Source: Dyella choica (lineage in GTDB: Bacteria > Pseudomonadota > Gammaproteobacteria > Xanthomonadales > Rhodanobacteraceae). Taken from it: a stretch of 64,000 nucleotides of DNA. The DNA is taken from assembly GCF_003977665.1 (NCBI RefSeq), contig NZ_RYYV01000014.1:1-64000 (forward strand). The letters run 5' to 3'. The notes beneath the pieces are model-generated. The model worked only from the letters and a program-made list of their open reading frames with translations, ran no database searches and was not told the DNA's origin. The translations under genes were made by a program, and so were the position numbers. Numbering within the stretch: position 1 is the first letter of the stretch; each line of letters opens with the position of its first letter. Positions 1-64,000 of the stretch are shown here, piece after piece.

Positions 1-186
1 GCGGCACCTCCGCTTGAGGGATGCCGCCATGCTCGCCCTACCTCTGCTCACCTACTGAGACTCGACGCTAATCAAGTGCCAAGCAGGGGAGGGAGCAGGT
101 CAGTGCATTGCGCGGTGCCATCCTCTCCCCTTCTTGACAGGGGAGGGCTAGCGTGGAGTGACGCGAGCGAAGCTCGCGTCCAGCTC
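1..186. repeat. Intergenic edge with partial family-A palindromic repeat
   Basis: No gene can be supported here; the left flank is cut by the window. From about 82 to 150 the sequence holds CAGGGGAGGGAGCAGG and then CTCTCCCCTTCTTGACAGGG. These are arms of the same GC-rich palindromic repeat seen complete at 12229-12348 and as a half element at 713-812. A frame that is open from the left edge ends at a TGA at 56-58, but too little is visible to call a gene end. Confidence 0.5.
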
Positions 187-648
187 TTACCGCAGCGTGT
201 AGCCGGTCACTCGCCACACGTTGTCACCATCCAGGTGAAACGAAATCAGCTCGCGCACGGGCTGCTTTTCATTGGCGAAGCGCGTGGCGAACGCCACGTT
301 GGCGAATAGGCCGGCGGGAAGCTTCTTGCCGTCGGATTCGCTGAAGGAGAGATTGGCCGGCGTGCGGGTTATCAACGTTCCCACCGTCTTGCGATCGGCA
401 CTGACACCTTTCACGAAGGCATCGCGGGCAACCAGCTGCTTGGTCATGCCGGAAGCGCCATCCCATACCTGCCCTTGCTGCCCCTTGTCGACCAGGTCGG
501 CCACCTGCAAGGCCGCCTGTTCGAGCTGCTGGTTGCGCTGGGCGTATTCCTGCGGCGTGGGCTGGTTGGCCGGCGCTGAAGATTGAGCGAATGCACTGGC
601 GGCAACAGCGGCCAGGACGAAGAGCGAAAGTGAAACCATGACTCGCAT
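187..648 (-). CDS. DUF4019-type exported protein
   Basis: The product is 153 residues with an N-terminal signal peptide: a hydrophobic stretch at residues 4-21, then AFAQ as the likely signal peptidase I site. The rest is a single small domain: a helical part with a QQGQVWDGAS segment, then a beta-rich half ending NVWRVTGYTLR. This layout matches the DUF4019 family of small periplasmic proteins, whose function is unknown. A GGGAG lies about 9 bases before the chosen ATG. The gene is followed downstream by a palindromic repeat and stands apart from its neighbours, so it is probably monocistronic. The family assignment comes from the overall pattern and was not tested by a search. Confidence 0.75.
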   Translation of the reverse strand: MRVMVSLSLFVLAAVAASAFAQSSAPANQPTPQEYAQRNQQLEQAALQVADLVDKGQQGQVWDGASGMTKQLVARDAFVKGVSADRKTVGTLITRTPANLSFSESDGKKLPAGLFANVAFATRFANEKQPVRELISFHLDGDNVWRVTGYTLR

Positions 649-712
649 ACTATTCAGCTCCCGAGAATGCTGTTTGAAAAATGACGATCCAACCTCGCAC
701 GTGCGCGATCAG

Positions 713-812
713 CTCCCTCCCCTGCTTCGCAGGGGAGGGTTGGGGTGGGGTTGCACGAGCTTGCCTCCATGTCAGAACTCGCTGCGAGGTTAAGGGCTTC
801 ACCCCACGCCAG
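713..812. repeat. Family-A palindromic repeat, half element
   Basis: A perfect 10-bp hairpin (CCCTCCCCTG, 5-nt loop, CAGGGGAGGG) lies at 715-739. It is followed by TTGGGGTGGGGTTGCACGAG and, further on, CTTCACCCCACGCC. The order and wording match the left half and the centre of the complete element at 12229-12348. It sits between the ends of two genes and resembles a REP/BIME-type extragenic repeat. Confidence 0.7.
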
Positions 813-823
813 ATCGCACAGGC

Positions 824-1660
824 TCAATCACTACGCGAATCCACCCGCACCACCACGCGCCGGTTCGGCGCCAGGCAGTCAATCAGCTTGCTCCGCTTCT
901 GATCCGCGCACTGCACTACCGGGTCGGCCTTGCCACGCCCTTCTGCGCTGATCAGCAGATCTGGCACGCCTTTGGCGGCGAGATACTTGGCTACCGTCTG
1001 CGCACGCCGCTGCGACAACATCTGGTTGTACGCATCGCTGCCGAGCCGATCCGTGTAGCCCAGCACGCCGATGTGGGCGATGCGGTCCTTCTGCTCCAGC
1101 AGGCTCGCAGCCAAGGCATTCAGCTGCGAGCGCCCACCGTTCGTGATGTCCTCAAGCGAGTAGCGGTCGAACGCAAACAAAGCATCCGTTGATAGTGTCG
1201 TCTCCTGCCTCGGCGACTTTGCTACAGGGGGCGGAGGTGGCGGATTCATATAACGCGAACACTCCTCCGGCTTCCAATAGAAGCTGCGGGCCAGCTTGTC
1301 CTCGTCGAACAGGATCTTGAACTGGCATACCGTCACCTGGCCGGAATCCGCCTCGCGAAAGCTGAACACGTAGTTCCACTCGCGCACGCCCCACACGCCT
1401 TCGACGAAATGCGGCCAGCCGATCAGTTGCGAGATCTGCTGCTTGTCCAAGCCGGCGTGCACTTGACGCAAGGCAGCGAGTTCCGGAAACGTACCGCCGC
1501 GATGCATTGGCGTGACGTCATTGGGATTCGGCCACACCAGTTGTTGCGCGTTCGCACCGTCTTTGGCCACGTTGCGGCTGACATTGCCGCAAGCGCTCAA
1601 TCCCAATGCCAACAAGGCCACCGCGACGGCTGAAATCTGCTTTGATGTTTTCATGTTCAT
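824..1660 (-). CDS. tpgA: TpgA-like OmpA-family lipoprotein paired with trimeric autotransporter
   Basis: The product is a 278-residue lipoprotein. The lipobox LSAC puts the lipidated cysteine at residue 24. An SmpA/OmlA (BamE-like) domain follows at about 65-140, containing KQQISQLIGWPHF and GVWGVREWNYVF. A proline-rich linker leads to a C-terminal OmpA-like peptidoglycan-binding domain with GYTDRLGSDAYNQ and LSQRRAQTV. This two-domain order is that of TpgA, the partner of the Acinetobacter trimeric autotransporter AtaA, which anchors the adhesin to peptidoglycan and fine-tunes its surface display. The gene starts 13 bases after the adhesin stop, so the two are very likely co-transcribed. 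I chose the internal ATG at 1660 because GGGAGG lies just upstream; a longer frame begins inside the adhesin gene. The role is inferred from architecture and position. Confidence 0.88.
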   Translation of the reverse strand: MNMKTSKQISAVAVALLALGLSACGNVSRNVAKDGANAQQLVWPNPNDVTPMHRGGTFPELAALRQVHAGLDKQQISQLIGWPHFVEGVWGVREWNYVFSFREADSGQVTVCQFKILFDEDKLARSFYWKPEECSRYMNPPPPPPVAKSPRQETTLSTDALFAFDRYSLEDITNGGRSQLNALAASLLEQKDRIAHIGVLGYTDRLGSDAYNQMLSQRRAQTVAKYLAAKGVPDLLISAEGRGKADPVVQCADQKRSKLIDCLAPNRRVVVRVDSRSD

Positions 1661-1673
1661 CGCCTCCCTGCCC

Positions 1674-4600
1674 TCACCAGACCATGTTGACGCTGCCGCC
1701 CACACCCACGTCGCCGCGCGTGTTGGATGAAGCGGCCAGCTTGAAGATGTAGCGTCCGCTTTCGGTGATGGTGGACAGGCCCACCGCCACGCCGGCTTCG
1801 CCGTGATAGGAACCTATGCCGACGCCGAACGTACTGAGGTTCGGCTGATAGGCCTGGCCCAGGCTGGACATCGCGATGCCCGCGGCGACACCGGCATTGG
1901 CACGCGTGGAGATCGCATTGAGATCGTGATCGATGGCGGCGAATTTCCGGTCGGTGTAGTTCTGCGCCCAGTTCTCCGCCGTCTGGACGCCGGCATTGAC
2001 CTGACCCACGTTGGCCGCGTCGCTCGTTGCGGTGCCGGACGCCACATTGTGGATCTGCGCCGGGGCACCAGCCTGGCCCACGCTGATGCTGCTGTAGTTC
2101 ACCGTGCCGTCGGCGTGCTTGTCGTACTGCACGGAGCCGGCCTGGGCCGACTGCAATTGCGCCACGTTCACCGCATCGGTCGATGCCGTACCAGCGGCCA
2201 CGTTGGTGATCTGCCGCTGATCCGTGGGCGAACCCACCGATACCACGTTCGAACGTCCGCCATCGGTAGAGCCGGCACCCAGCGCCACCGAGTTGTTGCC
2301 CGAAGCGTTGCTGTTGTTGCCTATCGACACGCTATTGCTTCCCGAGGCATTGGCGGATGACCCTGCCGCTACCGCATCCGCACCCGTCGCGGAGGATGCA
2401 TTGCCGGTGGAGTTGGCCACGTAATACTTGATGCCGCCGCTGCTGATGTTGCTGACTGTGCTATTGAGATTGTTGATCGCCGTTGTGTTCGCGCTCACCT
2501 GCTGGTTCGTCGCATACAGCTCCGAACCATTGATCGCATCCGTACTGCTGGAGGTGACCTGCCCGGCCGCCACGTTGGTGATGGTGCGCTCGTTGCCCGC
2601 GCTGCCCACGCTTACCGTACTGGCGGGCGTCGTACCGGCCACCGCATAGGTCGTACCGCCCACCGTCACGCTACTGGTGCTTTTCACCGCCGAGGTGGTC
2701 GACCCGGCACCCAGTGCCACATCGCCCCCATTCGCACCGGCACTGGCGCCGTTGCCGATCGACACCGCATTGCTGGTGCTGGCGGTGGAGACCGGCCCGA
2801 TCGCCACGCTGTCCGTTCCGACCGCCTGCGAATCGGGCAGCGTGGAATTGGCGTGGAAGTACTTGATGCCGCCACCATTGGTGGCGCCGCTGATCTGGTT
2901 CAGCACGCTCTGCACGGAGTTATAAGTGTTGCCGCCATAGCTCAGGCTGGTAGTCACCGCGCCGGTCGTGGAGTTGTAGGTGCTGTTGCCACCGAACGAA
3001 TTGGCGACGCTGTTGCCCAGGTTGGTGGTGGCCGTGCCGAGCGATGCCACCGCCTGATTGGTGGCATACAGCTGGGAGCCGTTGATCGCATCCGTGCTGC
3101 CGCCACTGATGCGTCCCGCTGCCACGTTGGTGATGGTGCGTGGGCTGGTCGAACTGCCCACGCTCACCGTGCTGGTTGGGTTGGTGCCGGCGAAAGCATA
3201 GGTTACGCCGTTGATGGTGGTATTGGGTGTAGCCACCACGGTAGAGGTTACCGAGTTGGCACCCAACGCCACGTCACCTGCCTGCGCGCCAGCGCTGGAG
3301 CCGGCGCCCAAAGCCACATCGGTCGGATTGACGGTGGAGCTACCCGCACCGATCGAAATCGCCTGGATGCCGCTGGCTGTCGAGTTGGTACCCATCGCGA
3401 TCGAATCCTGCAGATTCGTGGTGGCGTTCTCGCCTATCGCCACGCCGCCTGGTGCGTTCTGCTGGACCAGTGCACCGTTGCCGATGCCCACGCCATTGTT
3501 GCCGTTCACCACCGTGCTCGGACCGACCGCAATCGAATCGCTGCCCACCGCCAGCGAATCGGGTGCAGTGGAGTTGGCATGGAAGTACTTGGTGGTGGTG
3601 GTTGCGAACGAGCTCAGTGCACCAGTCAGCTGGCGCACGGTCACCGCATCGTTCGCTTGCGTGCCGTCCGCCACATTGGTGATCTGGCGATACGTGCTTG
3701 CGCTGCCCACTGACACCGCGCCAAGCAAAGTGTGATCTACAGTGTTGTACGGAATAATCGTGCCGCCGATGATACCGCTGGCCGGCGTCAGCGCACGGTT
3801 GGAGACCGATTGCGACCCCAGCGCCACGCTGTCGGTGATCATGGCCTGGGTGTTTTCGCCAAGCGCCGAGGCGTTGCTGGCAGAGGCGGATGCGGCCACC
3901 CCAGCCGCCAACGAGTTGCTGCCGGTCGCACCGTTGTTGCTGTAGTTGGCCTGCTGCGTACCGCCATCGTTGGTGCTGTAGTAATGCGTCAGCTCACTGT
4001 TCACGGAAGTCAGCGAATTGTTGAGACTGGTCACCGCCTGGTTGGTCGCATACAACTCAGAGCCGTTGATCGCATCCGTGCTGTTCTGGCCGATGCGCCC
4101 CGCCGCCACATTGGTGATTGTGCGCTCGTTGCCCCCGCTACCCACACTCACTGTGCTGGCGGGTGTCGCACCGGCAAAGGTGTAGCTGGTGCCATCGAGC
4201 GTAATGCCACCGGTCGTCACCACCGTCGACGTCACCGAACCGGCGCCCAGTGCGATATCGCCCGTGTTGGCGCTGGCCGTAGCGCCATTGCCGATCGAAA
4301 CCGCATTCGCCGTACCCGCGGTGGATACCGGACCGATCGCCACGCTGTTGCTGCCGGTAGCGGAGGAATCGGCCAGCGCTGAATTGGCATGGAAATATTT
4401 GATGCCGCCGCCGCCGTTGACCGAATTGTTGATCTGGTTCAGCACGTTCTGCACGGAGGCGTACGTGTTGCCGCCGTAGTTGAGGCTGGTGGTCACCGCA
4501 CCAGTGCTGCTGTTGTAGGTGCTACCACCCCCCAGGCTGTTGGCCACGCTGTTGCCAAGGTTCGTCACTTGGCTGCCTACCGAGGTAATCGCGCTATTGG

Positions 4601-7600
4601 TGGCGTACAGTTCGCTGCCGTTGATGGCATCCGTGCTGTTCTGGCCGATGCGCCCGGCAGCCACATTGGTGATCGTGCGCTCGCCACCGCCGCTGCCCAC
4701 GCTGACTGTGCTGCCGGGTGTCGTACCTGCAAAGGTGTAGTTGTTGTTGTTGATGGTAGTGCCCGGCGTAGCTACGACCGTAGCCGTGACGGCACCCGAA
4801 CCCAGCGCCACGTCACCCGCATTCACACTGGCGATGGCTCCATTGCCCACTGCAACGCCGTTCGCGACGGAAGCGTTGGCCGCATTGCCTACCGCTGTGG
4901 CGCTGCTGCCCGCAGCCGCTGCACTGACACCCGCCGCCAGTGCGTTCGCCCCGGTTGCACCGGCATTGTTGTAGTTGCTGTCGGTACCTGTAGACGTGCT
5001 GTTGACGCTGTAATCGTGCGTCCTGGCGGCCGTGATGTCGTTCGTCAGCGTATTGGCCACGCTATACAGCTCGGAGCCGTTGATGGCATCGGTGCTGCTG
5101 GAACTGATGCGGCCTGCCGCCACGTTGGTAATGGTGCGCGGGGCGCCAGTGGCACCAACGCTTACCGTGCTCGTCGCATTGGTGCCGGCAAAACCCGAAT
5201 ACGTCACGCCATTGACCGTGGCGGTGGCGGTGTTGACTACCGTCGACGTGGTGGAACCCGAACCCAGCGCTACATCGCCTGCTTGCACAGCCGCCGTTGC
5301 TCCCGCCCCCAGTGCGATCGATTGCGCCTGGCTGGCCGTGGCTGTGTCGCCAAAGGCCAGTGCACTGGCTGCCGTGGCGCTGGATGCATTGCCGAGTGCG
5401 ACAGCCCCCTGCCCGGTGGCATTGTTGGTGTTGCCCAGCGCCACCGCGCCCTGGCCGTTGGCCGTATTGTTTGCACCCACGGCCACTGCGCCATTGCCGG
5501 TAACCGTATTCGGATCACCGATCGCTACCGCGCCGTTACCGTTCGCCGTTTGGTTGGCACCCAGCGCCACCGCGCCGGTACCGCCCAGCACATGCGATTT
5601 GTAACCACCGGCGATCGAACCGACGCCTGCGCCCGCCGCGACCGAGTTCGTATCACCAATGGCAACCGTCGAAGTGGCCAGCGCTTGTGAACCGTTGCCG
5701 ATCGCGGTGGCATCCGTACCCGATGCGCTGGCGCCATTGCCGACCGCCGTGGCATTCACGCCTGCCGCAGCGGCGCTTACGCCCGCAGCCAGCGCATTGG
5801 AACCCGTGGCGCCGGCATTACTGTAGTTCGTATCCGTGCCCGACGACGTGCTGTTGACGCTGTAATCGTGCGTTTGGCTCGCGGTGATGTTCGACTGCAA
5901 GCTGTTCGCCACGCTATACAGCTCAGAACCGTTGATCGCATCCGTGCTGGTTTGGCTGATGCGACCCGCCGCCACATTGGTGAGGGTGCGCGGGGTGCCG
6001 GTTGCGCCGATGCTCACCGTGCTGGTGGCATTGGTGCCGGCAAAACCCGAATACGTCACGCCATTGACCGTGGCGGTGGTGGTGTTCGCCACCGTAGATG
6101 TGGTGGAACCCGAACCCAGCGCCACGTCGCCTGCTTGAACACTTGCCGTTGCGCCGGCACCCAAAGCGATCGCGTTGGTCTGGCTGGCCGTGGCCGTATC
6201 GCCAAGGGCCAGCGCACTAGCTGCCGTGGCGTTGGACGAATTACCCAGGGCTACCGAACCCTGACCGGTGGCATTGTTGGTATTGCCGATGGCGACAGCA
6301 CCGTTACCGTTGGCCGTGTCATTGGCACCTGTTGCTACGGCGCCATTGCCGATGGCGGAATTGGGATCGCCAATCGCTACCGCACCGTTCCCATTGGCGG
6401 TTTGTTGCTGGCCGATCGCCACCGCGCCGGTACCGCCGAGCACCTTGGACTGATAGCCACCCGCAAAGGAACCTGTACCCGCTGCCGCTGCGACCGTATT
6501 GCTGTCGCCGAGGGCCACGGTGGAAGCCGCCAGCGCTTGCGAACTGTTACCAACCGCTACTGCGTTCTGTCCACTTGAAATGGCTGTGCCGCCGACGGCG
6601 ATTGCCCCTGCGCCACTCGCATTGGAGCCATTCATCATGGCAAGCGCAGTCGCGCCGCTTGCAGCAGCTCCCGCACCCAATGCCACGGCATTCGTTGCCG
6701 TGGCGGAAGCCACCGTACCCGCCGCCAGCGAAGACGCACCCGAGGCCGTCACGTCCGTGCCAACACCTACCGCACCCGCCGCGGTAGCACCTGTGCCAGC
6801 GACGGTACGTGCGCCCAGATACACCGTGTTGAGGTTGTTGGCAATGGACTGAAAGCCGATAGCGATGGCATGCGTACCAGAGCTATTGGCTATATAACCT
6901 ACCGATACAGCTGCAGCTCCGCTCCCCACCGTCTGGAAGCCAATGGCCGTGGCATAGTCGGCGTTGGAGGTAATGTCAGTGCCGATGGCAATGGACGATA
7001 TCCCCGTCGATCCAGTGCCCGGCGCGGTACGCGCGCCCAGGTAAATGGAGTTGACGCCGCCAGCGGTGGCTCCCGCACCCACGGCTACACCGTTGTACGC
7101 CGAACCTATGGTGCCGCTGCCCACGGCGACAGAACCCGTCGCTGCAGCGTTGGCAGTCGTACCCATTGCAACGCTGTTGTCCCCAATGGCCTTCGCCACT
7201 GGACCGACAGCAGTCGACGAGTTGCCGCTGGAGACGGAATCTACGCCAATGCTGATGTCAGCATTGCCGGTAGAGGCGACATCCGTACCAATGGCAATCG
7301 CCGACTGCGCTGTCGCCCCGGTGCCCGGTGCACTACGCGCACCCACATAAACGGCATTGGTATTGGAGGCAATGGCTTGATAGCCAAGAGCCGTGGCATT
7401 CGTTCCCGTGCTGTTGGCGGCATAACCAAGTGCAGTGGCGCCCCCTCCCGTGGCCTGGGACGTATAACCCACGCACGTCGTACTGCCGCTATACAAATTG
7501 TAGGGCGCTGCAGCGCAATTCAACGTTTGTGCGTCGGCCCGCTCGCTCCATCCTCCCATCGCCATCAATACCGTCAGCACGCACAGGCTGAGGCAGCGCC

Positions 7601-7724
7601 GCGCAGGAAGTGCGCCATGGCCGCGTTGGCCGACTATGCCACCGCCATGCGATGTTGCCAGCTCAGATGCCACCACGAACTGCCTCAACGAAGCATTCCA
7701 GACCTTGCTGTAAATCTTGTTCAT
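1674..7724 (-). CDS. Trimeric autotransporter adhesin (YadA-like)
   Basis: The product has 2016 residues. It opens with an ESPR-type extended signal peptide (MNKIYSKVWNASL at 1-13), a hydrophobic segment near 44-58 and a likely cleavage after ADA at 65. Most of the protein is YadA-like head repeats (AVAIG, GAVALG and SIALGAGA motifs). These are broken by neck and stalk units of the type ITNVAAGRISQTSTDAINGS and by KYFHANS-type units. The last 90 or so residues form the YadA membrane anchor and end in the terminal aromatic residue (NMVW). It should be a homotrimeric outer-membrane adhesin exported through Sec with its own barrel. GGAG lies 7 bases before the ATG. The TpgA-like gene follows in the same operon, and an AraC-type regulator is encoded upstream. 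The ligand is unknown. Confidence 0.95.
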   Translation of the reverse strand: MNKIYSKVWNASLRQFVVASELATSHGGGIVGQRGHGALPARRCLSLCVLTVLMAMGGWSERADAQTLNCAAAPYNLYSGSTTCVGYTSQATGGGATALGYAANSTGTNATALGYQAIASNTNAVYVGARSAPGTGATAQSAIAIGTDVASTGNADISIGVDSVSSGNSSTAVGPVAKAIGDNSVAMGTTANAAATGSVAVGSGTIGSAYNGVAVGAGATAGGVNSIYLGARTAPGTGSTGISSIAIGTDITSNADYATAIGFQTVGSGAAAVSVGYIANSSGTHAIAIGFQSIANNLNTVYLGARTVAGTGATAAGAVGVGTDVTASGASSLAAGTVASATATNAVALGAGAAASGATALAMMNGSNASGAGAIAVGGTAISSGQNAVAVGNSSQALAASTVALGDSNTVAAAAGTGSFAGGYQSKVLGGTGAVAIGQQQTANGNGAVAIGDPNSAIGNGAVATGANDTANGNGAVAIGNTNNATGQGSVALGNSSNATAASALALGDTATASQTNAIALGAGATASVQAGDVALGSGSTTSTVANTTTATVNGVTYSGFAGTNATSTVSIGATGTPRTLTNVAAGRISQTSTDAINGSELYSVANSLQSNITASQTHDYSVNSTSSGTDTNYSNAGATGSNALAAGVSAAAAGVNATAVGNGASASGTDATAIGNGSQALATSTVAIGDTNSVAAGAGVGSIAGGYKSHVLGGTGAVALGANQTANGNGAVAIGDPNTVTGNGAVAVGANNTANGQGAVALGNTNNATGQGAVALGNASSATAASALAFGDTATASQAQSIALGAGATAAVQAGDVALGSGSTTSTVVNTATATVNGVTYSGFAGTNATSTVSVGATGAPRTITNVAAGRISSSSTDAINGSELYSVANTLTNDITAARTHDYSVNSTSTGTDSNYNNAGATGANALAAGVSAAAAGSSATAVGNAANASVANGVAVGNGAIASVNAGDVALGSGAVTATVVATPGTTINNNNYTFAGTTPGSTVSVGSGGGERTITNVAAGRIGQNSTDAINGSELYATNSAITSVGSQVTNLGNSVANSLGGGSTYNSSTGAVTTSLNYGGNTYASVQNVLNQINNSVNGGGGIKYFHANSALADSSATGSNSVAIGPVSTAGTANAVSIGNGATASANTGDIALGAGSVTSTVVTTGGITLDGTSYTFAGATPASTVSVGSGGNERTITNVAAGRIGQNSTDAINGSELYATNQAVTSLNNSLTSVNSELTHYYSTNDGGTQQANYSNNGATGSNSLAAGVAASASASNASALGENTQAMITDSVALGSQSVSNRALTPASGIIGGTIIPYNTVDHTLLGAVSVGSASTYRQITNVADGTQANDAVTVRQLTGALSSFATTTTKYFHANSTAPDSLAVGSDSIAVGPSTVVNGNNGVGIGNGALVQQNAPGGVAIGENATTNLQDSIAMGTNSTASGIQAISIGAGSSTVNPTDVALGAGSSAGAQAGDVALGANSVTSTVVATPNTTINGVTYAFAGTNPTSTVSVGSSTSPRTITNVAAGRISGGSTDAINGSQLYATNQAVASLGTATTNLGNSVANSFGGNSTYNSTTGAVTTSLSYGGNTYNSVQSVLNQISGATNGGGIKYFHANSTLPDSQAVGTDSVAIGPVSTASTSNAVSIGNGASAGANGGDVALGAGSTTSAVKSTSSVTVGGTTYAVAGTTPASTVSVGSAGNERTITNVAAGQVTSSSTDAINGSELYATNQQVSANTTAINNLNSTVSNISSGGIKYYVANSTGNASSATGADAVAAGSSANASGSNSVSIGNNSNASGNNSVALGAGSTDGGRSNVVSVGSPTDQRQITNVAAGTASTDAVNVAQLQSAQAGSVQYDKHADGTVNYSSISVGQAGAPAQIHNVASGTATSDAANVGQVNAGVQTAENWAQNYTDRKFAAIDHDLNAISTRANAGVAAGIAMSSLGQAYQPNLSTFGVGIGSYHGEAGVAVGLSTITESGRYIFKLAASSNTRGDVGVGGSVNMVW
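5000..6560 (-). repeat. 852-bp internal duplication in adhesin gene
   Basis: Two copies of a segment encoding THDYSVNSTS, then a head block, then a neck unit lie one after the other. The word GTTGACGCTGTAATCGTGCG occurs at 5001 and again at 5853, which gives a period of 852 bp or 284 residues. The copies are similar but not identical. Such repeats allow head-length change by recombination. Confidence 0.7.
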
Positions 7725-8412
7725 CGCTGTCTCCGAAATCCGGTTTCACGGACGCTGGAAGTAGGGCATCCATCTTTGATGCGGGCTACGCGCGCACTGG
7801 ATGGGATTTCCCGGCAGGCAACAGATCCTGAGGCATCGTCTCGGGGGGTGGACTCGATCGCCTGCCGTCCACGTCGATTCGCGGACACATGCCGTCCTGG
7901 CATGGGGAAAAACGGGCAAAGAAATCAGTACGGGATAAAGTCGAGTGCGGTGAGGCACGCTGCCCGGACATTCGGCGCAATGGCGTTGAGAAAGCGGAGC
8001 AAGCGCGAATCGGCGCCGCCGGATGCACGCATGGATGCCGCTGGCAAGCTGCACCCGCCTGCACTGTCGCAGTTATCGTTCATGATCGCCCCCGGCTTCA
8101 TATCCCTGTGGCAGTCGTTGGCGTCATGCCGATGACTGTCGGGTCATTGAAACGGATGGAAGCGGCAAACGATGCACAAAATTGGCATCAGATATAGCCA
8201 TATTTGGCATTTATCATATAAATATGGCAAAACGAGACGCACGTCACGAACGACGCCGGTCACCGAATGGCTTCAAGTTCAATAATTCGGCCCAGTGGCC
8301 TGGCCTTGCCCATGGCAAGTGCCACGACGCTTTCCCTTAGCGCACATTTCGACGCTTGCCACAAGTTGCTTCCTCCCTTACGCCGGGAGTATCAAAGTTT
8401 CAGGCGCAACCA
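7725..8412. other. Intergenic region upstream of adhesin operon
   Basis: About 690 bases lie between the adhesin start and the stop of the AraC-type gene. No frame here has a convincing start, domain or codon pattern. The far part (8185-8235) is strikingly AT-rich for this genome and contains the inverted repeat listed separately. The adhesin promoter should lie here, but I could not fix its -35/-10 boxes. Confidence 0.5.
8197..8228. promoter_or_regulatory. AT-rich inverted repeat, candidate operator
   Basis: GCCATATTT at 8197-8205 is matched perfectly by AAATATGGC at 8220-8228, with a 14-base AT-rich spacer. A nested half-site (TTGGC) repeats nearby at 8182 and 8204. It lies about 470 bases upstream of the adhesin start and 185 bases beyond the end of the AraC-type gene. 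There is no T-run, so it is not a terminator. Binding by a local regulator is inference. Confidence 0.45.
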
Positions 8413-9393
8413 TCAGGAAGCAAAACTGCAGGCCCGCATCAGGGTATCGCTTGGATGCTCATCAAACGCCCGCCGGTAATTGGCCGCAAAGCGCGACAGA
8501 TTCCAGATCCCGCAATTCATCGCCACTGACTTCACCGACAGACGTTTGGTGCGGCGCATGGAAAGCTGGCGGCTCGCTTCGTGCAATCGAAGCAGCGTGA
8601 GATAGCGCGTGGGCGATACACCCAGCAGATCATCGAAACTCATGCGCAGGCTACGGTCGCTGATCTGCGCGGCGGCGGCCACTTCTTCCATGTAGATGTC
8701 GCGCTGCAGGTGGTCGCGCATGAATTGCACGGCCTTGCGGAAAGCCGGGTAGGACGCGCGATAGTTGGCGCAATACGGCAAGAACGACCCGCTTCCGCCG
8801 GACAGTGCCCTGACCGCGCGTTCATCGGCCAGAAAATCCATCGCACCGTTTTCCAGCAATCGCAACAGTTGGTGACTATTTCCTTCCGCCAGTCCCTGGT
8901 ACAGCATCCCGTACAAGGTGCGCAGCGGCATGCCGGCGTGGCATTCGGGCCTGAACAGCGCAAACTGCCTGCCGGACAGGCCGAAGGCTTCGGCATGCGC
9001 GTCGATGCTGCGCTTCACCGCGCCCTGCAGGGGCGCCAACACCATGCTGACGCGCGATCCTCGCCCCAGCATCAATGTGCAGGTGCTGTCAGGCAGTGCC
9101 AACAGCATTGTGTCTTGCGCCAACGACATCCCGGCACACCAGCTTTCCGGTGCCGGGTCGTGCAGATAGCAAGCCAGAAAATGACCGTGCGGCACTACGA
9201 AACGCCCATGCAGCGCGAAATCCGAAACGAAGCTGCAAAAGCCTGCATCAGCGTGCCGGTAACTGCCGAAGGCGCCGGTCAGTCCACCTTCCTGCAGGGA
9301 AATCGCCTCCAGAGCGCAGGTTTCCAGCAGGCGGCGGATGACGGCGAGGCCAGGCAACGGATATTTGCGTTCCACCACTTCCAGCGGTTCCAT
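8413..9393 (-). CDS. AraC-family transcriptional regulator
   Basis: The product has 326 residues. The N-terminal part (about 1-200) is a sensing domain of the kind found in AraC/AraC_binding_2 proteins, rich in beta-type segments. The C-terminal 105 residues are the double helix-turn-helix of the family: EEVAAAAQISDRSLRMSF for the first HTH, and SVKSVAMNCGIWNLSRFAAN with YRRAFDEHPSDTL for the second. It is oriented towards the adhesin operon and is its nearest upstream gene, so control of the adhesin is plausible but unproven. The inducer is unknown. The ATG at 9393 is preceded by GGGAA. Confidence 0.9.
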   Translation of the reverse strand: MEPLEVVERKYPLPGLAVIRRLLETCALEAISLQEGGLTGAFGSYRHADAGFCSFVSDFALHGRFVVPHGHFLACYLHDPAPESWCAGMSLAQDTMLLALPDSTCTLMLGRGSRVSMVLAPLQGAVKRSIDAHAEAFGLSGRQFALFRPECHAGMPLRTLYGMLYQGLAEGNSHQLLRLLENGAMDFLADERAVRALSGGSGSFLPYCANYRASYPAFRKAVQFMRDHLQRDIYMEEVAAAAQISDRSLRMSFDDLLGVSPTRYLTLLRLHEASRQLSMRRTKRLSVKSVAMNCGIWNLSRFAANYRRAFDEHPSDTLMRACSFAS

Positions 9394-9915
9394 GCAGTGT
9401 TCCCATTCAAAGATCGATGGCTGCGACCGGCGCGAGCACGCACGCTGTCGTTGAACAAAAAAGGAAGCACGGCCGATTCGCCGCGCTTCATCACCGCAGG
9501 ATCAATGGAGGTTTATGGCGGGTGTGGCAGGCGTTCGCCTGCCTGACGGAGGCAGGCTGCGCTACGCAAACGTTTACACCAAGCATGAAAGAAGCCCCCT
9601 TGAACATCCATGGCATCGCATGACGAAAGGAACAAGTCCTGTCCGTGAACGGAATGCCGCCCCTGCACTCGCTCCACTACCGCGCGAGCATTCCGTGAAG
9701 AACGCTTGCGGATCGGGGGAGTAGGTGTGCCCCTTATGGGCTAGCCTGAAGCATAGGCGGCAATTAGATCGAATGAAATAAGAGGAATCTCATTCTTCGT
9801 CAAGATTACGTGATGGCGACCTGCACAAATGTGATGGCAGTGTGTACGGAACATGCGCTGTCTGCGGGGGGATCGAGCAAGCTGGCTTCCCCCCCTTCTC
9901 GCATGACGCCAATCG
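9394..9915. other. Intergenic region with perfect hairpin
   Basis: No gene can be supported in these 520 bases. An 8-bp perfect inverted repeat, GGCAGGCG-TT-CGCCTGCC, lies at 9526-9543 and is followed by a further GGCAGGC at 9551. It sits about 130 bases upstream of the AraC-type start. It has no T-run and may be a leader structure or another extragenic repeat. A run of G residues (about 9865) faces a run of C residues (about 9890) just past the end of the RcsB-like gene and may act as a weak end-of-transcript hairpin. Confidence 0.35.
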
Positions 9916-10578
9916 CTACCCCACCAAGCCGTGCGTCCGCGAATATTCGAACAGTTGCCCATCGCTGCTCAGCCCCAGTTTCTCCATGGCACTGCGCTTC
10001 TGCCGGCTTACGGTCTTCACGCTGCGATGCGTGAGGGTGGCGATTTCGGTAATGCTGCGCCCCTGTGCAAACATGCGGATGACTTCCACTTCGCGCTTGG
10101 AAAGCTGCGGGCCTGCTTTGGCGCCATCGACCTGTGCGCGTGCCGTGTACTCGCCGGCCAGCTGCTCGCCGAGATGCTTGCTGACGTAAGTGCGCCCGTT
10201 GCGCACGGTGCGCAGGGCAAGCAGCAACTCATGCACGACGTGCGTCTTCTCCACCACCGCGTCCGCGCCTTCCTGGTACATGCTGCGCAAGATCGCCGAG
10301 TTGCGCAGCGTCGTCAGCACCACGATCGGTAGCCTGGGGTGACGCCTGCGCATTTCGTGCAACAGCGCGACTCCGTCGAGGGCGACGGCGCCCTGCTGCT
10401 CGTCGGGCATCAGAAAATCGAGAATGACCACGTCACACGCCGTGTGCGCCAGTACTTCCAGCAGCTCGGCGCCGCCGTCCGCCTGCCCGACCACCTCGTA
10501 ATCTTCGCCGCTGTGATCCAGGATAGTGCGCAAACCAATGCGCACCACTTCGTGGTCATCCGCTATTACAACCCGCAC
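9916..10578 (-). CDS. RcsB-like NarL/FixJ-family response regulator
   Basis: The product has 220 residues. The receiver domain spans 1-125 with the acidic pair D7-D8, the likely phospho-acceptor D54 (VVILDFLMPDE) and the switch region VVLTTL. The C-terminal LuxR-type HTH (about 152-212) reads LSKREVEVIRMFAQG, then SVKTVSRQKRSAMEKLG. That wording is close to RcsB, the enterobacterial regulator of capsule and surface structures, rather than to typical NarL. No RcsC/RcsD-type kinase or phosphotransfer gene is in the window, so its input must come from elsewhere. It could control the adhesins or the exopolysaccharide locus here; that is inference from family and position. Confidence 0.88.
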   Translation of the reverse strand: MRVVIADDHEVVRIGLRTILDHSGEDYEVVGQADGGAELLEVLAHTACDVVILDFLMPDEQQGAVALDGVALLHEMRRRHPRLPIVVLTTLRNSAILRSMYQEGADAVVEKTHVVHELLLALRTVRNGRTYVSKHLGEQLAGEYTARAQVDGAKAGPQLSKREVEVIRMFAQGRSITEIATLTHRSVKTVSRQKRSAMEKLGLSSDGQLFEYSRTHGLVG

Positions 10579-11115
10579 GCGTCACCCGCTTCCCGGCTTC
10601 ATGCATCCCGCACAAAGCGCGCTTTTCTTGATCTACACGTCACAAGCCATGCTTCATGCATGGATGCCTCCACCCACTTTTGTGTCTGCCGGGGTATGGC
10701 GATACCTGCCATTTTGTATGGTGAAATTCGAAAACTGGCTGTATGCAGACAATCGCCATCGCAGGGCGCACTGTGTTCAGCGCCACGCAAGGGTATGCAC
10801 AGGGAGGTTGGTTCAGTTTAGCGGCGATACTACCGGCCAGAAACCGTCGTGAGTAAGCCAATCGACAATCACAGGGGGTCAATGCCATAAAGCGCGAACC
10901 TCATCACAGTTCAAGAGCGCGCCCTTTTGCTTGATTTCACGCCGTCACGTGGCCGTCGGCAGCGTCGTCATTCATCACGCGGCGTCGGCATTTGCGCTAC
11001 ATGCTCCAACATATGAGCTACGCATGCATTTTTGTGATGGTGGATACGCAATCCTAGGCGCAAGCGAACTAGCTTATGCAAGCAATGATGCGTTCGGTGT
11101 GTTCAGGGGATGGCC
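10579..11115. other. Intergenic region between divergent genes
   Basis: About 530 bases between the RcsB-like gene and a rightward gene. It should hold both promoters, but no clear -35/-10 pair could be fixed. At 10689-10712 there is a variant of the family-B hairpin (GGGTATGGCGATACC). The stretch CATGCTTCATGCATGGATGCC near 10648 is self-complementary and looks repeat-derived. Confidence 0.35.
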
Positions 11116-11637
11116 ATGTACACCTGCATGCGTGTTACCGCCTTGCTTCTGCTCGCCCTGCCCGCCCTGGCCGGTGCGCAGACAATGCGGGATGTTTCGC
11201 GTATCTCCGGCTCCATCTACTCCACCGTCATCTCACCCGCGCCACTATCGCGCCCGCCGCCGGTAGCCATTGCACAGCCCCTGCTGGAACCGCAAGACGT
11301 CCATGCGGTGTGCCTTGCCTCGCAGCAGTATGCCGATCGATGTCCGGCGCATGCGAACATGGCCTTTTGCGATGTGGATAGCATCGGCTTGCGCAACTGT
11401 TTGTCGCACTACGCGGGTTCGCTGGTGAAGCAGCCGGAGGGGGCGAAGCGAACCCTGAGTTTCGTAGTGCGGGACGCGCGCGGTGCATTGAGTACGGTAA
11501 CGGTGCTGGCGACGACGGACCAGAGTGATGAAGAAATAGCCAGGGCGGCGTCGATGGAGAGGCCAGGGACCAGGATCGTGGGGATGCGAGTGTCCGAAGC
11601 CGATTCGCTTGAGGCTGCGGCATTACGCCTGCCGTGA
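11116..11637 (+). CDS. Small secreted protein of unknown function
   Basis: The product has 173 residues. A signal peptide (MRVTALLLLALPALAGAQ, near the N-terminus) predicts export. The mature part has four cysteines in the middle (VCLASQ, RCPAHA, FCDVD, NCLSH) that could form two disulfides. A C-terminal segment carries TLSFVVRDARGALSTVTVL. No known family is recognised. Three in-frame ATGs exist (11110, 11116, 11128). I chose 11116 because AGGGGA ends 5 bases before it; the 11110 ATG overlaps that site. It is convergent with the next gene, 28 bases away. Confidence 0.65.
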   Translation: MYTCMRVTALLLLALPALAGAQTMRDVSRISGSIYSTVISPAPLSRPPPVAIAQPLLEPQDVHAVCLASQQYADRCPAHANMAFCDVDSIGLRNCLSHYAGSLVKQPEGAKRTLSFVVRDARGALSTVTVLATTDQSDEEIARAASMERPGTRIVGMRVSEADSLEAAALRLP

Positions 11638-11665
11638 ATGAATGGAGGCCAGGGTGCATCCCTGG

Positions 11666-12175
11666 CTACGGCTGATCCAGCAAATGCCCATGCTGCAAGC
11701 CGAACCGCCGCACCAACTTTTCAGAAGGCGGCGCAGCCATCGGCGTATGGTTGGCACGCCCCAGGTACGTCACCACAATCTGGCCCTTTTCGACCACGAC
11801 GCTTTTCGGCACGATGCGATCGCCGATCAGCGCGGCCGGATAGCTGTGACCGTTCCGCGGCACGGCCGCCACATAGATATAGGTACCGCTGCCGCCCGGA
11901 TCGTCGCTGAGCAAGCTCACCACCACCGGCTCACTGTCGAAGTTGCCGCAAGCCTGGGCGCCGGGGATCAGCCTGGTTTCGTGCATCGTTTGCGAGCCAG
12001 GCGCAGCCGGCTGCGAACGCACGCCGTTGACCAGCGTGATGGCATCGCCTTCAATCGTGTAGGTAGCGTTGGCGGGATCAGCAAGCTTGGCGGTATTGCA
12101 ATCAAGGCTGGCTTGCGCATGCGCGGCGAAGGCCGGCACGAACAGGCTGATGATCCAAAAGATGGTTGATTTCAT
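11666..12175 (-). CDS. Conserved exported protein of unknown function
   Basis: The product has 169 residues with a clear signal peptide (hydrophobic residues 4-16, cleavage after AHA). The mature part reads like a widespread but unnamed secreted family: an ANATYTIEGDAITLVNG start, a central DDPGGSGTYIYVAAV motif, then ALIGDRI and GQIVVTYLG, with a PMAAPPSE motif near the end. Two cysteines may form a disulfide. Function is unknown. I chose the ATG at 12175, with GGGAG 8 bases upstream, over the GTG at 12184, which would overlap that site. Confidence 0.7.
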   Translation of the reverse strand: MKSTIFWIISLFVPAFAAHAQASLDCNTAKLADPANATYTIEGDAITLVNGVRSQPAAPGSQTMHETRLIPGAQACGNFDSEPVVVSLLSDDPGGSGTYIYVAAVPRNGHSYPAALIGDRIVPKSVVVEKGQIVVTYLGRANHTPMAAPPSEKLVRRFGLQHGHLLDQP

Positions 12176-12224
12176 GGCTTTCACTCCCTTTGTTGACAGG
12201 AGTGTGTCATGAATGAAAGCGATC

Positions 12225-12352
12225 TACTCCCTCCCCTGCTTGCAGGGGAGGGTCGGGGTGGGGTTGTACGAGCTTGCAGACGTGCTTGAGCTCACCGCGA
12301 GCTTGCTTCACCCCACCCCAGCCCTCCCCTACTACACGTAGGGGAGGGAGCA
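12225..12352. repeat. Complete family-A palindromic repeat (BIME-like)
   Basis: The element is a roughly 125-bp imperfect palindrome. The left hairpin at 12229-12252 is CCCTCCCCTG-CTTG-CAGGGGAGGG. The right hairpin at 12322-12348 is CCCTCCCCTAC-TACAC-GTAGGGGAGGG. Between them, GGGGTGGGGTTGTACGAGC faces GCTTGCTTCACCCCACCCC as inner inverted arms. Partial copies occur at 82-150, 713-812, 40294-40313 and weakly near 45130-45200. All are extragenic, as expected for REP/BIME elements mobilised by REP-associated transposases. Confidence 0.85.
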
Positions 12353-12418
12353 GATACTGGCCAGCTCAGACATAGCGCCAATCAGACGCTTGCACAGGAG
12401 TGAGCTCACCCTGCGGTA

Positions 12419-14173
12419 TCAATAGAACCCTTTCTGCACCTGCAGCCAGAATCGCGTCGCCGTACCCACATGCGGGCCAGCCAGTGCCGGCCGGTTGCCG
12501 ATCGCCTTGGCTACGCTGGTGCCGATCACCCAATCGTGCGGGGCGGTCCAATGCAGGCCGACGCCGGCACTGCTCAAGCGCCCGCTGTTGGTGCCGGGAA
12601 TGAAGGGCTGCTTGTAGACCTGCACGCGTCCGCTATCGACGAAGGCGGAGGCCTGCCACGGACCTGGCAATGCGCCGAGGGTGAAATCGTGGCGGTATTC
12701 GACCGTCGCCAGATTGCCTTGCGCGCCGGATAGCACCCCCACGTCATAGCCGCGTACGCTGCTGGGACCGCCAAGGTAGAACTGTTCGGAGGTATCCAGG
12801 TTCTTGTTCGCATGCTGGCCGGAGTAACCGAAATACAGCGCGTTGGTGGTGTTCAACTGCTGCAGGCGCGATACGGAGTAATTCCATTTCACATAGCTTC
12901 CCGCGGTGCGTGCACCGAAATAGTCGGCAAACAAGGTCTGGAAGTTGTCCAGGTACAGACGGCCGCGCGTGGCGCTGACGTTGAAGTTGGTGATACCGGT
13001 GCGATCGCGCTGGTCGCCTGCCACGGTCAGCACCCAGCTGTTGGCGTGCCGATGCGTTTCGATGCCGGCGACGTCGATGTCGTCGTACAGGCGCTTGTGA
13101 TCGAATTCAAGCTGCGCGTACAGGTTGCCGGCGGTGTTGCGGATGATCGGCTGCGAGAGATTCACGCTCTGCGTGGTGGCCGTGCCATGGGCGTGCAGAT
13201 CGGCAAGGCCATTGCCCAACTTGTACCGGAGCCCCGAAACGGCCATGCCGACCGTGGTGCCCTGCCCGGTCAGCAGATAGCGATACCCGACATGGCCATA
13301 GCTCATGCCGGTGCCGGAGCTGACGCCGCTGAAATCCAGCACGTCGCCCTGGTGGAACAAGCCGTTGACGTCGAACGTGCCGGAAAAACGCACGCGGTCG
13401 GTATAGACATTCCCGTAGTCGTCCATACCCAGCGTGCCGGTGTAGCGCGGCGCGTCGGTCACGCTGACGAGCAGATCCGAACTGCCTTCCGTCTCGCCCG
13501 GGCGCAACACGGAATTGACGATGGCGCCGGGTACGTCCGACAGCAGCAGCAGGCTGCGCTCCAGGCCGTATTCGCGCACGGGCTGACCGGACTGCAACGG
13601 CGACAACGTAGCGCTGAGCGGATAGTTGCCGACCTTGCTCTGGTTTTGCAGCTCCACCTTGCCGTAGCGCGCCTCCACCACAGCCAGGCGCACCACACCA
13701 TCTTGCAGAGTCTGCGCCGGCACGTAGGCCATGGCTAGCGGATAACCATGATCGTGGTAGTAATCACTGATCTTCGCGGCAAGATCGTCCAGATCATTGA
13801 GGCTCAGTTCGTGCCCTTCGCCGGCAGCGACTAGTGGTTGCAGGGCATCGGTCTTGATCAGGTTGTTGCCGGTGATTTGGATCAAACGCACGTGGAACCT
13901 GGTGTTGTCCTGCGCATGCTGCTGCTTCTGTTTCTGGATATTGAGATCCAGATTCGACGAGGGCGGCTGCTGGGAGGGCTGTTGCAGCTGCTGCAGCAAC
14001 TGGCCGCTGTTGGTTTGCGGCGCCGTGATGTGCGTCTGCGCGCGTGCCGGTGGCGCAAACAGCGCAACGGCAAGCGAAAGGCCTAACAAGGTAAGGCGTG
14101 GTGTAACCGAATGCGGCAGGTTGTTCATGAGTTCACCGGGGAAGTGGGACCGCTTGGAGTGGTTTTTCATCAT
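12419..14173 (-). CDS. TpsB two-partner secretion transporter (ShlB/FhaC/HecB family)
   Basis: The product has 584 residues. A signal peptide ends near ARAQ (about 46). A glutamine-rich linker follows, then a POTRA_2 domain at about 92-172 (RFHVRLIQITGNN, LDDLAAKISDYYHDHGYP, GVVRLAVVEARYG). The rest is the 16-strand ShlB-type barrel, including the L6 motif VRGYDVG and ending QVQKGFY with a terminal aromatic residue. It is an outer-membrane Omp85-superfamily pore that recognises the TPS domain of its partner and threads it to the surface. Its ATG overlaps the TpsA stop (ATGA), indicating translational coupling with the exoprotein gene. An internal ATG at 14128 just before the signal peptide is an alternative start. 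Confidence 0.93.
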   Translation of the reverse strand: MMKNHSKRSHFPGELMNNLPHSVTPRLTLLGLSLAVALFAPPARAQTHITAPQTNSGQLLQQLQQPSQQPPSSNLDLNIQKQKQQHAQDNTRFHVRLIQITGNNLIKTDALQPLVAAGEGHELSLNDLDDLAAKISDYYHDHGYPLAMAYVPAQTLQDGVVRLAVVEARYGKVELQNQSKVGNYPLSATLSPLQSGQPVREYGLERSLLLLSDVPGAIVNSVLRPGETEGSSDLLVSVTDAPRYTGTLGMDDYGNVYTDRVRFSGTFDVNGLFHQGDVLDFSGVSSGTGMSYGHVGYRYLLTGQGTTVGMAVSGLRYKLGNGLADLHAHGTATTQSVNLSQPIIRNTAGNLYAQLEFDHKRLYDDIDVAGIETHRHANSWVLTVAGDQRDRTGITNFNVSATRGRLYLDNFQTLFADYFGARTAGSYVKWNYSVSRLQQLNTTNALYFGYSGQHANKNLDTSEQFYLGGPSSVRGYDVGVLSGAQGNLATVEYRHDFTLGALPGPWQASAFVDSGRVQVYKQPFIPGTNSGRLSSAGVGLHWTAPHDWVIGTSVAKAIGNRPALAGPHVGTATRFWLQVQKGFY

Positions 14174-17100
14174 GGCGAGGCATCCGAGGGCAAGCGCACG
14201 CCGCCATTCTGGAATTGCAGCGAAAGGCCGGTACGGAAGTCCGAACGCTGACGGTTGCGTTCCAACGGGCGATGCTTCAGCTTCTGGTTGCCGGTGAACA
14301 CGCCCGTTGCATTGGCATCGCTGGAGCCGTATGGCGTGGCGATGGCAACCGGCTGCAGGCCCCCTTGCAGCTGGGCGATCCAGCTGCCCTGCACGCCGGT
14401 GCCATCAAAACCTGCGCTGGTGATATTGGCCGTGGCGGTAGTGACCGGATCGGTGATCAGATAATTCGCCGCATCCGCACCGCTTGCCGCAATGCCGCTG
14501 ACAGTGACAGTCTTGCCGTTGCCCACGTACGGATCGGCGAAGCTGGCCGAGTTGTCCGCAATGCTCACCTGATCACCTGACAACACGCCGTTGGTGCTGA
14601 GCGAAACCACGTCGCCGACCTTGCCGTTGTACACGCGATTGGTTCCGGTGGCCGTAACCGTGATCGGCAGTGGTGTGACATTTGCGACCAGGCCGGCCGG
14701 CTGCACCAGGATGTAATTGCCGGCATCGCCGCCGCCAAGGGTCATCGCGGTGGCGATGGCCTTGCCGTTGCCGACGTTCTTGTCGCCGAACAGGCCGGTG
14801 CTGTCGTTACCAAGCACTACGTTGTCGTTACCGAACACACCGCTCAAGCTGGAACCGCTCAGCGCATCGACGCGAGTACCGTCATAGACGCGGTTGGTGG
14901 TGGTCGTGCCGATCACCGTCAACGTAGCCGGCGTGATGGTCACCCAGTCGATGCCGCCGGCCAGGGTGTAGTTGCCGGCCAGACCCGTGCCATTGCCCAG
15001 CACCAGCGAACCGGTATTGGCGAACCCACGCTGCGAACCCACGTTCTTGCTGGTGAGCACACCCGAACCGCTGAGATTCACCGTCTCGCCGTTCACGCCG
15101 GCAAGCACGCCGTTGTTGCCGAACAAGCTGGCAATCGCACCGGTAGTGCCGTCATACACACGCGTGCCGGAAAGGCTGAGCACATACGGATTGATGGCCG
15201 CACTGCTGCTGGCGGTGGAGTTGAAGCTGTAATCGCCCGCATCGGCACCGCTTGCGGTAATGCCGGTGACGGCGATCGCAACATGGCTGCCCGCGTTGGG
15301 TGAACTGAAGTTGGCGGCACTGTCGCTGAAAGTCACGCTATCACCGGCCAGCACACTGGTGCTGCCCAACGTGACGCCAGCGGTGGTGTTGCCGTCATAG
15401 GTCTTGTTCTGACCTGTGGCTCCGACCGAGATGGCCAGCGGCGTGACAGTGACCCTGTCGGTCCCGCCTACCAGCGTGTAATTGCTGGCCAGGCCGCTGC
15501 CATTGCTCAACACCAGGCTACCGAGGCTGGCGAAGGACTGCGTGCCGGCGTGTTTGCTCGCAAGCACGCCCGAGCCACCGAGGTTCACGGTCTCGCTGCC
15601 GACGCCGGTCGAAAGCACACCGTTGCCGCCGAACAAGCCGGCATTCGCATCCGTCATGCCGTCGTACACGCGCGTGCCGATGAGGTTGAGCACGTAGGGC
15701 GCGATGTTGGCGCTGATACCGACGGGCTGGGTAAGCGTGTAGTTGCCCGCATCCGTGCCGCTGATGCTCATGCCGGTGCCGACAGCGATGTTGTTGCCTG
15801 CATTCGGCGAGGCAAATGTACCGGTGGCGTCATTACCCAAGGACACATTGTCACTACCCAGTACACCCTGCAGCTGCGAACCGCTCAGTAGCGCGGTGGT
15901 GTTGCCGTCGTAGGTCTTGTTGGCCGCTGCGGTGCCCGTCACAGTGAGCGTGGCCTTGGTGATCGCCAGCGTATCCGCACCACCGGCCAGCGTGTAATTG
16001 CTGGCCAGCGCCGAACCGTTGCCGGTCAGCGACAGGTTATTGAGGTTGAACTGCGACGCCCCCGTATAGGTGCCCACATTCTTGCTGGACACGATGCCCG
16101 AACCGCTCAGCGTCAGCGTGTCGCCGTTGATACCACTGAGCACGCCGCCGCCAAACAAGCTGGCATTGGCATCGGTGTTGGCGTCGTACACGCGTGTGCC
16201 AGTGAGATTGAGCACATACGGCGTGATATTGGCGGCGATGCCGGCGGGCTGGGTAAGCGTGTAGTTGCCGGCATCCGTGCCGCTGATGCTCATACCGGTT
16301 CCGACGGCAATGTTGTTGCCCGCATTCGGTGAGGCAAACGTACCGGTGCTGTCATTGCCCAAAGTGACATTGTCGCTGCCCAGCACGCCCTGCAGCTGCG
16401 AACCGCTCAGTTGCGCGGTGGTGTTGCCGTCATAGGTCTTGGTGGCCGCTGCGGTGCCCGTCACCGTGAGCGTGGCCTTGGTGATCGCCAGCGTATCCGT
16501 ACCACCGGCCAGCGTGTAATTGCTCGCCAGCGCCGAACCGTTGCCGGTCAGCGACAGATTGTTGAGGTTGAACTGCGACGCCCCCGTATAGGTGCCCACA
16601 TTCTTACTGGACACGATGCCCGAACCGCTCAGCGTCAGCGTGTCGCCGTTGATGCCACTGAGCACGCCGCCGCCAAACAAGCTGGCATTGGCATCGGTAT
16701 TGGCGTCGTACACGCGTGTGCCGCTGAGGTTGAGTACGTACGGCGTGATGTTGGCTGTGATGGCGGCGGGCTGGGTAAGCGTGTAGTTGCCCGCATCCGT
16801 GCCGCTGATGCTCATGCCGGTGCCGACGGCGATGTTGTTGCCCGCATTCGGCGAGGCAAATGTACCGGTGGCGTCATTCCCTAGGGTGACATTGTCGCTG
16901 CCCAGCACACCCTGCAGCTGCGAACCGCTCAATTGTGCGGTGGTGTTGCCGTCGTAGGTCTTGTTGGCCGCCGCGGTTCCCGTCACGGTGAGCGTGGCCT
17001 TGGTGATCGCCAGCGTATCCGTACCACCGACCAGCGTGTAATTGCTGGCCAGCGCCGAACCGTTACCGGTCAGCGACAGGTTATTGAGGTTGAACTGCGA

Positions 17101-20100
17101 CGCCCCCGTATAGGTGCCCACGTTCTTGCTGGACACGATGCCCGAACCGCTCAGCGTCAGCGTGTCGCCGTTGATACCACTGAGCACGCCACCGCCAAAC
17201 AAGCTGGCATTGGCATCGGTGTTGGCGTCGTACACGCGCGTGCCAGTGAGATTGAGCACATACGGCGTGATGTTGGCGGTGATGCCGGCGGGCTGGGTGA
17301 GCGTGTAGTTGCCCGCATCCGTACCGCCGATGCTCATGCTGGTGCCGACCGCGACCCCGTTGCCCACGTTCTTGCCGGCGAACGTGCCCGTGGAGTCGTT
17401 GCCCAGAGTGACGTTGTCGCTGCCCAGTACACCATTCAATACGGAACCGCTCAGCGCTGCAGCGGTAGTGCCGTCGTAAGTCTTGTTGGCGGCGATCGTG
17501 CCGGTGACGTTCAGAGCGGCTTTCGTGATCGTCAGGTGGTCGGTGCCGCCGGCCAGCGTGTAATTGCTGGCCAGGCCCGTGCCATTGCTCAAACTGAATG
17601 TACCCAGACCGAAGTTCGCACCGGTGTAGGTACCCACGTTTTTGCTCGACACCGCACCCACGCCGCCGAGGTTGACGGTTTCGGTGCCGACACCGGTGGA
17701 AATCACCCCGCCGCTGCCGAACAGACTGGCATTGGCATTGCTGGTGGTGTCATACACGCGCGTGCCGGTGAGGTTGAGGATGACGGGCGTGACGTTCGCC
17801 GTGGTGGTAGCCGTGGTGTTGCTGAGGGTGTAATTGTTGGCGCTGGCACCGCTCAGGCTGATGCCGCTCACCGTCACCGTCTTGCCGTTGGCGACATTCG
17901 GGTCGGCAAAGGTGGCCGAAGTGTCGTTGATGGTGACCTGGTCGCCGGCAAGGGTGCCGGCCAGGGTCACCGCATCGTTTACCGAACCGTTGTAGACGCG
18001 GTTGGTGCCGGTGGCCGTCACGGTGATGGCCAGCGGGGTGATGTTGGCGGTGATACCGGCGGGCTGGGTAAGGGTGTAGTTGCCGGCATCCGTACCGCTG
18101 ACGGTCATGCCGGTGCTGACCGCGATCCCGTTGCCCACGTTCTTGGTGGCGAAGGTGCCGGCGGTGTCATTGCCCAGCGTGACGTTGTCGCTACCGAGTA
18201 CGCCATTCAATACGGAACCACTCAACGCAGCGGCGGTAGTGCCGTCGTAAATCTTGTTGGCGGCGACCGTACCGGTGACATTCAGCGCGGCTTTCGTAAT
18301 CGTCAGCTGATCGGTGCCGCCGGCTAGTGTGTAGTTGCTGGCCAGGCCGGAGCCATTGCTCAAACTGAGCGTGCCGAGACCGAAATTCGCCCCGGTGTAG
18401 ATGCCCACGTTCTTGCTCGACACCACGCCCACGCCACCAAGATTGACGGTTTCCGAGCCGATCCCGGTGGAAATCACCCCGCTGCCGCCGAACAGGCTGG
18501 CATTGGCATCGGTGTTGGCGTCATACACGCGTGTGCCACTGAGGTTGAGAATGCGCGGCGTGATGTTGGCCGTGGTGGTGGTCGAGGTGTTGTTGAGCGT
18601 GTAGTTGCTGGCGCTGGTACCACTCAGACTGATGCCGCTCACCGTGACCGTCTTGCCATTGGCGACGTTGGCATCGGCGAAAGTGGCGGATGTATCGTGG
18701 ATCGTGACCTGGTCGCCGGCCAATGTGCCGGCCAGCGTCACCGCATCGTTCACGGTGCCGTCGTACTGGCGGTTCGCGCCGGTGGCGGTAACCGTGATGG
18801 CCAGCGGCGTGATGTTGGCCGTGATGCCTACAGGTTGCTGGACGATGTAGTTGCCGGCGTCCGTACCGCTGACGGTCATGCTGGTGCCGACTGCGATGCC
18901 GTTGCCTACATTTTTGGTGGCGAAGGTGCCGGTGGTGTCGTTACCCAGCGTCACGCTATCACCGGAAAACACCCCGTTCAGGGTGGAACCGCTGATGGTT
19001 GCCGCCGTGCTGTTGTCGTACACCTTGTTCGCCGCCACCGTGCCGGTCACGGTGAGGGTGGCCGGGGTGATGAGCAGCGTATCGGTGCCGCCGACCAGGG
19101 TGTAATTGCTGGCCAGGGCCGTACCCGTGCCGGTCAGCGCCAAGCTGTTGAGATTGAATTGCGACGTCCCCGTGTAGGTGCCCACGTTCTTGCTGGACAC
19201 GACGCCCGAGCCGCTCAGCGTGAGCTGGTCGCCGTTGAGGCCGGTCAGTACGCCGCTGCTTCCGAACAACGTGGCGCCGCCGCTGGTAGTGGCATCGTAG
19301 ACACGGGTGCCGGTGAGGTTCAGCACGTACGGCGTGATGACACCGTTGTTACCAGTCGCGCTCGAAGGCAGGATGTAGTTGGAGAGCAGTGTGCCGCTGT
19401 TGGCCACGAAATCCGAAACCACCAGCGTGGACTGCACGCCCAGACCGGTGCCTGCATTGGGCGTGGCGTAGTTGGCGGTGGCCGACTGCGGGATCGATGC
19501 ACCCTGCCCGCTCACGAAGCCGCTCAAGGTGTAGTCGGACGCCGTAAGCGTGGCCGAATTGGTGCCGTCATACACCTTGGTCGGGCTGCCGGTGATCGTC
19601 GCGGTGAGCGGACGGGGCGTGATGTTGGCAGTGAAGCCGCCGGGTTGCGTCACTGTGTAGTTGCCGGCCTGCGCACCGCTGAGCGTGAAGCCGCCTATGC
19701 TGACGGCGAGGTTGTTGCCGACGTTAGCCGTGCTGAACGTGCCGCCCGCTCCGGACGAGACGAGGGTTACAGTGTCGCCGCCATATACGCCAACCAGCGC
19801 GGCGCTACCGGTGTTGAGCGTGTCGCTGGTGGTGCCGTCGTAAACCTTGTTGGTGGCGGCGACGCCGTTGATGGTGAGCGCCTTGGGCGTGATGCTCGCG
19901 GTCAGGCCGCTGATCGGCTGCAGCAAATAGTTGGCCGCGGCGCTGCCGGAGATGGAAAAGCCGCTGGCAGTAACCCCGATGCCGTTGCCCACGTTCGATT
20001 GCGAGAACGTACCCGAAGTGGAAGTGGCGAGCGCGACATTGCCTACGTCCGAAGCAACTAGACCGGCCAGTCCCGCCGCAGACACGTTGAGCGTGTCGCT

Positions 20101-23100
20101 GGCGTTGGTGTCGTAGACTTTGTTGGTGGCGTACACGCCCGTTACGTAAAGCGGCGCCTGAGCGATATTGCCTACACCCGATGCCGCGGTAGCCAACGTG
20201 TAATTGGACAGCAGCGTGCCACTGTTGGCGGTGTAGTTGTTGGCGGTAAGCGTGCCGTTGATCGCTATATTGCTGCCGGCGTTTGCCGTGGCGTAGTTGT
20301 ACGATTCTGTCGGCGTAACGGTAGCGCCTTCCCCGCTGACGAAGCCGTTGACCTGGAAGTTGGCCGAGCTCAGCTGGGCGGCCGCACTGCCGTCGTAGAC
20401 CTTGTTGAGGTTGCCGACCAGGCTCACCGTCAACGGTGCCGGCGTAATGCTCCCGGTGGTGAAAATATACGTGGGGAAGGTGTAGTTGCTGGCGCTGCCG
20501 CTGGTGAAGGTGAAGTTCGAGCTGTTCAGCGTGACCTGGAACGGCTGGCTGTTGGCGACGTTCTTGCTCGCGAAATAGCCGGTGATGTTGGCATTGACGA
20601 AGGCGCTGTCACCGTTCTTGAATCCGCTCAGCACGAAGTCCTGCGTATAGGTCGTGCCACCACCGCTGGTGGCATTGAGCAAATACGTATTGGTGCCGTC
20701 GTAGACCTTGGTAATGGTCTTGTTGAGGGTGGCGACGAGACTGCCGCTCAAGGGGGCCGGCGTAATGGTGCCGAAGCCGCTGGCTAGCGTCGGCAATACA
20801 TAGTTCGACAGCAAGGTACTGCCGCCTGCGCTGTAATTGCCGCCGCTGAGCGCGGCGGTCACGCCTTCAATGCCCGCGTTGGCCGAAGCGTAGGTGCCGG
20901 TGGTTGGAGAATTGACCAGCGAGATGCTGTCGCTCCCGATCAACCCGGACAGGGTGTAGTTACCGGCGCCCAGCGTCGCATTGGTGTTGCCGTCAAAGAC
21001 CTTGGTGGGATCGTTGACGATCGACACGGTGAGCTGGGCCGGATTGATCGTCCCCGTGCCGGTCACCGTGCTGTTGAAGCTGTAGTTGGAAAGCTTGGAG
21101 CCGGCATTGGGCGTGAAATCGGACGGCTGTAGCGTAGCGTGCACGCCGATGTTCGTGCCTGCGTTGCTCGACGCATACACCGCAGGACTTTGCGATACCA
21201 CCGCGCCTTCGGTGCCGGCAAAGCCGGTGATGCTGAAATTGCTCTGCGTCAGCGTGGCGCCGTTGGTGCCGTCATAGATTTTCGTGGGGCTGCCGTTGAA
21301 CGAAATGCTCAACGGTCGCGGCGTGATATTTGCGGCCAGCCCGGTCGGCTGCACGATCGTGTAATTGCCTGCCGCCGTACCCATGAGGCTCAAGCCGTTC
21401 GCCGCCACGGCGAGATTGTTGCCCACATCCGACTGGCTGAAGGTACCCGTGGCCGTACCGCTAACCACCGAAACATTGTCGCTGCCTACGATACCGTTGA
21501 TCGTCGCACTACTGAAATTCAAGGTATCGGCGGTCGTGCCGTCGTACACCTTATTGTTCGCGGTTACGCCGCTGAGCGTCAGGGCTTTTGGCGTGATGTT
21601 CGCAGTGAGGTTGCCCGGTGTGACCAATTGATAATCGTTGGCCTTGCTGCCGGTCAGCGTAAATCCACTAACGCTCACCGCCACATTGTTGCCGGCATTG
21701 GCACTGGCGAATGCGCCGGTGCCGCTGGAGGTATTCAGTGTGACGTTGCTCGAATCCTGCGAGATGACGCCGTAGATGCCTACATTGCTGAGGTTCAAGG
21801 TGGCAGCAGCACTACCGTCGTACACCTTGTTATTGGCCAGCAAGCCACTGAGCAGCACCGGCGCCTGGGTGATCGTGCCGGTGCCGGTAGCAAACGTCGG
21901 CAAAATGTAGTTGGAAAGAAGGGTGCCCGGGCTGGCGACGAAGTTGGTGATGGAGAAAGTCGCGTTGATCGCCTGCGAACCGGCATCTGCACCCGCATAG
22001 GCGACTGAGCTGGGCTGGTTCACTGTAGCGCCCTGCCCCGCCGCGAAACCACTGAGCAGGTAATTGGACGAATTCAGCGTAGCGGTGGTGGTGCCATCGT
22101 AAACCTTGGTGGGGTTGCCGATGATCGAGGCCGTCAACTGCGCCTGCAGGATGCTGCCGATATTCGCCGTGGCCGAGCCGGTCAGGCCGTAGCCGTAGAC
22201 CGGGATACCGGCGGCGTTGGTGATGTTGAATCCGGATATCGCCGCCGGCGTGGTCACCGCGAGGTTCGAGCCGGCGTTCGCCGAAGCGTAGGTGCCGGTT
22301 GCGGAAACGATCTTGTCCCCACCAAGCAGGCCGCTGGTGGTGAGGTTAGAGGCAGCGAGCGGCGCGCTGTTGGTGCCGTCATAGGTTTTAGAGACACTGC
22401 CTGTAAGGCCTGACACCGTCAGCGTGGGCGCCACGCTGTAAAGGAAGCCATTGCCCGAAGCTGCCGCTGCGGTCTGATAGGGCGCGTTGTACTGGATGAA
22501 ACCTGGCGTGAGGCCGCCTGCGGTATCCAGTGTGGGGTTGCTGGAATAGATCAACCACGGCGCGGAAGTACCTGTCCTCACTGCGGCGCTGCCGGCATTG
22601 TTGACGAAGTTGGCGCCCGTCGCGAGCGTGACGCCCGCACCTCCGGTAATCGACGCACCGTTTGCAAGGGTGAGATTGGCGCCGCTGGCGTCCATCACCA
22701 CCTTGCCCGCGCCATTGACCGCAGCGTTCACATTGATGCCGTGATACGCCTGCAGAGTCAGCGTCGCATTCGCATTGCTCCAGTTGACCGCGGCATTGAC
22801 GTTGATATTGCCCGCGCCGGGCGACTGCACGCCGCTGCCGGAGGCAGATGTTGCTGTGGTTGTCTCGGTGACGTTGGTGCCGGCGTTGAGCGTGCTGGAA
22901 ATCGTCGTCGCAGCCGCGCTGTCGATGGTCAGGTCGGTCGGATCGACCAGCCAGGTGCCCGCCTGTCCACGTGCTGCGGCCGCCGTGATGCGTGCGTTGC
23001 CGGCCAGGTTGAAGGTGGCCGCGGACGTTTCGATGGAACCACCGCTACCGCCGTTCGGCGCGCTTGCGTCGAGCGTACCGCCGACATTCACCTGCCCTGC

Positions 23101-24015
23101 CGTCATGCCACCCAGCAAGGTGATGATGCCGTTATGGCTCTGCACCGTCTGCGCCTGCACGACGCCGGTGTTGTTCACCACGCTGGCGAGCAGGCTGTCT
23201 TTGGCTCCTGCCGTCATGATCACGCGGCCGCCGTCGGCAACGATCAGCTGGCGGTTTTCGGCCAGGTTGTCGAGCGTGCTGCGATCCACTTCAAGGTGCA
23301 CGACCTGGTTGCCGCTGAAAGTGAGCGTCACAGCGCTGCCGCCGCCCATCGCCACGGTGCCGAGCTGCGCAGTGATCACGCCCTGGTTGGAAACGTGGTT
23401 GCCGAGCAAGGCGATGTAGCCGCCCTTGGCGGCACTGAGGCTACCGCGGTTGATGACGCTGCCCTTGCCCGATCCGCCGAAGCGGCGATCGCTGGCATCG
23501 AGCGTGCTGTCGTCGAAATCCAGCGCGGAAGCCACCAGGCCTCCGACGTTCACCTGGGCGCCCTGCCCGAACAACACCCCGTTCGGATTGATCAGCCATA
23601 CCTGGCCGTTGGCGTTGAGGTGGCCAAAGATTTCGCTGGGCGTGCTGCTGAAGATGCGATTGATGGCAATCGCGCTGCTGCCCGGCTGCAGGAAGTTCAC
23701 CGTCTGGTCGGGTGCGATATTGAAGCTCTGCCAGTTGAGCGACAGCGTCTGGCTGTCCTGCCTGATCGTGGTGGTATTGCCCACCTGTTGGATCTGGCCC
23801 GAACCGCCGACGATCTGGCCGCCGGCCGGGCCGCCGCTGGCGTGCGCCAGAGCGGTCATGCCCAATGCGGTGGCGAGCAATGACAACGCCGCAAATTTGC
23901 GGCCTATCGCATGCATGCGTGAAGCGGAGTACGGAGCGATGACAGCACTGGCATCGGGCGCGACAGCATCCTGCGCACCGAAGCGATTCCGGCACAGACG
24001 ACGGCTAGGACTCAT
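14170..24015 (-). CDS. TpsA-type filamentous exoprotein with about 30 YDG repeats
   Basis: The product has 3281 residues from the ATG at 24015; an in-frame upstream ATG gives an unlikely longer N-terminus. An extended signal peptide (hydrophobic 42-57, cleavage near ALAHA) leads into the TPS secretion domain at about 60-310. It has the hallmarks NTTTIRQDSQTLSLNW, INPNGVLFG and VGGLVASALDF. From about residue 520 to the end, the chain is a series of YDG-type repeats (KVYDGTTTATL-like starts); I count about 30 such starts. No cell-anchoring domain is seen at the C-terminus. It is exported by the coupled TpsB and is expected to be a surface or released adhesin. AGGTG lies about 9 bases before the chosen start. 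The ligand is unknown. Confidence 0.92.
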   Translation of the reverse strand: MSPSRRLCRNRFGAQDAVAPDASAVIAPYSASRMHAIGRKFAALSLLATALGMTALAHASGGPAGGQIVGGSGQIQQVGNTTTIRQDSQTLSLNWQSFNIAPDQTVNFLQPGSSAIAINRIFSSTPSEIFGHLNANGQVWLINPNGVLFGQGAQVNVGGLVASALDFDDSTLDASDRRFGGSGKGSVINRGSLSAAKGGYIALLGNHVSNQGVITAQLGTVAMGGGSAVTLTFSGNQVVHLEVDRSTLDNLAENRQLIVADGGRVIMTAGAKDSLLASVVNNTGVVQAQTVQSHNGIITLLGGMTAGQVNVGGTLDASAPNGGSGGSIETSAATFNLAGNARITAAAARGQAGTWLVDPTDLTIDSAAATTISSTLNAGTNVTETTTATSASGSGVQSPGAGNINVNAAVNWSNANATLTLQAYHGINVNAAVNGAGKVVMDASGANLTLANGASITGGAGVTLATGANFVNNAGSAAVRTGTSAPWLIYSSNPTLDTAGGLTPGFIQYNAPYQTAAAASGNGFLYSVAPTLTVSGLTGSVSKTYDGTNSAPLAASNLTTSGLLGGDKIVSATGTYASANAGSNLAVTTPAAISGFNITNAAGIPVYGYGLTGSATANIGSILQAQLTASIIGNPTKVYDGTTTATLNSSNYLLSGFAAGQGATVNQPSSVAYAGADAGSQAINATFSITNFVASPGTLLSNYILPTFATGTGTITQAPVLLSGLLANNKVYDGSAAATLNLSNVGIYGVISQDSSNVTLNTSSGTGAFASANAGNNVAVSVSGFTLTGSKANDYQLVTPGNLTANITPKALTLSGVTANNKVYDGTTADTLNFSSATINGIVGSDNVSVVSGTATGTFSQSDVGNNLAVAANGLSLMGTAAGNYTIVQPTGLAANITPRPLSISFNGSPTKIYDGTNGATLTQSNFSITGFAGTEGAVVSQSPAVYASSNAGTNIGVHATLQPSDFTPNAGSKLSNYSFNSTVTGTGTINPAQLTVSIVNDPTKVFDGNTNATLGAGNYTLSGLIGSDSISLVNSPTTGTYASANAGIEGVTAALSGGNYSAGGSTLLSNYVLPTLASGFGTITPAPLSGSLVATLNKTITKVYDGTNTYLLNATSGGGTTYTQDFVLSGFKNGDSAFVNANITGYFASKNVANSQPFQVTLNSSNFTFTSGSASNYTFPTYIFTTGSITPAPLTVSLVGNLNKVYDGSAAAQLSSANFQVNGFVSGEGATVTPTESYNYATANAGSNIAINGTLTANNYTANSGTLLSNYTLATAASGVGNIAQAPLYVTGVYATNKVYDTNASDTLNVSAAGLAGLVASDVGNVALATSTSGTFSQSNVGNGIGVTASGFSISGSAAANYLLQPISGLTASITPKALTINGVAATNKVYDGTTSDTLNTGSAALVGVYGGDTVTLVSSGAGGTFSTANVGNNLAVSIGGFTLSGAQAGNYTVTQPGGFTANITPRPLTATITGSPTKVYDGTNSATLTASDYTLSGFVSGQGASIPQSATANYATPNAGTGLGVQSTLVVSDFVANSGTLLSNYILPSSATGNNGVITPYVLNLTGTRVYDATTSGGATLFGSSGVLTGLNGDQLTLSGSGVVSSKNVGTYTGTSQFNLNSLALTGTGTALASNYTLVGGTDTLLITPATLTVTGTVAANKVYDNSTAATISGSTLNGVFSGDSVTLGNDTTGTFATKNVGNGIAVGTSMTVSGTDAGNYIVQQPVGITANITPLAITVTATGANRQYDGTVNDAVTLAGTLAGDQVTIHDTSATFADANVANGKTVTVSGISLSGTSASNYTLNNTSTTTTANITPRILNLSGTRVYDANTDANASLFGGSGVISTGIGSETVNLGGVGVVSSKNVGIYTGANFGLGTLSLSNGSGLASNYTLAGGTDQLTITKAALNVTGTVAANKIYDGTTAAALSGSVLNGVLGSDNVTLGNDTAGTFATKNVGNGIAVSTGMTVSGTDAGNYTLTQPAGITANITPLAITVTATGTNRVYNGSVNDAVTLAGTLAGDQVTINDTSATFADPNVANGKTVTVSGISLSGASANNYTLSNTTATTTANVTPVILNLTGTRVYDTTSNANASLFGSGGVISTGVGTETVNLGGVGAVSSKNVGTYTGANFGLGTFSLSNGTGLASNYTLAGGTDHLTITKAALNVTGTIAANKTYDGTTAAALSGSVLNGVLGSDNVTLGNDSTGTFAGKNVGNGVAVGTSMSIGGTDAGNYTLTQPAGITANITPYVLNLTGTRVYDANTDANASLFGGGVLSGINGDTLTLSGSGIVSSKNVGTYTGASQFNLNNLSLTGNGSALASNYTLVGGTDTLAITKATLTVTGTAAANKTYDGNTTAQLSGSQLQGVLGSDNVTLGNDATGTFASPNAGNNIAVGTGMSISGTDAGNYTLTQPAAITANITPYVLNLSGTRVYDANTDANASLFGGGVLSGINGDTLTLSGSGIVSSKNVGTYTGASQFNLNNLSLTGNGSALASNYTLAGGTDTLAITKATLTVTGTAAATKTYDGNTTAQLSGSQLQGVLGSDNVTLGNDSTGTFASPNAGNNIAVGTGMSISGTDAGNYTLTQPAGIAANITPYVLNLTGTRVYDANTDANASLFGGGVLSGINGDTLTLSGSGIVSSKNVGTYTGASQFNLNNLSLTGNGSALASNYTLAGGADTLAITKATLTVTGTAAANKTYDGNTTALLSGSQLQGVLGSDNVSLGNDATGTFASPNAGNNIAVGTGMSISGTDAGNYTLTQPVGISANIAPYVLNLIGTRVYDGMTDANAGLFGGNGVLSTGVGSETVNLGGSGVLASKHAGTQSFASLGSLVLSNGSGLASNYTLVGGTDRVTVTPLAISVGATGQNKTYDGNTTAGVTLGSTSVLAGDSVTFSDSAANFSSPNAGSHVAIAVTGITASGADAGDYSFNSTASSSAAINPYVLSLSGTRVYDGTTGAIASLFGNNGVLAGVNGETVNLSGSGVLTSKNVGSQRGFANTGSLVLGNGTGLAGNYTLAGGIDWVTITPATLTVIGTTTTNRVYDGTRVDALSGSSLSGVFGNDNVVLGNDSTGLFGDKNVGNGKAIATAMTLGGGDAGNYILVQPAGLVANVTPLPITVTATGTNRVYNGKVGDVVSLSTNGVLSGDQVSIADNSASFADPYVGNGKTVTVSGIAASGADAANYLITDPVTTATANITSAGFDGTGVQGSWIAQLQGGLQPVAIATPYGSSDANATGVFTGNQKLKHRPLERNRQRSDFRTGLSLQFQNGGVRLPSDASP
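15684..17249 (-). repeat. Three tandem 522-bp repeats inside tpsA
   Basis: The word TCGTACACGCG occurs at 16184, 16706 and 17228, exactly 522 bp apart. The surrounding sequence matches closely over the full period. Each unit encodes 174 residues (two YDG modules: one RVYDANTDANASL type, one KTYDGNTTAQL type). The high DNA identity compared with the other YDG repeats points to recent amplification. Copies are approximately 15684-16205, 16206-16727 and 16728-17249. Confidence 0.85.
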
Positions 24016-24521
24016 GGCACTACACCTGATCAAGTTTAGGGATTGGCAGCCTTGTTCACACGTGACGCGGGTCGGTTGCTTGCCCGCGCACTCTCTTCCC
24101 AATGACACGCGCAATGCTCCGTTCCGGCTTGAATCAGGCTTTCGGCGTGACCGAAAATCGGCCACAGACGAACGCTGACTCAATGCCAGTTGAGAAAACG
24201 CATGGTGTATCGACAGGCGACCCTTGTTTGGCTCGCCCAGACCCCACTGAACGCTCGCGATTCATCCAAAGAATCACGGCATGCAGCTGAGGTCTCCCCC
24301 TGTTCCCTAGGCTTTGATGGAAGACTTGCTGCTGAAACGAGACGGTGTACCCAAATCCGCGGACGATTTTTTGCAATGATTATTACGTCGGCCAGCTCTG
24401 GCTTATGCGCCATCTCGCAGCATGCGAAATGTAAGTTCTCGGCGCACTTCCCACAATCTCAATAACTTGCCTTTTCTTGCATTTTCTTGCAAGCGCACGT
24501 GCGCCTGAGGCGTTGGCCCGC
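24016..24521. other. Intergenic region upstream of tpsA
   Basis: About 500 bases between the orphan response regulator and the TPS operon. It should carry the tpsA promoter, but no box can be called with confidence. Just past the regulator stop there is a 12-bp palindrome GCGCACGTGCGC (24493-24504) beside a direct repeat TTTTCTTGCA (about 24472 and 24482). These may form the 3' end of the regulator transcript or a binding site. Confidence 0.35.
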
Positions 24522-25217
24522 TCAACTCAAGGTCAAGGTGTAACCCACACCACGCACGGCAATCAACGGCAATTCCTCGCCCGCTTTCTTGCTGACCTTT
24601 TGCCGCAATCGATGGATCAGCATTTCCAGCCGCGTCGGATCGAAACCTGGAATGGCCGCGGCAAATTCATCGATCAAGGCAGTGCGCGTGGTGGGCTCCG
24701 GCGAAGAAACCGCCAGTCGGTTGAGCAGCAGGCGTTCGGGCATCGACAAGGCGATGATCGTGCCATTCGGCGCGAGCAGCCGCCAACCGCCCGCTTCCAG
24801 GCGCCAATCGGTGTTTGCCACTTCATAGGACGCCGCATTTCCTACGCGCCGTCTCAGGCTGTGCAGTGACGCAGCCAGTACTTCCACGTCAACCGGCTTG
24901 GTCAGGTAGACATCAGCGCCCTCGATCAAGCCCCGCACGCGGTGCGCGGTGGAATCCAGTCCGGACAGCACCACGATGCCAATGTCCGACAGTGCGCGCA
25001 GCTGGCTGACAATCTTGAACCCATCCTCGTCGGGCAGTGCAATATCCAGCACCAGCAAACGATAGCGCTCAACCACGATCGAGCGATAAAGCTCCGCCGC
25101 AGTACCTACGCCGACCGCGTGGAAACCGAAAGCCTTCAAGCCCGGTACCAGAATTTCATCCCGCAAGCGTACATCGTCGTCTACGACAAGCACGTTGCCC
25201 TTCGTACTTTCAACCAT
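24522..25217 (-). CDS. Orphan OmpR/PhoB-type response regulator
   Basis: The product has 231 residues. The receiver domain (8-125) has the acidic triad D13-D14-D15, phospho-acceptor D58 (LLVLDIALPDEDG), the switch VVLSGLD and the conserved lysine in YLTKPVD. The C-terminal winged helix (about 140-230) includes LSMPERLLLNRL, DPTRLEMLIHRLRQKV and IAVRGVGYTLTL, typical of Trans_reg_C. No histidine kinase is adjacent. It lies immediately upstream of, and in the same direction as, the TPS operon, so tpsA is a plausible target. I chose the ATG at 25217, which has AGGGGAAAGG upstream, over a longer frame from 25256. Confidence 0.87.
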   Translation of the reverse strand: MVESTKGNVLVVDDDVRLRDEILVPGLKAFGFHAVGVGTAAELYRSIVVERYRLLVLDIALPDEDGFKIVSQLRALSDIGIVVLSGLDSTAHRVRGLIEGADVYLTKPVDVEVLAASLHSLRRRVGNAASYEVANTDWRLEAGGWRLLAPNGTIIALSMPERLLLNRLAVSSPEPTTRTALIDEFAAAIPGFDPTRLEMLIHRLRQKVSKKAGEELPLIAVRGVGYTLTLS

Positions 25218-25423
25218 GCCTTTCCCCTGCTCCAGGCGCCTTGCCGGCGCCGGCATCGGCTGCGGTTACTGCACCGGCTGCCGATGTCCGTTTGTATGAC
25301 ATATACGGGAGGGTACGCTCCGGGAGTTACAAAAGTCCATGTGCAGACATGCACATGGCATGCCTGAAATCTCTCGCCTGGGTCCAGCGATGAAAACGCC
25401 AACGGCTTTTGCGTCTGCATGAT

Positions 25424-25443
25424 GCTGGGATTGCCATCCCAGC
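25424..25443. repeat. Family-B hairpin repeat
   Basis: GCTGGGAT-TGCC-ATCCCAGC is a perfect 8-bp stem with a 4-nt loop, followed by CTGTACG. The same hairpin with CCTACG after it occurs at 31070-31089 and 38825-38844, and imperfect copies lie near 10689 and 38784. It is a short extragenic REP-like element. Confidence 0.75.
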
Positions 25444-25482
25444 CTGTACGCTCAAGCCAGGGCAGTAGCGGCAAATCCTTGC

Positions 25483-26073
25483 CTACTTCTTCGACACGTA
25501 CAAGCTTTCGCCTACATACCATCGCCACGGATAATCCATCGCCTTGCTGATCCCGATACGCGTAGTCTGCACAGGCCGCTCCGGCGGCGGCACATCATCA
25601 TCCACCAGCGCGTACCTATCGCCACTCACCAGATCGACGCCGTTCTGCAGCTTGGTAATACTCATCGCCTGAGTAAGACAGGCCGGCCCATTGCACAGCT
25701 GCCGATCATTCTTCGCCAACGGGCGCGCCGCATGCATCAGGTCAAGACCGGCAATCGGCTGCAGCGCACGGATCAGGACCGCATTGCCCACACCTTGCGG
25801 CCCGCACACTGCGTTGGCGCACCAGTGCATGCCGTAGGTGAAGTACACATACATATGACCCGGTGCGCCGAACATCACTTCGGTGCGCGGCGTCCTACCC
25901 CGATAGGAATGCGCGGCAGGATCGTCGCTGCGATACGCCTCCACCTCCACAATGCGCCCGGCACGGCCATCGTGGCAACGCAGCACTTTGTTCAACAGCT
26001 CCGGGGCAACGATCAGAGAGTCGCGGCTGTAGAAAGAGCGTGGGAGTTTCTGCAGTTTCTTAGGGTTGGCCAT
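25483..26073 (-). CDS. DNA-3-methyladenine glycosylase, AAG/MPG family
   Basis: The product has 196 residues, a normal length for bacterial AAG proteins. The hallmark GRIVEVEAY carries the catalytic glutamate (E45) and the tyrosine (Y47) that intercalates in the human enzyme. [32 protein letters not shown] and [11 protein letters not shown] follow in the family order. It removes 3-methyladenine and other alkylated or deaminated purines to start base excision repair. It stands 34 bases beyond the toxin gene in the same direction and could be read from the same transcript, though its function is unrelated. Confidence 0.95.
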
Positions 26074-26107
26074 GCCCGGTAATAATACGGCAGTCGCCAG
26101 GAAATAT

Positions 26108-26596
26108 TCACGTAGTCCCTAAGGGTAAATACAGTGCGTGCGAATCTTCCATCGCTTCACGAAAACCGTAGGCTCGATAAAAACGGGCGGCTTTCTCGTG
26201 TAAGGCATCCACGAGCAGCACACGAACTCCCAGCTGTTCGCGCAAACCCAAGCATCTAGCCACTGCATGCCCCAACAAATATTCGCCATGCCCCTTCCCC
26301 TGCGCACTCACTGAGACTGCCAATCGCCTCATTCGAATAGCTGGCACTGGATACCTGGGCAGACGCTTGCGATCAGCGTCCTGCAAGTCGGTCAACAGCA
26401 ACTGGGCAGCAGACAGCGTGTAATAACCTACGATACGGGTTGAATCATCGTTGTCCACCAGAACATGCGTGGTGCTGATGCCAGCCCGGTGGTGCTGTAC
26501 TGCCTGCTGACGCAGATAGACATCCAGACTGGGTTCACCGCAAACGAAACCGTCGCGATCGTGCCGCCTGGGTTGCAACAACTCGACAATGAGCAC
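26108..26596 (-). CDS. GNAT-family toxin of DUF1778-GNAT toxin-antitoxin module
   Basis: The product has 162 residues with a GNAT acetyltransferase fold. The acetyl-CoA site lies in [19 protein letters not shown], and ARFYRAYGF near the C-terminus carries the usual catalytic tyrosine. The N-terminal [17 protein letters not shown] is typical of TacT/AtaT-type toxins, which acetylate the amino group of aminoacyl-tRNA and stop translation. It starts with GTG three bases after the stop of the DUF1778 antitoxin gene, the standard antitoxin-first order. The assignment as a toxin is from family and partner. Confidence 0.9.
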
Positions 26597-26599
26597 GAT

Positions 26600-26863
26600 T
26601 CAAGCCTGCGAGACGCGGGCGAGTGCCTTCTTCAACTTGGGATTAGGTTGGAAGGGCGCATCCAGTGCCTTGAGAAAGCGTCGGGACTCCTGGGGTGACA
26701 AGCTGACAGTCAATTCGGCCGCCATGACGCTTTCAGCTTCACGCAGTATCGCATCGCGCACGAAGACCGACAACGGCACGCCGCGCAGATCGGCAGCGCG
26801 GGCGATACGCGCTTTGTCCGCAGGGGTCAAACGCAGATCGAGACGGGCGGCAGCAGCGGTCAT
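26600..26863 (-). CDS. DUF1778 (TacA-like) ribbon-helix-helix antitoxin
   Basis: The product has 87 residues. The N-terminal half is a ribbon-helix-helix DNA-binding domain (RLDLRLTPADKARIARAA, then LSVFVRDAILREAE). The C-terminal tail, with SPQESRRFLKALDAPF, is the part that wraps and blocks the GNAT toxin in TacA-type antitoxins. I chose the ATG at 26863 because AAGGAG lies just upstream; the longer frame runs through the promoter. An inverted repeat overlapping the promoter (26876-26898) fits autorepression by this protein with its toxin. Confidence 0.9.
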   Translation of the reverse strand: MTAAAARLDLRLTPADKARIARAADLRGVPLSVFVRDAILREAESVMAAELTVSLSPQESRRFLKALDAPFQPNPKLKKALARVSQA

Positions 26864-26875
26864 AAACGATACTCC

Positions 26876-26919
26876 TTGTACGGAACAATACCGTACAATG
26901 GATATAAAATCAACCACTT
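26876..26919 (-). promoter_or_regulatory. Promoter and operator of toxin-antitoxin operon
   Basis: A perfect 8-bp inverted repeat, TTGTACGG (26876-26883) and CCGTACAA (26891-26898), has a 7-base spacer. On the minus strand a -35-like TTGATT and a -10-like TATTGT are separated by exactly 17 bases, and the -10 box falls across the repeat spacer. AAGGAG follows directly and then the antitoxin ATG. A repressor bound here would cover the -10 box, as expected for conditional autoregulation. Confidence 0.75.
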
Positions 26920-27018
26920 GTCCAAAGGCATGATGGCCCGTGCAACCCATGGCCCGGATCAGGTGGCACGCCAATCGAGTAACATCATGCGCGCTTGGTC
27001 AAGACCGAAAGCTACATC

Positions 27019-27828
27019 ATGAATTCTTCAGCAATTCGTTCTTACGGCGATTGTCTCGCTCGCGTGCGCCGCCAATCTCCTCTTATCCAATGCATCACCA
27101 ACTACGTTGCGATGAACTACGCCGCCAATGTGCTACTCGCTGCCGGCGCATCGCCGGCAATGGTTCACGCACCCGAAGAAGCGGCCGAATTTGCCAAGCT
27201 GGCCAGCGCCACGACCATCAATATCGGCACGCTTTCAGCGCACTGGCTGGAAGGCATGCATGCCGCAGCCAAGGCGGCTCACGCAAGCGGCAAGCCCTGG
27301 GTGCTGGACCCGGTGGCGCATTTCGCCACGGCGTTCCGCCGCAACGCGGTCGAAGAGCTGCTTGCGCTCAAACCCGCGGTGATACGCGGCAATGCGTCGG
27401 AAATCATGGCACTGGCGGGTGATGCCAGTTCGGGCCGCGGCGTGGATAGCGCAGACAGCGTTGAGCGTGCGAAAGCATCCGCGCTCATGCTGGCGCAACG
27501 GACAGGGGCGGTGGTTGCCGTCACGGGCGTTGTCGATTTCGTCACCGACGGACAGAAAGCCTTACATATTGCCGGAGGCTCCGAGCTAATGCCGAGGGTC
27601 ACCGCCATGGGCTGCGCCCTGACCTGTCTGGTCGGCGCATTCGTGGCCGTTGCGCCGCAATCGCCACTGGAGGCCACCGTCAGCGCCCTGGCATGTTTCG
27701 CCGTGGCGGGGACACAGGCAGCGCAGCAATCGAATGGCCCCGGCTCGTTCGCGTGGCGCTTTATCGACGCGCTGGCGGCGTTGAATGGCGATACGCTGCA
27801 AGCACAGGCACGGTTGACTGCGGCGTGA
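27019..27828 (+). CDS. thiM: Hydroxyethylthiazole kinase
   Basis: The product has 269 residues, the normal length. It phosphorylates 4-methyl-5-(2-hydroxyethyl)thiazole in thiamine salvage. Family signatures visible are PLIQCITNYVAMNYAAN, AAGASPAMVHAPEE, KPWVLDPVAHFAT, IRGNASEIMALAG and the ATP/anion-site region VTAMGCALTCLVGAF. The ATG at 27019 matches the usual N-terminus; a TTG at 26995 would add eight residues. The stop is two bases from thiE, so the two form an operon. I looked for a TPP riboswitch upstream (CTGAGA and downstream core) and did not find one. Confidence 0.93.
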   Translation: MNSSAIRSYGDCLARVRRQSPLIQCITNYVAMNYAANVLLAAGASPAMVHAPEEAAEFAKLASATTINIGTLSAHWLEGMHAAAKAAHASGKPWVLDPVAHFATAFRRNAVEELLALKPAVIRGNASEIMALAGDASSGRGVDSADSVERAKASALMLAQRTGAVVAVTGVVDFVTDGQKALHIAGGSELMPRVTAMGCALTCLVGAFVAVAPQSPLEATVSALACFAVAGTQAAQQSNGPGSFAWRFIDALAALNGDTLQAQARLTAA

Positions 27829-27830
27829 CC

Positions 27831-28472
27831 ATGAAAAAGCCATTCGACCTTTCGCTTTATCTGGTGCTGGATCCCGATCTTTGCCGGCAGCATTCGATGG
27901 TGGAGACCGCACGCGAAGCGGTGGCCGGCGGCGCGACGATGGTGCAGGTGCGACACAAGCAGGCTTCGACCGCCGAACGCATCGCGCTCGCACGCAGCGT
28001 GAAAGAGGCTTTGCTCGGCTCGCCGGCACTGGTGGTCATGAACGACGACATCGAGGCCGCGGTGGCCGCCGAGGTCGATGCCGTGCATATCGGCCAGCGC
28101 GACCTGTCCCCTGCCCTGGCCCGCGAGCGCATCGGGCCGGACATGCTGCTCGGCCTCTCCGTCAATTCGGAACACGCGGCGCGAGCGGTCGATCCCAGGA
28201 TGGTCGATTACGTGGGCGTCGGCCCCGTATTCGCCACGCCGACCAAACCGGATCACGAACAGCCGATCGGTTTCGATGGACTGGCCCGCATCGTGGCCGC
28301 GTGCCCCGTTCCCAGCGTCGCCATCGGCGGCCTGAAAAGACAGCACATCGAGGACGTCTTGGCATCAGGCGCCTATGGCGTGGCGGTGGTTTCAGCGATC
28401 TGCGGAACGCCCGACCCACGGCAGTCGGCGCTAGAGCTATGGGAGCGGATCGTCGCAGGCCGGCCGGGTTGA
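27831..28472 (+). CDS. thiE: Thiamine-phosphate synthase
   Basis: The product has 213 residues with a TIM-barrel TMP synthase pattern: GATMVQVRHKQ at the phosphate side, VMNDDIEAA, VHIGQRDLSP, VGVGPVFATPTKPDHEQP and the glycine-rich SVAIGGL. It joins the thiazole phosphate made by ThiM to HMP pyrophosphate to give thiamine phosphate. The start ATG lies two bases after the thiM stop, so the pair makes a compact salvage unit. No thiD is in the window, so HMP-PP must come from elsewhere in the genome. It is convergent with the next gene, seven bases away. Confidence 0.94.
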   Translation: MKKPFDLSLYLVLDPDLCRQHSMVETAREAVAGGATMVQVRHKQASTAERIALARSVKEALLGSPALVVMNDDIEAAVAAEVDAVHIGQRDLSPALARERIGPDMLLGLSVNSEHAARAVDPRMVDYVGVGPVFATPTKPDHEQPIGFDGLARIVAACPVPSVAIGGLKRQHIEDVLASGAYGVAVVSAICGTPDPRQSALELWERIVAGRPG

Positions 28473-28479
28473 CCCGCCT

Positions 28480-29466
28480 TTACTCAGAGCTCTCGCCAAG
28501 CTGATAGCCCGGTTCGTCCAGCACAGCCTTGGGCGGATGGCGCATCAGCATTTTAGCGACGAGCAGGCAAAGCCATGTAGCAGCCCCAAGCCAGAGCACA
28601 GTCATCACCAACGAAGCACCGGTTGCCCATGTTCTGACGATTTCCAAGCGCAGGATGGATAGAACCCCGGCTCCGCCAAGGGCAATGGCCAGCATGGACA
28701 CGATGGTCGCCACGGTGGCCAGCACGCTGGCAAACAATGCTCTGGGGACGCGCGCCGACGGCATATTCTCGGGCCATGCCATAAGGGCAGCGATAAAAGC
28801 CGGCATGACGAAGATGAGCGATCCGGCGTTGATCCACAAGGATGAAAAGCCCGGATCGATGCCATAAACCTTGCTCGCGGCCATCGTAGCGGGCAGCAGC
28901 CACTGCAGCAGCAGCAAGTGCCAGGCCCAAACCAGCAGGACGAAGACCAACACGCTGCGCCAGCGCAGGCTGCCGACCTCGCGTTCGGACCATGGGCGTG
29001 CACGAAAAACCCGAAATGCCACCCATAACGGCAACATGATCGTTACGACCGTGACCACCCGGCCGAGCACCCCTCCTACAAACACCAGCCACTGCACCTG
29101 CGCCCAACTCGCTCCCGTCATCAGGCCATGCAATAGGGATTGCCAGCCATAGTTGAATGCGGCGGCTAGCAGCGCATGAATGACGGCCACGCTTGCCGCC
29201 ACATACCAGGGCAAACCAGCCCCGCGCCGCTCCCCCAGCCATTGCGCACCCGCCAGCCCGACCGCTACGGAGAACACCATGCCCACACATAGGCCGGCGA
29301 TTACCATCTGCAGCGTGCTCAACGCCGCTGGATCGTCCGCCAAGTCCCCGGGCAGCAAGCGGATGACGCTATGCAGGATGACGGCGTCAATGATCAGATT
29401 GACCAGAAAGATGGCAAGCGCAACGAGATAGGGGAACGGAACAGACCTGGCCTTGGCGGGACGCAT
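28480..29466 (-). CDS. Multi-pass inner-membrane protein of unknown function
   Basis: The product has 328 residues and about eight predicted membrane segments, for example LVALAIFLVNLIIDAVIL at the start and VLVFVLLVWAWHLLLLQWLL in the middle. A short charged C-terminal tail follows. No catalytic motif or named family is recognised. The ATG at 29466 has AAGGA six bases upstream; the open frame extends further 5' through sequence with no protein-like features. The gene stands alone and is convergent with thiE. Confidence 0.75.
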   Translation of the reverse strand: MRPAKARSVPFPYLVALAIFLVNLIIDAVILHSVIRLLPGDLADDPAALSTLQMVIAGLCVGMVFSVAVGLAGAQWLGERRGAGLPWYVAASVAVIHALLAAAFNYGWQSLLHGLMTGASWAQVQWLVFVGGVLGRVVTVVTIMLPLWVAFRVFRARPWSEREVGSLRWRSVLVFVLLVWAWHLLLLQWLLPATMAASKVYGIDPGFSSLWINAGSLIFVMPAFIAALMAWPENMPSARVPRALFASVLATVATIVSMLAIALGGAGVLSILRLEIVRTWATGASLVMTVLWLGAATWLCLLVAKMLMRHPPKAVLDEPGYQLGESSE

Positions 29467-29699
29467 GGAAATCCTTGTCAGAGCGAATACAGACAGGCCG
29501 GATCTGCACCGTCTGGCGCAAGAAAAAAAGGATGTCCCCGGCAGGCTTGCCTTATAGATGAGAACTCGGCGCCCGTCCAGCTGGCGCTGTATGGACAAGT
29601 GCCTTATGCAATGCACGTGATTTACGACGTGAATTAGTCGTGAAATCATCGGCTGTGGCGCGAGATACCTGACAGCCGCTTGCCGATATGCGATAAATA

Positions 29700-29795
29700 G
29701 CCCCGCCGGGAAGTCAGGCGCCGAGGAGGGGCCCCTCCTCAACATGGATGACCGATGCCCGACCGGGCCGCCGATAAGGCGGCCTGTTTCATTTT
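29700..29795 (+). ncRNA. Candidate small RNA with intrinsic terminator
   Basis: Between two leftward genes, the plus strand carries an extended -10-like TGCGATAAAT (29689-29698). About 25 bases on there is an 18-bp perfect palindrome, GAGGAGGGG/CCCCTCCTC at 29723-29740. A textbook terminator ends the unit (29766-29795). No ORF with a start and ribosome site fits between promoter and terminator. A transcript of about 95 nt is inferred; homology to a known sRNA was not recognised. Confidence 0.45.
29766..29795 (+). terminator. Rho-independent terminator of candidate sRNA
   Basis: GGCCGCC-GATAA-GGCGGCC is a perfect 7-bp GC stem with a 5-nt loop, followed by TGTTTCATTTT. The U-rich tail is on the plus strand only, so it does not serve the leftward pcm gene. 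No rightward protein gene precedes it closely, which is why a small RNA is proposed. Confidence 0.7.
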
Positions 29796-29836
29796 GGGGG
29801 TTTGATGGGCATCCCCATCCACCGCCCAGCGTCCCA

Positions 29837-30508
29837 TCACAACCCATCCTGGTCACGCGAATCGTTCCAGCCTTGTGCTCCGATCAGCGGCACGAATTGC
29901 ACCGCGGCCAGTTTCCGTTCTGCATAGTCTTCCTCCCCTATCCGCTCCACGCAAACTAAGTATTGCCGAAAGCGGGACCGACCCACCGGCATCACCAGGC
30001 GACCACCGATGGCGAGTTGCTCGCGCCATGCGGGAGGCACATCCGGGCCGCTCGCGGAAGCAATAATCACTTCGTAGGGTGCGCCCCGTGGCCAACCGAG
30101 CGTGCCGTCGCCTACATGCACGCATATGTTGCGGTAGCCGAGTTGCTGCAGCACTTCACGTGCACGTTCGGCCAACAGGCGATGGCGTTCGATGCTATCC
30201 ACGTGTGCAGCTATTTCACCCAATACGGCCGCCGCATAACCGGAACCGGTGCCGACTTCCAACACGCGATCGTGTTTGCCGAGGCAGGCCGCCTCGGCCA
30301 TCAGCGCGACAATATAGGGCTGGGAAATCGTCTGGCCTTGGCCGATCGGCAGCGGGCCATCCTCATAGGCGGCGTCACGTAACTGCTTCGGCACGAACGC
30401 CTCACGCGGCACGCGTTTCATCGCCGCGAGTACGGCCGGATCATGCAAACCACGGCCCGCGATCTGACGCTCCACCATCAGCTGCCGAGCCTGGTCGAAG
30501 TCGATCAT
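29837..30508 (-). CDS. pcm: Protein-L-isoaspartate O-methyltransferase
   Basis: The product has 223 residues, the normal length. It methylates abnormal L-isoaspartyl residues with S-adenosylmethionine to start protein repair. Signatures are VPREAFVP, the substrate-side PIGQGQTISQPYIVALM, the SAM-binding VLEVGTGSGYAAAVL and the later GGRLVMPVG. The ATG at 30508 gives the usual MIDF start; another at 30523 adds five residues, and neither has a strong ribosome site. The gene is monocistronic. Confidence 0.95.
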   Translation of the reverse strand: MIDFDQARQLMVERQIAGRGLHDPAVLAAMKRVPREAFVPKQLRDAAYEDGPLPIGQGQTISQPYIVALMAEAACLGKHDRVLEVGTGSGYAAAVLGEIAAHVDSIERHRLLAERAREVLQQLGYRNICVHVGDGTLGWPRGAPYEVIIASASGPDVPPAWREQLAIGGRLVMPVGRSRFRQYLVCVERIGEEDYAERKLAAVQFVPLIGAQGWNDSRDQDGL

Positions 30509-30680
30509 GGCAATGCGCCGCAATGTTCAACAGGGCTAGCGTGCTTGCCGATGTGTTAGTGGCTTGTCGATATTCCGGCATGGCGACCGCCAGGAAAACT
30601 TGACGCGTGCGCAACGCCGTGTGGGTGAGTCTGCAACGACACAAACTCCCTGCCCTGTTTGCAGCGGAAAAACCATCATC

Positions 30681-30920
30681 ATGACCAGCAAAAAGCCACA
30701 TCGCGACCCCACCACGCCTGCCGAAACCCTGCAGGACCTCGCCAAAGCCAAGCACAAGCATGCTCAACAAACGCCGGCCTGGCCGGGCGCCAGGGAACGG
30801 GCCGAGCCGCAGCATGCACACGCCCTGCCTGCCAACGACGCGTCGCCTGGCGACACCGAGAAGACGCCACCCACCAAGTCAGGCCACGGGCGCAGCGACA
30901 TCAACAAGCGCCACCACTGA
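30681..30920 (+). CDS. Small hydrophilic protein, unknown
   Basis: A possible 79-residue protein, very polar and rich in Pro, Ala, Lys, His and Asp, with no membrane segment or cysteine. It begins MTSKKPHRDPTTPAETLQDL and ends SGHGRSDINKRHH. Such proline- and lysine-rich short proteins are common in this bacterial group but have no known role. A GGAAA lies about 11 bases before the ATG. No competing gene is evident. Codon pattern is compatible with coding but not decisive. Confidence 0.45.
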   Translation: MTSKKPHRDPTTPAETLQDLAKAKHKHAQQTPAWPGARERAEPQHAHALPANDASPGDTEKTPPTKSGHGRSDINKRHH

Positions 30921-31669
30921 TCGCCGACGAAACAGCGTTGCATCCAGAGAGTGGGGGTTTCTGTCGAAACGGGCGCCCGCTCACCGCTTCGCCATTGGCG
31001 GGTTGGCTTGGCATCCGCGGCATCGTAGGCGGGGATGGCGATACCAGCATCGGTGTGCCACATAAAGAAGCTGGGATTATCATCCCAGCCTACGCGCCAA
31101 TGCAGACGTCGAGCTCACCCGCTCTCATGCGCCGCGTATCGTCCGCGGCTCGATCATTTCTGCGCTGAAATCATTTCCTCAAATCCTCAGGCATCGTGCT
31201 CTATGCCGGAGCAAGACCATGTCGTGCGCTATCAATCTCAACCTTTCAACTGCATGCATCCATTCGATGCAAAACATGAATCAAAAAAACCACGTCGATG
31301 CATAACGACATAATGGCGACACGCCAATCAGCATATTTTTCATACTTTTGATCACAGCAGCCCTTATTCATGAATGCTCGCATACATAGCTCATGCCAAA
31401 CCGGGCCGATGACGAACCCTTCGTCGCTCAATCACGCCTACGCAACAGTACGCAGATTGAATGCGAGCATTCACACGGCAATCACCTTCAAGAGAACTAT
31501 CGCTATCACAATCTTGAATGAAAATATGCGATATGACGCACGTTTTTTAACGCCACATACACTGCGCAATCCCTAGCATCGTTACTAAGTACTGCTGCGT
31601 TATGCAGCGCCCGCGAAGGTGGCAGGGGCCCTCGCGCGACATGTGAACGTCGTGTAGATGGGAGAGTCC
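30921..31669. other. Long regulatory region upstream of exopolysaccharide operon
   Basis: About 750 bases without a supportable gene. The left part is GC-rich and repeat-derived (family-B hairpin at 31070-31089). From about 31230 to 31580 the sequence becomes clearly AT-richer than the surroundings, as often seen in regulatory regions of surface polysaccharide clusters. The operon promoter should lie there with a long leader. I looked for the JUMPstart/ops element and did not find it. Confidence 0.45.
31070..31089. repeat. Family-B hairpin repeat
   Basis: GCTGGGAT-TATC-ATCCCAGC followed by CTACG is the same 8-bp stem and flank as at 25424-25443. It is extragenic, within the region leading to the exopolysaccharide operon. 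Confidence 0.75.
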
Positions 31670-32818
31670 ATGCAATACCGCATGCTAGTTTCATGTGTCA
31701 TCGCTGTATTGTCCTCTGCGGCAGCGATGATCCTTCTCTACCACCATGCGGAATCGATCGGGCTGATCGACCGCCCCGACGAGAGGAAGCGCCACGTCGG
31801 AAACGTTCCGTTGATTGGTGGCCTTTCGGCATTCTTCGGCGTCATCGTTAGCATGTGCTTCGAAGGGCAGTCCCTGCTATTCACCAACGCACTGCTTGGC
31901 ACCGGGGCCATCCTGGCGTTGACCGGAGCAATGGATGATCGCTTCGATCTGAGCGTACGCATCCGTCTACTGATTCAGGCGACCGCGGTACTAACCATGG
32001 TCTACTGTACCGGTGTGTACATCCACACGCTTGGCCATTTGTTCGGCTACAACCTCGAACTGGGCTCGCTCGGCATTCCCCTGACGCTGATCGCGGTCGT
32101 CGGCCTGCTCAATGCCTTCAACATGATGGATGGCATCGACGGTCTCGCCGGCCTGCTGACACTGGTGAGCATCGGCGCCATCAACGTGTTCCAGGGCTTC
32201 TCGAATTGGCACAGCGCGATCTTGCTGTTGCTGCTCGCCGCGGCGTTGTTGCCGGACCTCGCCGCCAACTTGGGCCTGATCGGGCGCAAGGTCTTCCTGG
32301 GGGATGCAGGCAGCGTGATGATCGGCTACTTCCTGGCCTGGACGCTGATCCAGCTCAGCCAGCAAGCGCAGCCCCAACTGTCGACCGTCGACGTACTTTG
32401 GTGCGTTGCCCTGCCTGTGCTGGATACGCTGCAGGTGATGGCACGCCGCATGCGCGAAGGCAAATCGCCGTTCAAACCCGATCGCGGCCATATCCACCAC
32501 ATCATGATGAACGCCGGTTTCAACGCGCATACCACCCTGGTGCTGTTGATTGCTCTGGCGATGTCCCTGGTATTCATGGGTACGCTGACACGCCACCTGG
32601 CGCCAGGCAGCAACCTGATGACGTTCGGAGCGATCACGCTCATCTACGTCGCACTGACCGGCCGAGTTTACCGAGCACAGCAGTCACGCAAGGCAGACGC
32701 TACCTCGTGGATGACGCCACTGGTACGCAAGCTGCCGCTGCACGCATCGCTATGGATCGGCTATCAAGAAGATGAACATGAACCGCGGCAGGAGAGCACC
32801 AAATCGTCCAAGCAATAA
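31670..32818 (+). CDS. wecA: WecA/TagO-type undecaprenyl-phosphate HexNAc-1-phosphate transferase
   Basis: The product has 382 residues and about 11 membrane segments. Family motifs are in order: DRPDERKRH near 34, the aspartate pair in GAMDDRFDL near 87, NMMDGIDGLAG near 149, FLGDAGS near 208 and the cytoplasmic HIHH near 273. It transfers a sugar-1-phosphate, usually GlcNAc, to undecaprenyl phosphate and so starts the repeat unit of the polysaccharide made by this locus. It is of the MraY/WecA superfamily, not the WbaP/GumD fold. The ATG at 31670 has GGGAGAG six bases upstream. It is the first gene of a six-gene rightward operon. The exact sugar is not readable from sequence. Confidence 0.9.
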   Translation: MQYRMLVSCVIAVLSSAAAMILLYHHAESIGLIDRPDERKRHVGNVPLIGGLSAFFGVIVSMCFEGQSLLFTNALLGTGAILALTGAMDDRFDLSVRIRLLIQATAVLTMVYCTGVYIHTLGHLFGYNLELGSLGIPLTLIAVVGLLNAFNMMDGIDGLAGLLTLVSIGAINVFQGFSNWHSAILLLLLAAALLPDLAANLGLIGRKVFLGDAGSVMIGYFLAWTLIQLSQQAQPQLSTVDVLWCVALPVLDTLQVMARRMREGKSPFKPDRGHIHHIMMNAGFNAHTTLVLLIALAMSLVFMGTLTRHLAPGSNLMTFGAITLIYVALTGRVYRAQQSRKADATSWMTPLVRKLPLHASLWIGYQEDEHEPRQESTKSSKQ

Positions 32819-32872
32819 CCCATTCGCCCGGGCCGCTGCGGTCACTGCGACAACCGATCAGGAGAGAGGAAC

Positions 32873-33799
32873 GTGGCCAATACAGGCCGAACAAACAACG
32901 TGCAAGGCACGGATCACCCCCCATCCGCCCGCATTCCCGCAATCCGTCACCTGCATCCGCCCAAGATCGGTGACACGGCTCCCGTCAGCGTGGTGGTGCC
33001 ATGTTTTCGCTGCGCCCACACCATTGCACACGCGGTGGCGTCCGTGGCCGCGCAGATGTTACCCCCCGCCGAGGTCCTGCTGGTTGAAGACGGCAGCGAC
33101 GACGGCACGCTGGAGCAACTGCATCGAGTCGCGCATGCCTATCCACCGGGATGGGTCAAGGTTATCGCGATGCCCCTCAACAGCGGGCCGTCGGCGGCAC
33201 GCAATCGAGGCTGGGAAAGCGCGAGCCAGCCATGGATTGCCTTCCTGGACGCGGATGACATGTGGCATCCGCAGAAGCTGAAGCTGCAGATGGAAGCGCT
33301 CGCCAAGGATCCGCAAATCGCACTGATCGCCCACGACATGAATGTGCAGTCGCGTTCCGCACCGGCGCCGGCGCTCAAAACTCCGTTGAAGGTACGCGTC
33401 TTTCCGCGCCACCTGATGATGCTGCGCAGCTCCTTTCCGACCGCTTCGATCATGCTGCGCCGCGAACTGCCGTTCCGTTTCGATGAAACGCGCTGGCGCG
33501 CGGAAGATTTCATGTTGTGGGCACAGATCCTGCTGTCGGGCTATCGCTGCGCCAAGCTCAACCAGGTGCTGGCCTCCTGGCACAAGCCACCGTTCGGAGC
33601 GGGCGGGCTCAGCGGCGATATGGCAGCGATGTATGAAGCCGCAGGAAGTGTACGCAAGGCCCTGCACGAACAGGGCCTGCTTAACGGATGGCAGTGGCGG
33701 CTGGGTGAAGCCATGAGCCTGATCCGCTACCTGCGAAGGCGCGTGATCACCTTCAAGCGCCGCCATCAAGGCCTGTTTCTTGCGGGGCGCAACGCCTGA
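32873..33799 (+). CDS. Family 2 glycosyltransferase
   Basis: The product has 308 residues. The GT-A domain at about 38-240 shows VSVVVPCFRC, VEDGSDDGT for nucleotide binding, NSGPSAARNRGWESA and the metal-binding FLDADD. The C-terminal 70 residues form a basic amphipathic tail (YLRRRVITFKRRH) suited to membrane contact. It should add a sugar to the lipid-linked acceptor begun by the WecA-like enzyme. The start is GTG, supported by GGAGAGAGGA just upstream. Its stop overlaps the ATG of the next gene. Donor and linkage are unknown. Confidence 0.9.
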   Translation: MANTGRTNNVQGTDHPPSARIPAIRHLHPPKIGDTAPVSVVVPCFRCAHTIAHAVASVAAQMLPPAEVLLVEDGSDDGTLEQLHRVAHAYPPGWVKVIAMPLNSGPSAARNRGWESASQPWIAFLDADDMWHPQKLKLQMEALAKDPQIALIAHDMNVQSRSAPAPALKTPLKVRVFPRHLMMLRSSFPTASIMLRRELPFRFDETRWRAEDFMLWAQILLSGYRCAKLNQVLASWHKPPFGAGGLSGDMAAMYEAAGSVRKALHEQGLLNGWQWRLGEAMSLIRYLRRRVITFKRRHQGLFLAGRNA

Positions 33800-34857
33800 T
33801 GAACTCCGTCAGCCCCTACATCGCCTACTCCCATAAGTCGAATATCACGACGAATGCTCGGCTCATGCTGAGCATGATGCTGATCGCCGCTGCCTGCCTG
33901 TTCGTAGACATCGTGGTCGGTACGCGTGGCATCGACGTGGGCACCGATACCTACGTCTATGCCGGGATCTTCCGCGAATTTCGTGGCGGCGGCCCGGTCG
34001 AGACCCGCTTCGAGCCCGGCTTCCTGCTGATGTCGCGCCTGCTCGCCATGACCGGGGCGAGCGTGGAGTTGTATCAGTGCACGCTGTTCGGCCTGCTGCT
34101 GATCTTTGCCATGCTGGCGGCACGTCGCTTTTTCGATTACCTGGGCAGCACCCGTGGCTACCTGACCTTTCTCATCGCAAGCCTGGCGTTTCTGCTGATT
34201 TCGCCAATGTTCGTCAACGCGTCGATCAACGCCGTGCGACAGGGATTATCGTCGCTGCCGGTGTTCATCGCGTTGCTGGCCTTTCACCAGCGGCAATGGC
34301 GCTCGTTCTTCATCTGGGCTGTGATTGCCACCTGCTTTCATTATTCCGCGCTGCTGTATCTCGCTTTTGCGCCATTGCTGCTGTTCAACCCCAAATTCCT
34401 GCGCCTGGCAGCCCTCGTCGGCTTCGTGGCCTACTGCACCGGTATCACGATGATCGTAGTGCGGGCCGCCGTGCCGGCACTCTACAACGCGGTGATGGAT
34501 TACAGCCTCAGCGCCAAATACAAATCGGGAGTGCGCATCGACTTCGCGGTGTTTTCGATCTTCTGGTACCTGCTTCCGTACCTGTTTGCAGGCATCGTGC
34601 GCAAGCCGTTCAGCACGCGCCTGAAGGACGGCACAGCGGTGTATCTGGTGATGGTTTTGCCATTCTTCGTCGTGGGCTGGGGCAATTTTTCCAACCGCTA
34701 CCTGCTTTCGTCGTACCTGGCGATCTCCCTGATGGTGGCCGCCATCCTTTTCCATAGCCGCCTATCCATTCTGCGCAATCCCATCCTGCTGCGCATGGGG
34801 CTGGTGATTTCCTGCGCGGTCTTCTACTACTACGTCGTCAACCAGGTCATCGTATGA
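33799..34857 (+). CDS. wzy: EpsG/Wzy-type polysaccharide polymerase
   Basis: The product has 352 residues with about ten membrane segments. EpsG-family hallmarks are present: TRGIDVGTDTYVYAGIF after the first segment, NAVRQGLSSLP in the middle and CFHYSALLYLAF. These proteins polymerise lipid-linked repeat units at the periplasmic face. The role fits the locus, which also has Wzx, Wzc and Wza. The start overlaps the GT2 stop (TGATG), and the end overlaps the next start (ATGA), so the three genes are translationally coupled. Wzy proteins diverge strongly, so the label rests on EpsG-like motifs plus context. Confidence 0.85.
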   Translation: MNSVSPYIAYSHKSNITTNARLMLSMMLIAAACLFVDIVVGTRGIDVGTDTYVYAGIFREFRGGGPVETRFEPGFLLMSRLLAMTGASVELYQCTLFGLLLIFAMLAARRFFDYLGSTRGYLTFLIASLAFLLISPMFVNASINAVRQGLSSLPVFIALLAFHQRQWRSFFIWAVIATCFHYSALLYLAFAPLLLFNPKFLRLAALVGFVAYCTGITMIVVRAAVPALYNAVMDYSLSAKYKSGVRIDFAVFSIFWYLLPYLFAGIVRKPFSTRLKDGTAVYLVMVLPFFVVGWGNFSNRYLLSSYLAISLMVAAILFHSRLSILRNPILLRMGLVISCAVFYYYVVNQVIV

Positions 34858-36332
34858 ATGGGGCGCCCGCCGCCGCGGGAACGGTGTCGGAAATGTCCGA
34901 GCGTATTCAGATCAATACCTCGCCCTATCAAGGCGATGTGGACTTTTCTCCGCTCGACGGACTCGAACCCAGTCACGCCGCGCTCGACCTGGTATCGATG
35001 GCCGACTTGTTACGAAATACGTTCGTCTACCCACCTCACTCCATCTACCGGAACGTAAAGGTCGCCGGCACCGGCTTCGACCCGGCGCAGGACATGCATG
35101 ACGGCCCGCGCTTCCACTACCCGTTTCAGTCGGCGTTGGCGCCGGAGCGGCCGCCGCTGGGGACCGTCGATGACGATTCACTGCTGCAGAACTTCCATCA
35201 GCTGCTGTGCGATTCGGTCGCGCGTACGACTGACGGCATGCGCTCGCCTTGGCTCTTCCAGAGCGGGGGCAAGGATTCCACTTCGATGGCCATCGCACTC
35301 GCCGAGGCGCGACCCGACACGACTTGCCTGACCTACCTGGGCGGCATGGAAGAGAATGAAGTGTCCTCGGCGCGCTTCGTTGCGCGGCAACTGGGACTGC
35401 GTCACGAAGCGCTGGTATGCGAGCCGGGACGCGCCTACGACCGCTATCTCGCGATGCTGCCCCGGATGCCCTTGCTTACCGCCGATTTCGCCGCACTCTC
35501 CTATGCCGACCTGGCGACGGAGGTGAGTCTGCGGCATGGGGACGGCATCATCGACGCCATTGGCGCGGATGAATATTTCGGTACGCCGGTGCACAACAAG
35601 GAACGCATCCTTGCGTGGCTGGCGCGCGGCATCCGTCTACCGCAGGCACTGTTTACCTCCAGGCTGGTAAGCCGCAGTTTCAGGCTCTGCTTCATCCTGG
35701 CGACCTTGCAGATGAACCGTTTCGAGCGCTACTTCCCCGGCTCACGGTTCAGCGATGCGGAAGTGGATGCCTTGTTCGGCCGGGACATTTCGACGAGCTC
35801 GCGGCAGCGCCTGGAAATTTTCCGCTCCGACATCGAAAAAGCGGCTTCCAAAGAAGCCATACGCCGCCTCTCGCTCATCATCGTGGGATCGGCGCATGTG
35901 GCCAAGGGTCTGTACACCACCAGTGCGATGTCGCTTCGGCTGGCTCAGCCCTATCTCGACGAGAGCCTGCGCGACTGGGTATTCCATCGTGTTCCCGGCG
36001 ACCTGCTGATTGGTCCCGGCGGCGTCAACAAGCTGCTGATGCGCAGATATATCGCCCAGCGCTTCGAGGAACTGCCTTACGTGAAGACCAAGGGCTGCTT
36101 CCGCTTCGACCTGCGCGGCCTGGCCAGACAGCGCTACGACCAGGTCTACGCTTTTGCCGAACAAACGCGGTCCGTGTTGCCGGGCGCACGGCAATGGCTG
36201 CAAACGCATCGCCGCTACCTGGACAACAAGTTTTTTGCGTCGAAGTTCTACCTACTCGCGATCACCCTGCCCTGGCTGCTCAGTCGCAAGCACACTCCCA
36301 AGCCCAATCCCCACAACGAATGCCTGTCATGA
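34854..36332 (+). CDS. Asparagine-synthetase-like ATP-dependent amidotransferase lacking glutaminase domain
   Basis: The product has 492 residues. A PP-loop ATP pyrophosphatase signature, SGGKDS at 137-142, followed by TTCLTYLGGMEENE and IDAIGADEYFG, marks the synthetase half of the AsnB family. The usual N-terminal class-II glutaminase is absent: there is no Cys-2, and the first 110 residues do not resemble it. The enzyme may use free ammonia, take nitrogen from another subunit, or catalyse a different adenylation. Full-length AsnB-like enzymes in O-antigen loci (WbpS type) amidate uronic acids, so modification of the polysaccharide is a reasonable inference. It is coupled to the polymerase gene upstream and to the beta-helix gene downstream by ATGA overlaps. 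Confidence 0.8.
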   Translation: MNGAPAAAGTVSEMSERIQINTSPYQGDVDFSPLDGLEPSHAALDLVSMADLLRNTFVYPPHSIYRNVKVAGTGFDPAQDMHDGPRFHYPFQSALAPERPPLGTVDDDSLLQNFHQLLCDSVARTTDGMRSPWLFQSGGKDSTSMAIALAEARPDTTCLTYLGGMEENEVSSARFVARQLGLRHEALVCEPGRAYDRYLAMLPRMPLLTADFAALSYADLATEVSLRHGDGIIDAIGADEYFGTPVHNKERILAWLARGIRLPQALFTSRLVSRSFRLCFILATLQMNRFERYFPGSRFSDAEVDALFGRDISTSSRQRLEIFRSDIEKAASKEAIRRLSLIIVGSAHVAKGLYTTSAMSLRLAQPYLDESLRDWVFHRVPGDLLIGPGGVNKLLMRRYIAQRFEELPYVKTKGCFRFDLRGLARQRYDQVYAFAEQTRSVLPGARQWLQTHRRYLDNKFFASKFYLLAITLPWLLSRKHTPKPNPHNECLS

Positions 36333-37447
36333 ATGACAAGATTCCCCCCCATCCAATCTTTGCCACGCGCCGCGACTTTTTGCGCTGCAGCCTGCTGGCC
36401 CTGCCTCCGCTCGCCCTGCCGGCGGTCTTTCCCCGCACTGCATGGGGATCGGCAGGCACCGTGATCAACGTCCGCGACAAGGGTGCCAAGGGCGACGGCC
36501 ATCATGATGACACCGATGCCTTCCAGGACGCCGTCGACGCCCTGCCGGGTGGGGGAACGGTCATCGTGCCACCCGGCAATTACATCATCGACGCCATGCG
36601 CGCGGTCAATCTTCGCTCCAACATGCTGCTGCAACTGGACCCGAACGCCACCCTTACCGCCATTCCCAACAATTCACCGCGCTCGCACGTCATCAAGGTG
36701 TGGAGCGCGAACAACGTGCGCATCGAGGGCGGGCGCATCATCGGCGAGCGCAACAATCATGGCGGCATGGGCGGCGAATGGGGTTATGGACTCAACATCC
36801 AGGCATCCAATCAGGTGCACGTCTCCAACATGCACATATCCGAATGCTGGGGCGATGGCATCTGGATAGGTGCGATTGGACCCAACGGCAACCCGGTCGT
36901 TTCCAGGGACGTGACCATCGATAACGTGGTCTCCACCAACAACCGGCGCCAGGGCCTTTCGATCGGGCCGGTGGACGGGGTGGTGATCATGAACTCAACC
37001 TTCAGCAACAGCAACGGCACCAAGCCCGAATCGGGCATCGACATCGAGCCGCAAGCACAGGGCCTGGCGCGCAACATCACCATCGACCACTGCATCATCA
37101 GCGGCAACCACGGCACCGGCATGGAAATTCACTACAACGTGAGCAACGTGACGGTGAAGAACTGCAGTTTTCGCGACAATCTTGGCTACGGGCTGTTGAC
37201 TGCCGATGCCCCCTCCCAGATCACCATCATCGACAACGTCATGACGGGAAATGGGCTGGTGGGACTGGTGATCGCCGGCCAGTCCAGTCATATCAAGGCG
37301 ATCGACAACACCCTGCAAGGCAACAGCGCACGCTATGCACGCCGGATTGCGGCCGCCATCGCCTCGCCGAACGCGGCGGCGCAGAAGCGCGAGTTGCGGA
37401 TTGATCCTGAAACCCGCGATGTCACGGTATCGGGCACAAAATTCTGA
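36329..37447 (+). CDS. Tat-exported right-handed beta-helix protein (pectate-lyase-3-like)
   Basis: The product has 372 residues. The N-terminus carries a twin-arginine signal (TRRDFL at 13-18, then a hydrophobic stretch ending near AWGSA), so a folded protein is predicted to reach the periplasm. VRDKGAKGDGHHDDTDAFQ is the typical opening of a Pectate_lyase_3 domain. Repeated parallel-beta-helix coils follow (NVRIEGGRIIGE, DVTIDNVVSTNN, NITIDHCIISGN, NVTVKNCSFRDN). Such proteins in exopolysaccharide operons are lyases, hydrolases or epimerases that trim or edit the polymer. The ATG overlaps the preceding stop; a much longer open frame read through the previous gene is a shadow. Catalytic residues cannot be assigned. 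Confidence 0.85.
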   Translation: MNDKIPPHPIFATRRDFLRCSLLALPPLALPAVFPRTAWGSAGTVINVRDKGAKGDGHHDDTDAFQDAVDALPGGGTVIVPPGNYIIDAMRAVNLRSNMLLQLDPNATLTAIPNNSPRSHVIKVWSANNVRIEGGRIIGERNNHGGMGGEWGYGLNIQASNQVHVSNMHISECWGDGIWIGAIGPNGNPVVSRDVTIDNVVSTNNRRQGLSIGPVDGVVIMNSTFSNSNGTKPESGIDIEPQAQGLARNITIDHCIISGNHGTGMEIHYNVSNVTVKNCSFRDNLGYGLLTADAPSQITIIDNVMTGNGLVGLVIAGQSSHIKAIDNTLQGNSARYARRIAAAIASPNAAAQKRELRIDPETRDVTVSGTKF

Positions 37448-37574
37448 TTCTTTCCCCGGAGGCCCGAACGCATCGTCTCCTTGCATGCCACGTCGTTACC
37501 GCGAATCGCGCATCCCAGGGATTGGCGGCGAAGACGGCATTCCCTTGAAGAAAGACCCAAGCCGGAATCGATCC

Positions 37575-38750
37575 ATGAAATTCATCTTCTTCGCCAACAC
37601 CGACTGGTATCTGTACAACTTCCGCCTTTCCACCGCTTTGCGGCTGCGCAAGGACGGACATGAAGTGGTCATGCTGTCGCCCCCCGGCGCCTTCGGCGAG
37701 CGGTTCGCCACGCATGGATTGCGCTGGGTGCCGCTGCCGATGGATCGGGCCAGCCTCAATCCCCTGCGCGAAGCGGCGACGCTGTATCACCTCGTCGCCA
37801 TCCTTCGACGGGAACAACCCGATCTCTTGCACAATTTCACGGTGAAATGTGCCGTCTACGGAGCGCTTGCCGCACGCATTGCACGCGTTCCAGCTACTGT
37901 CAACGCCGTAGCGGGCATGGGCTATGTGTTTACCAGCGACAGGCTCAAGGCGCGCCTGTTGCGCCCGCTGGTCAAAACCCTGCTACGGGTCACGCTGCAC
38001 AGCAAACGTTCGCTGCTGGTGCTGCAGAATCCCGACGACGCAACGACATTCGCCGACGCCGGCCTGATCCCACCGGAAAGAATTCGCGTCATCCTCAGCT
38101 CCGGCGTCAATACCACACGCTTTCAACCGGCCAAGCACTCGCCCGATCACCGGCATGAACGTCTGCGCGTGCTGCTTGCCGCGCGCCTGCTGTGGGAAAA
38201 AGGCATCCAGGAATTCGTCGACGCGGCGGCGCTCCTGCAACGCTGGGGGCGCGACGTGGAATTCGTGCTTGCAGGCACTCCGGACCCCGGCAACCCGCAT
38301 TCGGTGTCGGCCGAACAGGTACGCAGATGGGTCGATGACGGCCTGGTGCGCTGGCTGGGCCACGTCGACGACATGCCAGGACTGCTTAACGCCGTGCATG
38401 TGATGGCGCTGCCCAGCTATTACCGGGAAGGGGTGCCGAAGTCCCTGATCGAAGGAGCCGCATGCGGACTGGCGCTGATCACCACGGATCGCCCCGGCTG
38501 CCGCGAAGTGGTTACCAAGGACGGCTTCGATGGCCTGCGCGTGGACGTTCGTAATGCGCGCGCACTGGCGAGGTGCATTGTGCAGCTGGACGACGATCGC
38601 GAATTGCTCGCTCAACTTGGCTTGCGGGCGCGGCAGAAGGCACTGCGGGATTTTGACGAGCGGATCGTGATCCAGAAGACCGTTGAGGTGTATGAGGAGC
38701 TATTGAACCCGAGGACGGTGGATGCATCGGTGCTTCGACCCACCCATTGA
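37575..38750 (+). CDS. Family 4 glycosyltransferase
   Basis: The product has 391 residues with a GT-B fold. The N-terminal acceptor domain starts KFIFFANTDWYLYNFRL, typical of the GT4 group acting on lipid-linked sugars. The C-terminal donor domain has LSSGVNTTRFQP, LLAARLLWEKGI and the EX7E-like motif in REGVPKSLIEGAACG. It should add a later sugar of the repeat unit. The gene starts 127 bases after the beta-helix gene and ends the rightward operon. The chosen ATG gives the family-typical N-terminus; earlier in-frame ATGs (for example 37485) add unlikely residues. Confidence 0.9.
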   Translation: MKFIFFANTDWYLYNFRLSTALRLRKDGHEVVMLSPPGAFGERFATHGLRWVPLPMDRASLNPLREAATLYHLVAILRREQPDLLHNFTVKCAVYGALAARIARVPATVNAVAGMGYVFTSDRLKARLLRPLVKTLLRVTLHSKRSLLVLQNPDDATTFADAGLIPPERIRVILSSGVNTTRFQPAKHSPDHRHERLRVLLAARLLWEKGIQEFVDAAALLQRWGRDVEFVLAGTPDPGNPHSVSAEQVRRWVDDGLVRWLGHVDDMPGLLNAVHVMALPSYYREGVPKSLIEGAACGLALITTDRPGCREVVTKDGFDGLRVDVRNARALARCIVQLDDDRELLAQLGLRARQKALRDFDERIVIQKTVEVYEELLNPRTVDASVLRPTH

Positions 38751-38783
38751 TATTTTGGCATTCGACGCATGACGCGTAGGCTG

Positions 38784-38844
38784 GAATGACAATCCCGGCA
38801 TCTCGCGGTGGCGTGCATGGCAATGCTGGGTTTCGCAACCCAGC
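38784..38844. repeat. Two family-B hairpins between convergent genes
   Basis: GCTGGGTT-TCGC-AACCCAGC followed by CTACG lies at 38825-38844. An imperfect copy (GGCTGGAATGACAATCCCGG) lies at about 38779-38799. They fill the 113-base gap between two convergent genes and may also help to end both transcripts. Confidence 0.7.
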
Positions 38845-38863
38845 CTACGATTTCCATCCCGGC

Positions 38864-40201
38864 CTACGCCGCCCTACGGACATGGAAATGCCGCATGCCC
38901 AGGTACATCATCAGCAGCAGCGAAGCTTCGCCGATCACGGTGGCGGCCGCCGCACCCATGACATGATAGGTGGGAATCAGCATCGCGTTGAACGCGATGG
39001 CGATGACGGCGCTCGCCCCCATCGCAAGCACGCGATAGCGCATGTGCTTCTCGTTGAGCAAGGCTGAGCTCATGGCGGTGGAAAGAAAGCGCAGTGGCAC
39101 GCATACCGCCAGCACTGCCAGCACCTTCACTACCGGCCGGAATTTCTCGCCGAAGACGATCGGCACCAGCCATGGCGCCACAGTGATCAGCACCGCCCCC
39201 ACGACTATGCCTGATGCCAGCATGGCGAAATTGCCAAGCCGATAGGCCGACCAGAATTTTTTCGGATCGTGCGCCGCCCATCGATGCAGTTTCGACAGCA
39301 GGAATTTCTGGTAGATGGTGGCGGGAATCAGGTAGATCGCCATCATCACGCCCAGCGCAATACCGAAGATACCGGCCTGCGCGTTGCCGTTCAGGTATTT
39401 CAGCAACACCGTGCTGATCTGAAAGAAGATCGGATAGAGCGTTGCCTCCATTCCGTAAGCCCATGCCTGCGACCACAGGTGCGCAACGCTGGGCGATTCG
39501 TCCCCGCTCAAGTCGGCCGGTCGCGGCCCGTGGCCACGCAGCCGGATTCCGCCCCGCATCATTGCACGCAGCTGCGGTAACGCAAGCATGGCAAGCAGCA
39601 GCGAAATGAGACTGAACCCGACGGCTGCGGCGCGGCTGTCCAGGGCAGGCATCAGCATCAACAACGCAGCCACCAGCATGCGACTGCCCGGCGTCGCCAA
39701 CTGCCATAGTGCGAGCGCATAGTGGCGCTCTTCCAGCCGTAGCTGGCTGCTGATCAGGCTGCTCGCCAGAATGCCCAGCACCACTGGCAGCAGCAGCAGC
39801 AGAATCGGCTGCGCGTCCGGCGTCGCGCCGAGGTAGGCCCATGCCACGACCAGACTCAGCGCCAGCAACGTGCTGCCGGTGATGAAACGCAGCGAAGGAC
39901 CCAGCCAGCGATTTGCCCGCCAGCCCTCTACGCCGTACAACCGTAGCCAGTACGGTGGCAGGCCAAAGGCGGCCAGCGGCGCGGCCATGCTGAGGGTGGC
40001 CAGCGAGGAGGCGAACAGGCCAAACTCCGCCGGACCCAGCTTGCGGGCCAGCAATGCCTGGGTGAAAAAGGCCATCACGGCGCCCGCTGCCGTGGCGACC
40101 CACAGCACGGAAATGGGGCCGAGCGCCTGCCTCCAGCTTTGGGGTAGGCGACCCACGAGGGAAATGTCGGAGGGGGATGAGTTCACCAAATGAGCATCCA
40201 A
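38864..40201 (-). CDS. wzx: Wzx-type polysaccharide flippase
   Basis: The product has 445 residues with about 12-14 membrane segments and the MATE/Wzx (polysaccharide_synt) pattern: ARKLGPAEFGLFASSL near the first loop, FFQISTVLLKYLNGNAQAGIFG in the middle and RFLSTAMSSALLNEKHMRYR later. It should flip the undecaprenyl-linked repeat unit to the periplasm for polymerisation. It is the last gene of the leftward group with wzc and wzb, separated from wzc by 128 bases that hold two strong hairpins. Confidence 0.9.
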   Translation of the reverse strand: MDAHLVNSSPSDISLVGRLPQSWRQALGPISVLWVATAAGAVMAFFTQALLARKLGPAEFGLFASSLATLSMAAPLAAFGLPPYWLRLYGVEGWRANRWLGPSLRFITGSTLLALSLVVAWAYLGATPDAQPILLLLLPVVLGILASSLISSQLRLEERHYALALWQLATPGSRMLVAALLMLMPALDSRAAAVGFSLISLLLAMLALPQLRAMMRGGIRLRGHGPRPADLSGDESPSVAHLWSQAWAYGMEATLYPIFFQISTVLLKYLNGNAQAGIFGIALGVMMAIYLIPATIYQKFLLSKLHRWAAHDPKKFWSAYRLGNFAMLASGIVVGAVLITVAPWLVPIVFGEKFRPVVKVLAVLAVCVPLRFLSTAMSSALLNEKHMRYRVLAMGASAVIAIAFNAMLIPTYHVMGAAAATVIGEASLLLMMYLGMRHFHVRRAA

Positions 40202-40235
40202 GCAAACGCGCGTTCATCGCAGCCGTTAGCTATCC

Positions 40236-40313
40236 CACCGCCATTCCTGTGCGAGCGGGAATGGCGGTGGCCCACGAAACTCGGTAGCCCCCCCTCCTCC
40301 TTGCGGAGGAGGA
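40236..40313. repeat. Two hairpins in the wzc-wzx spacer
   Basis: CCACCGCCATTCC (40236-40248) pairs perfectly with GGAATGGCGGTGG (40259-40271). A second stem, CCTCCTCC-TTGC-GGAGGAGG, lies at 40294-40313 and resembles the family-A hairpin. Neither has a T-run in the direction of transcription. They may lower expression of wzx relative to wzc or protect the upstream mRNA. Confidence 0.65.
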
Positions 40314-40329
40314 GAGGACCCACTGACGA

Positions 40330-42537
40330 TCACGCCTTGGAGTTCGGTGTATAAGCGTAATACGCATACGCGTAGTAGCCCGCCGCACGCTTTTCCACCA
40401 GGTTGAAGATCGCCCCCTTGATCGGCACGCTGTTCTGCTCCAGCCGCTGCTTGGCCAGGGCGATCTCGCCGACCTGGTTGATGCCGAAGCGCACCACCAG
40501 CAGACTGGTGCCGGCGTGGTGGCCGATCACTGCCGCATCGGTCACCGCCAATACCGGCGGCGTGTCGATGATGATCAGGTCGTAGCGCGGGCGCAGCGTT
40601 TCGAGCAGCGTATTGAAATTGGCGTGCATCAGCAGTTCCGACGGATTCGGCGGGATCTTGCCGCGCGGAATGAACAACAGGTTGCTCGCGCCATTGACCG
40701 GACGGATCACGTCGCTGATCTGCGCCTGCCCGGCGATCAGCTCGGACAGACCGTTGTCGGGCCGGCCGCCGATCATGCGATGCAGGAGTCCCTTGCGCAT
40801 GTCCGCATCGATCAGCAGCACGCGCTGGCCGGCTTGCGCCATCACCACGGCGAGGTTGGAGGCGACGAAGCTCTTGCCCGCCCCCGGGCTGGCGCTGGAA
40901 ATCATCAGCACGTTGTTTTTCGTTTCCAGCCGCGCAAAGTGCAAGCTGGTGCGCAAGCTGCGCAGCGCCTCTGTCGCCAGATCCATCGGCGCGTCCAGGG
41001 CCAGCAGGCGCTGGTGATTGCCGGTAGAGCGATGCCCAAGGCGCATCGCAGCCTTGCGCTGCAATTCGCTGAGGGGAATGGAAACATACACCGGCAGGCC
41101 AAGACGCTCGACCGCCGCCGGATCCTCCACCCCACGGGAGAGCAGCTGGCGCAGGAAAATGAAGCCAAGCGCAGCGAACAGGCCTAGTACCGCACCGCCC
41201 GGTATCACCCAGATCGGCCGCGGCCACCAGGGCTTGGCCAGGTTCACCGCCGACTGGTCGATCACGCGCACGTTGCCCACCGTACCGGCACGGGCGATAT
41301 CCAATTGCTGCGCCTGGTTGAGCAGGTTGGTGTAGGTCTGGCTGGTGACGGTCACGTCACGCGTCAGCCTGAGCAGTTCCTGCTGCGTATTGGGCAACAG
41401 GCCGATCTTGCGTTCCAGCGCCCCTTTCTCCCCTTCCAACTGGGAGATCTGCTGCTGCACCGACCTGTATTCCGGGTGCTCCGGCGTGTAACGTCGCTGC
41501 GCCTCGGCCATCTGCATGCGCAGCTGGTCAAGATTGGTGTCGATCGACACGTTCTGGTCCAGCAGCGACTGCGTCTGCATGGAGATGTCCACCGAATGCT
41601 CTTTCAGCTGGAAGGCGTTCAACGCGTTCGTCGCATGCTCCAGCTGCTGCTTCACCTTCGGCAATTGTTCGCGCACGAACTGCAGACTGTTGGCGGCCTC
41701 CGCCGCGCTGCGGTCGACATTCTGGCGCACGTACAGCTGCGTAACCTGGTCGAGTATATTGGTGGCAAGCATCGCGTCGATGTTGTTGTAGGTGAGCTGG
41801 ATGATGCCCGAATCCTTGCCCTGCTCATCAGCACTGATTTTCTTTTGCAGCAACGCGATGGTATCCATGTGCGAATGCCGAATGACCCGGAAACGCGCCC
41901 CGGGATTGGCTTGCAGCGCCCGCACCTGCATGGTCACGCCATTGGCGCTAATGGCCTGGCCGACATGACCATTCACCAGCACGTTGCCATCTGGGTCCTG
42001 CAAGGTGTAGTTGCCATGGTCCCCGGCGATCAACGCCAGTTTTTCATCCAGCAAGTCAGCTGGCACTTCGAGCTGGAACACCTCCAGTTGCGAACCGCCC
42101 CAGTCGTAACGGTCAATACCGAACACCGGCGAAGCCAACTGGCCAGGATGTTCGTCTACGAACTGGCGCGCGAGGAAGGAGCCAATCAGCGGAAAGTGCT
42201 TCGGATAGCTCTCGATGTCGAGCTTGAGGTTCTCCACCACCTGCCCGAGGACTTTGCGTGAAGTCAGAAGCTGCGTCTCGGTCGTCGCCAGCGAGGTGGT
42301 AATGCCCAATGTCTCGGTGAGATCGCTCATGCCCGGCAGGGTTGGCGCCTTCTGTTCGACCTGTACGGATGCGCTCGCCTGGTAGATGGGCGTGGCAAGT
42401 ATCGCGTACAGCACGCTGATCAGGAAAAACACGATGGTGATCGAAGCAATCAGCCATTTGTGGTCGAGTACCGTTCCCAGCAAGGCGCGCAGATCGATAT
42501 CTTCGTCGCGCGTTGCGAAGCTCTGCTTGGTGGTCAT
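40330..42537 (-). CDS. wzc: Wzc-type polysaccharide co-polymerase and tyrosine autokinase
   Basis: The product has 735 residues. An N-terminal Wzz domain lies between two membrane segments (about 28-48 and 437-460), with a long periplasmic coiled-coil stretch and a GNVR-like region (LLNQAQQLDIARAG). The cytoplasmic BY-kinase domain follows: Walker A SASPGAGKS near 548, Walker A' VLLIDADM near 573 and Walker B LIIIDTPPV near 655. The tail ends in a tyrosine cluster (YYAYAYYAY) that is autophosphorylated in this family. It sets chain length and contacts the Wza channel. Its start lies 29 bases after the wzb stop, so kinase and phosphatase are co-expressed. Confidence 0.95.
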   Translation of the reverse strand: MTTKQSFATRDEDIDLRALLGTVLDHKWLIASITIVFFLISVLYAILATPIYQASASVQVEQKAPTLPGMSDLTETLGITTSLATTETQLLTSRKVLGQVVENLKLDIESYPKHFPLIGSFLARQFVDEHPGQLASPVFGIDRYDWGGSQLEVFQLEVPADLLDEKLALIAGDHGNYTLQDPDGNVLVNGHVGQAISANGVTMQVRALQANPGARFRVIRHSHMDTIALLQKKISADEQGKDSGIIQLTYNNIDAMLATNILDQVTQLYVRQNVDRSAAEAANSLQFVREQLPKVKQQLEHATNALNAFQLKEHSVDISMQTQSLLDQNVSIDTNLDQLRMQMAEAQRRYTPEHPEYRSVQQQISQLEGEKGALERKIGLLPNTQQELLRLTRDVTVTSQTYTNLLNQAQQLDIARAGTVGNVRVIDQSAVNLAKPWWPRPIWVIPGGAVLGLFAALGFIFLRQLLSRGVEDPAAVERLGLPVYVSIPLSELQRKAAMRLGHRSTGNHQRLLALDAPMDLATEALRSLRTSLHFARLETKNNVLMISSASPGAGKSFVASNLAVVMAQAGQRVLLIDADMRKGLLHRMIGGRPDNGLSELIAGQAQISDVIRPVNGASNLLFIPRGKIPPNPSELLMHANFNTLLETLRPRYDLIIIDTPPVLAVTDAAVIGHHAGTSLLVVRFGINQVGEIALAKQRLEQNSVPIKGAIFNLVEKRAAGYYAYAYYAYTPNSKA

Positions 42538-42566
42538 GGGCCGCTCCTCAAAGGGTCAGGTATTCG

Positions 42567-43013
42567 TCAAAGGTATCGAAGCCAGCTTTCCACACCGCGC
42601 TCGATCATGGCGTGCACATGCTCGAACACTTCGTGTGACTGGCGATAAGGATCGGGGACATCGTCGGCTCCGTGCCATTTGTCCAGCAGGAACAACTTGC
42701 CGCTGGCTTCCGGCGTCACGCGCGAAACGGCCATCAGCTGATTGCGCTCCATGGCAAGCACGAGATCGGCCTCGCGCAGCATGGACTGGTCCAGCTGCCG
42801 CGCACGATGTTCAACTGCATCGATGCCACGCTCCTTTAGGATTTGCATCGCTTTGTCATCCATAGGGCGGCCCACCAGTGCCTTAAGACCCGCACTGCTG
42901 ACATGGATGTCGCGATGTTTCAGGCTGTCGCGAAACAGGAACTCTGCCGTGGGACTGCGGCAGATGTTGCCTATACAGACGATCAAGATACGTTTGAACA
43001 CGGACCGAAACAC
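42567..43013 (-). CDS. wzb: Low-molecular-weight protein-tyrosine phosphatase
   Basis: The product has 148 residues. The P-loop VCIGNICRSP gives nucleophile C13 and arginine R19, and the general acid is in DVPDPYR near residue 117. It dephosphorylates the tyrosine tail of Wzc, which cycles the export machine. It is first in the leftward wzb-wzc-wzx group and divergent from wza across about 400 bases. There is an ATG at 43013. Confidence 0.95.
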   Translation of the reverse strand: MFRSVFKRILIVCIGNICRSPTAEFLFRDSLKHRDIHVSSAGLKALVGRPMDDKAMQILKERGIDAVEHRARQLDQSMLREADLVLAMERNQLMAVSRVTPEASGKLFLLDKWHGADDVPDPYRQSHEVFEHVHAMIERGVESWLRYL

Positions 43014-43420
43014 CCCTATTGGCTATATCCATGCAACGCCTTGCCGGCCCCACATTTCTGGTAGTCATGCGTCTCAACATTGTTGCCTTGTTCATACTTG
43101 CGTGCCCTTGCACGCTTTCATTGCCGATTATCTAAAGCTCGAATGAAGTTATAGCGCCGCTTTCGTCAAGGGCGCATGGATTTTGCAAAACGTTCGGCAT
43201 CACACGACGCGTCGTATACACACGTGAGGAAAAAAAGTCGCGTTCGAGCACATTTCATTTACGTCACCGCGACGCTCCCACGAGCTTAATGAATTAAACA
43301 GACGTAGCCATTTCGAGGTTTCCCCGTTTCGGATCAAGACGGCATATCCCGGCGTTTTCCAGCACCTTCCCGCCCAGTGCTCCATGGCAAGCGGCAAAAC
43401 ATCAGACATGTGGAGTGCAC
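43014..43420. promoter_or_regulatory. Divergent wzb/wza control region
   Basis: About 400 bases, AT-richer than the genes, without a supportable ORF. A perfect 12-bp palindrome ACGACGCGTCGT at 43204-43215 is a candidate operator serving both directions. A run of A residues (43230-43236) follows. Promoter boxes cannot be fixed by eye. Confidence 0.45.
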
Positions 43421-44503
43421 ATGAAAGCATCGTTAGTTTTGGCAGCTGTTTTCACGACCCTGGCCCTGACCGGATGCGCCGCCCTGCCTGGGCAGCACAT
43501 ATCCATGAATGGTCCCGAAAAGGGCCATATCCAGGTGGTCCAGATCACGCCGGATTGGCTGGCGAGCCAGCCGGCCGAGGAGCCTACGGCAGCCCCCCAG
43601 GAGTTGCTGAACTATCAGCCCGAGCCCTACCGCATTGGACCCGGCGACCTGCTTTACATCACCGTGTGGGATCATCCCGAATTGACCGCGCCGGCCGGCT
43701 CCCAGCAGCAGACCACCGCCAACAGCCGCCTGGTGCGTTCGGACGGCACCCTGTTCTATCCGTATGTCGGCATCGTCAAGGCGCAGGGCATGACCATCGA
43801 TGAGCTGCGCCAGGAATTGTCCACCCGGCTCGCCAAGTTTGTGCCCAAGCCACAGGTTGACGTGACCGTCACCAGTTACGGCAGCCAGCTCATCACCTTG
43901 CAAGGCGCATTCAGCAAGACAGATCCGCAACAGAGCACCACTATTGCGCTGACGCTCGGCCAAGCGATTGGTGAGGCGGGGATCGACTACACGCACGCGG
44001 ATATGTCGGACCTGGTGCTGTCGCGCGAAGGCCACGATTACCACCTGAACCTGAACACTCTCGACAGGGCCGCTGAACAGCACATCTACCTGAAGCCCGG
44101 GGACCGCCTGTTCATGACCTACAACGACAACAAGCAGGTTTACGTGCTGGGCGAAGTGATGCGCCCCCAGGCCCTTCCATTCAGGACGGATGACATGACG
44201 CTCACCCAGGCGTTGGGACGCGTCGGCGGACTGGACCCAATCACCGCCAGCAGCAAGTACGTTTATGTCATCCGTGGCGTGAAAGATCTGGCGCACCAGC
44301 CGGCCACGGTTTACCAGCTCTACGCCCGCTCCCCCACCTCCTATGTCGTGGCAGACAACTTCCACGTGCTCGCCGGTGACGTGGTGTGGGTGGGCGCATC
44401 AGCCATCACCCAATGGAGCCGCTTCCTGAGCCAGCTGGTGCCGCTGGGCAGCCTGGTCAGCAGCGCAGCCGTGGCCCATGGCGGTACCAACAGCGGACTT
44501 TGA
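43421..44503 (+). CDS. wza: Wza-type polysaccharide export lipoprotein
   Basis: The product has 360 residues. The lipobox LTGC puts the lipidated cysteine at residue 19. The Poly_export domain starts at about 68 (YRIGPGDLLYITVWDHPELT), and SLBB-type domains follow (VTVTSYGSQLITLQGAF; VYVLGEVMRPQALPFRT). The C-terminal segment is hydrophobic and amphipathic, as needed for the outer-membrane helical barrel. It forms the export channel that works with Wzc. GGAG lies seven bases before the ATG. A strong terminator follows directly, so wza is its own transcription unit. Confidence 0.94.
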   Translation: MKASLVLAAVFTTLALTGCAALPGQHISMNGPEKGHIQVVQITPDWLASQPAEEPTAAPQELLNYQPEPYRIGPGDLLYITVWDHPELTAPAGSQQQTTANSRLVRSDGTLFYPYVGIVKAQGMTIDELRQELSTRLAKFVPKPQVDVTVTSYGSQLITLQGAFSKTDPQQSTTIALTLGQAIGEAGIDYTHADMSDLVLSREGHDYHLNLNTLDRAAEQHIYLKPGDRLFMTYNDNKQVYVLGEVMRPQALPFRTDDMTLTQALGRVGGLDPITASSKYVYVIRGVKDLAHQPATVYQLYARSPTSYVVADNFHVLAGDVVWVGASAITQWSRFLSQLVPLGSLVSSAAVAHGGTNSGL

Positions 44504-44526
44504 TCGACAGCCTCCCCGCTGTGCTT

Positions 44527-44554
44527 GGGCGCCGTTGGAACGGCGCCCTTTTTT
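44527..44554 (+). terminator. Rho-independent terminator after wza
   Basis: GGGCGCCGTT-GG-AACGGCGCCC is a perfect 10-bp stem followed by six T residues, 24 bases beyond the wza stop. On the other strand there is no T-run, so it serves wza only. Confidence 0.92.
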
Positions 44555-44565
44555 CGTGCTTGGGC

Positions 44566-44826
44566 TCAATGGCCTGAACGAAGCCGCGCAATCTCGGCGT
44601 AGGCCGCATCCAGTTCGTGGCGCAGTGCCTGATTGCTCTCCAGCAGTTGCTGGATTTCCTGGCACTGCGCAATGACCGAACGCAGCACATCGCTTCTCAC
44701 CGTCACATGCCGCGCACGGTAGGCGCGCATGCGTTCGGCCGCGGACTTCGCCTTGCCAGTTGGCGGCCGCCCGCGGCGCGGCCGTAGCGGCATGGCAATC
44801 GTGCCTGGGTCGTAAGGATCGACCAT
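44566..44826 (-). CDS. Small basic coiled-coil protein, possible DNA-binding
   Basis: The product has 86 residues. The N-terminal half is basic and contains RPRRGRPPTGKAKSAAERM, a motif seen in small plasmid- and phage-associated proteins. The C-terminal half is a helical coiled coil (IQQLLESNQALRHELDAAYA). It could bind DNA, but no named family is certain. The ATG at 44826 has AGGGGAG seven bases upstream; the frame extends further 5' without protein-like features. An imperfect dyad (44870-44890) lies just upstream and may be its own operator. Confidence 0.65.
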   Translation of the reverse strand: MVDPYDPGTIAMPLRPRRGRPPTGKAKSAAERMRAYRARHVTVRSDVLRSVIAQCQEIQQLLESNQALRHELDAAYAEIARLRSGH

Positions 44827-45449
44827 GGTGTAACTCCCCTGATGCTGATTGAGATTTTTGCGGCCCGAATTTACCGTAACGTGACGTAAAAAGCAACAGA
44901 AAAACGCTCTCCGGCAGCCTCGAAGAGCGACTAACGAGGAAATCGGACAGAACGCCTCGGCAAGACGCCGATTGCGCTGAATGCAGGAGCGGACTGAAAC
45001 AGAAGCACCCGGGTTTCCCACTCATCGCGACGGCAAGAAGCGAGTCATCATTGCGAAGGCCAAGCCAATACATCAGGCATGGCTGCAACAGACCATTTTC
45101 CCGATTTACAGAAGGCCTTTGAGCGAAAAAAAGGGGGATACCTCAGGGGCTGGGATGAGGTTTTACGAGCTTGCCGTAACGCTTAAGTTCACCGTGAGGT
45201 AGCGCGCTAATCAGATCGGTACAAAAGCAGGCCAGCGCAGGAATCATTCTTAGCCAGCACCTATCTTGCGATACCACTGGCGCCATATCTCAGGCATGCA
45301 GCACGCTGCTCTTACATTTGTTTGCGAGAGAGAGCTGGGCTCCCTCCTTTCCGCAGCCCAGAAGTTTCTAGAAGCCTGACAATGCTTGTGACGGGCAACG
45401 AGCATTAGTCCATCTGTTTCATTGCCCAAATTCGAATCAGGGGGAATCA
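44827..45449. other. Intergenic region with dyad and repeat relic
   Basis: About 620 bases without a supportable gene. The dyad TTTACCGTAACGTGACGTAAA (44870-44890, imperfect) lies close to the start of the small basic gene. Around 45130-45200 the wording GGGATGAGGTTTTACGAGCT and TTCACCGTGAGG is a decayed family-A repeat. The promoter of the following lipoprotein gene should lie at the right end. Confidence 0.4.
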
Positions 45450-45896
45450 ATGATCCGCAAGTTACTGGTTACCGCCGCGCTTGGCGCGGCACTGCTTATG
45501 ACCGGCTGCGCCAGCGTTCCGATGGCGAGCAAGGACGCCGATGCCAATGCAAAGACGTTCGCGCCTTCCCAAAACATGGCAAGTCTGTACATCTATAGAA
45601 ATGAAACCTTTGGATCCGCGATTAAAATGCCTCTGCTGATCGATGGCATGACGGCCGGCGATACGGTGGCTCATAGCTACGTCTTCAAGACACTCCCCGC
45701 TGGCAAGCATACGATCGTGTCGAAGACCGAGAATGATCCGTCTCTTACCATCGACATGACGGCTGGCCAGACTTATTTCGTGTGGCAGGAAGTGAAGATG
45801 GGCGCATTTGCAGCACGTTCGGCGCTACACCTGGTCGACGAAGCTGCCGGCCGTAAAGGCGTAGGCGATTGCAAGCTGATTCTGGCGCCGCAATAA
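45450..45896 (+). CDS. DUF2846-type lipoprotein
   Basis: The product has 148 residues. The lipobox MTGC places the lipidated cysteine at 20. The mature domain follows the DUF2846 pattern: SLYIYRNETF, PLLIDGMTAGDTVAHSYVFKTLPAGKHTI and QTYFVWQEVK. These are small envelope lipoproteins of unknown role, found widely in proteobacteria. AGGGGG lies six bases before the ATG. The gene is monocistronic, followed by a hairpin at 45965-45989. Confidence 0.85.
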   Translation: MIRKLLVTAALGAALLMTGCASVPMASKDADANAKTFAPSQNMASLYIYRNETFGSAIKMPLLIDGMTAGDTVAHSYVFKTLPAGKHTIVSKTENDPSLTIDMTAGQTYFVWQEVKMGAFAARSALHLVDEAAGRKGVGDCKLILAPQ

Positions 45897-46301
45897 GTAA
45901 CGGGTGCCGCTAAGGTTCCCAATTTGGGCGTCATTGCCATCTATTTGGAGAATAATGATGGAACGGGGCATCCATTTGGTGGATGCCCCAGATCTCGTCG
46001 ATTGATCAAATCCGTGGCGAAGCTGGGGCGAAACTGAGAGACGATTTCGAGCAAAATTCGCGAAAAAAGAAGTCAGCGATTCCGGCCACTGATGCCTATA
46101 CCAAACCCCACACGCAAACCAACAATCCCCTACATCATCAACCAAGCAAAGCTGTTAGCGTGGGCCTGTCACCCACGTTATTGCCAATCGCCCCGCGTGA
46201 GTGACCCTCGCAGCAATGCCAGGAGAAGCGCGGACCGTGAGAGTTGCGAGCTCCCACGATCCGCTGAACCACAACCAACATATGCATATGAGGTGTTGAT
46301 C
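45897..46301. other. Intergenic region with strong hairpin
   Basis: About 400 bases without a supportable gene. GGGGCATCCA-TTTGG-TGGATGCCCC at 45965-45989 is a perfect 10-bp stem located 70 bases past the lipoprotein gene. It has no T-run on the plus strand, so it may only stabilise the mRNA end. The rest shows nothing recognisable. Confidence 0.45.
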
Positions 46302-46622
46302 ATGGTCTCCAGACATAATAAAGCACGCGTACGCCCATCTGAACCATTCTGGCTCGGTGAACCCTCACGCCATCCCAAAGACCCACAACGAGGCGAGCGA
46401 TACACCTACTTGATGAAGTTCGCTGGTACCAGTATGGCCATTCACGTTATTCGAAACCTGCTAAAGAACAGCGAAGCTTTTCACGTCGCAAGGGCCGCTG
46501 ACCGGCCACCCGAGCCAGGCCAGTGGCCGCTCTCCCCCACCCAAGTCGATGGCCTCTATGCCGCTTTGTATTTTCTTCGCCGCCATGGCGATGACATGCT
46601 GATGGCAGAGCAAAAAGCGTAG
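46302..46622 (+). CDS. Hypothetical small protein
   Basis: The product has 106 residues, soluble and basic at the N-terminus (VSRHNKARVRPSEPFW). It has a compact predicted helical core: YLMKFAGTSMAIHVIRNLLK and, near the C-terminus, QVDGLYAALYFLRRHGDDM. No family is recognised. The ATG at 46302 is preceded by GAGGTG at a proper distance; upstream ATGs exist in a longer frame that lacks a ribosome site. It stands alone between a hairpin region and a transposase relic. Confidence 0.6.
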   Translation: MVSRHNKARVRPSEPFWLGEPSRHPKDPQRGERYTYLMKFAGTSMAIHVIRNLLKNSEAFHVARAADRPPEPGQWPLSPTQVDGLYAALYFLRRHGDDMLMAEQKA

Positions 46623-46916
46623 CTCGACTGCCTACGCATAGACCTAACGCGACACATCAATCGGAGGATGATGTGTCGCATAGGGATAATGGGGTATCAG
46701 GGAAACCCGCGATTGGCGAACCTCTGTCGACTTTCCATGCGAGGATGTCTGTCAGCGCTGGATTACATCACTGCTGACGTGCCCTGCCACAGGTAATGGG
46801 GCATCGAATTCGCACTCCTCATGCTCAAATGATGGGTGTCCAGAAACCCCAACCCCCGCCAGCCCCGTCGTCAGCGAAAGAGCAATTTTGTGGATGCCTC
46901 AAGTTCGGGACACTGA
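46623..46916. other. Intergenic region before transposase relic
   Basis: About 290 bases; nothing recognisable except the left copy of the direct repeat at 46867-46896 that flanks the transposase relic. Confidence 0.4.
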
Positions 46917-47483
46917 TCAAGCACAGTCCAGCCACCCTGGCTTACGCCCGGCCGACATGCGGCGGAACACCTGGCCGGCATGATGCGGAATCGGTGGCCG
47001 ACATCGGAGGAATACGCACTCCATCCGTTCCGGGTTGCCTTGCAGACGCAGCGCATTTTCCTGACATAGCCGTTCGTCCACCAACTCATCAACTCGAACC
47101 GAAAACAACCGAACCCAACGTTCGGCCACTTCTTCATCTGACCAGTCCTTGGTTGCCTGCGGATCCACTCGTACCACGACATGCACGTGGTGGCTCATCA
47201 CCGCATAGGCATACAGCCCTACCGCAAAGCACTCTGCCAACGCCAGCATTCGCTCCTCTACCCAAACCCTTCGGTGCTCATAGGAGCGACCGATATAGGC
47301 GTCTTCTCCGCAAAGGAAAGCGCGACCCACGCAGCGGGAAACACAGTGAAAGAAGCCTTCTGTGCCCGGATCGACGATTTGGTGGCGCGGGTAGGTCATG
47401 ACCCCACACTACGTCCAGTCATAGGCCATTGATGCCGGTCATTGGCGCGCGCTGTCGTCAGCGAAAGGGCAATTTCGTGAATG
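46867..47483. repeat. 30-bp direct repeats flanking transposase relic
   Basis: GTCGTCAGCGAAAGAGCAAT at 46867 and GTCGTCAGCGAAAGGGCAAT at 47454 begin two 30-bp copies (46867-46896 and 47454-47483) that match at 27 of 30 positions in the same orientation. The copies stand 20 and 54 bases from the ends of the transposase frame. They may be target-type repeats or remnants of a mobilised unit. Confidence 0.65.
46917..47399 (-). pseudogene. Truncated REP-associated tyrosine transposase (Y1/IS200-like, RAYT)
   Basis: The frame encodes 160 residues starting MTYPRHQIVDPGTEGFFHCV, the usual RAYT opening. FLCGEDAYIGRSYEHRRVWV and the histidine motif MSHHVHVVVRVDP follow, with WSDEEVAERWVRLFS later. Intact relatives continue with a conserved FMRxLNExIAR...GRFWExRFK segment carrying the catalytic tyrosine region. 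Here, the frame loses similarity near the NPERME segment, and a better continuation (AYSSDVGHRFRI) appears in another frame near 47000, so a frameshift plus truncation is likely. Family RAYTs move REP palindromes, which are abundant in this window. The start ATG is intact. Confidence 0.8.
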
Positions 47484-47486
47484 TCG

Positions 47487-47576
47487 CGATTCTCGCCTCC
47501 GATTCTCGCCTCCCGATTCTCGCCACGATTCTCCGCCACCTGTTCTCTGCGCCGGTTCTCTGCGATTCTCTCTTGG
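47487..47576. repeat. Degenerate tandem repeat of CGATTCTCG units
   Basis: A low-complexity block made of about seven units related to CGATTCTCGCCTC and GGTTCTCTGCG, of 11-14 bases each, lies between the transposase relic and the Rhs terminator. There is no ORF. It is a decayed minisatellite next to the right direct repeat. Confidence 0.7.
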
Positions 47577-47640
47577 TTCTAGTTGGATCTTGCTGCAGAT
47601 GAGATTTGTGTGTTCGGCGGAATACCTTCACTTACTGAAA

Positions 47641-47667
47641 CAACAAAACGCCCGCTTTATGCGGGCG
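47641..47667 (-). terminator. Rho-independent terminator of Rhs toxin-immunity operon
   Basis: On the minus strand CGCCCGC-ATAAA-GCGGGCG forms a 7-bp GC stem followed by TTTTGTTG. It lies 24 bases past the immunity gene stop, which sets the 3' end of the Rhs operon. Confidence 0.88.
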
Positions 47668-47690
47668 CTCTGAAAAGAAAGCATTAGTCG

Positions 47691-47966
47691 CTAGCCATGA
47701 GCCTTGGACCAAACTCGCTCGAAGTCAATTTGATTGATCTCTGCTGGCTCAAACTGTGGATCCGCAGCAATTTCGGCTATCGAAGGCAATGGTTCCCTGC
47801 TTAGTCCAGAACCGCCCTTTGACTCGGATGAACTGGCAAAGCCCATGCGCCCATCCGCATAGACTTCAACTTTCCTAATTTCCCAACCGCTTTGGTCAAT
47901 TTCACTGTACATGACCACCGGCTCAGAGCTTAGCGAATGAATCCACTTCACTTGTATGTACATCAT
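47691..47966 (-). CDS. DUF6881-type putative immunity protein
   Basis: The product has 91 residues, acidic and soluble. Its pattern ([57 protein letters not shown], then IDFERVW) matches the DUF6881 family of small proteins. These are often encoded after polymorphic toxins. The ATG overlaps the stop of the giant Rhs gene (ATGA), so the two are translationally coupled. That is the expected layout for a toxin and its cognate immunity protein. Neutralisation of the HYD1 toxin domain is inference from position. Confidence 0.82.
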
Positions 47967-50900
47967 TGTCCTAGCACCTGGCCACTGTTAGTGATTCGAC
48001 CTGACAGATCGAGTGGAACTTCATTGGGAACAACGTACACGCCCGGCCTACCTTGAATTACGTTTAAGCCGGCAGTGTCGATCTCAATGAAGTTTGTATA
48101 CCGCGCCCCTTGGAATGGGTTGTTTATAAACGCTTTCGAAAGTCGCGCGGGCGACATTGTTCCAGGCGCAATGTCGGAAAGATACTGCCCATTGCCGTAA
48201 CGCACATCATTCGGATTGAGGGCCTTCAGCGACGGATTCAAAGTCTCCGACTCCAAAATCCCCTTCATACCCGCTTCGTTTGTGTAGTGATACAGCTTCG
48301 GTGGGATCCCGCTGTTACGAGCACCAATCTCCGCTGTTGCGTCAACAGCTGTCGTGCCTGGAACCTTACCTTTACCAATTGCATCTCTAGCTGACTGAAC
48401 GACCTCAGATGCCTTCTTTCCTAGCTTTCCAACCGCATCACCTACCGCAGTGGCAAGCTCCGGAGCAACCGCAGTCACAGCCTTCCCCAGTAGCTTAGCA
48501 GCCTTGCCGGCAACTTCTCCACCAACAAGGTCTACCACCCCCTCCTGCACGCTATTCGGCGCAAGAGTCTTGTAGATCGCATATTGAATGCCGTGCCAGA
48601 CAAAAGCGGCATTATTACCATTCCTGAGATCTTCTTGGCCCTGTTGCTCAAGCTCGTCGGTGACGATCTGATTGAATTGCTGGATCTGCGCGTTGGCGTT
48701 CTTCAAAGCTTGGCCGATGCCACCGGAATTTGAGGGTGCACTTGGCACCGGACTCGGCGCGGGAGCAGATGGGCTTGGTGTCGGGTTTGATGGTGCGGGT
48801 GCGGGTGCGGGCGCTGGATTCGGAGCAGGAGCAGGAGCAGGAGCCGGCGCCGGCGCAGGAGCCGGACCCGGAGTTGGTGCAGGCACTCGAGCCGGCGCAG
48901 GGGTTGGAACCGGCGCAGGTGTTGGGACATGTGTAGGTATCGGATATGGAACAGGTACCGGTTCGGGCTCCGGTGTTGGGCTCGGCTCCGGTGTTGGGCT
49001 CGGCTCCGGTGTTGGACTCGGCTCAGGTGTTGGAGCCGGCGCGGGTGTCGGATCTGGCGCAGATACGGGACCCGGCATAGCAATCGGCCCCAGATCGACA
49101 TGGCCGGGATCGGAGAGGCTACCAGGGGTGATGGTCACCGTGATGGTGGGTGGATCTACAGAAATGGTTGGTGTGTTTGGCGTTACGTCAACGGGGTCGA
49201 GAGTATGGGGCTGCGGATCGACCCCCCCTGTGTCTACGGAGCTATTGCCGGCTTGTGAAAGCCCTGTATCTGGGACTGCTTTAGCCCCATAGGCGTAACT
49301 TACATTGCACCCGTTCGTGCTTTCGGTAGCGACGAACCCCTGATAGTTTGGATCCAATTGCGTAGTGTTCTGTCCACTTACGCCATAAGTCGTTACGACA
49401 AACCCATTCGACGACAAGGGGTTTCCATTTAGGTCAACGCCAGGGTTTGGAACAGTGAAGGTGGAGCCACCGGGTTGCGAACACACTGAATTCAAATTAG
49501 GTACCAGGCTTCCGAAATAAGCCGATAGCTGTTGATCACTCCATCCTGCTTGAGGAGCAGTTGTAGCGCCAGTGTTATACGTTAGATTCGATAGCGTATT
49601 CGTAGTGTCCGATACGGTTTGACTGCTGGGGCCGTTTATACCCGCAAACGCATTTCCATCAGAAATTTGCTGATCAAGCAGCGATTGCGCCGCGCTGTCT
49701 CCGATATATGGATCACCGTTGTCAACGTTCCCATCGGTACCACCATCATTCCCGTAAATGCCATAGGCATTTGTCAACATCGTGGATCCGATATTGACAG
49801 TCGTATCAGGAGAAGTCAGGTTGATATTGATATCGGGAGGAGTCACAACGATCGGCGGTAGGGTGACGACCGGATCAGGCGTTGGAGCCGGCGTCGGTAC
49901 CGGTGTAGGTGCCGGCGCAGGCGTCTGTGACGGATCGGTTGACGGATCGGTTGATGGATCGGTTGATGGATCGGTTGATGGATCGGTTGACGGATCGGTT
50001 GATGGATCGGTTGATGGATCGGTTGATGGATCGGTTGATGGATCGGTTGATGGATCGGTTGATGGATCGGTTGATGGATCGGTTGACGGATCGGTTGACG
50101 GACCGGTTGATGGACCCGTTGACGGGTCGGTTGATGGACCCGTTGACGGGTCGGTTGATGGACCCGTTGACGGGTCGGTTGATGGACCCGTTGACGGGTC
50201 GGTTGACGGACCCGTTGACGGATCGGAGGGACTGGCTACGCCGCCGCCCCAGCCGCCGTCACCGCCCCAGCCGCCGCCGCCATCACCGCCACCATCACCG
50301 CCCCAGCCGCCACCGTCACCACCACCACCGCCGTCGCCATCGATCGCCTCGTCCATAGCCATTTCCATCATGGGAGCAGCCATCGCCATCCGCCTGGCGG
50401 ACGCCTGCCGGACCGCAGGTTCCGATGACTTGAAAGCTGGCTCGGGTACACCGTCGATGTGATCGATATTCGCTTCAGACACAGTTTGCGCAGTTTTCGG
50501 CGCGTTCTGTTGCGCCTCCCATGCGGCTTCCTCCTGCTCGATTTGCACTACGGTCTGCGCCAAGGCGGACTGCTGATTGAGCACAGCTTCGATCGACATG
50601 GCAATGATTTGTGCGACCGTTTCAAAAGACGCGGCGCCGGCGCTGAGCGTTTGCAAATACGGTTGATAGGTCGTGCTTGCGTTGGCGCTGGTGGTTATCT
50701 GCGGAATCTTCAGGGACATCCCCGGGGTAAGGGGTGCCGCGGGCGACAAGCCATTAGCCTGCGCCAGAATGTAGTAATAGTTGCTGTCACCATAGATCGC
50801 TTGCGCGAGGGACTGCAGTGTGTCACCCGGTTGCACGGTGTAGCTCTGCGTGCCGAGGGCGCTATTGCTATAGCCACCGGTAGTGCTCAGTACATTGATG

Positions 50901-53900
50901 GCCCCGGTGCTATCCACACTTCCCAGCTCGTTTTCGCTGACGGATTCGTAGACCGTGATGGTCGTGGCACCGCCGCCGATAACGCTCTTTTGCACGAGCT
51001 GTCCGCCACCCGTATAGGCCATGACCTGGGTTTGCGCGGCACCGTTGACCGTACCGCTGCTGCTCGCCAGTTCCCCAAGGTCGTTGTAGGTGTTGTTGGT
51101 GGCAGGACCGGCGGTCGCGGTGCCGGCGATCACGGTCTGCGTGGTGCCGGTCTGCAACAACCCGTTCTGCTTTATGTAGCTGATTTGCGTGCCGATCGTG
51201 CTGTTGGTGGGGTTGCTATTGATAACGGTCGCGATACTGCCCGTTGTGGTGCGATAACCCAGGACATTGCCTGTGGCGTTGTAGCCATAGCCCGGACCTG
51301 CTGCGGCATAGCTGTACTCCGTCGCCAAAAACAAGGCTCCTGCGGTACTGCCGGTGGCGGTGCTTGGCGGAGCCGTATCCTGGTAATTGGCCGCCACGTT
51401 GGTCCCGTATTGGCTAATGAGATTTTGTGCAGCCTCTTCGGCGTATTGACTCTGGTCGATCAATTCGCCATCGGCGTTATACGAATAGAAGGTGTCGCTC
51501 GATACCCAACCTGCGTCGTTGAAAGTCACGAGAGTGTTGTTGCTGGTACCCGCACCCTGGTGGCCTGCGGGGTTATAGAAAATATCGTTGGCCAGGCGTC
51601 CATCCGCGTCATAGTTGCGGCTTTCGTATTGGCTGAAGGTCGTGCCGCCGGCCGCGGTGGTTTGCACCGACGAAAGCTGGCCGAGCACGTTGTAGTAGTT
51701 CTTTTGAATGGTCTGCTGATTGGAACCGTTGAGCGACGTGTATTGGATGACATTGCCGGCCGCGTCGTAGACATTCGCACCGGAGTTGTTGGCGTTGGCA
51801 ATGCTTATCTGGCCATTTTGCAAGCTGCCATCGGCCACGAGCACGCGGCCGTCGGCGTCATAGGTGAACCAATCGGCTTGGATATTGGGTCCGCTGGAAG
51901 GCGCAGGTGTTGAGGCCAGCGTGGCCATTGGTGTGGCGGTGGATGACTCCGCTGTTGACATGGTAGCGACGCGCCCTGTCGCTACGGTGACCGTAACATT
52001 CTGCGCGCAAGACAGGCCATCGACGGGATCCGTGGCCGTGATGGTCACGACGGTATATATCTGGTTGGTATTGGTGCCGAACGGTGGAGTGTAGATAAGG
52101 GCACCCGACCCATTATTAATGCTGAGGCCGGGAACACTATTATTGGTAAGCGAATAGGAAAGCGAACGTCCCATCGGATTTGTGAAGATAACGGGCTGGA
52201 CCGTACTTGATTGGCCAAACGTAAAACGGGCCTGATCCGTCCCGCCCGTGGCTGCCGGCGGCGACGCCGCGGCGACGGTAATGGTAAACGTCGAAGACGC
52301 AAACGGACCGACCGCACTCGTGGCAGTGTAAGTCACCACATACGTACCCGCCGTCGTCGGCGTACCGCTAAAGGTGCGCGTGGAGGCATTGAAGCTTACG
52401 CCTGCCGGTAGGCCGCTTGCGCTATAAGTGATACTTGCGCCGTTTGCATCGGTGGCGGCCGGAGCAACATAAGCATTCATCGCGAGCGTTGCTGTCGCGG
52501 ACTGATTCGCCATGCCACCACTGAATACCGGCGTTACCGCTGGCACGGTGATGTTGAATGTCTGCGAAGCAGACTGTCCTCCCGTAGTTGCCGTCGCGGT
52601 ATAGGTCACCGTCCAGGTGCCGTTCGCAGTCAACGAACCGCTAAACGTGCGCGTCGAGGCATTAAAGCTGATGCCAAAAGGCAGGCCACTGGCACTGTAG
52701 GTCACGCCGTAGCCGTTGGCATCCGTCGCCGCAGGCGCCTGGTAATTCAGACTGGTACCTGGCTGCACGGTTTGCGTGCCGATGCCGCCGGTAAATACCG
52801 GCGCCACATTCGGTACCGTGATGGTGAACGGCACGGTCGTGGGCGTAGCCCCTCCACTGCTCGGTGTGGCGGTATAGCTGAGCGCATAGGTACCACCAGC
52901 AGTGGGCGTACCGCTGAAGGTGCAGGTCGAGGGATTGAAGCTGATACCCGGTGGCAAGGTGCCGCTGACGCTGTAAGTGATGCCATAGCCGTTGGCATCC
53001 GTCGCCGTCGGTGCTTGGTAGCTCCATGCATTACCAGGCTGTGCGGTCTGGTTACTCGGGACGCTGGTGAACACTGGCGACACGGCCGGCACGGACATCG
53101 TAAAAGAGCTGCTGACGGTGTGACCCAGCACATCGGTGGCGGTGACGGTGATAGTGAAGCTGCCTGGAGGCGTGGGTACCGGCGCCATACCGGTGAAAGC
53201 GCCCGAGCTGCTCATGCTCATCCAACTCGGCATGCCGGTGGCAGTAAAGGTCAGCCCCATGCCCAGACTGTCGGCAAAATCACCAGCGACGCTGAAGCCG
53301 ATAGCCACGCCCGGCGCGGTGCTCTGGTTCGCGATCGACGTCACGCTGGGGCCGCTCGTGGTCAATGGGATCGGCGTCGCCGCCACCCCGTTGGCGTCAT
53401 AGGCGCTACTCGTGAACACGGCACGGCGATTACCATCGGCGTCGTAGACGTACACGCTGCGCATCGTCGCAAACGGTGTATCACCGCCGGTGTTCTCGTC
53501 GGTGACCTCCTGCAGCCGGTTATGGCTGTCGTAGCTGACCACGATCTGCGAAATAACCGCACCGCCGCCACCATTCAGGGTGTTGATCGTCTCCAGCGTT
53601 TCATTGCCGTTGGCGTCGTAGCCATACCCATAGGTGGAGGTGACCGTGCTGCTGCCGCTGGTGACGGCCTCGGTCAAGCTGGCGAGCGCGCCATTGGCTT
53701 CGTAGCCGAACGTCAGCGTGGACGTGATGGCACCCGGATTGGGGGTCCCATTCCAGTTGCTGGTTTCGGTGGTCAACAGGCCGGAGTTGGCGTCGTAGGT
53801 GTAGGTGTAGGTCGCCCCGCTTTCGTCCGTATGCGTCTGCACCTGCTTGAAGTAGTTATATGTCCAGCTCTGCGTGTAGCCGTCCGCATCGGTCTGATGA

Positions 53901-56900
53901 ATCAGGTTGCCGTTGACGTCATAGACATAGGCGGTGGTTTCGTTCAGCGGCGTGGTGCTAGTCAGCACACGGTGCTGGCTGTCGTAGGTGTAGGTGATGG
54001 TGTTGCCAAGCGCATCGGTGGACTGCAGGCGGTCGCCGTTGGCGTTCAGCGTGTAGGTGCCCTGCATGACGAGCGTACGTGCCGTGCCGGCGGCGTTGAG
54101 CAGAAAGTAGCCCTGTCCGATGACCTGGCTGAGGTTGTCGTAATTAGTGAAGGTGATGTTGGCCTGGGTGCCGGTGGCGGTTTGCACCGGCGGCGTTTGG
54201 CAGGCGACAGCGCGGCCGAGGGCATCGTAGGCGGTGTAGGTGCGCGCGCCGATATTGTCCTGCGCAATCGTCTTGTTGCCGACGGCGTCATAGGCGTACC
54301 ACGAGGTGTTGCTGTTCTCGTCGGTCACGCCCATCAATTCGCCGGCAACATTGTAATACCACTCTTTCGAGGGGTTGACCCAGTTATAGACGCCCGCCGC
54401 CGAGGTCACCAGAACGCTGGCTTCCGCTTCGACCACGAGCTGGTTCTGGCTGTCGTAGTAGTAGGTGGTGGTGGTGCCGTTGGCGTCGGTCTTGGCGGTG
54501 ACGTTGCCCCAGCGGTCGTAGGTGTAGGTCACCTGCGTACTGGTATCCACACCGCTGGCTGCATTGGTGGCAGGTGTGCGCTGCTGGATCGTATTGCCGC
54601 CCAAGTCCAGCCAGTTATGCATCCATGTCGTGGCCGTACTGCCCGTGATGGTTGACTGGTCAGCGATCAGATGGCCGGCCAGGTCGTAGAAGTAGGTATA
54701 GACCGCGCCTGTTCTGCTATGGGGCGCGCTGACCTGCTGACCTGCCACGTTGTAAGTGTAGGTGGCTTCGTAGCCGACGTTATCGCCCTTGGCGATCACC
54801 TCGCCAAAGGCGTTGTACTTCTTCTGGACATAGTTGTCGTAGGTGCCAACACCACTGCGCTGCACGGCGGTGCTCAACCGTTGGTTGTCGGCATCGTAGG
54901 TATTGGTCGTGGTCGCCATGGTGCTGCCGGTCAACGTATAGCTTTGCGTGAGCACGTTGCCGTTGGCGTCGTAGCTGATGTGGTGCAGCGCCGCCCCATT
55001 GAGATCGTACTGCGCCACCATCCGACCCAGTTGGTCGTAATACGACCATGTCTGCAACGACTGGCCACCAGCGGAAACGTTGGTGCTCAGCGCGTTGCCT
55101 TGCGCATCGTATACGTAGGTCGTGACGGGACTGACGCTGGTATACAGCGCGGCGCTGGTCAGGTCATCGCCTGGCGTGCTTTCCAGGAGGGACTGCCAGT
55201 TGCTCACCAACGCCTGTCGCGCTGGTGCCGTGATGGTCAGCACGCGGCCTAGCGCATCGTAGGTCGTGGTCGTGGTATTGCCGTTGACGGTCTGGCTGGC
55301 GACCTGGTTTTCACCGTTGTAGGTGTAGCTGGTCACGCTGCTGACCAAGGCGTAACCCACGCTGCCGCTTAGCTGGCCGAGCGTACCGCCGCTATAGGTG
55401 TAGCTGCCGGTTTGGGTTTCGCTCGCTACCCGGCCGATCGCGTCGTAGGTGGTGCTGGTGATGCGATCGGCACCGCTGGTTGACGTGGCAGCGCCCGGCA
55501 AGCCGGGCATCGTGCTGGTGCTGATGCCACTGGCATTAATCGCCTGAGCGTATTGCGTGCGGCTAGTAACCTGGCCGAAGGCGTTATAGGCCGTCGAGGT
55601 GACATAGCCCTGCGGGTTGGTGTAACTACCCGTGGGGGTCACCACCATGACCGCGCGATTGAGTGCGTCGTAGTAGGTGTACGTGGTCGCCCAGATCGCC
55701 GGTGTGGTGGTGGTACCGGAGGTATACGCAGCTTGCACCAGCTGCGCCACGCTGGAGACGTTGCCGTAGGCATCATAGGTATAAGCGGTGGTCGGCGAGC
55801 CGGTGCTATCGTTGCCTGCGAGCGACCCCATCGCCAGCGTATAGGCGACCGTCGGCAGCACCACCTGCGTCTTCTGATTGAGCTGATCGTAGGTCGTGGT
55901 GGTGCTGCGATCGTTGCTCGATGTGACCAGCCCCTGGCCCACCTGGGTCACGCTCAGCGGCTGCCCTGCACTCCAGCCGGTGATCGCGCTGGTGTTGAGC
56001 GCGGTGGCGTAGCGCATGGTGGTGACGACGTTGCCAAACGCATCGTAGGTGTATGCCGTCACGTAGCCATTGCCATCGACGGCGTAAGCCAGCTTGCCAT
56101 CGTTATACGTGCGATAGGTGTAGTTGCCGTTGGCATCCTTGCTCACCACCGCTTCGCCCAGGGCGTTGTAGGTGGTCGTGCTGACGTGGGTGAGCGCATC
56201 CGTCACCTGCACCTGATGCCCCATCGCATCGTACGCATAGCTCGTGCTGCTGACGGTGGTGATCGCACTCGCGCTCGCGCCGTAGCCCTGGCTGGTGCTG
56301 GTGACGCCGCCGAAGGCGTCGTATGTGTTCGTGGTGTAGAGGTACTGGCTGGCGGCGGTCTGGAACTGGCCGTTGACGGTGCTGTAGCTGCCGACCGTGA
56401 CGGGTGGGCTCTGGGTCTGGATCAGCCGCCCGGCACCGTCGTGGACATAATTCCAGATAGCGCCATCGCGGTTGCTGGCGCTGGTCTTGAGGTCGCGACC
56501 GTCGTAGACGTAGCTGGCGTTGATGCCGAGCGCGTCGCCGGTCGCGGTGATGTCGCCGCGTGAGTTGTAGTACGTGGTGCTGATGCGTGCACCGCTGGTG
56601 CCGGCCGCGCTGACGGCCGCCGCGATCGTGCTGGCATTGATCGTGCCCGGCAGCGTGATCGGATTGGCGTATTGCTGGGTTTCGATCAGGCGACCGGCGC
56701 CGTCGTAACTGTTCTGCGTGACGTTACCCAACGCATCGATGCTGTACAGCGCGCGGTTGTCGGCGTCGTAAACCATGCTGGTGGTGTGCTTGGCGGTGAA
56801 GCTTGCCAACGCCGTGGCCACGCTGGCCGTGGTGAGCTGGGCACTCAGCGAGGACGTGGTGCTCAAGCTCAACGTGCTGCCGTAGACGGTCTGGCTGGTG

Positions 56901-59900
56901 AGATTGCCGTTGGCGTCGTAGGCGTAGCCCGTGACCAGACCAACGCTACCGCTGTTGTTCTGCTGCACCGTGAAGGCGTGACGTCCGGCGGCGTCATACA
57001 ACGACAACGTTGCCTCGGCCGTCGCATCTGTATTGCCGTTGGTGCTGATCAGACCCGCCATCAAGGGTTGTGCGGTGCCTGCGGCCAGCGGCACCCACGC
57101 GTTCTGGGTGGTGATGCTCGATCCGCTGAGGGCGTTGGCATAGGCCAGGGATTCGATCACCCGTCCGGCCGCGTCGTAGCGGGTTTCGGTGACGTAACCG
57201 ACGGGATCCATCGTATAGCGCAAGCGGCCGGCGGCGTCATAGATCTGGTAGTTCACCTGATCGCTGCCGCTGAGGCTGACGAGGCTGGCGATCTGCGACG
57301 GCGTCGGTGAGGTACCAAGGGTGGCCAGCTGGGCCGCAGTCAGCGCCGTGGCATCGGCGCGCGTGGCCACGACGCGACCGCCGGCGTCATAGTAGGTTTG
57401 CACCACCGCGCCGGCGGCATTGACCGTGAATTGCACACGGCCCGCGTTGTCGTAGCTGGTGTACGTGGCGCGATCGTTCGCGCTGCTCGTGATCAGCGCC
57501 GCGACCTGCGCGACCGTCGGCGTGCTGCCGAGACCCGCCAACTGGGAGCTGGTCAGGGCCGTGGCATAGGCGATGGTTTTGGTGACGCGGCCAGCGGCAT
57601 CGTACACGGACTGCGTGACATCGCCCGCCCCATCGATGCCGTAGACCACCTGGCCGTCGGCGTTATAAGCGGTGGTGCTGACGAGGTCGCTACTGCTGGC
57701 AGTCAGCACGCCGGCCACGGTTGCGGCCGTGGCCACCGGATTGAAGCTGGTGAGGGTCCAGGCGTTGACCGACGGCTGAATGGCATATGCGCGGGTCTGC
57801 GTCACCTGCCCGGCGGCGTTGTAGGTGTACTGCGTCGTGTTTAGACCGACACCGGTCAGCTCGTACGCCAACTGGCCATCGGCGTTGTACACGCGCTGGT
57901 GATAGGGATCGGTATTGCTGGCCGTGATGTCGGCGCTGACCGCCGCGACGGTGGGCGTGGTGCCCAGCGCGCTCAGCTGACTGGCCGTGAGCAGGGTGAG
58001 GTAGGTGCGCGTGGTGGTGACACGCCCGTCGGCGTCGTACCAGGTTTGCGTGACGGCGCCGGTCGGATCGATGGTGTAGATCCGCTCGTTGGCTTCGTCG
58101 TAGACGTAGCGCGTGACATTTCCGTTGGCGTCGGTCTTCGTGACCAGGTTGTCGTTCGCGTCGTAGGCGTAGCTGGTGGTGAGATTGAGTGTGCCCGGCG
58201 CGACGATGGTCTGGCTCAGGCGCTCCCGGTTGTCGTAGACGTATTGGGTGGTCGTCGCGGCGCTGGTGCCAGCACCCTCGGTCACCGTGAGCGTATTGCC
58301 CGCGCCGTCGTACGTGTACGTGGTGGTGAGCGCCAGCCCGGTCGCATCGACCACCTTGCTCAGCACCTGGCCGTCGGCGTCATAGCTGTAGGTGGTCACC
58401 GCGCCCATCGGGTCAGTGACACGTAGCTCGCGGCCTTGGCCGTCGTAACTGTACGTCGTCACCAGGTTAGGACCGACCGTCTGCGTCAACACGCGGCCGC
58501 TCGCGTCGTAAGTCATCGTGACAATGTCGCCGGTCGCGTCAGTGGTACTAGTCAGCTCGCCGACTACATTGACTTGCCGGTGGCTGACGTTGCCCAGCGC
58601 ATCGGTGATGATGCGAAGGTGGCCCCCGGTATCATAGGTGTACGTGGTCGTGTTGCCGCCGCCATCGGTCACGCTCACCGTGTCGCCGTAGGCATCCTTC
58701 ACCGTGGTGGTGGTGATGCCGCCGGGCGTGGTCAGCGTGGCGGTATGCGTGGTGACGTTGTAGCTGTATTTGGTGACATTGCCGAGTGCATCGGTCTCGG
58801 TCAGCACCTGGCCGAAGGCGTCGTAGGTGGTTTGCGTGCTGCGTGCCGTGCCCAGCACGGTCTGGCTGGTCGTGACCTGGCGACCCAGGTTGTCGTAGGT
58901 ATAGGTGACGGTGTTGCCGTTGCCATCAGTGTGGCGGGTCACGCGGCCGAACGCGTCGTAGGTAGTGGAGGTCGTCCGCGCGACAGATGATCCGACCCCG
59001 TCGGTCTCGCTGAGCTGTTCACCGCGAGCATCGTAGGCATAGGTGGTGGTCGTGCTGTTGCTGGCGAAGGGCGCGCTACCCGGCTGGCTCAGTTGCTGCT
59101 GCACCTGGGTCACGTCGCCAAAGGCGTCGTAGCTGCGCGCCGTTTGATAGCCATTTCCGTCGGTGACGGTTGCTACCTGGCCGTCGAGCGTGAATTGGGT
59201 GGTGGTCACCGCATTGGCATCGCCGCTCACCGCACTCAATGCGGCGACCGCCGTGGCAACCTGGCTGACGGTCGCCCCGATGGGATTGATCGACGTTCCG
59301 CTGTTGGTGCCGGCCGTGATGAGGGTAAGCTGACCAGCGTAGGTCGTGGTGCTGGTCACTTCGCCGAAGGCGTCGTAGACGTAGGCGGTGACATCTCCTA
59401 ATACGTTGCACGTGCTGCCATTGGGTTGACCCTGGATCGTGTAAAGCACCTTGCCATTGGCGTCGTAATAGGACCATGTGCTGTTACCGAGCGCATCGGT
59501 GGCTTCCACCTGCTGGCCGAGCGCGTTGTAAACGTAGGTAGTCGTCGCACTCGCGACATCGGTCGACGTCAGCGTTTCCCCGAACGCATCATAAGTCGCA
59601 CTGGTCGAACGTCCACTGCCCTGCCCGTTGGCCGGCACGACCGAGGTGCCAAACACCTGGCCGAAACTGTTGTACATGTACGTGGTGACGGTGCCATCCG
59701 CGGCCGTGCGGCTCATGACCTGGCCAGCTGCGTTGGTCGTGACTGTGCTTTGTTCGTTGATGGTATTGGTGCCGAGCAGGCCTACCAGCCCAGTGACGCT
59801 CTCGCTACCGGTCAGCGCCGCAAGTTGGGTGCCGCTCAACGCGGTAGCGTAGCGAGTGGTCGTGGTGGTATCGGTGGTATCGCCGTAGGCGGTCGTGCTG

Positions 59901-62900
59901 AGGTAGCCATCGGCATCGATTGTCGCGACGACTCGCCCGGTCCCGTCGTTGTACATACGGGTGGTCTGATCCTGCGCGCCGGCGGTGAGGTCCGCCTGCA
60001 CCGCGGCGAGCGTGGGAGTAGCGCCCAGGCTGCTGAGCTGCGCCGCGGTCAGTGCCGTTGCATAAGCCGTCTGCCGGACGATTTCACTCGCGTCGTTGTA
60101 CGTAGTGACCGTGACATAGCCCTGCGCATCGATGGTCGCGGCGGCGCGTCCGTCGGCGTCATAGACCGTCAGCGTAGTGCGGTTGGTGGCATTACTGCTG
60201 AGATCGGCCTGCAGCGCCGCGAGGGTCGGCTGGCTGCCCAGCGCCGTGCGCTGCGCACCGGTCAACGGGGTCGCGACCTGTGTGGTGGACACTACGTGAC
60301 CGGCGCCGTCATACAGCGTGGTCGTAACGTTGTTGGCGGGATCGATCGTTGCCACCACCCTGCCGGCAGCGTTGTAAAGCGTAGTCGTGGTGCGGTCGTT
60401 GGCGCTTTTCGCCGGCACCTGCAGGCTGGCCGGATAGTTGGCAGTGAGCGCACCGCCACTGATCCAGTTCGCCGTTGCGACCGGCGTCGCGTACTGCGTG
60501 CGCTGGACAACTTGCCCGTTGGCATCATAGGTGTACGCGATGACGTAGCCATCGCCATCGATGGTGCCCGTTACCCGGCCATCAGCATCGTAAAAGGTGT
60601 AGCTGACGTTGCCGGCCGCATCGATCGCGGCGATCGCTTGACGGTCAGCGTTGTAGACCGCGGTGGTGATGCGGTCGTTGCTGCTGGTAGCGACGTAAGG
60701 GGCGACCGCCGCTGCGGAGGCAGTGGGGCTCAGGCTGCTGGTGGCGAGCGCTGTCGCATACTGACGCGTCTGCACCACCTGTCCGGCCGCGTTATAAGTG
60801 AACTGCGTGACGCTAGATGTCAAGCCACTCAGGGCGTAAATCAATTGACCATCGGCGTTATACGCATGTTGCGTATAGCTATCGATGTTGCTCGTGGCGA
60901 CATAAACGCTGACGCTGTTGATCGTTGGCGTGTTACCCAGCGCACTCAACTTGCTGGCGGTAAGCATAGTCGCGTAGGTCCGCGTGGCGGTGACCCGCCC
61001 ATCTGCGTCGTACCAGGTTTGCGTGACTGCGCCAGCCGGGTCGATAGTGTAGATCAGCTCGTTGGCTTCATCGTAGACATAGCGCGTGACGTTGCCGTTG
61101 GCGTCGGTCTTGGTGACCAGGTTGTCGTTGGCGTCGTAGGTGTAACTAGTGGTGAGATTGAGCGTGCCCGGGGCGACGATGGCCTGGCTCAAGCGTTCGC
61201 GATTGTCGTAGACGTATTGCGTGGTCGTCGCCGCGCTGGTGCCGGCACCCGTGGTTACGGTGAGCGTCTTGCCGACACCGTCATACGTGTAGGTGGTCGC
61301 GAGCGCCAGCCCGGTCGCATCGACCACTTTGCTCAGCACCTGGCCGTTGGCGTCATAGCTGTAGGCGATCACCACGCCCATCGGATCGGTGACACGCAGC
61401 TGACGGCCCTGGCCGTCGTAGCTGTACGTCGTCACCCGATTGAGCCCACTCGGATCGACCGTCTGCGTCAGCACGCGGCCGCTCGCGTCGTAGGTCATCG
61501 TGACCACGCGGCCGCTGGCGTCGGTGGTCTGGATCAGCTCGCCGTCAGCGTCGACTTGGCGGTGGCTGACGTTGCCCAGCGCATCGGTGGCGGTAAGCAG
61601 GCGGCCATCGCCATCATAGGTATAGGTGGTGGTGTTGCCGCCGCCGTCGGTCACGCTCACGGTGTCGCCGTAGGCGTCCTTCACCGTCGTGGTGGTGATA
61701 CCGCCGGGGGTGGTCACCGTCGCGGTGTGCGTCGTGACGTTGTAGCTGAAGGTCGTGGTGTTGCCGAGCGCATCGGTCTCGGTCAGCACCTGGCCGAAGG
61801 CGTCGTACGTGGTCTGCGTGCTGCGCGCCGTGCCCTGCACGGTCTGGCTGGTCGTGACCTGGCGACCCAGGTTGTCGTAGGTATAGGTGATGGTGTTGCC
61901 ATTGCCGTCGGTGCGATGGGTCACGCGGCCGAAGGCATCGTAGGTGGCGGAGGTCGTGCGCGCGACAGACGACCCAACGCCCTCGGTGGTGCTGAGCTGT
62001 TCGCCGCGGTTGTCGTAGGCATAGGTGGTGGTCGTGCTGTTGCTGGCTGTGAGCGCACTGCCCGGCTGGCTCAGCTGCTGTTGCACCTGCGCCACATCGC
62101 CGAAGGCGTCATAGCTGCGGACTGATTGATAGCCGTTGCCGTCGGTGACGGTCGCCACCTGGCCGTCGGCGGTGTACGTGGTGGTCGTCACCGCAGTGGG
62201 GGCACCGTTGATGGTGCTGAGTGCAGCAATGGCGGCTGCCACTTGAGCGGCGGTCGCGCCCGTGGGATTTATCGACGTCCCGCTGTTGCTGCCGGTGGTG
62301 ATGAGCGTGAGCGACGCGGCGTAAGTGGTGGTGCTGGTCACTTCACCGAAGGCGCTGTAGGCGTAAGCGGTAACGTTACCCGTTGCGTTACGCGTCGCGC
62401 CGCTTGGCTGACCCTGGATGGTGTACAGGACCTTGCCGTCAGCATCGTAGGTAGTCCATGTGCTGTTGCCCAGCGCATCGGTGGCCTCCACGGGTTGGCC
62501 GAGCGCGTTGTACACGTAGGTAGTCGTCGCACTCGCCCCATCGGTCGACGTCAACGTCTCACCGAACGCGTCGTAGGTGGCGCTCGTGGTGCGGGCCGTG
62601 CCCTGCCCACTGACCGGCGTAACCGTGGTGCTGAGCACCTGGCCGACGCTGTTGTAGGTATAGGTCGTGACCGTACCATCCACGGCCGTGCGGCTGGTGA
62701 TCTGGCCGTCGCCGTTGGTGGTGACGTGACTGGATTCGTTCGCGGTGTTGCTGCCGAGCAGGGCCACCAGCGCGGTCACGCTCTCGCTGCCGGTCAGCGC
62801 ACCGAGCTGGGCGCCGGTCAACGCGGTGGCGTAGCGCGTGGTCGTGGTGGTGTCGGCGGTTTCGTCGTAAGCGGTAGTGGTGAGGTAGCCATCCGCATCG

Positions 62901-64000
62901 ATCGTGGCCACGACACGCCCGGCCCCGTCGACGGTGGTGCGCGTCGTCTGGTCCTGCGCGCTGGTGGTGAGGTCCGCCTGCACGGCGGCGAGCGTGGGGG
63001 TGTTGCCCAGGCTGCTGAGCTGCGTCGCGGTCAACGCGGTGGCATAGGCGGTTTGACGGACGATCGCGCCAGCATCGCTATACACGGTGACCGTGACATA
63101 GCCGAGTGCGTCGATCGTGGCGACGGCCCGCCCGTCGGCGTCGTCCACCGTCAGCGTCGTGCGGTTGTTGGCGTTGCTGCTGAGGTCGGCCTGCAGCGCA
63201 GCGATGGTCGGATGACTGCCCAGCGTCGTGCGCTGCGCAGCGGTCAGGGGTGTTGCGTATTGCGTGGTGGCCAGCACGTGGCCGGTGCCATCGTAGGTGG
63301 TGGTAGTGACGTTGTTGGCCGGATCGATGGTTGCGACGACTTGGCCGGCCGCGTTGTAGATCGTGGTCGTGGTCCGATCGCTGCTGCCAGGCGTCAACAA
63401 GCCCTGCAAGGTGACTACCGTGGGCGTGGCAGCCAAGGTCGCCAACTGCTTGGCGGTCAGTGGTGTGCCATATTGCACCGTACTAATGACATGTCCGTCG
63501 GCGTCACGCGTATAGCCAGTGACGTTGCCGTCTGCATCCACGGAATAGGCCAACTCATTGTCGGCGTTATATAGCGTGTAGCTGGTTTGGCCATTGGGAT
63601 CAGTAACGCTTGTGGGCCGGCCGACGCTGTCATATCCATAAGTCGTGTTACGCCCAGGATTGGTGCTGGCAAGGACGTCTTGCAAAACAGTAGGTGTGGG
63701 CGCCTCCTCCAGCAAGGCCATCTGCGCGGCCGTCAGCGGTGTCTTGTAAAGCAATGGACTGCCGCCGGGCTGATTGACAGTGACGAACTCGCCAGTGACC
63801 GTACTCACCGTGCCGTCGGCGTTGGTGAAGTAGTGCGTCTGATAGGCCACCGTGGCATTGACATTGCCATATGCGTCGTAGATGGTCAGGCTCGTTTGAT
63901 CAGCGGCGCTAGGAGTGACCAGTGCTTGCAGCTGTGGCAAGGTAGGAACACCCAGCGATTCCGCCTGCAGCGGGGTCAAGGGTGTCGCATAGTTGGTGAT
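47963..64000 (-). CDS. Giant YD-repeat/Rhs polymorphic toxin with HYD1 ADP-ribosyltransferase tip (5' end outside window)
   Basis: At least 5345 residues; the frame is open through the right edge, and the apparent TTG start at 63979 lies inside the repeats. Residue numbers here count from that TTG. About 1-3530 are YD repeats ([15 protein letters not shown]) mixed with YATxLTxxQL modules. About 3540-4010 hold five Ig-like units of the He_PIG/cadherin type ([15 protein letters not shown]). A short second YD segment and one LysM domain ([18 protein letters not shown], about 4376-4423) follow, then Gly-rich, DPST-repeat and Pro-rich linkers. A helical segment (about 5080-5200) precedes the C-terminal toxin (5221-5338). 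The toxin carries [16 protein letters not shown] and [13 protein letters not shown], the signature of Tox-ART-HYD1 ADP-ribosyltransferases. No canonical DPxGL self-cleavage motif was seen. Export route is not visible. Confidence 0.9.
49925..50230 (-). repeat. 12-bp tandem repeat encoding (D/G)PST
   Basis: About 25 consecutive 12-bp units (plus-strand wording GGATCGGTTGAT or GGACCCGTTGAT) encode DPST or GPST in a row. The first part of the tract alternates DPST and GPST; the rest is DPST only. Near-perfect DNA identity indicates slippage-driven expansion. It forms a flexible acidic linker between the glycine-rich and proline-rich parts of the Rhs protein. Confidence 0.92.
57900..63900 (-). repeat. 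About 2.97-kb tandem duplication inside Rhs gene
   Basis: GTCGTACCAGGTTTGCGTGA occurs at 58034 and again at 61007 (2973 bp apart). GCGCATCGGTGGC near 59491 recurs near 62473 (2982 bp). The order of modules between these points is the same in both copies, so a block of about 990 residues has been duplicated in tandem. Copies differ at scattered positions, so the event is not brand new. Exact ends are approximate. Confidence 0.85.

Follow-up and report, generated by a model that had tools for sequence, protein, structure and literature searches.

Background

Several described systems resemble the locus reported here. For Tox-ART-HYD1, a family of ADP-ribosyltransferase (ART) toxin domains, conserved H, [RK], [FY] and [DE] residues have been reported (PMC3482391), and the same source proposed in 2012 that the animal myosin VI cargo-binding domain was derived from bacterial immunity proteins. 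YarT of myxobacteria is a stand-alone ART of the HYD1 clade, 114 aa long, whose toxicity in E. coli is described as relieved by YbiA, a NADAR enzyme acting on guanine; DarG failed to rescue it (PMC11125620). YarT, with an antidote linked to guanine and no rescue by DarG, is a caution that targets may differ among toxins of the HYD1 clade. Tre23 of Photorhabdus, an Rhs C-terminal ART likened to YarT, modifies RNA according to PMC11125620. RhsP2-RhsI2 combines an Rhs-delivered ART with an immunity protein that occludes it, and PARG, a macrodomain enzyme, can protect as well (PMC11833690). The macrodomain protein SCO6735 (structure 5e3b) is reported to cleave thymidine-linked ADP-ribose, for which it requires Gln85 (PMC9411070), and to act on uracil too (PMC13036486).

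The window, i.e. the whole stretch of DNA analysed, comprises the first 64,000 nucleotides of contig NZ_RYYV01000014.1 of Dyella choica. The C-terminal tip of a giant Rhs protein encoded there is very probably an ART toxin of the HYD1 clade, carried by an Rhs protein with exchangeable tips, and the DUF6881 protein encoded next to it its specific binding immunity protein.

Features of the locus

The following features were located in the window.

47963..48340, minus strand: C-terminal tip of the giant Rhs protein, bearing the HYD1 ADP-ribosyltransferase domain (from the translation and PF15633)
47993..48295, minus strand: Tox-ART-HYD1 domain proper
47691..47966, minus strand: gene of the 91-aa DUF6881 protein, a predicted immunity protein whose predicted fold is that of the myosin VI cargo-binding domain
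47963..47966, minus strand: ATGA overlap, the DUF6881 start lying within the toxin stop (junction read)
47644..47672, minus strand: terminator-like hairpin, 12 pairs and a T-rich tail, beginning 19 bases beyond the DUF6881 stop
48350..48724, minus strand: linker before the tip, common to two relatives (3 of 233 genomes: the own genome, G218 and G1293)
49364..63979, minus strand: Rhs/YD-repeat body of the giant protein (PF05593), extending beyond the window end as far as approximately contig position 67354
50702..50842, minus strand: LysM domain of the giant protein (residues 4380-4426 of P0003), seen again in a second scan

The first-pass annotation had assigned the last approximately 118 residues of the Rhs protein to Tox-ART-HYD1 on the basis of LYHYT and a second motif of 13 residues. 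Both motifs were found, and the HMM search of the tip matched the entire PF15633 profile (1-97 of 97, E 4.5e-31, 107.8 bits with a cut-off of 25), which supports membership of the HYD1-type ART family by profile. The conserved residues of the tip are the H of LYHYT, the R of VRYG, the Y of GNGQYLS and the D of PLD. They occupy the invariant or nearly invariant HYD1 columns H4, R33, Y39 and D97, of which the D is absent in 4 of 30 alignment rows as read by eye; the matching of these columns to those of PMC3482391 is an assignment made here. The predicted structure of the tip has a pLDDT of 91.9, a value that expresses model confidence only. Sequence searches among solved structures gave no convincing relative of the tip or of the HYD1 profile. 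PF15633 matches once in the Dyella choica genome and PF21812 once, at a threshold of E 0.001.

The small protein matched the DUF6881 profile PF21812 over positions 1-89 of 90 (E 9.6e-36, 122.7 bits with a cut-off of 27), which bears out the earlier assignment. Both genes lie on the minus strand, the Rhs frame ending at 47963, and the ATGA overlap was confirmed at 47963-47966. An identical 4-base overlap is present in nine of 31 distinct HYD1-DUF6881 pairs, the window pair counted, and suggests translational coupling. The dedicated terminator of the first-pass annotation stands in part: a hairpin does follow DUF6881 at the right place, but it is the sole match in the 1.1 kb scanned, where shuffled sequence averages 1.1, so that the terminator call rests on position and not on the scan.

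The giant Rhs protein and its neighborhood

The open frame of the giant Rhs gene comprises 6497 codons and extends beyond the window to contig position 67456; the 5338-aa ORF from TTG 63979 is a truncated frame, an artefact of the window end. The likely start is the ATG at contig position 67354, which gives a protein of 6463 aa. PF05593 matches the Rhs/YD-repeat body in 31 stretches (E 2e-194) and, together with DUF6531, the N-terminal part; an Ig-like domain was also identified by Pfam. Pfam scans over the entire length revealed no PAAR, VgrG or similar loading domain, and among 17 neighboring ORFs scanned, a part of the neighbors, there was no T6SS gene; one T6SS sheath gene is located on a different contig of the genome. 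One flank of the giant gene is flagellar (FliA-like sigma factor, FliP, FliN, FlgE, FliI, FliF) and the other consists of exopolysaccharide genes. The FliA-like sigma factor is the flagellar gene nearest to the giant Rhs gene (G000:C6, about 67600-77400, L069).

Two relatives share the linker that precedes the tip. In L115 it is followed by another tip, which lacks a Pfam match, and by another overlapping downstream gene of 119 aa; in L116 the tip is disrupted. One carrier with differing tips and differing downstream genes, as in polymorphic toxins, was thus found in one clear case, L115.

Linkage of HYD1 and DUF6881

Genomes searched first for HYD1 comprised samples of 250 from the order and 398 from the phylum, which overlap, and 293 each from the Hahella and Streptomyces orders; G000, G638, G639 and G647, reached via the window or DUF6881, were omitted. 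A HYD1 match was present in 18 genomes. In all ten strong matches (E 1e-27 or better) the gene directly downstream, on the strand of HYD1, is DUF6881; none of the eight weak ones (E 1e-20 to 2e-4) has it within the fetched stretch. The pairing is therefore near-exclusive for core HYD1, and DUF6881 as the partner of all HYD1 toxins was rejected, three of the weak matches having a downstream gene of another type. The weak matches look like other subfamilies. Three loci of the Streptomyces group with divergent HYD1 tips (L109, L110, L111) are followed by genes of 155-166 aa that look alike by eye and probably represent another immunity family.

In the opposite direction, 57 DUF6881 loci were collected by one species-genome scan with a single peptide pattern, which makes the sample a biased one; the counts drop the window duplicates L001, L010 and L114 and loci fetched twice. 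A full-length HYD1 lies beside 13 of these loci and a remnant beside 12; at the other 32 no HYD1 was recognised. One of the 32 (L046) opens with the last HYD1 residues at a contig end, which brings the figures to 26 linked and 31 unlinked; L024, among the latter, is not assessable. HYD1 is adjacent in two of eight DUF6881 genomes of the order sample. DUF6881 is thus often an orphan. The first-pass annotation had named DUF6881 genes mostly unlinked to such toxins as evidence against the pair, and on the literal count this is what was observed; the adjacency survey is favorable from the side of strong HYD1 and unfavorable from the side of DUF6881.

Beside the 12 HYD1 remnants DUF6881 is full length in ten, and no full-length HYD1 without DUF6881 was seen among the compared loci, many of which were reached via DUF6881, the HYD1-first sample being the fair test. 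Toxins seem to have been lost and antidotes kept; that DUF6881 persists where the toxin has become a remnant, and not the reverse, is the pattern expected of an antidote. Part of the remnants may be assembly errors. The distances between HYD1 domains correlate with those between DUF6881 proteins (r 0.60, 23 pairs, near-duplicates removed), a value reached by none of 9999 permutations, the largest of which gave 0.35; shared inheritance may contribute to the correlation.

Nine plasmid records contain HYD1. DUF6881 or a divergent DUF6881 is the next gene in eight, all those examined (six read in the records, two by coordinates). One and the same HYD1 match (57.1% identity) recurs in four of the nine records, and both of those read are IncC plasmids, from Enterobacter and Klebsiella (L073, L074, approximately 4001-4638), in which the pair belongs to a run of small genes on one strand, with a beta-lactamase gene close by. 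Two Citrobacter plasmid records share this match. The PLSDB gene table, which is incomplete, has no annotation of HYD1 for three of these four records. On a Rhizobium plasmid (L080, 2408-4130) DUF6881 is part of an array with HEAT, Imm53 and Imm8 genes, and tandem DUF6881-type genes, two behind one HYD1, occur in L077 (3330-4001) and L083 (833-1472). Among 50,697 phage records there was no match to either protein. Viral contigs contained seven DUF6881 loci and four HYD1 loci, all four HYD1 lying on contigs of the seven and all with DUF6881; two of the viral loci (L081, L085) are apparently the genome loci L014 and L062, having the same profile matches, and were not counted as independent.

A role of DUF6881 in one housekeeping pathway found no support. 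Of 88 picked neighbors at 32 loci without HYD1, 47 were scanned and gave 37 Pfam families; among the 25 families listed, three occurred in two members and the others in one.

Predicted fold of DUF6881

Fold comparison identified the predicted DUF6881 fold as that of the myosin VI cargo-binding domain. Only this comparison is persuasive; a link by sequence was rejected, profile searches having returned just an FEEIW-like patch, and DUF6881 sequence searches of solved structures gave no convincing relative. The features described for Imm-My6CBD recur in DUF6881: the relation to the myosin VI cargo-binding domain, at the level of the predicted fold; conserved E, R, F and W, here invariant E25, R34, F78/F88 and W92 in an alignment of 15 sequences; and a position beside Tox-ART-HYD1, in the ten strong HYD1 genomes and in none of the weak ones. 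By predicted fold and conserved residues DUF6881 is a candidate Imm-My6CBD family. The name DUF6881 was not found in the literature searched, including the available part of the Imm-My6CBD description (PMC3482391). A Pfam family of unknown function thereby gains a likely function and is tied to the 2012 proposal on the bacterial origin of the myosin VI cargo-binding domain. This fold link and the freestanding three-gene form described below are what the present analysis adds.

Freestanding operons

Outside the window, five loci (L045, L051, L052, L058, L099) contain a freestanding HYD1 gene, and all five have the order HYD1, DUF6881, macrodomain. The HYD1 genes encode 111-131 aa (ORF calls) and the third genes 157-164 aa. 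These operons are toxin-antitoxin-like and without any delivery domain. A ribosome-site-like stretch precedes the HYD1 start, by eye, in the four loci inspected, and the four genomes searched whole (those of L045, L051, L052 and L058) contain no HYD1 besides the free gene. One free HYD1 has 61 relatives, 46 of them of 105-115 aa, in a search restricted to similar lengths.

The third gene matches Pfam Macro with E 1.3e-5 to 0.011, below the family cut-off in four of five cases, and PADLOC DarG with E 3e-9 to 1e-13 (four tested). Among solved structures, its profile recovers 2fg1 (BT1257, E 1e-66) as well as 5e3b (E 1e-58), and it matches ALC1-like macrodomain chains, not PARG. By sequence comparison the third gene thus encodes a predicted macrodomain resembling SCO6735. 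The Gln of its IGQ motif is invariant in all five and was equated with Gln85 by counting along the alignment.

A macrodomain gene follows DUF6881 in L046 and L060 as well. Where HYD1 is part of a longer frame, of at least 276 aa, a macrodomain is present in one of 26 loci, one of which (L019) has just 307 bases downstream. The exception is L062, a Nocardia locus with a HYD1 tip, in which a different, clear macrodomain gene (6343-6765, Pfam E 1e-20) follows DUF6881; this locus is apparently present in the viral contig set as L085. A macrodomain of the same type as in the freestanding operons was found without HYD1 or DUF6881 at L118. The literature search gave no report of HYD1 and a macrodomain in one system.

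It is proposed that HYD1, DUF6881 and the SCO6735-type macrodomain may form a self-contained module of toxin, binding antidote and eraser, that the window tip may be the delivered form of the same core, and that, since relatives of the eraser act on thymidine and uracil linkages, the nucleic-acid bases modified by this core may be thymine or uracil. The proposal is tentative, its chances being put at slightly below even. The freestanding operon suggests a testable target for a toxin clade of unsettled chemistry.

Interpretation

The reading of the Rhs tip and DUF6881 as a toxin-immunity pair is well supported. The tip would be the toxin part of a polymorphic Rhs protein and would transfer ADP-ribose from NAD onto a molecule of the rival cell, a nucleic acid being the most likely target. 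DUF6881 is probably translated from the toxin mRNA in a coupled manner and has the predicted fold of Imm-My6CBD; it would most likely bind the ART domain and block its activity, and producer and kin would survive as a result. The specific antidote postulated by the first-pass annotation is favored by linkage, overlap, survival beside remnants, correlated divergence and predicted fold; the literal count of unlinked DUF6881 loci is the part that does not agree.

Immunity could also be conferred by an enzyme or a substrate shield, DUF6881 removing or preventing the modification instead of binding the toxin. Enzymatic ART antidotes have precedents in YbiA against YarT (PMC11125620) and PARG against RhsP2 (PMC11833690), but the predicted fold of DUF6881 is that of a cargo-binding domain, and the freestanding operons already possess a separate macrodomain, beside which a second eraser would be redundant; this mode of protection is regarded as quite unlikely. 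Loss of function of the whole pair, with a degenerate, inactive ART and DUF6881 as a leftover, would fit the frequency of HYD1 remnants beside DUF6881 (12 of 57 loci). The window tip, however, is a full-length domain scoring 107.8 bits, has each of the residues H, R, Y and D, and stands at the end of a frame that is open over 6497 codons; its degeneration is very improbable.

The contact-dependent killing assumed by the first-pass annotation has to be weighed against an intracellular role, in which a toxin-antitoxin or phage-defence module became fused to Rhs. The existence of the freestanding operons speaks for such a role, as do the lack of PAAR by Pfam and of T6SS genes in the 17 neighboring ORFs scanned. 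Against it, the window toxin forms the C-terminal end of a protein approximately 6463 aa long, and in L115 the shared linker leads into a different tip, followed by a different overlapping gene, a pattern expected of exchangeable delivered toxins. The intracellular role is considered unlikely, and delivery of the tip to other cells with DUF6881 as binding immunity protein is preferred.

Comparison with known systems

The Tox-ART-HYD1 and Imm-My6CBD pair of PMC3482391 and the present locus have in common the toxin family (Pfam), the Rhs context and, on the immunity side, the fold and the conserved residues. Rhs proteins with a HYD1 tip are also found in Salmonella as the RhsA-Tox-ART-HYD1 candidate T6SS effectors; as described in PMC11669294 they are PAAR-RhsA proteins or RhsA in a T6SS island, whereas neither PAAR nor a T6SS island was found here. 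Tre23 and the window tip are both Rhs C-terminal ARTs, likened by description and not by sequence. The same holds for RhsP2, and the macrodomain of the freestanding operons is ALC1-like, unlike the PARG of that system (PMC11833690).

DarTG shares with the freestanding operons the combination of ART and macrodomain; here the ART is HYD1 (Pfam) and DUF6881 lies in between. CmdTAC, a phage-defence system of three genes with an H-Y type ART at its core, has a SecB-like chaperone as its third gene (PMC11618068), and a likeness of the freestanding operon to it was ruled out because the third gene is a macrodomain. The nearest precedent of the freestanding three-gene operon is YarT-YbiA (PMC11125620), in which a NADAR antidote takes the place of the DUF6881 and SCO6735-type macrodomain found in the relatives described here, while the ART of the window is the tip of an Rhs protein.
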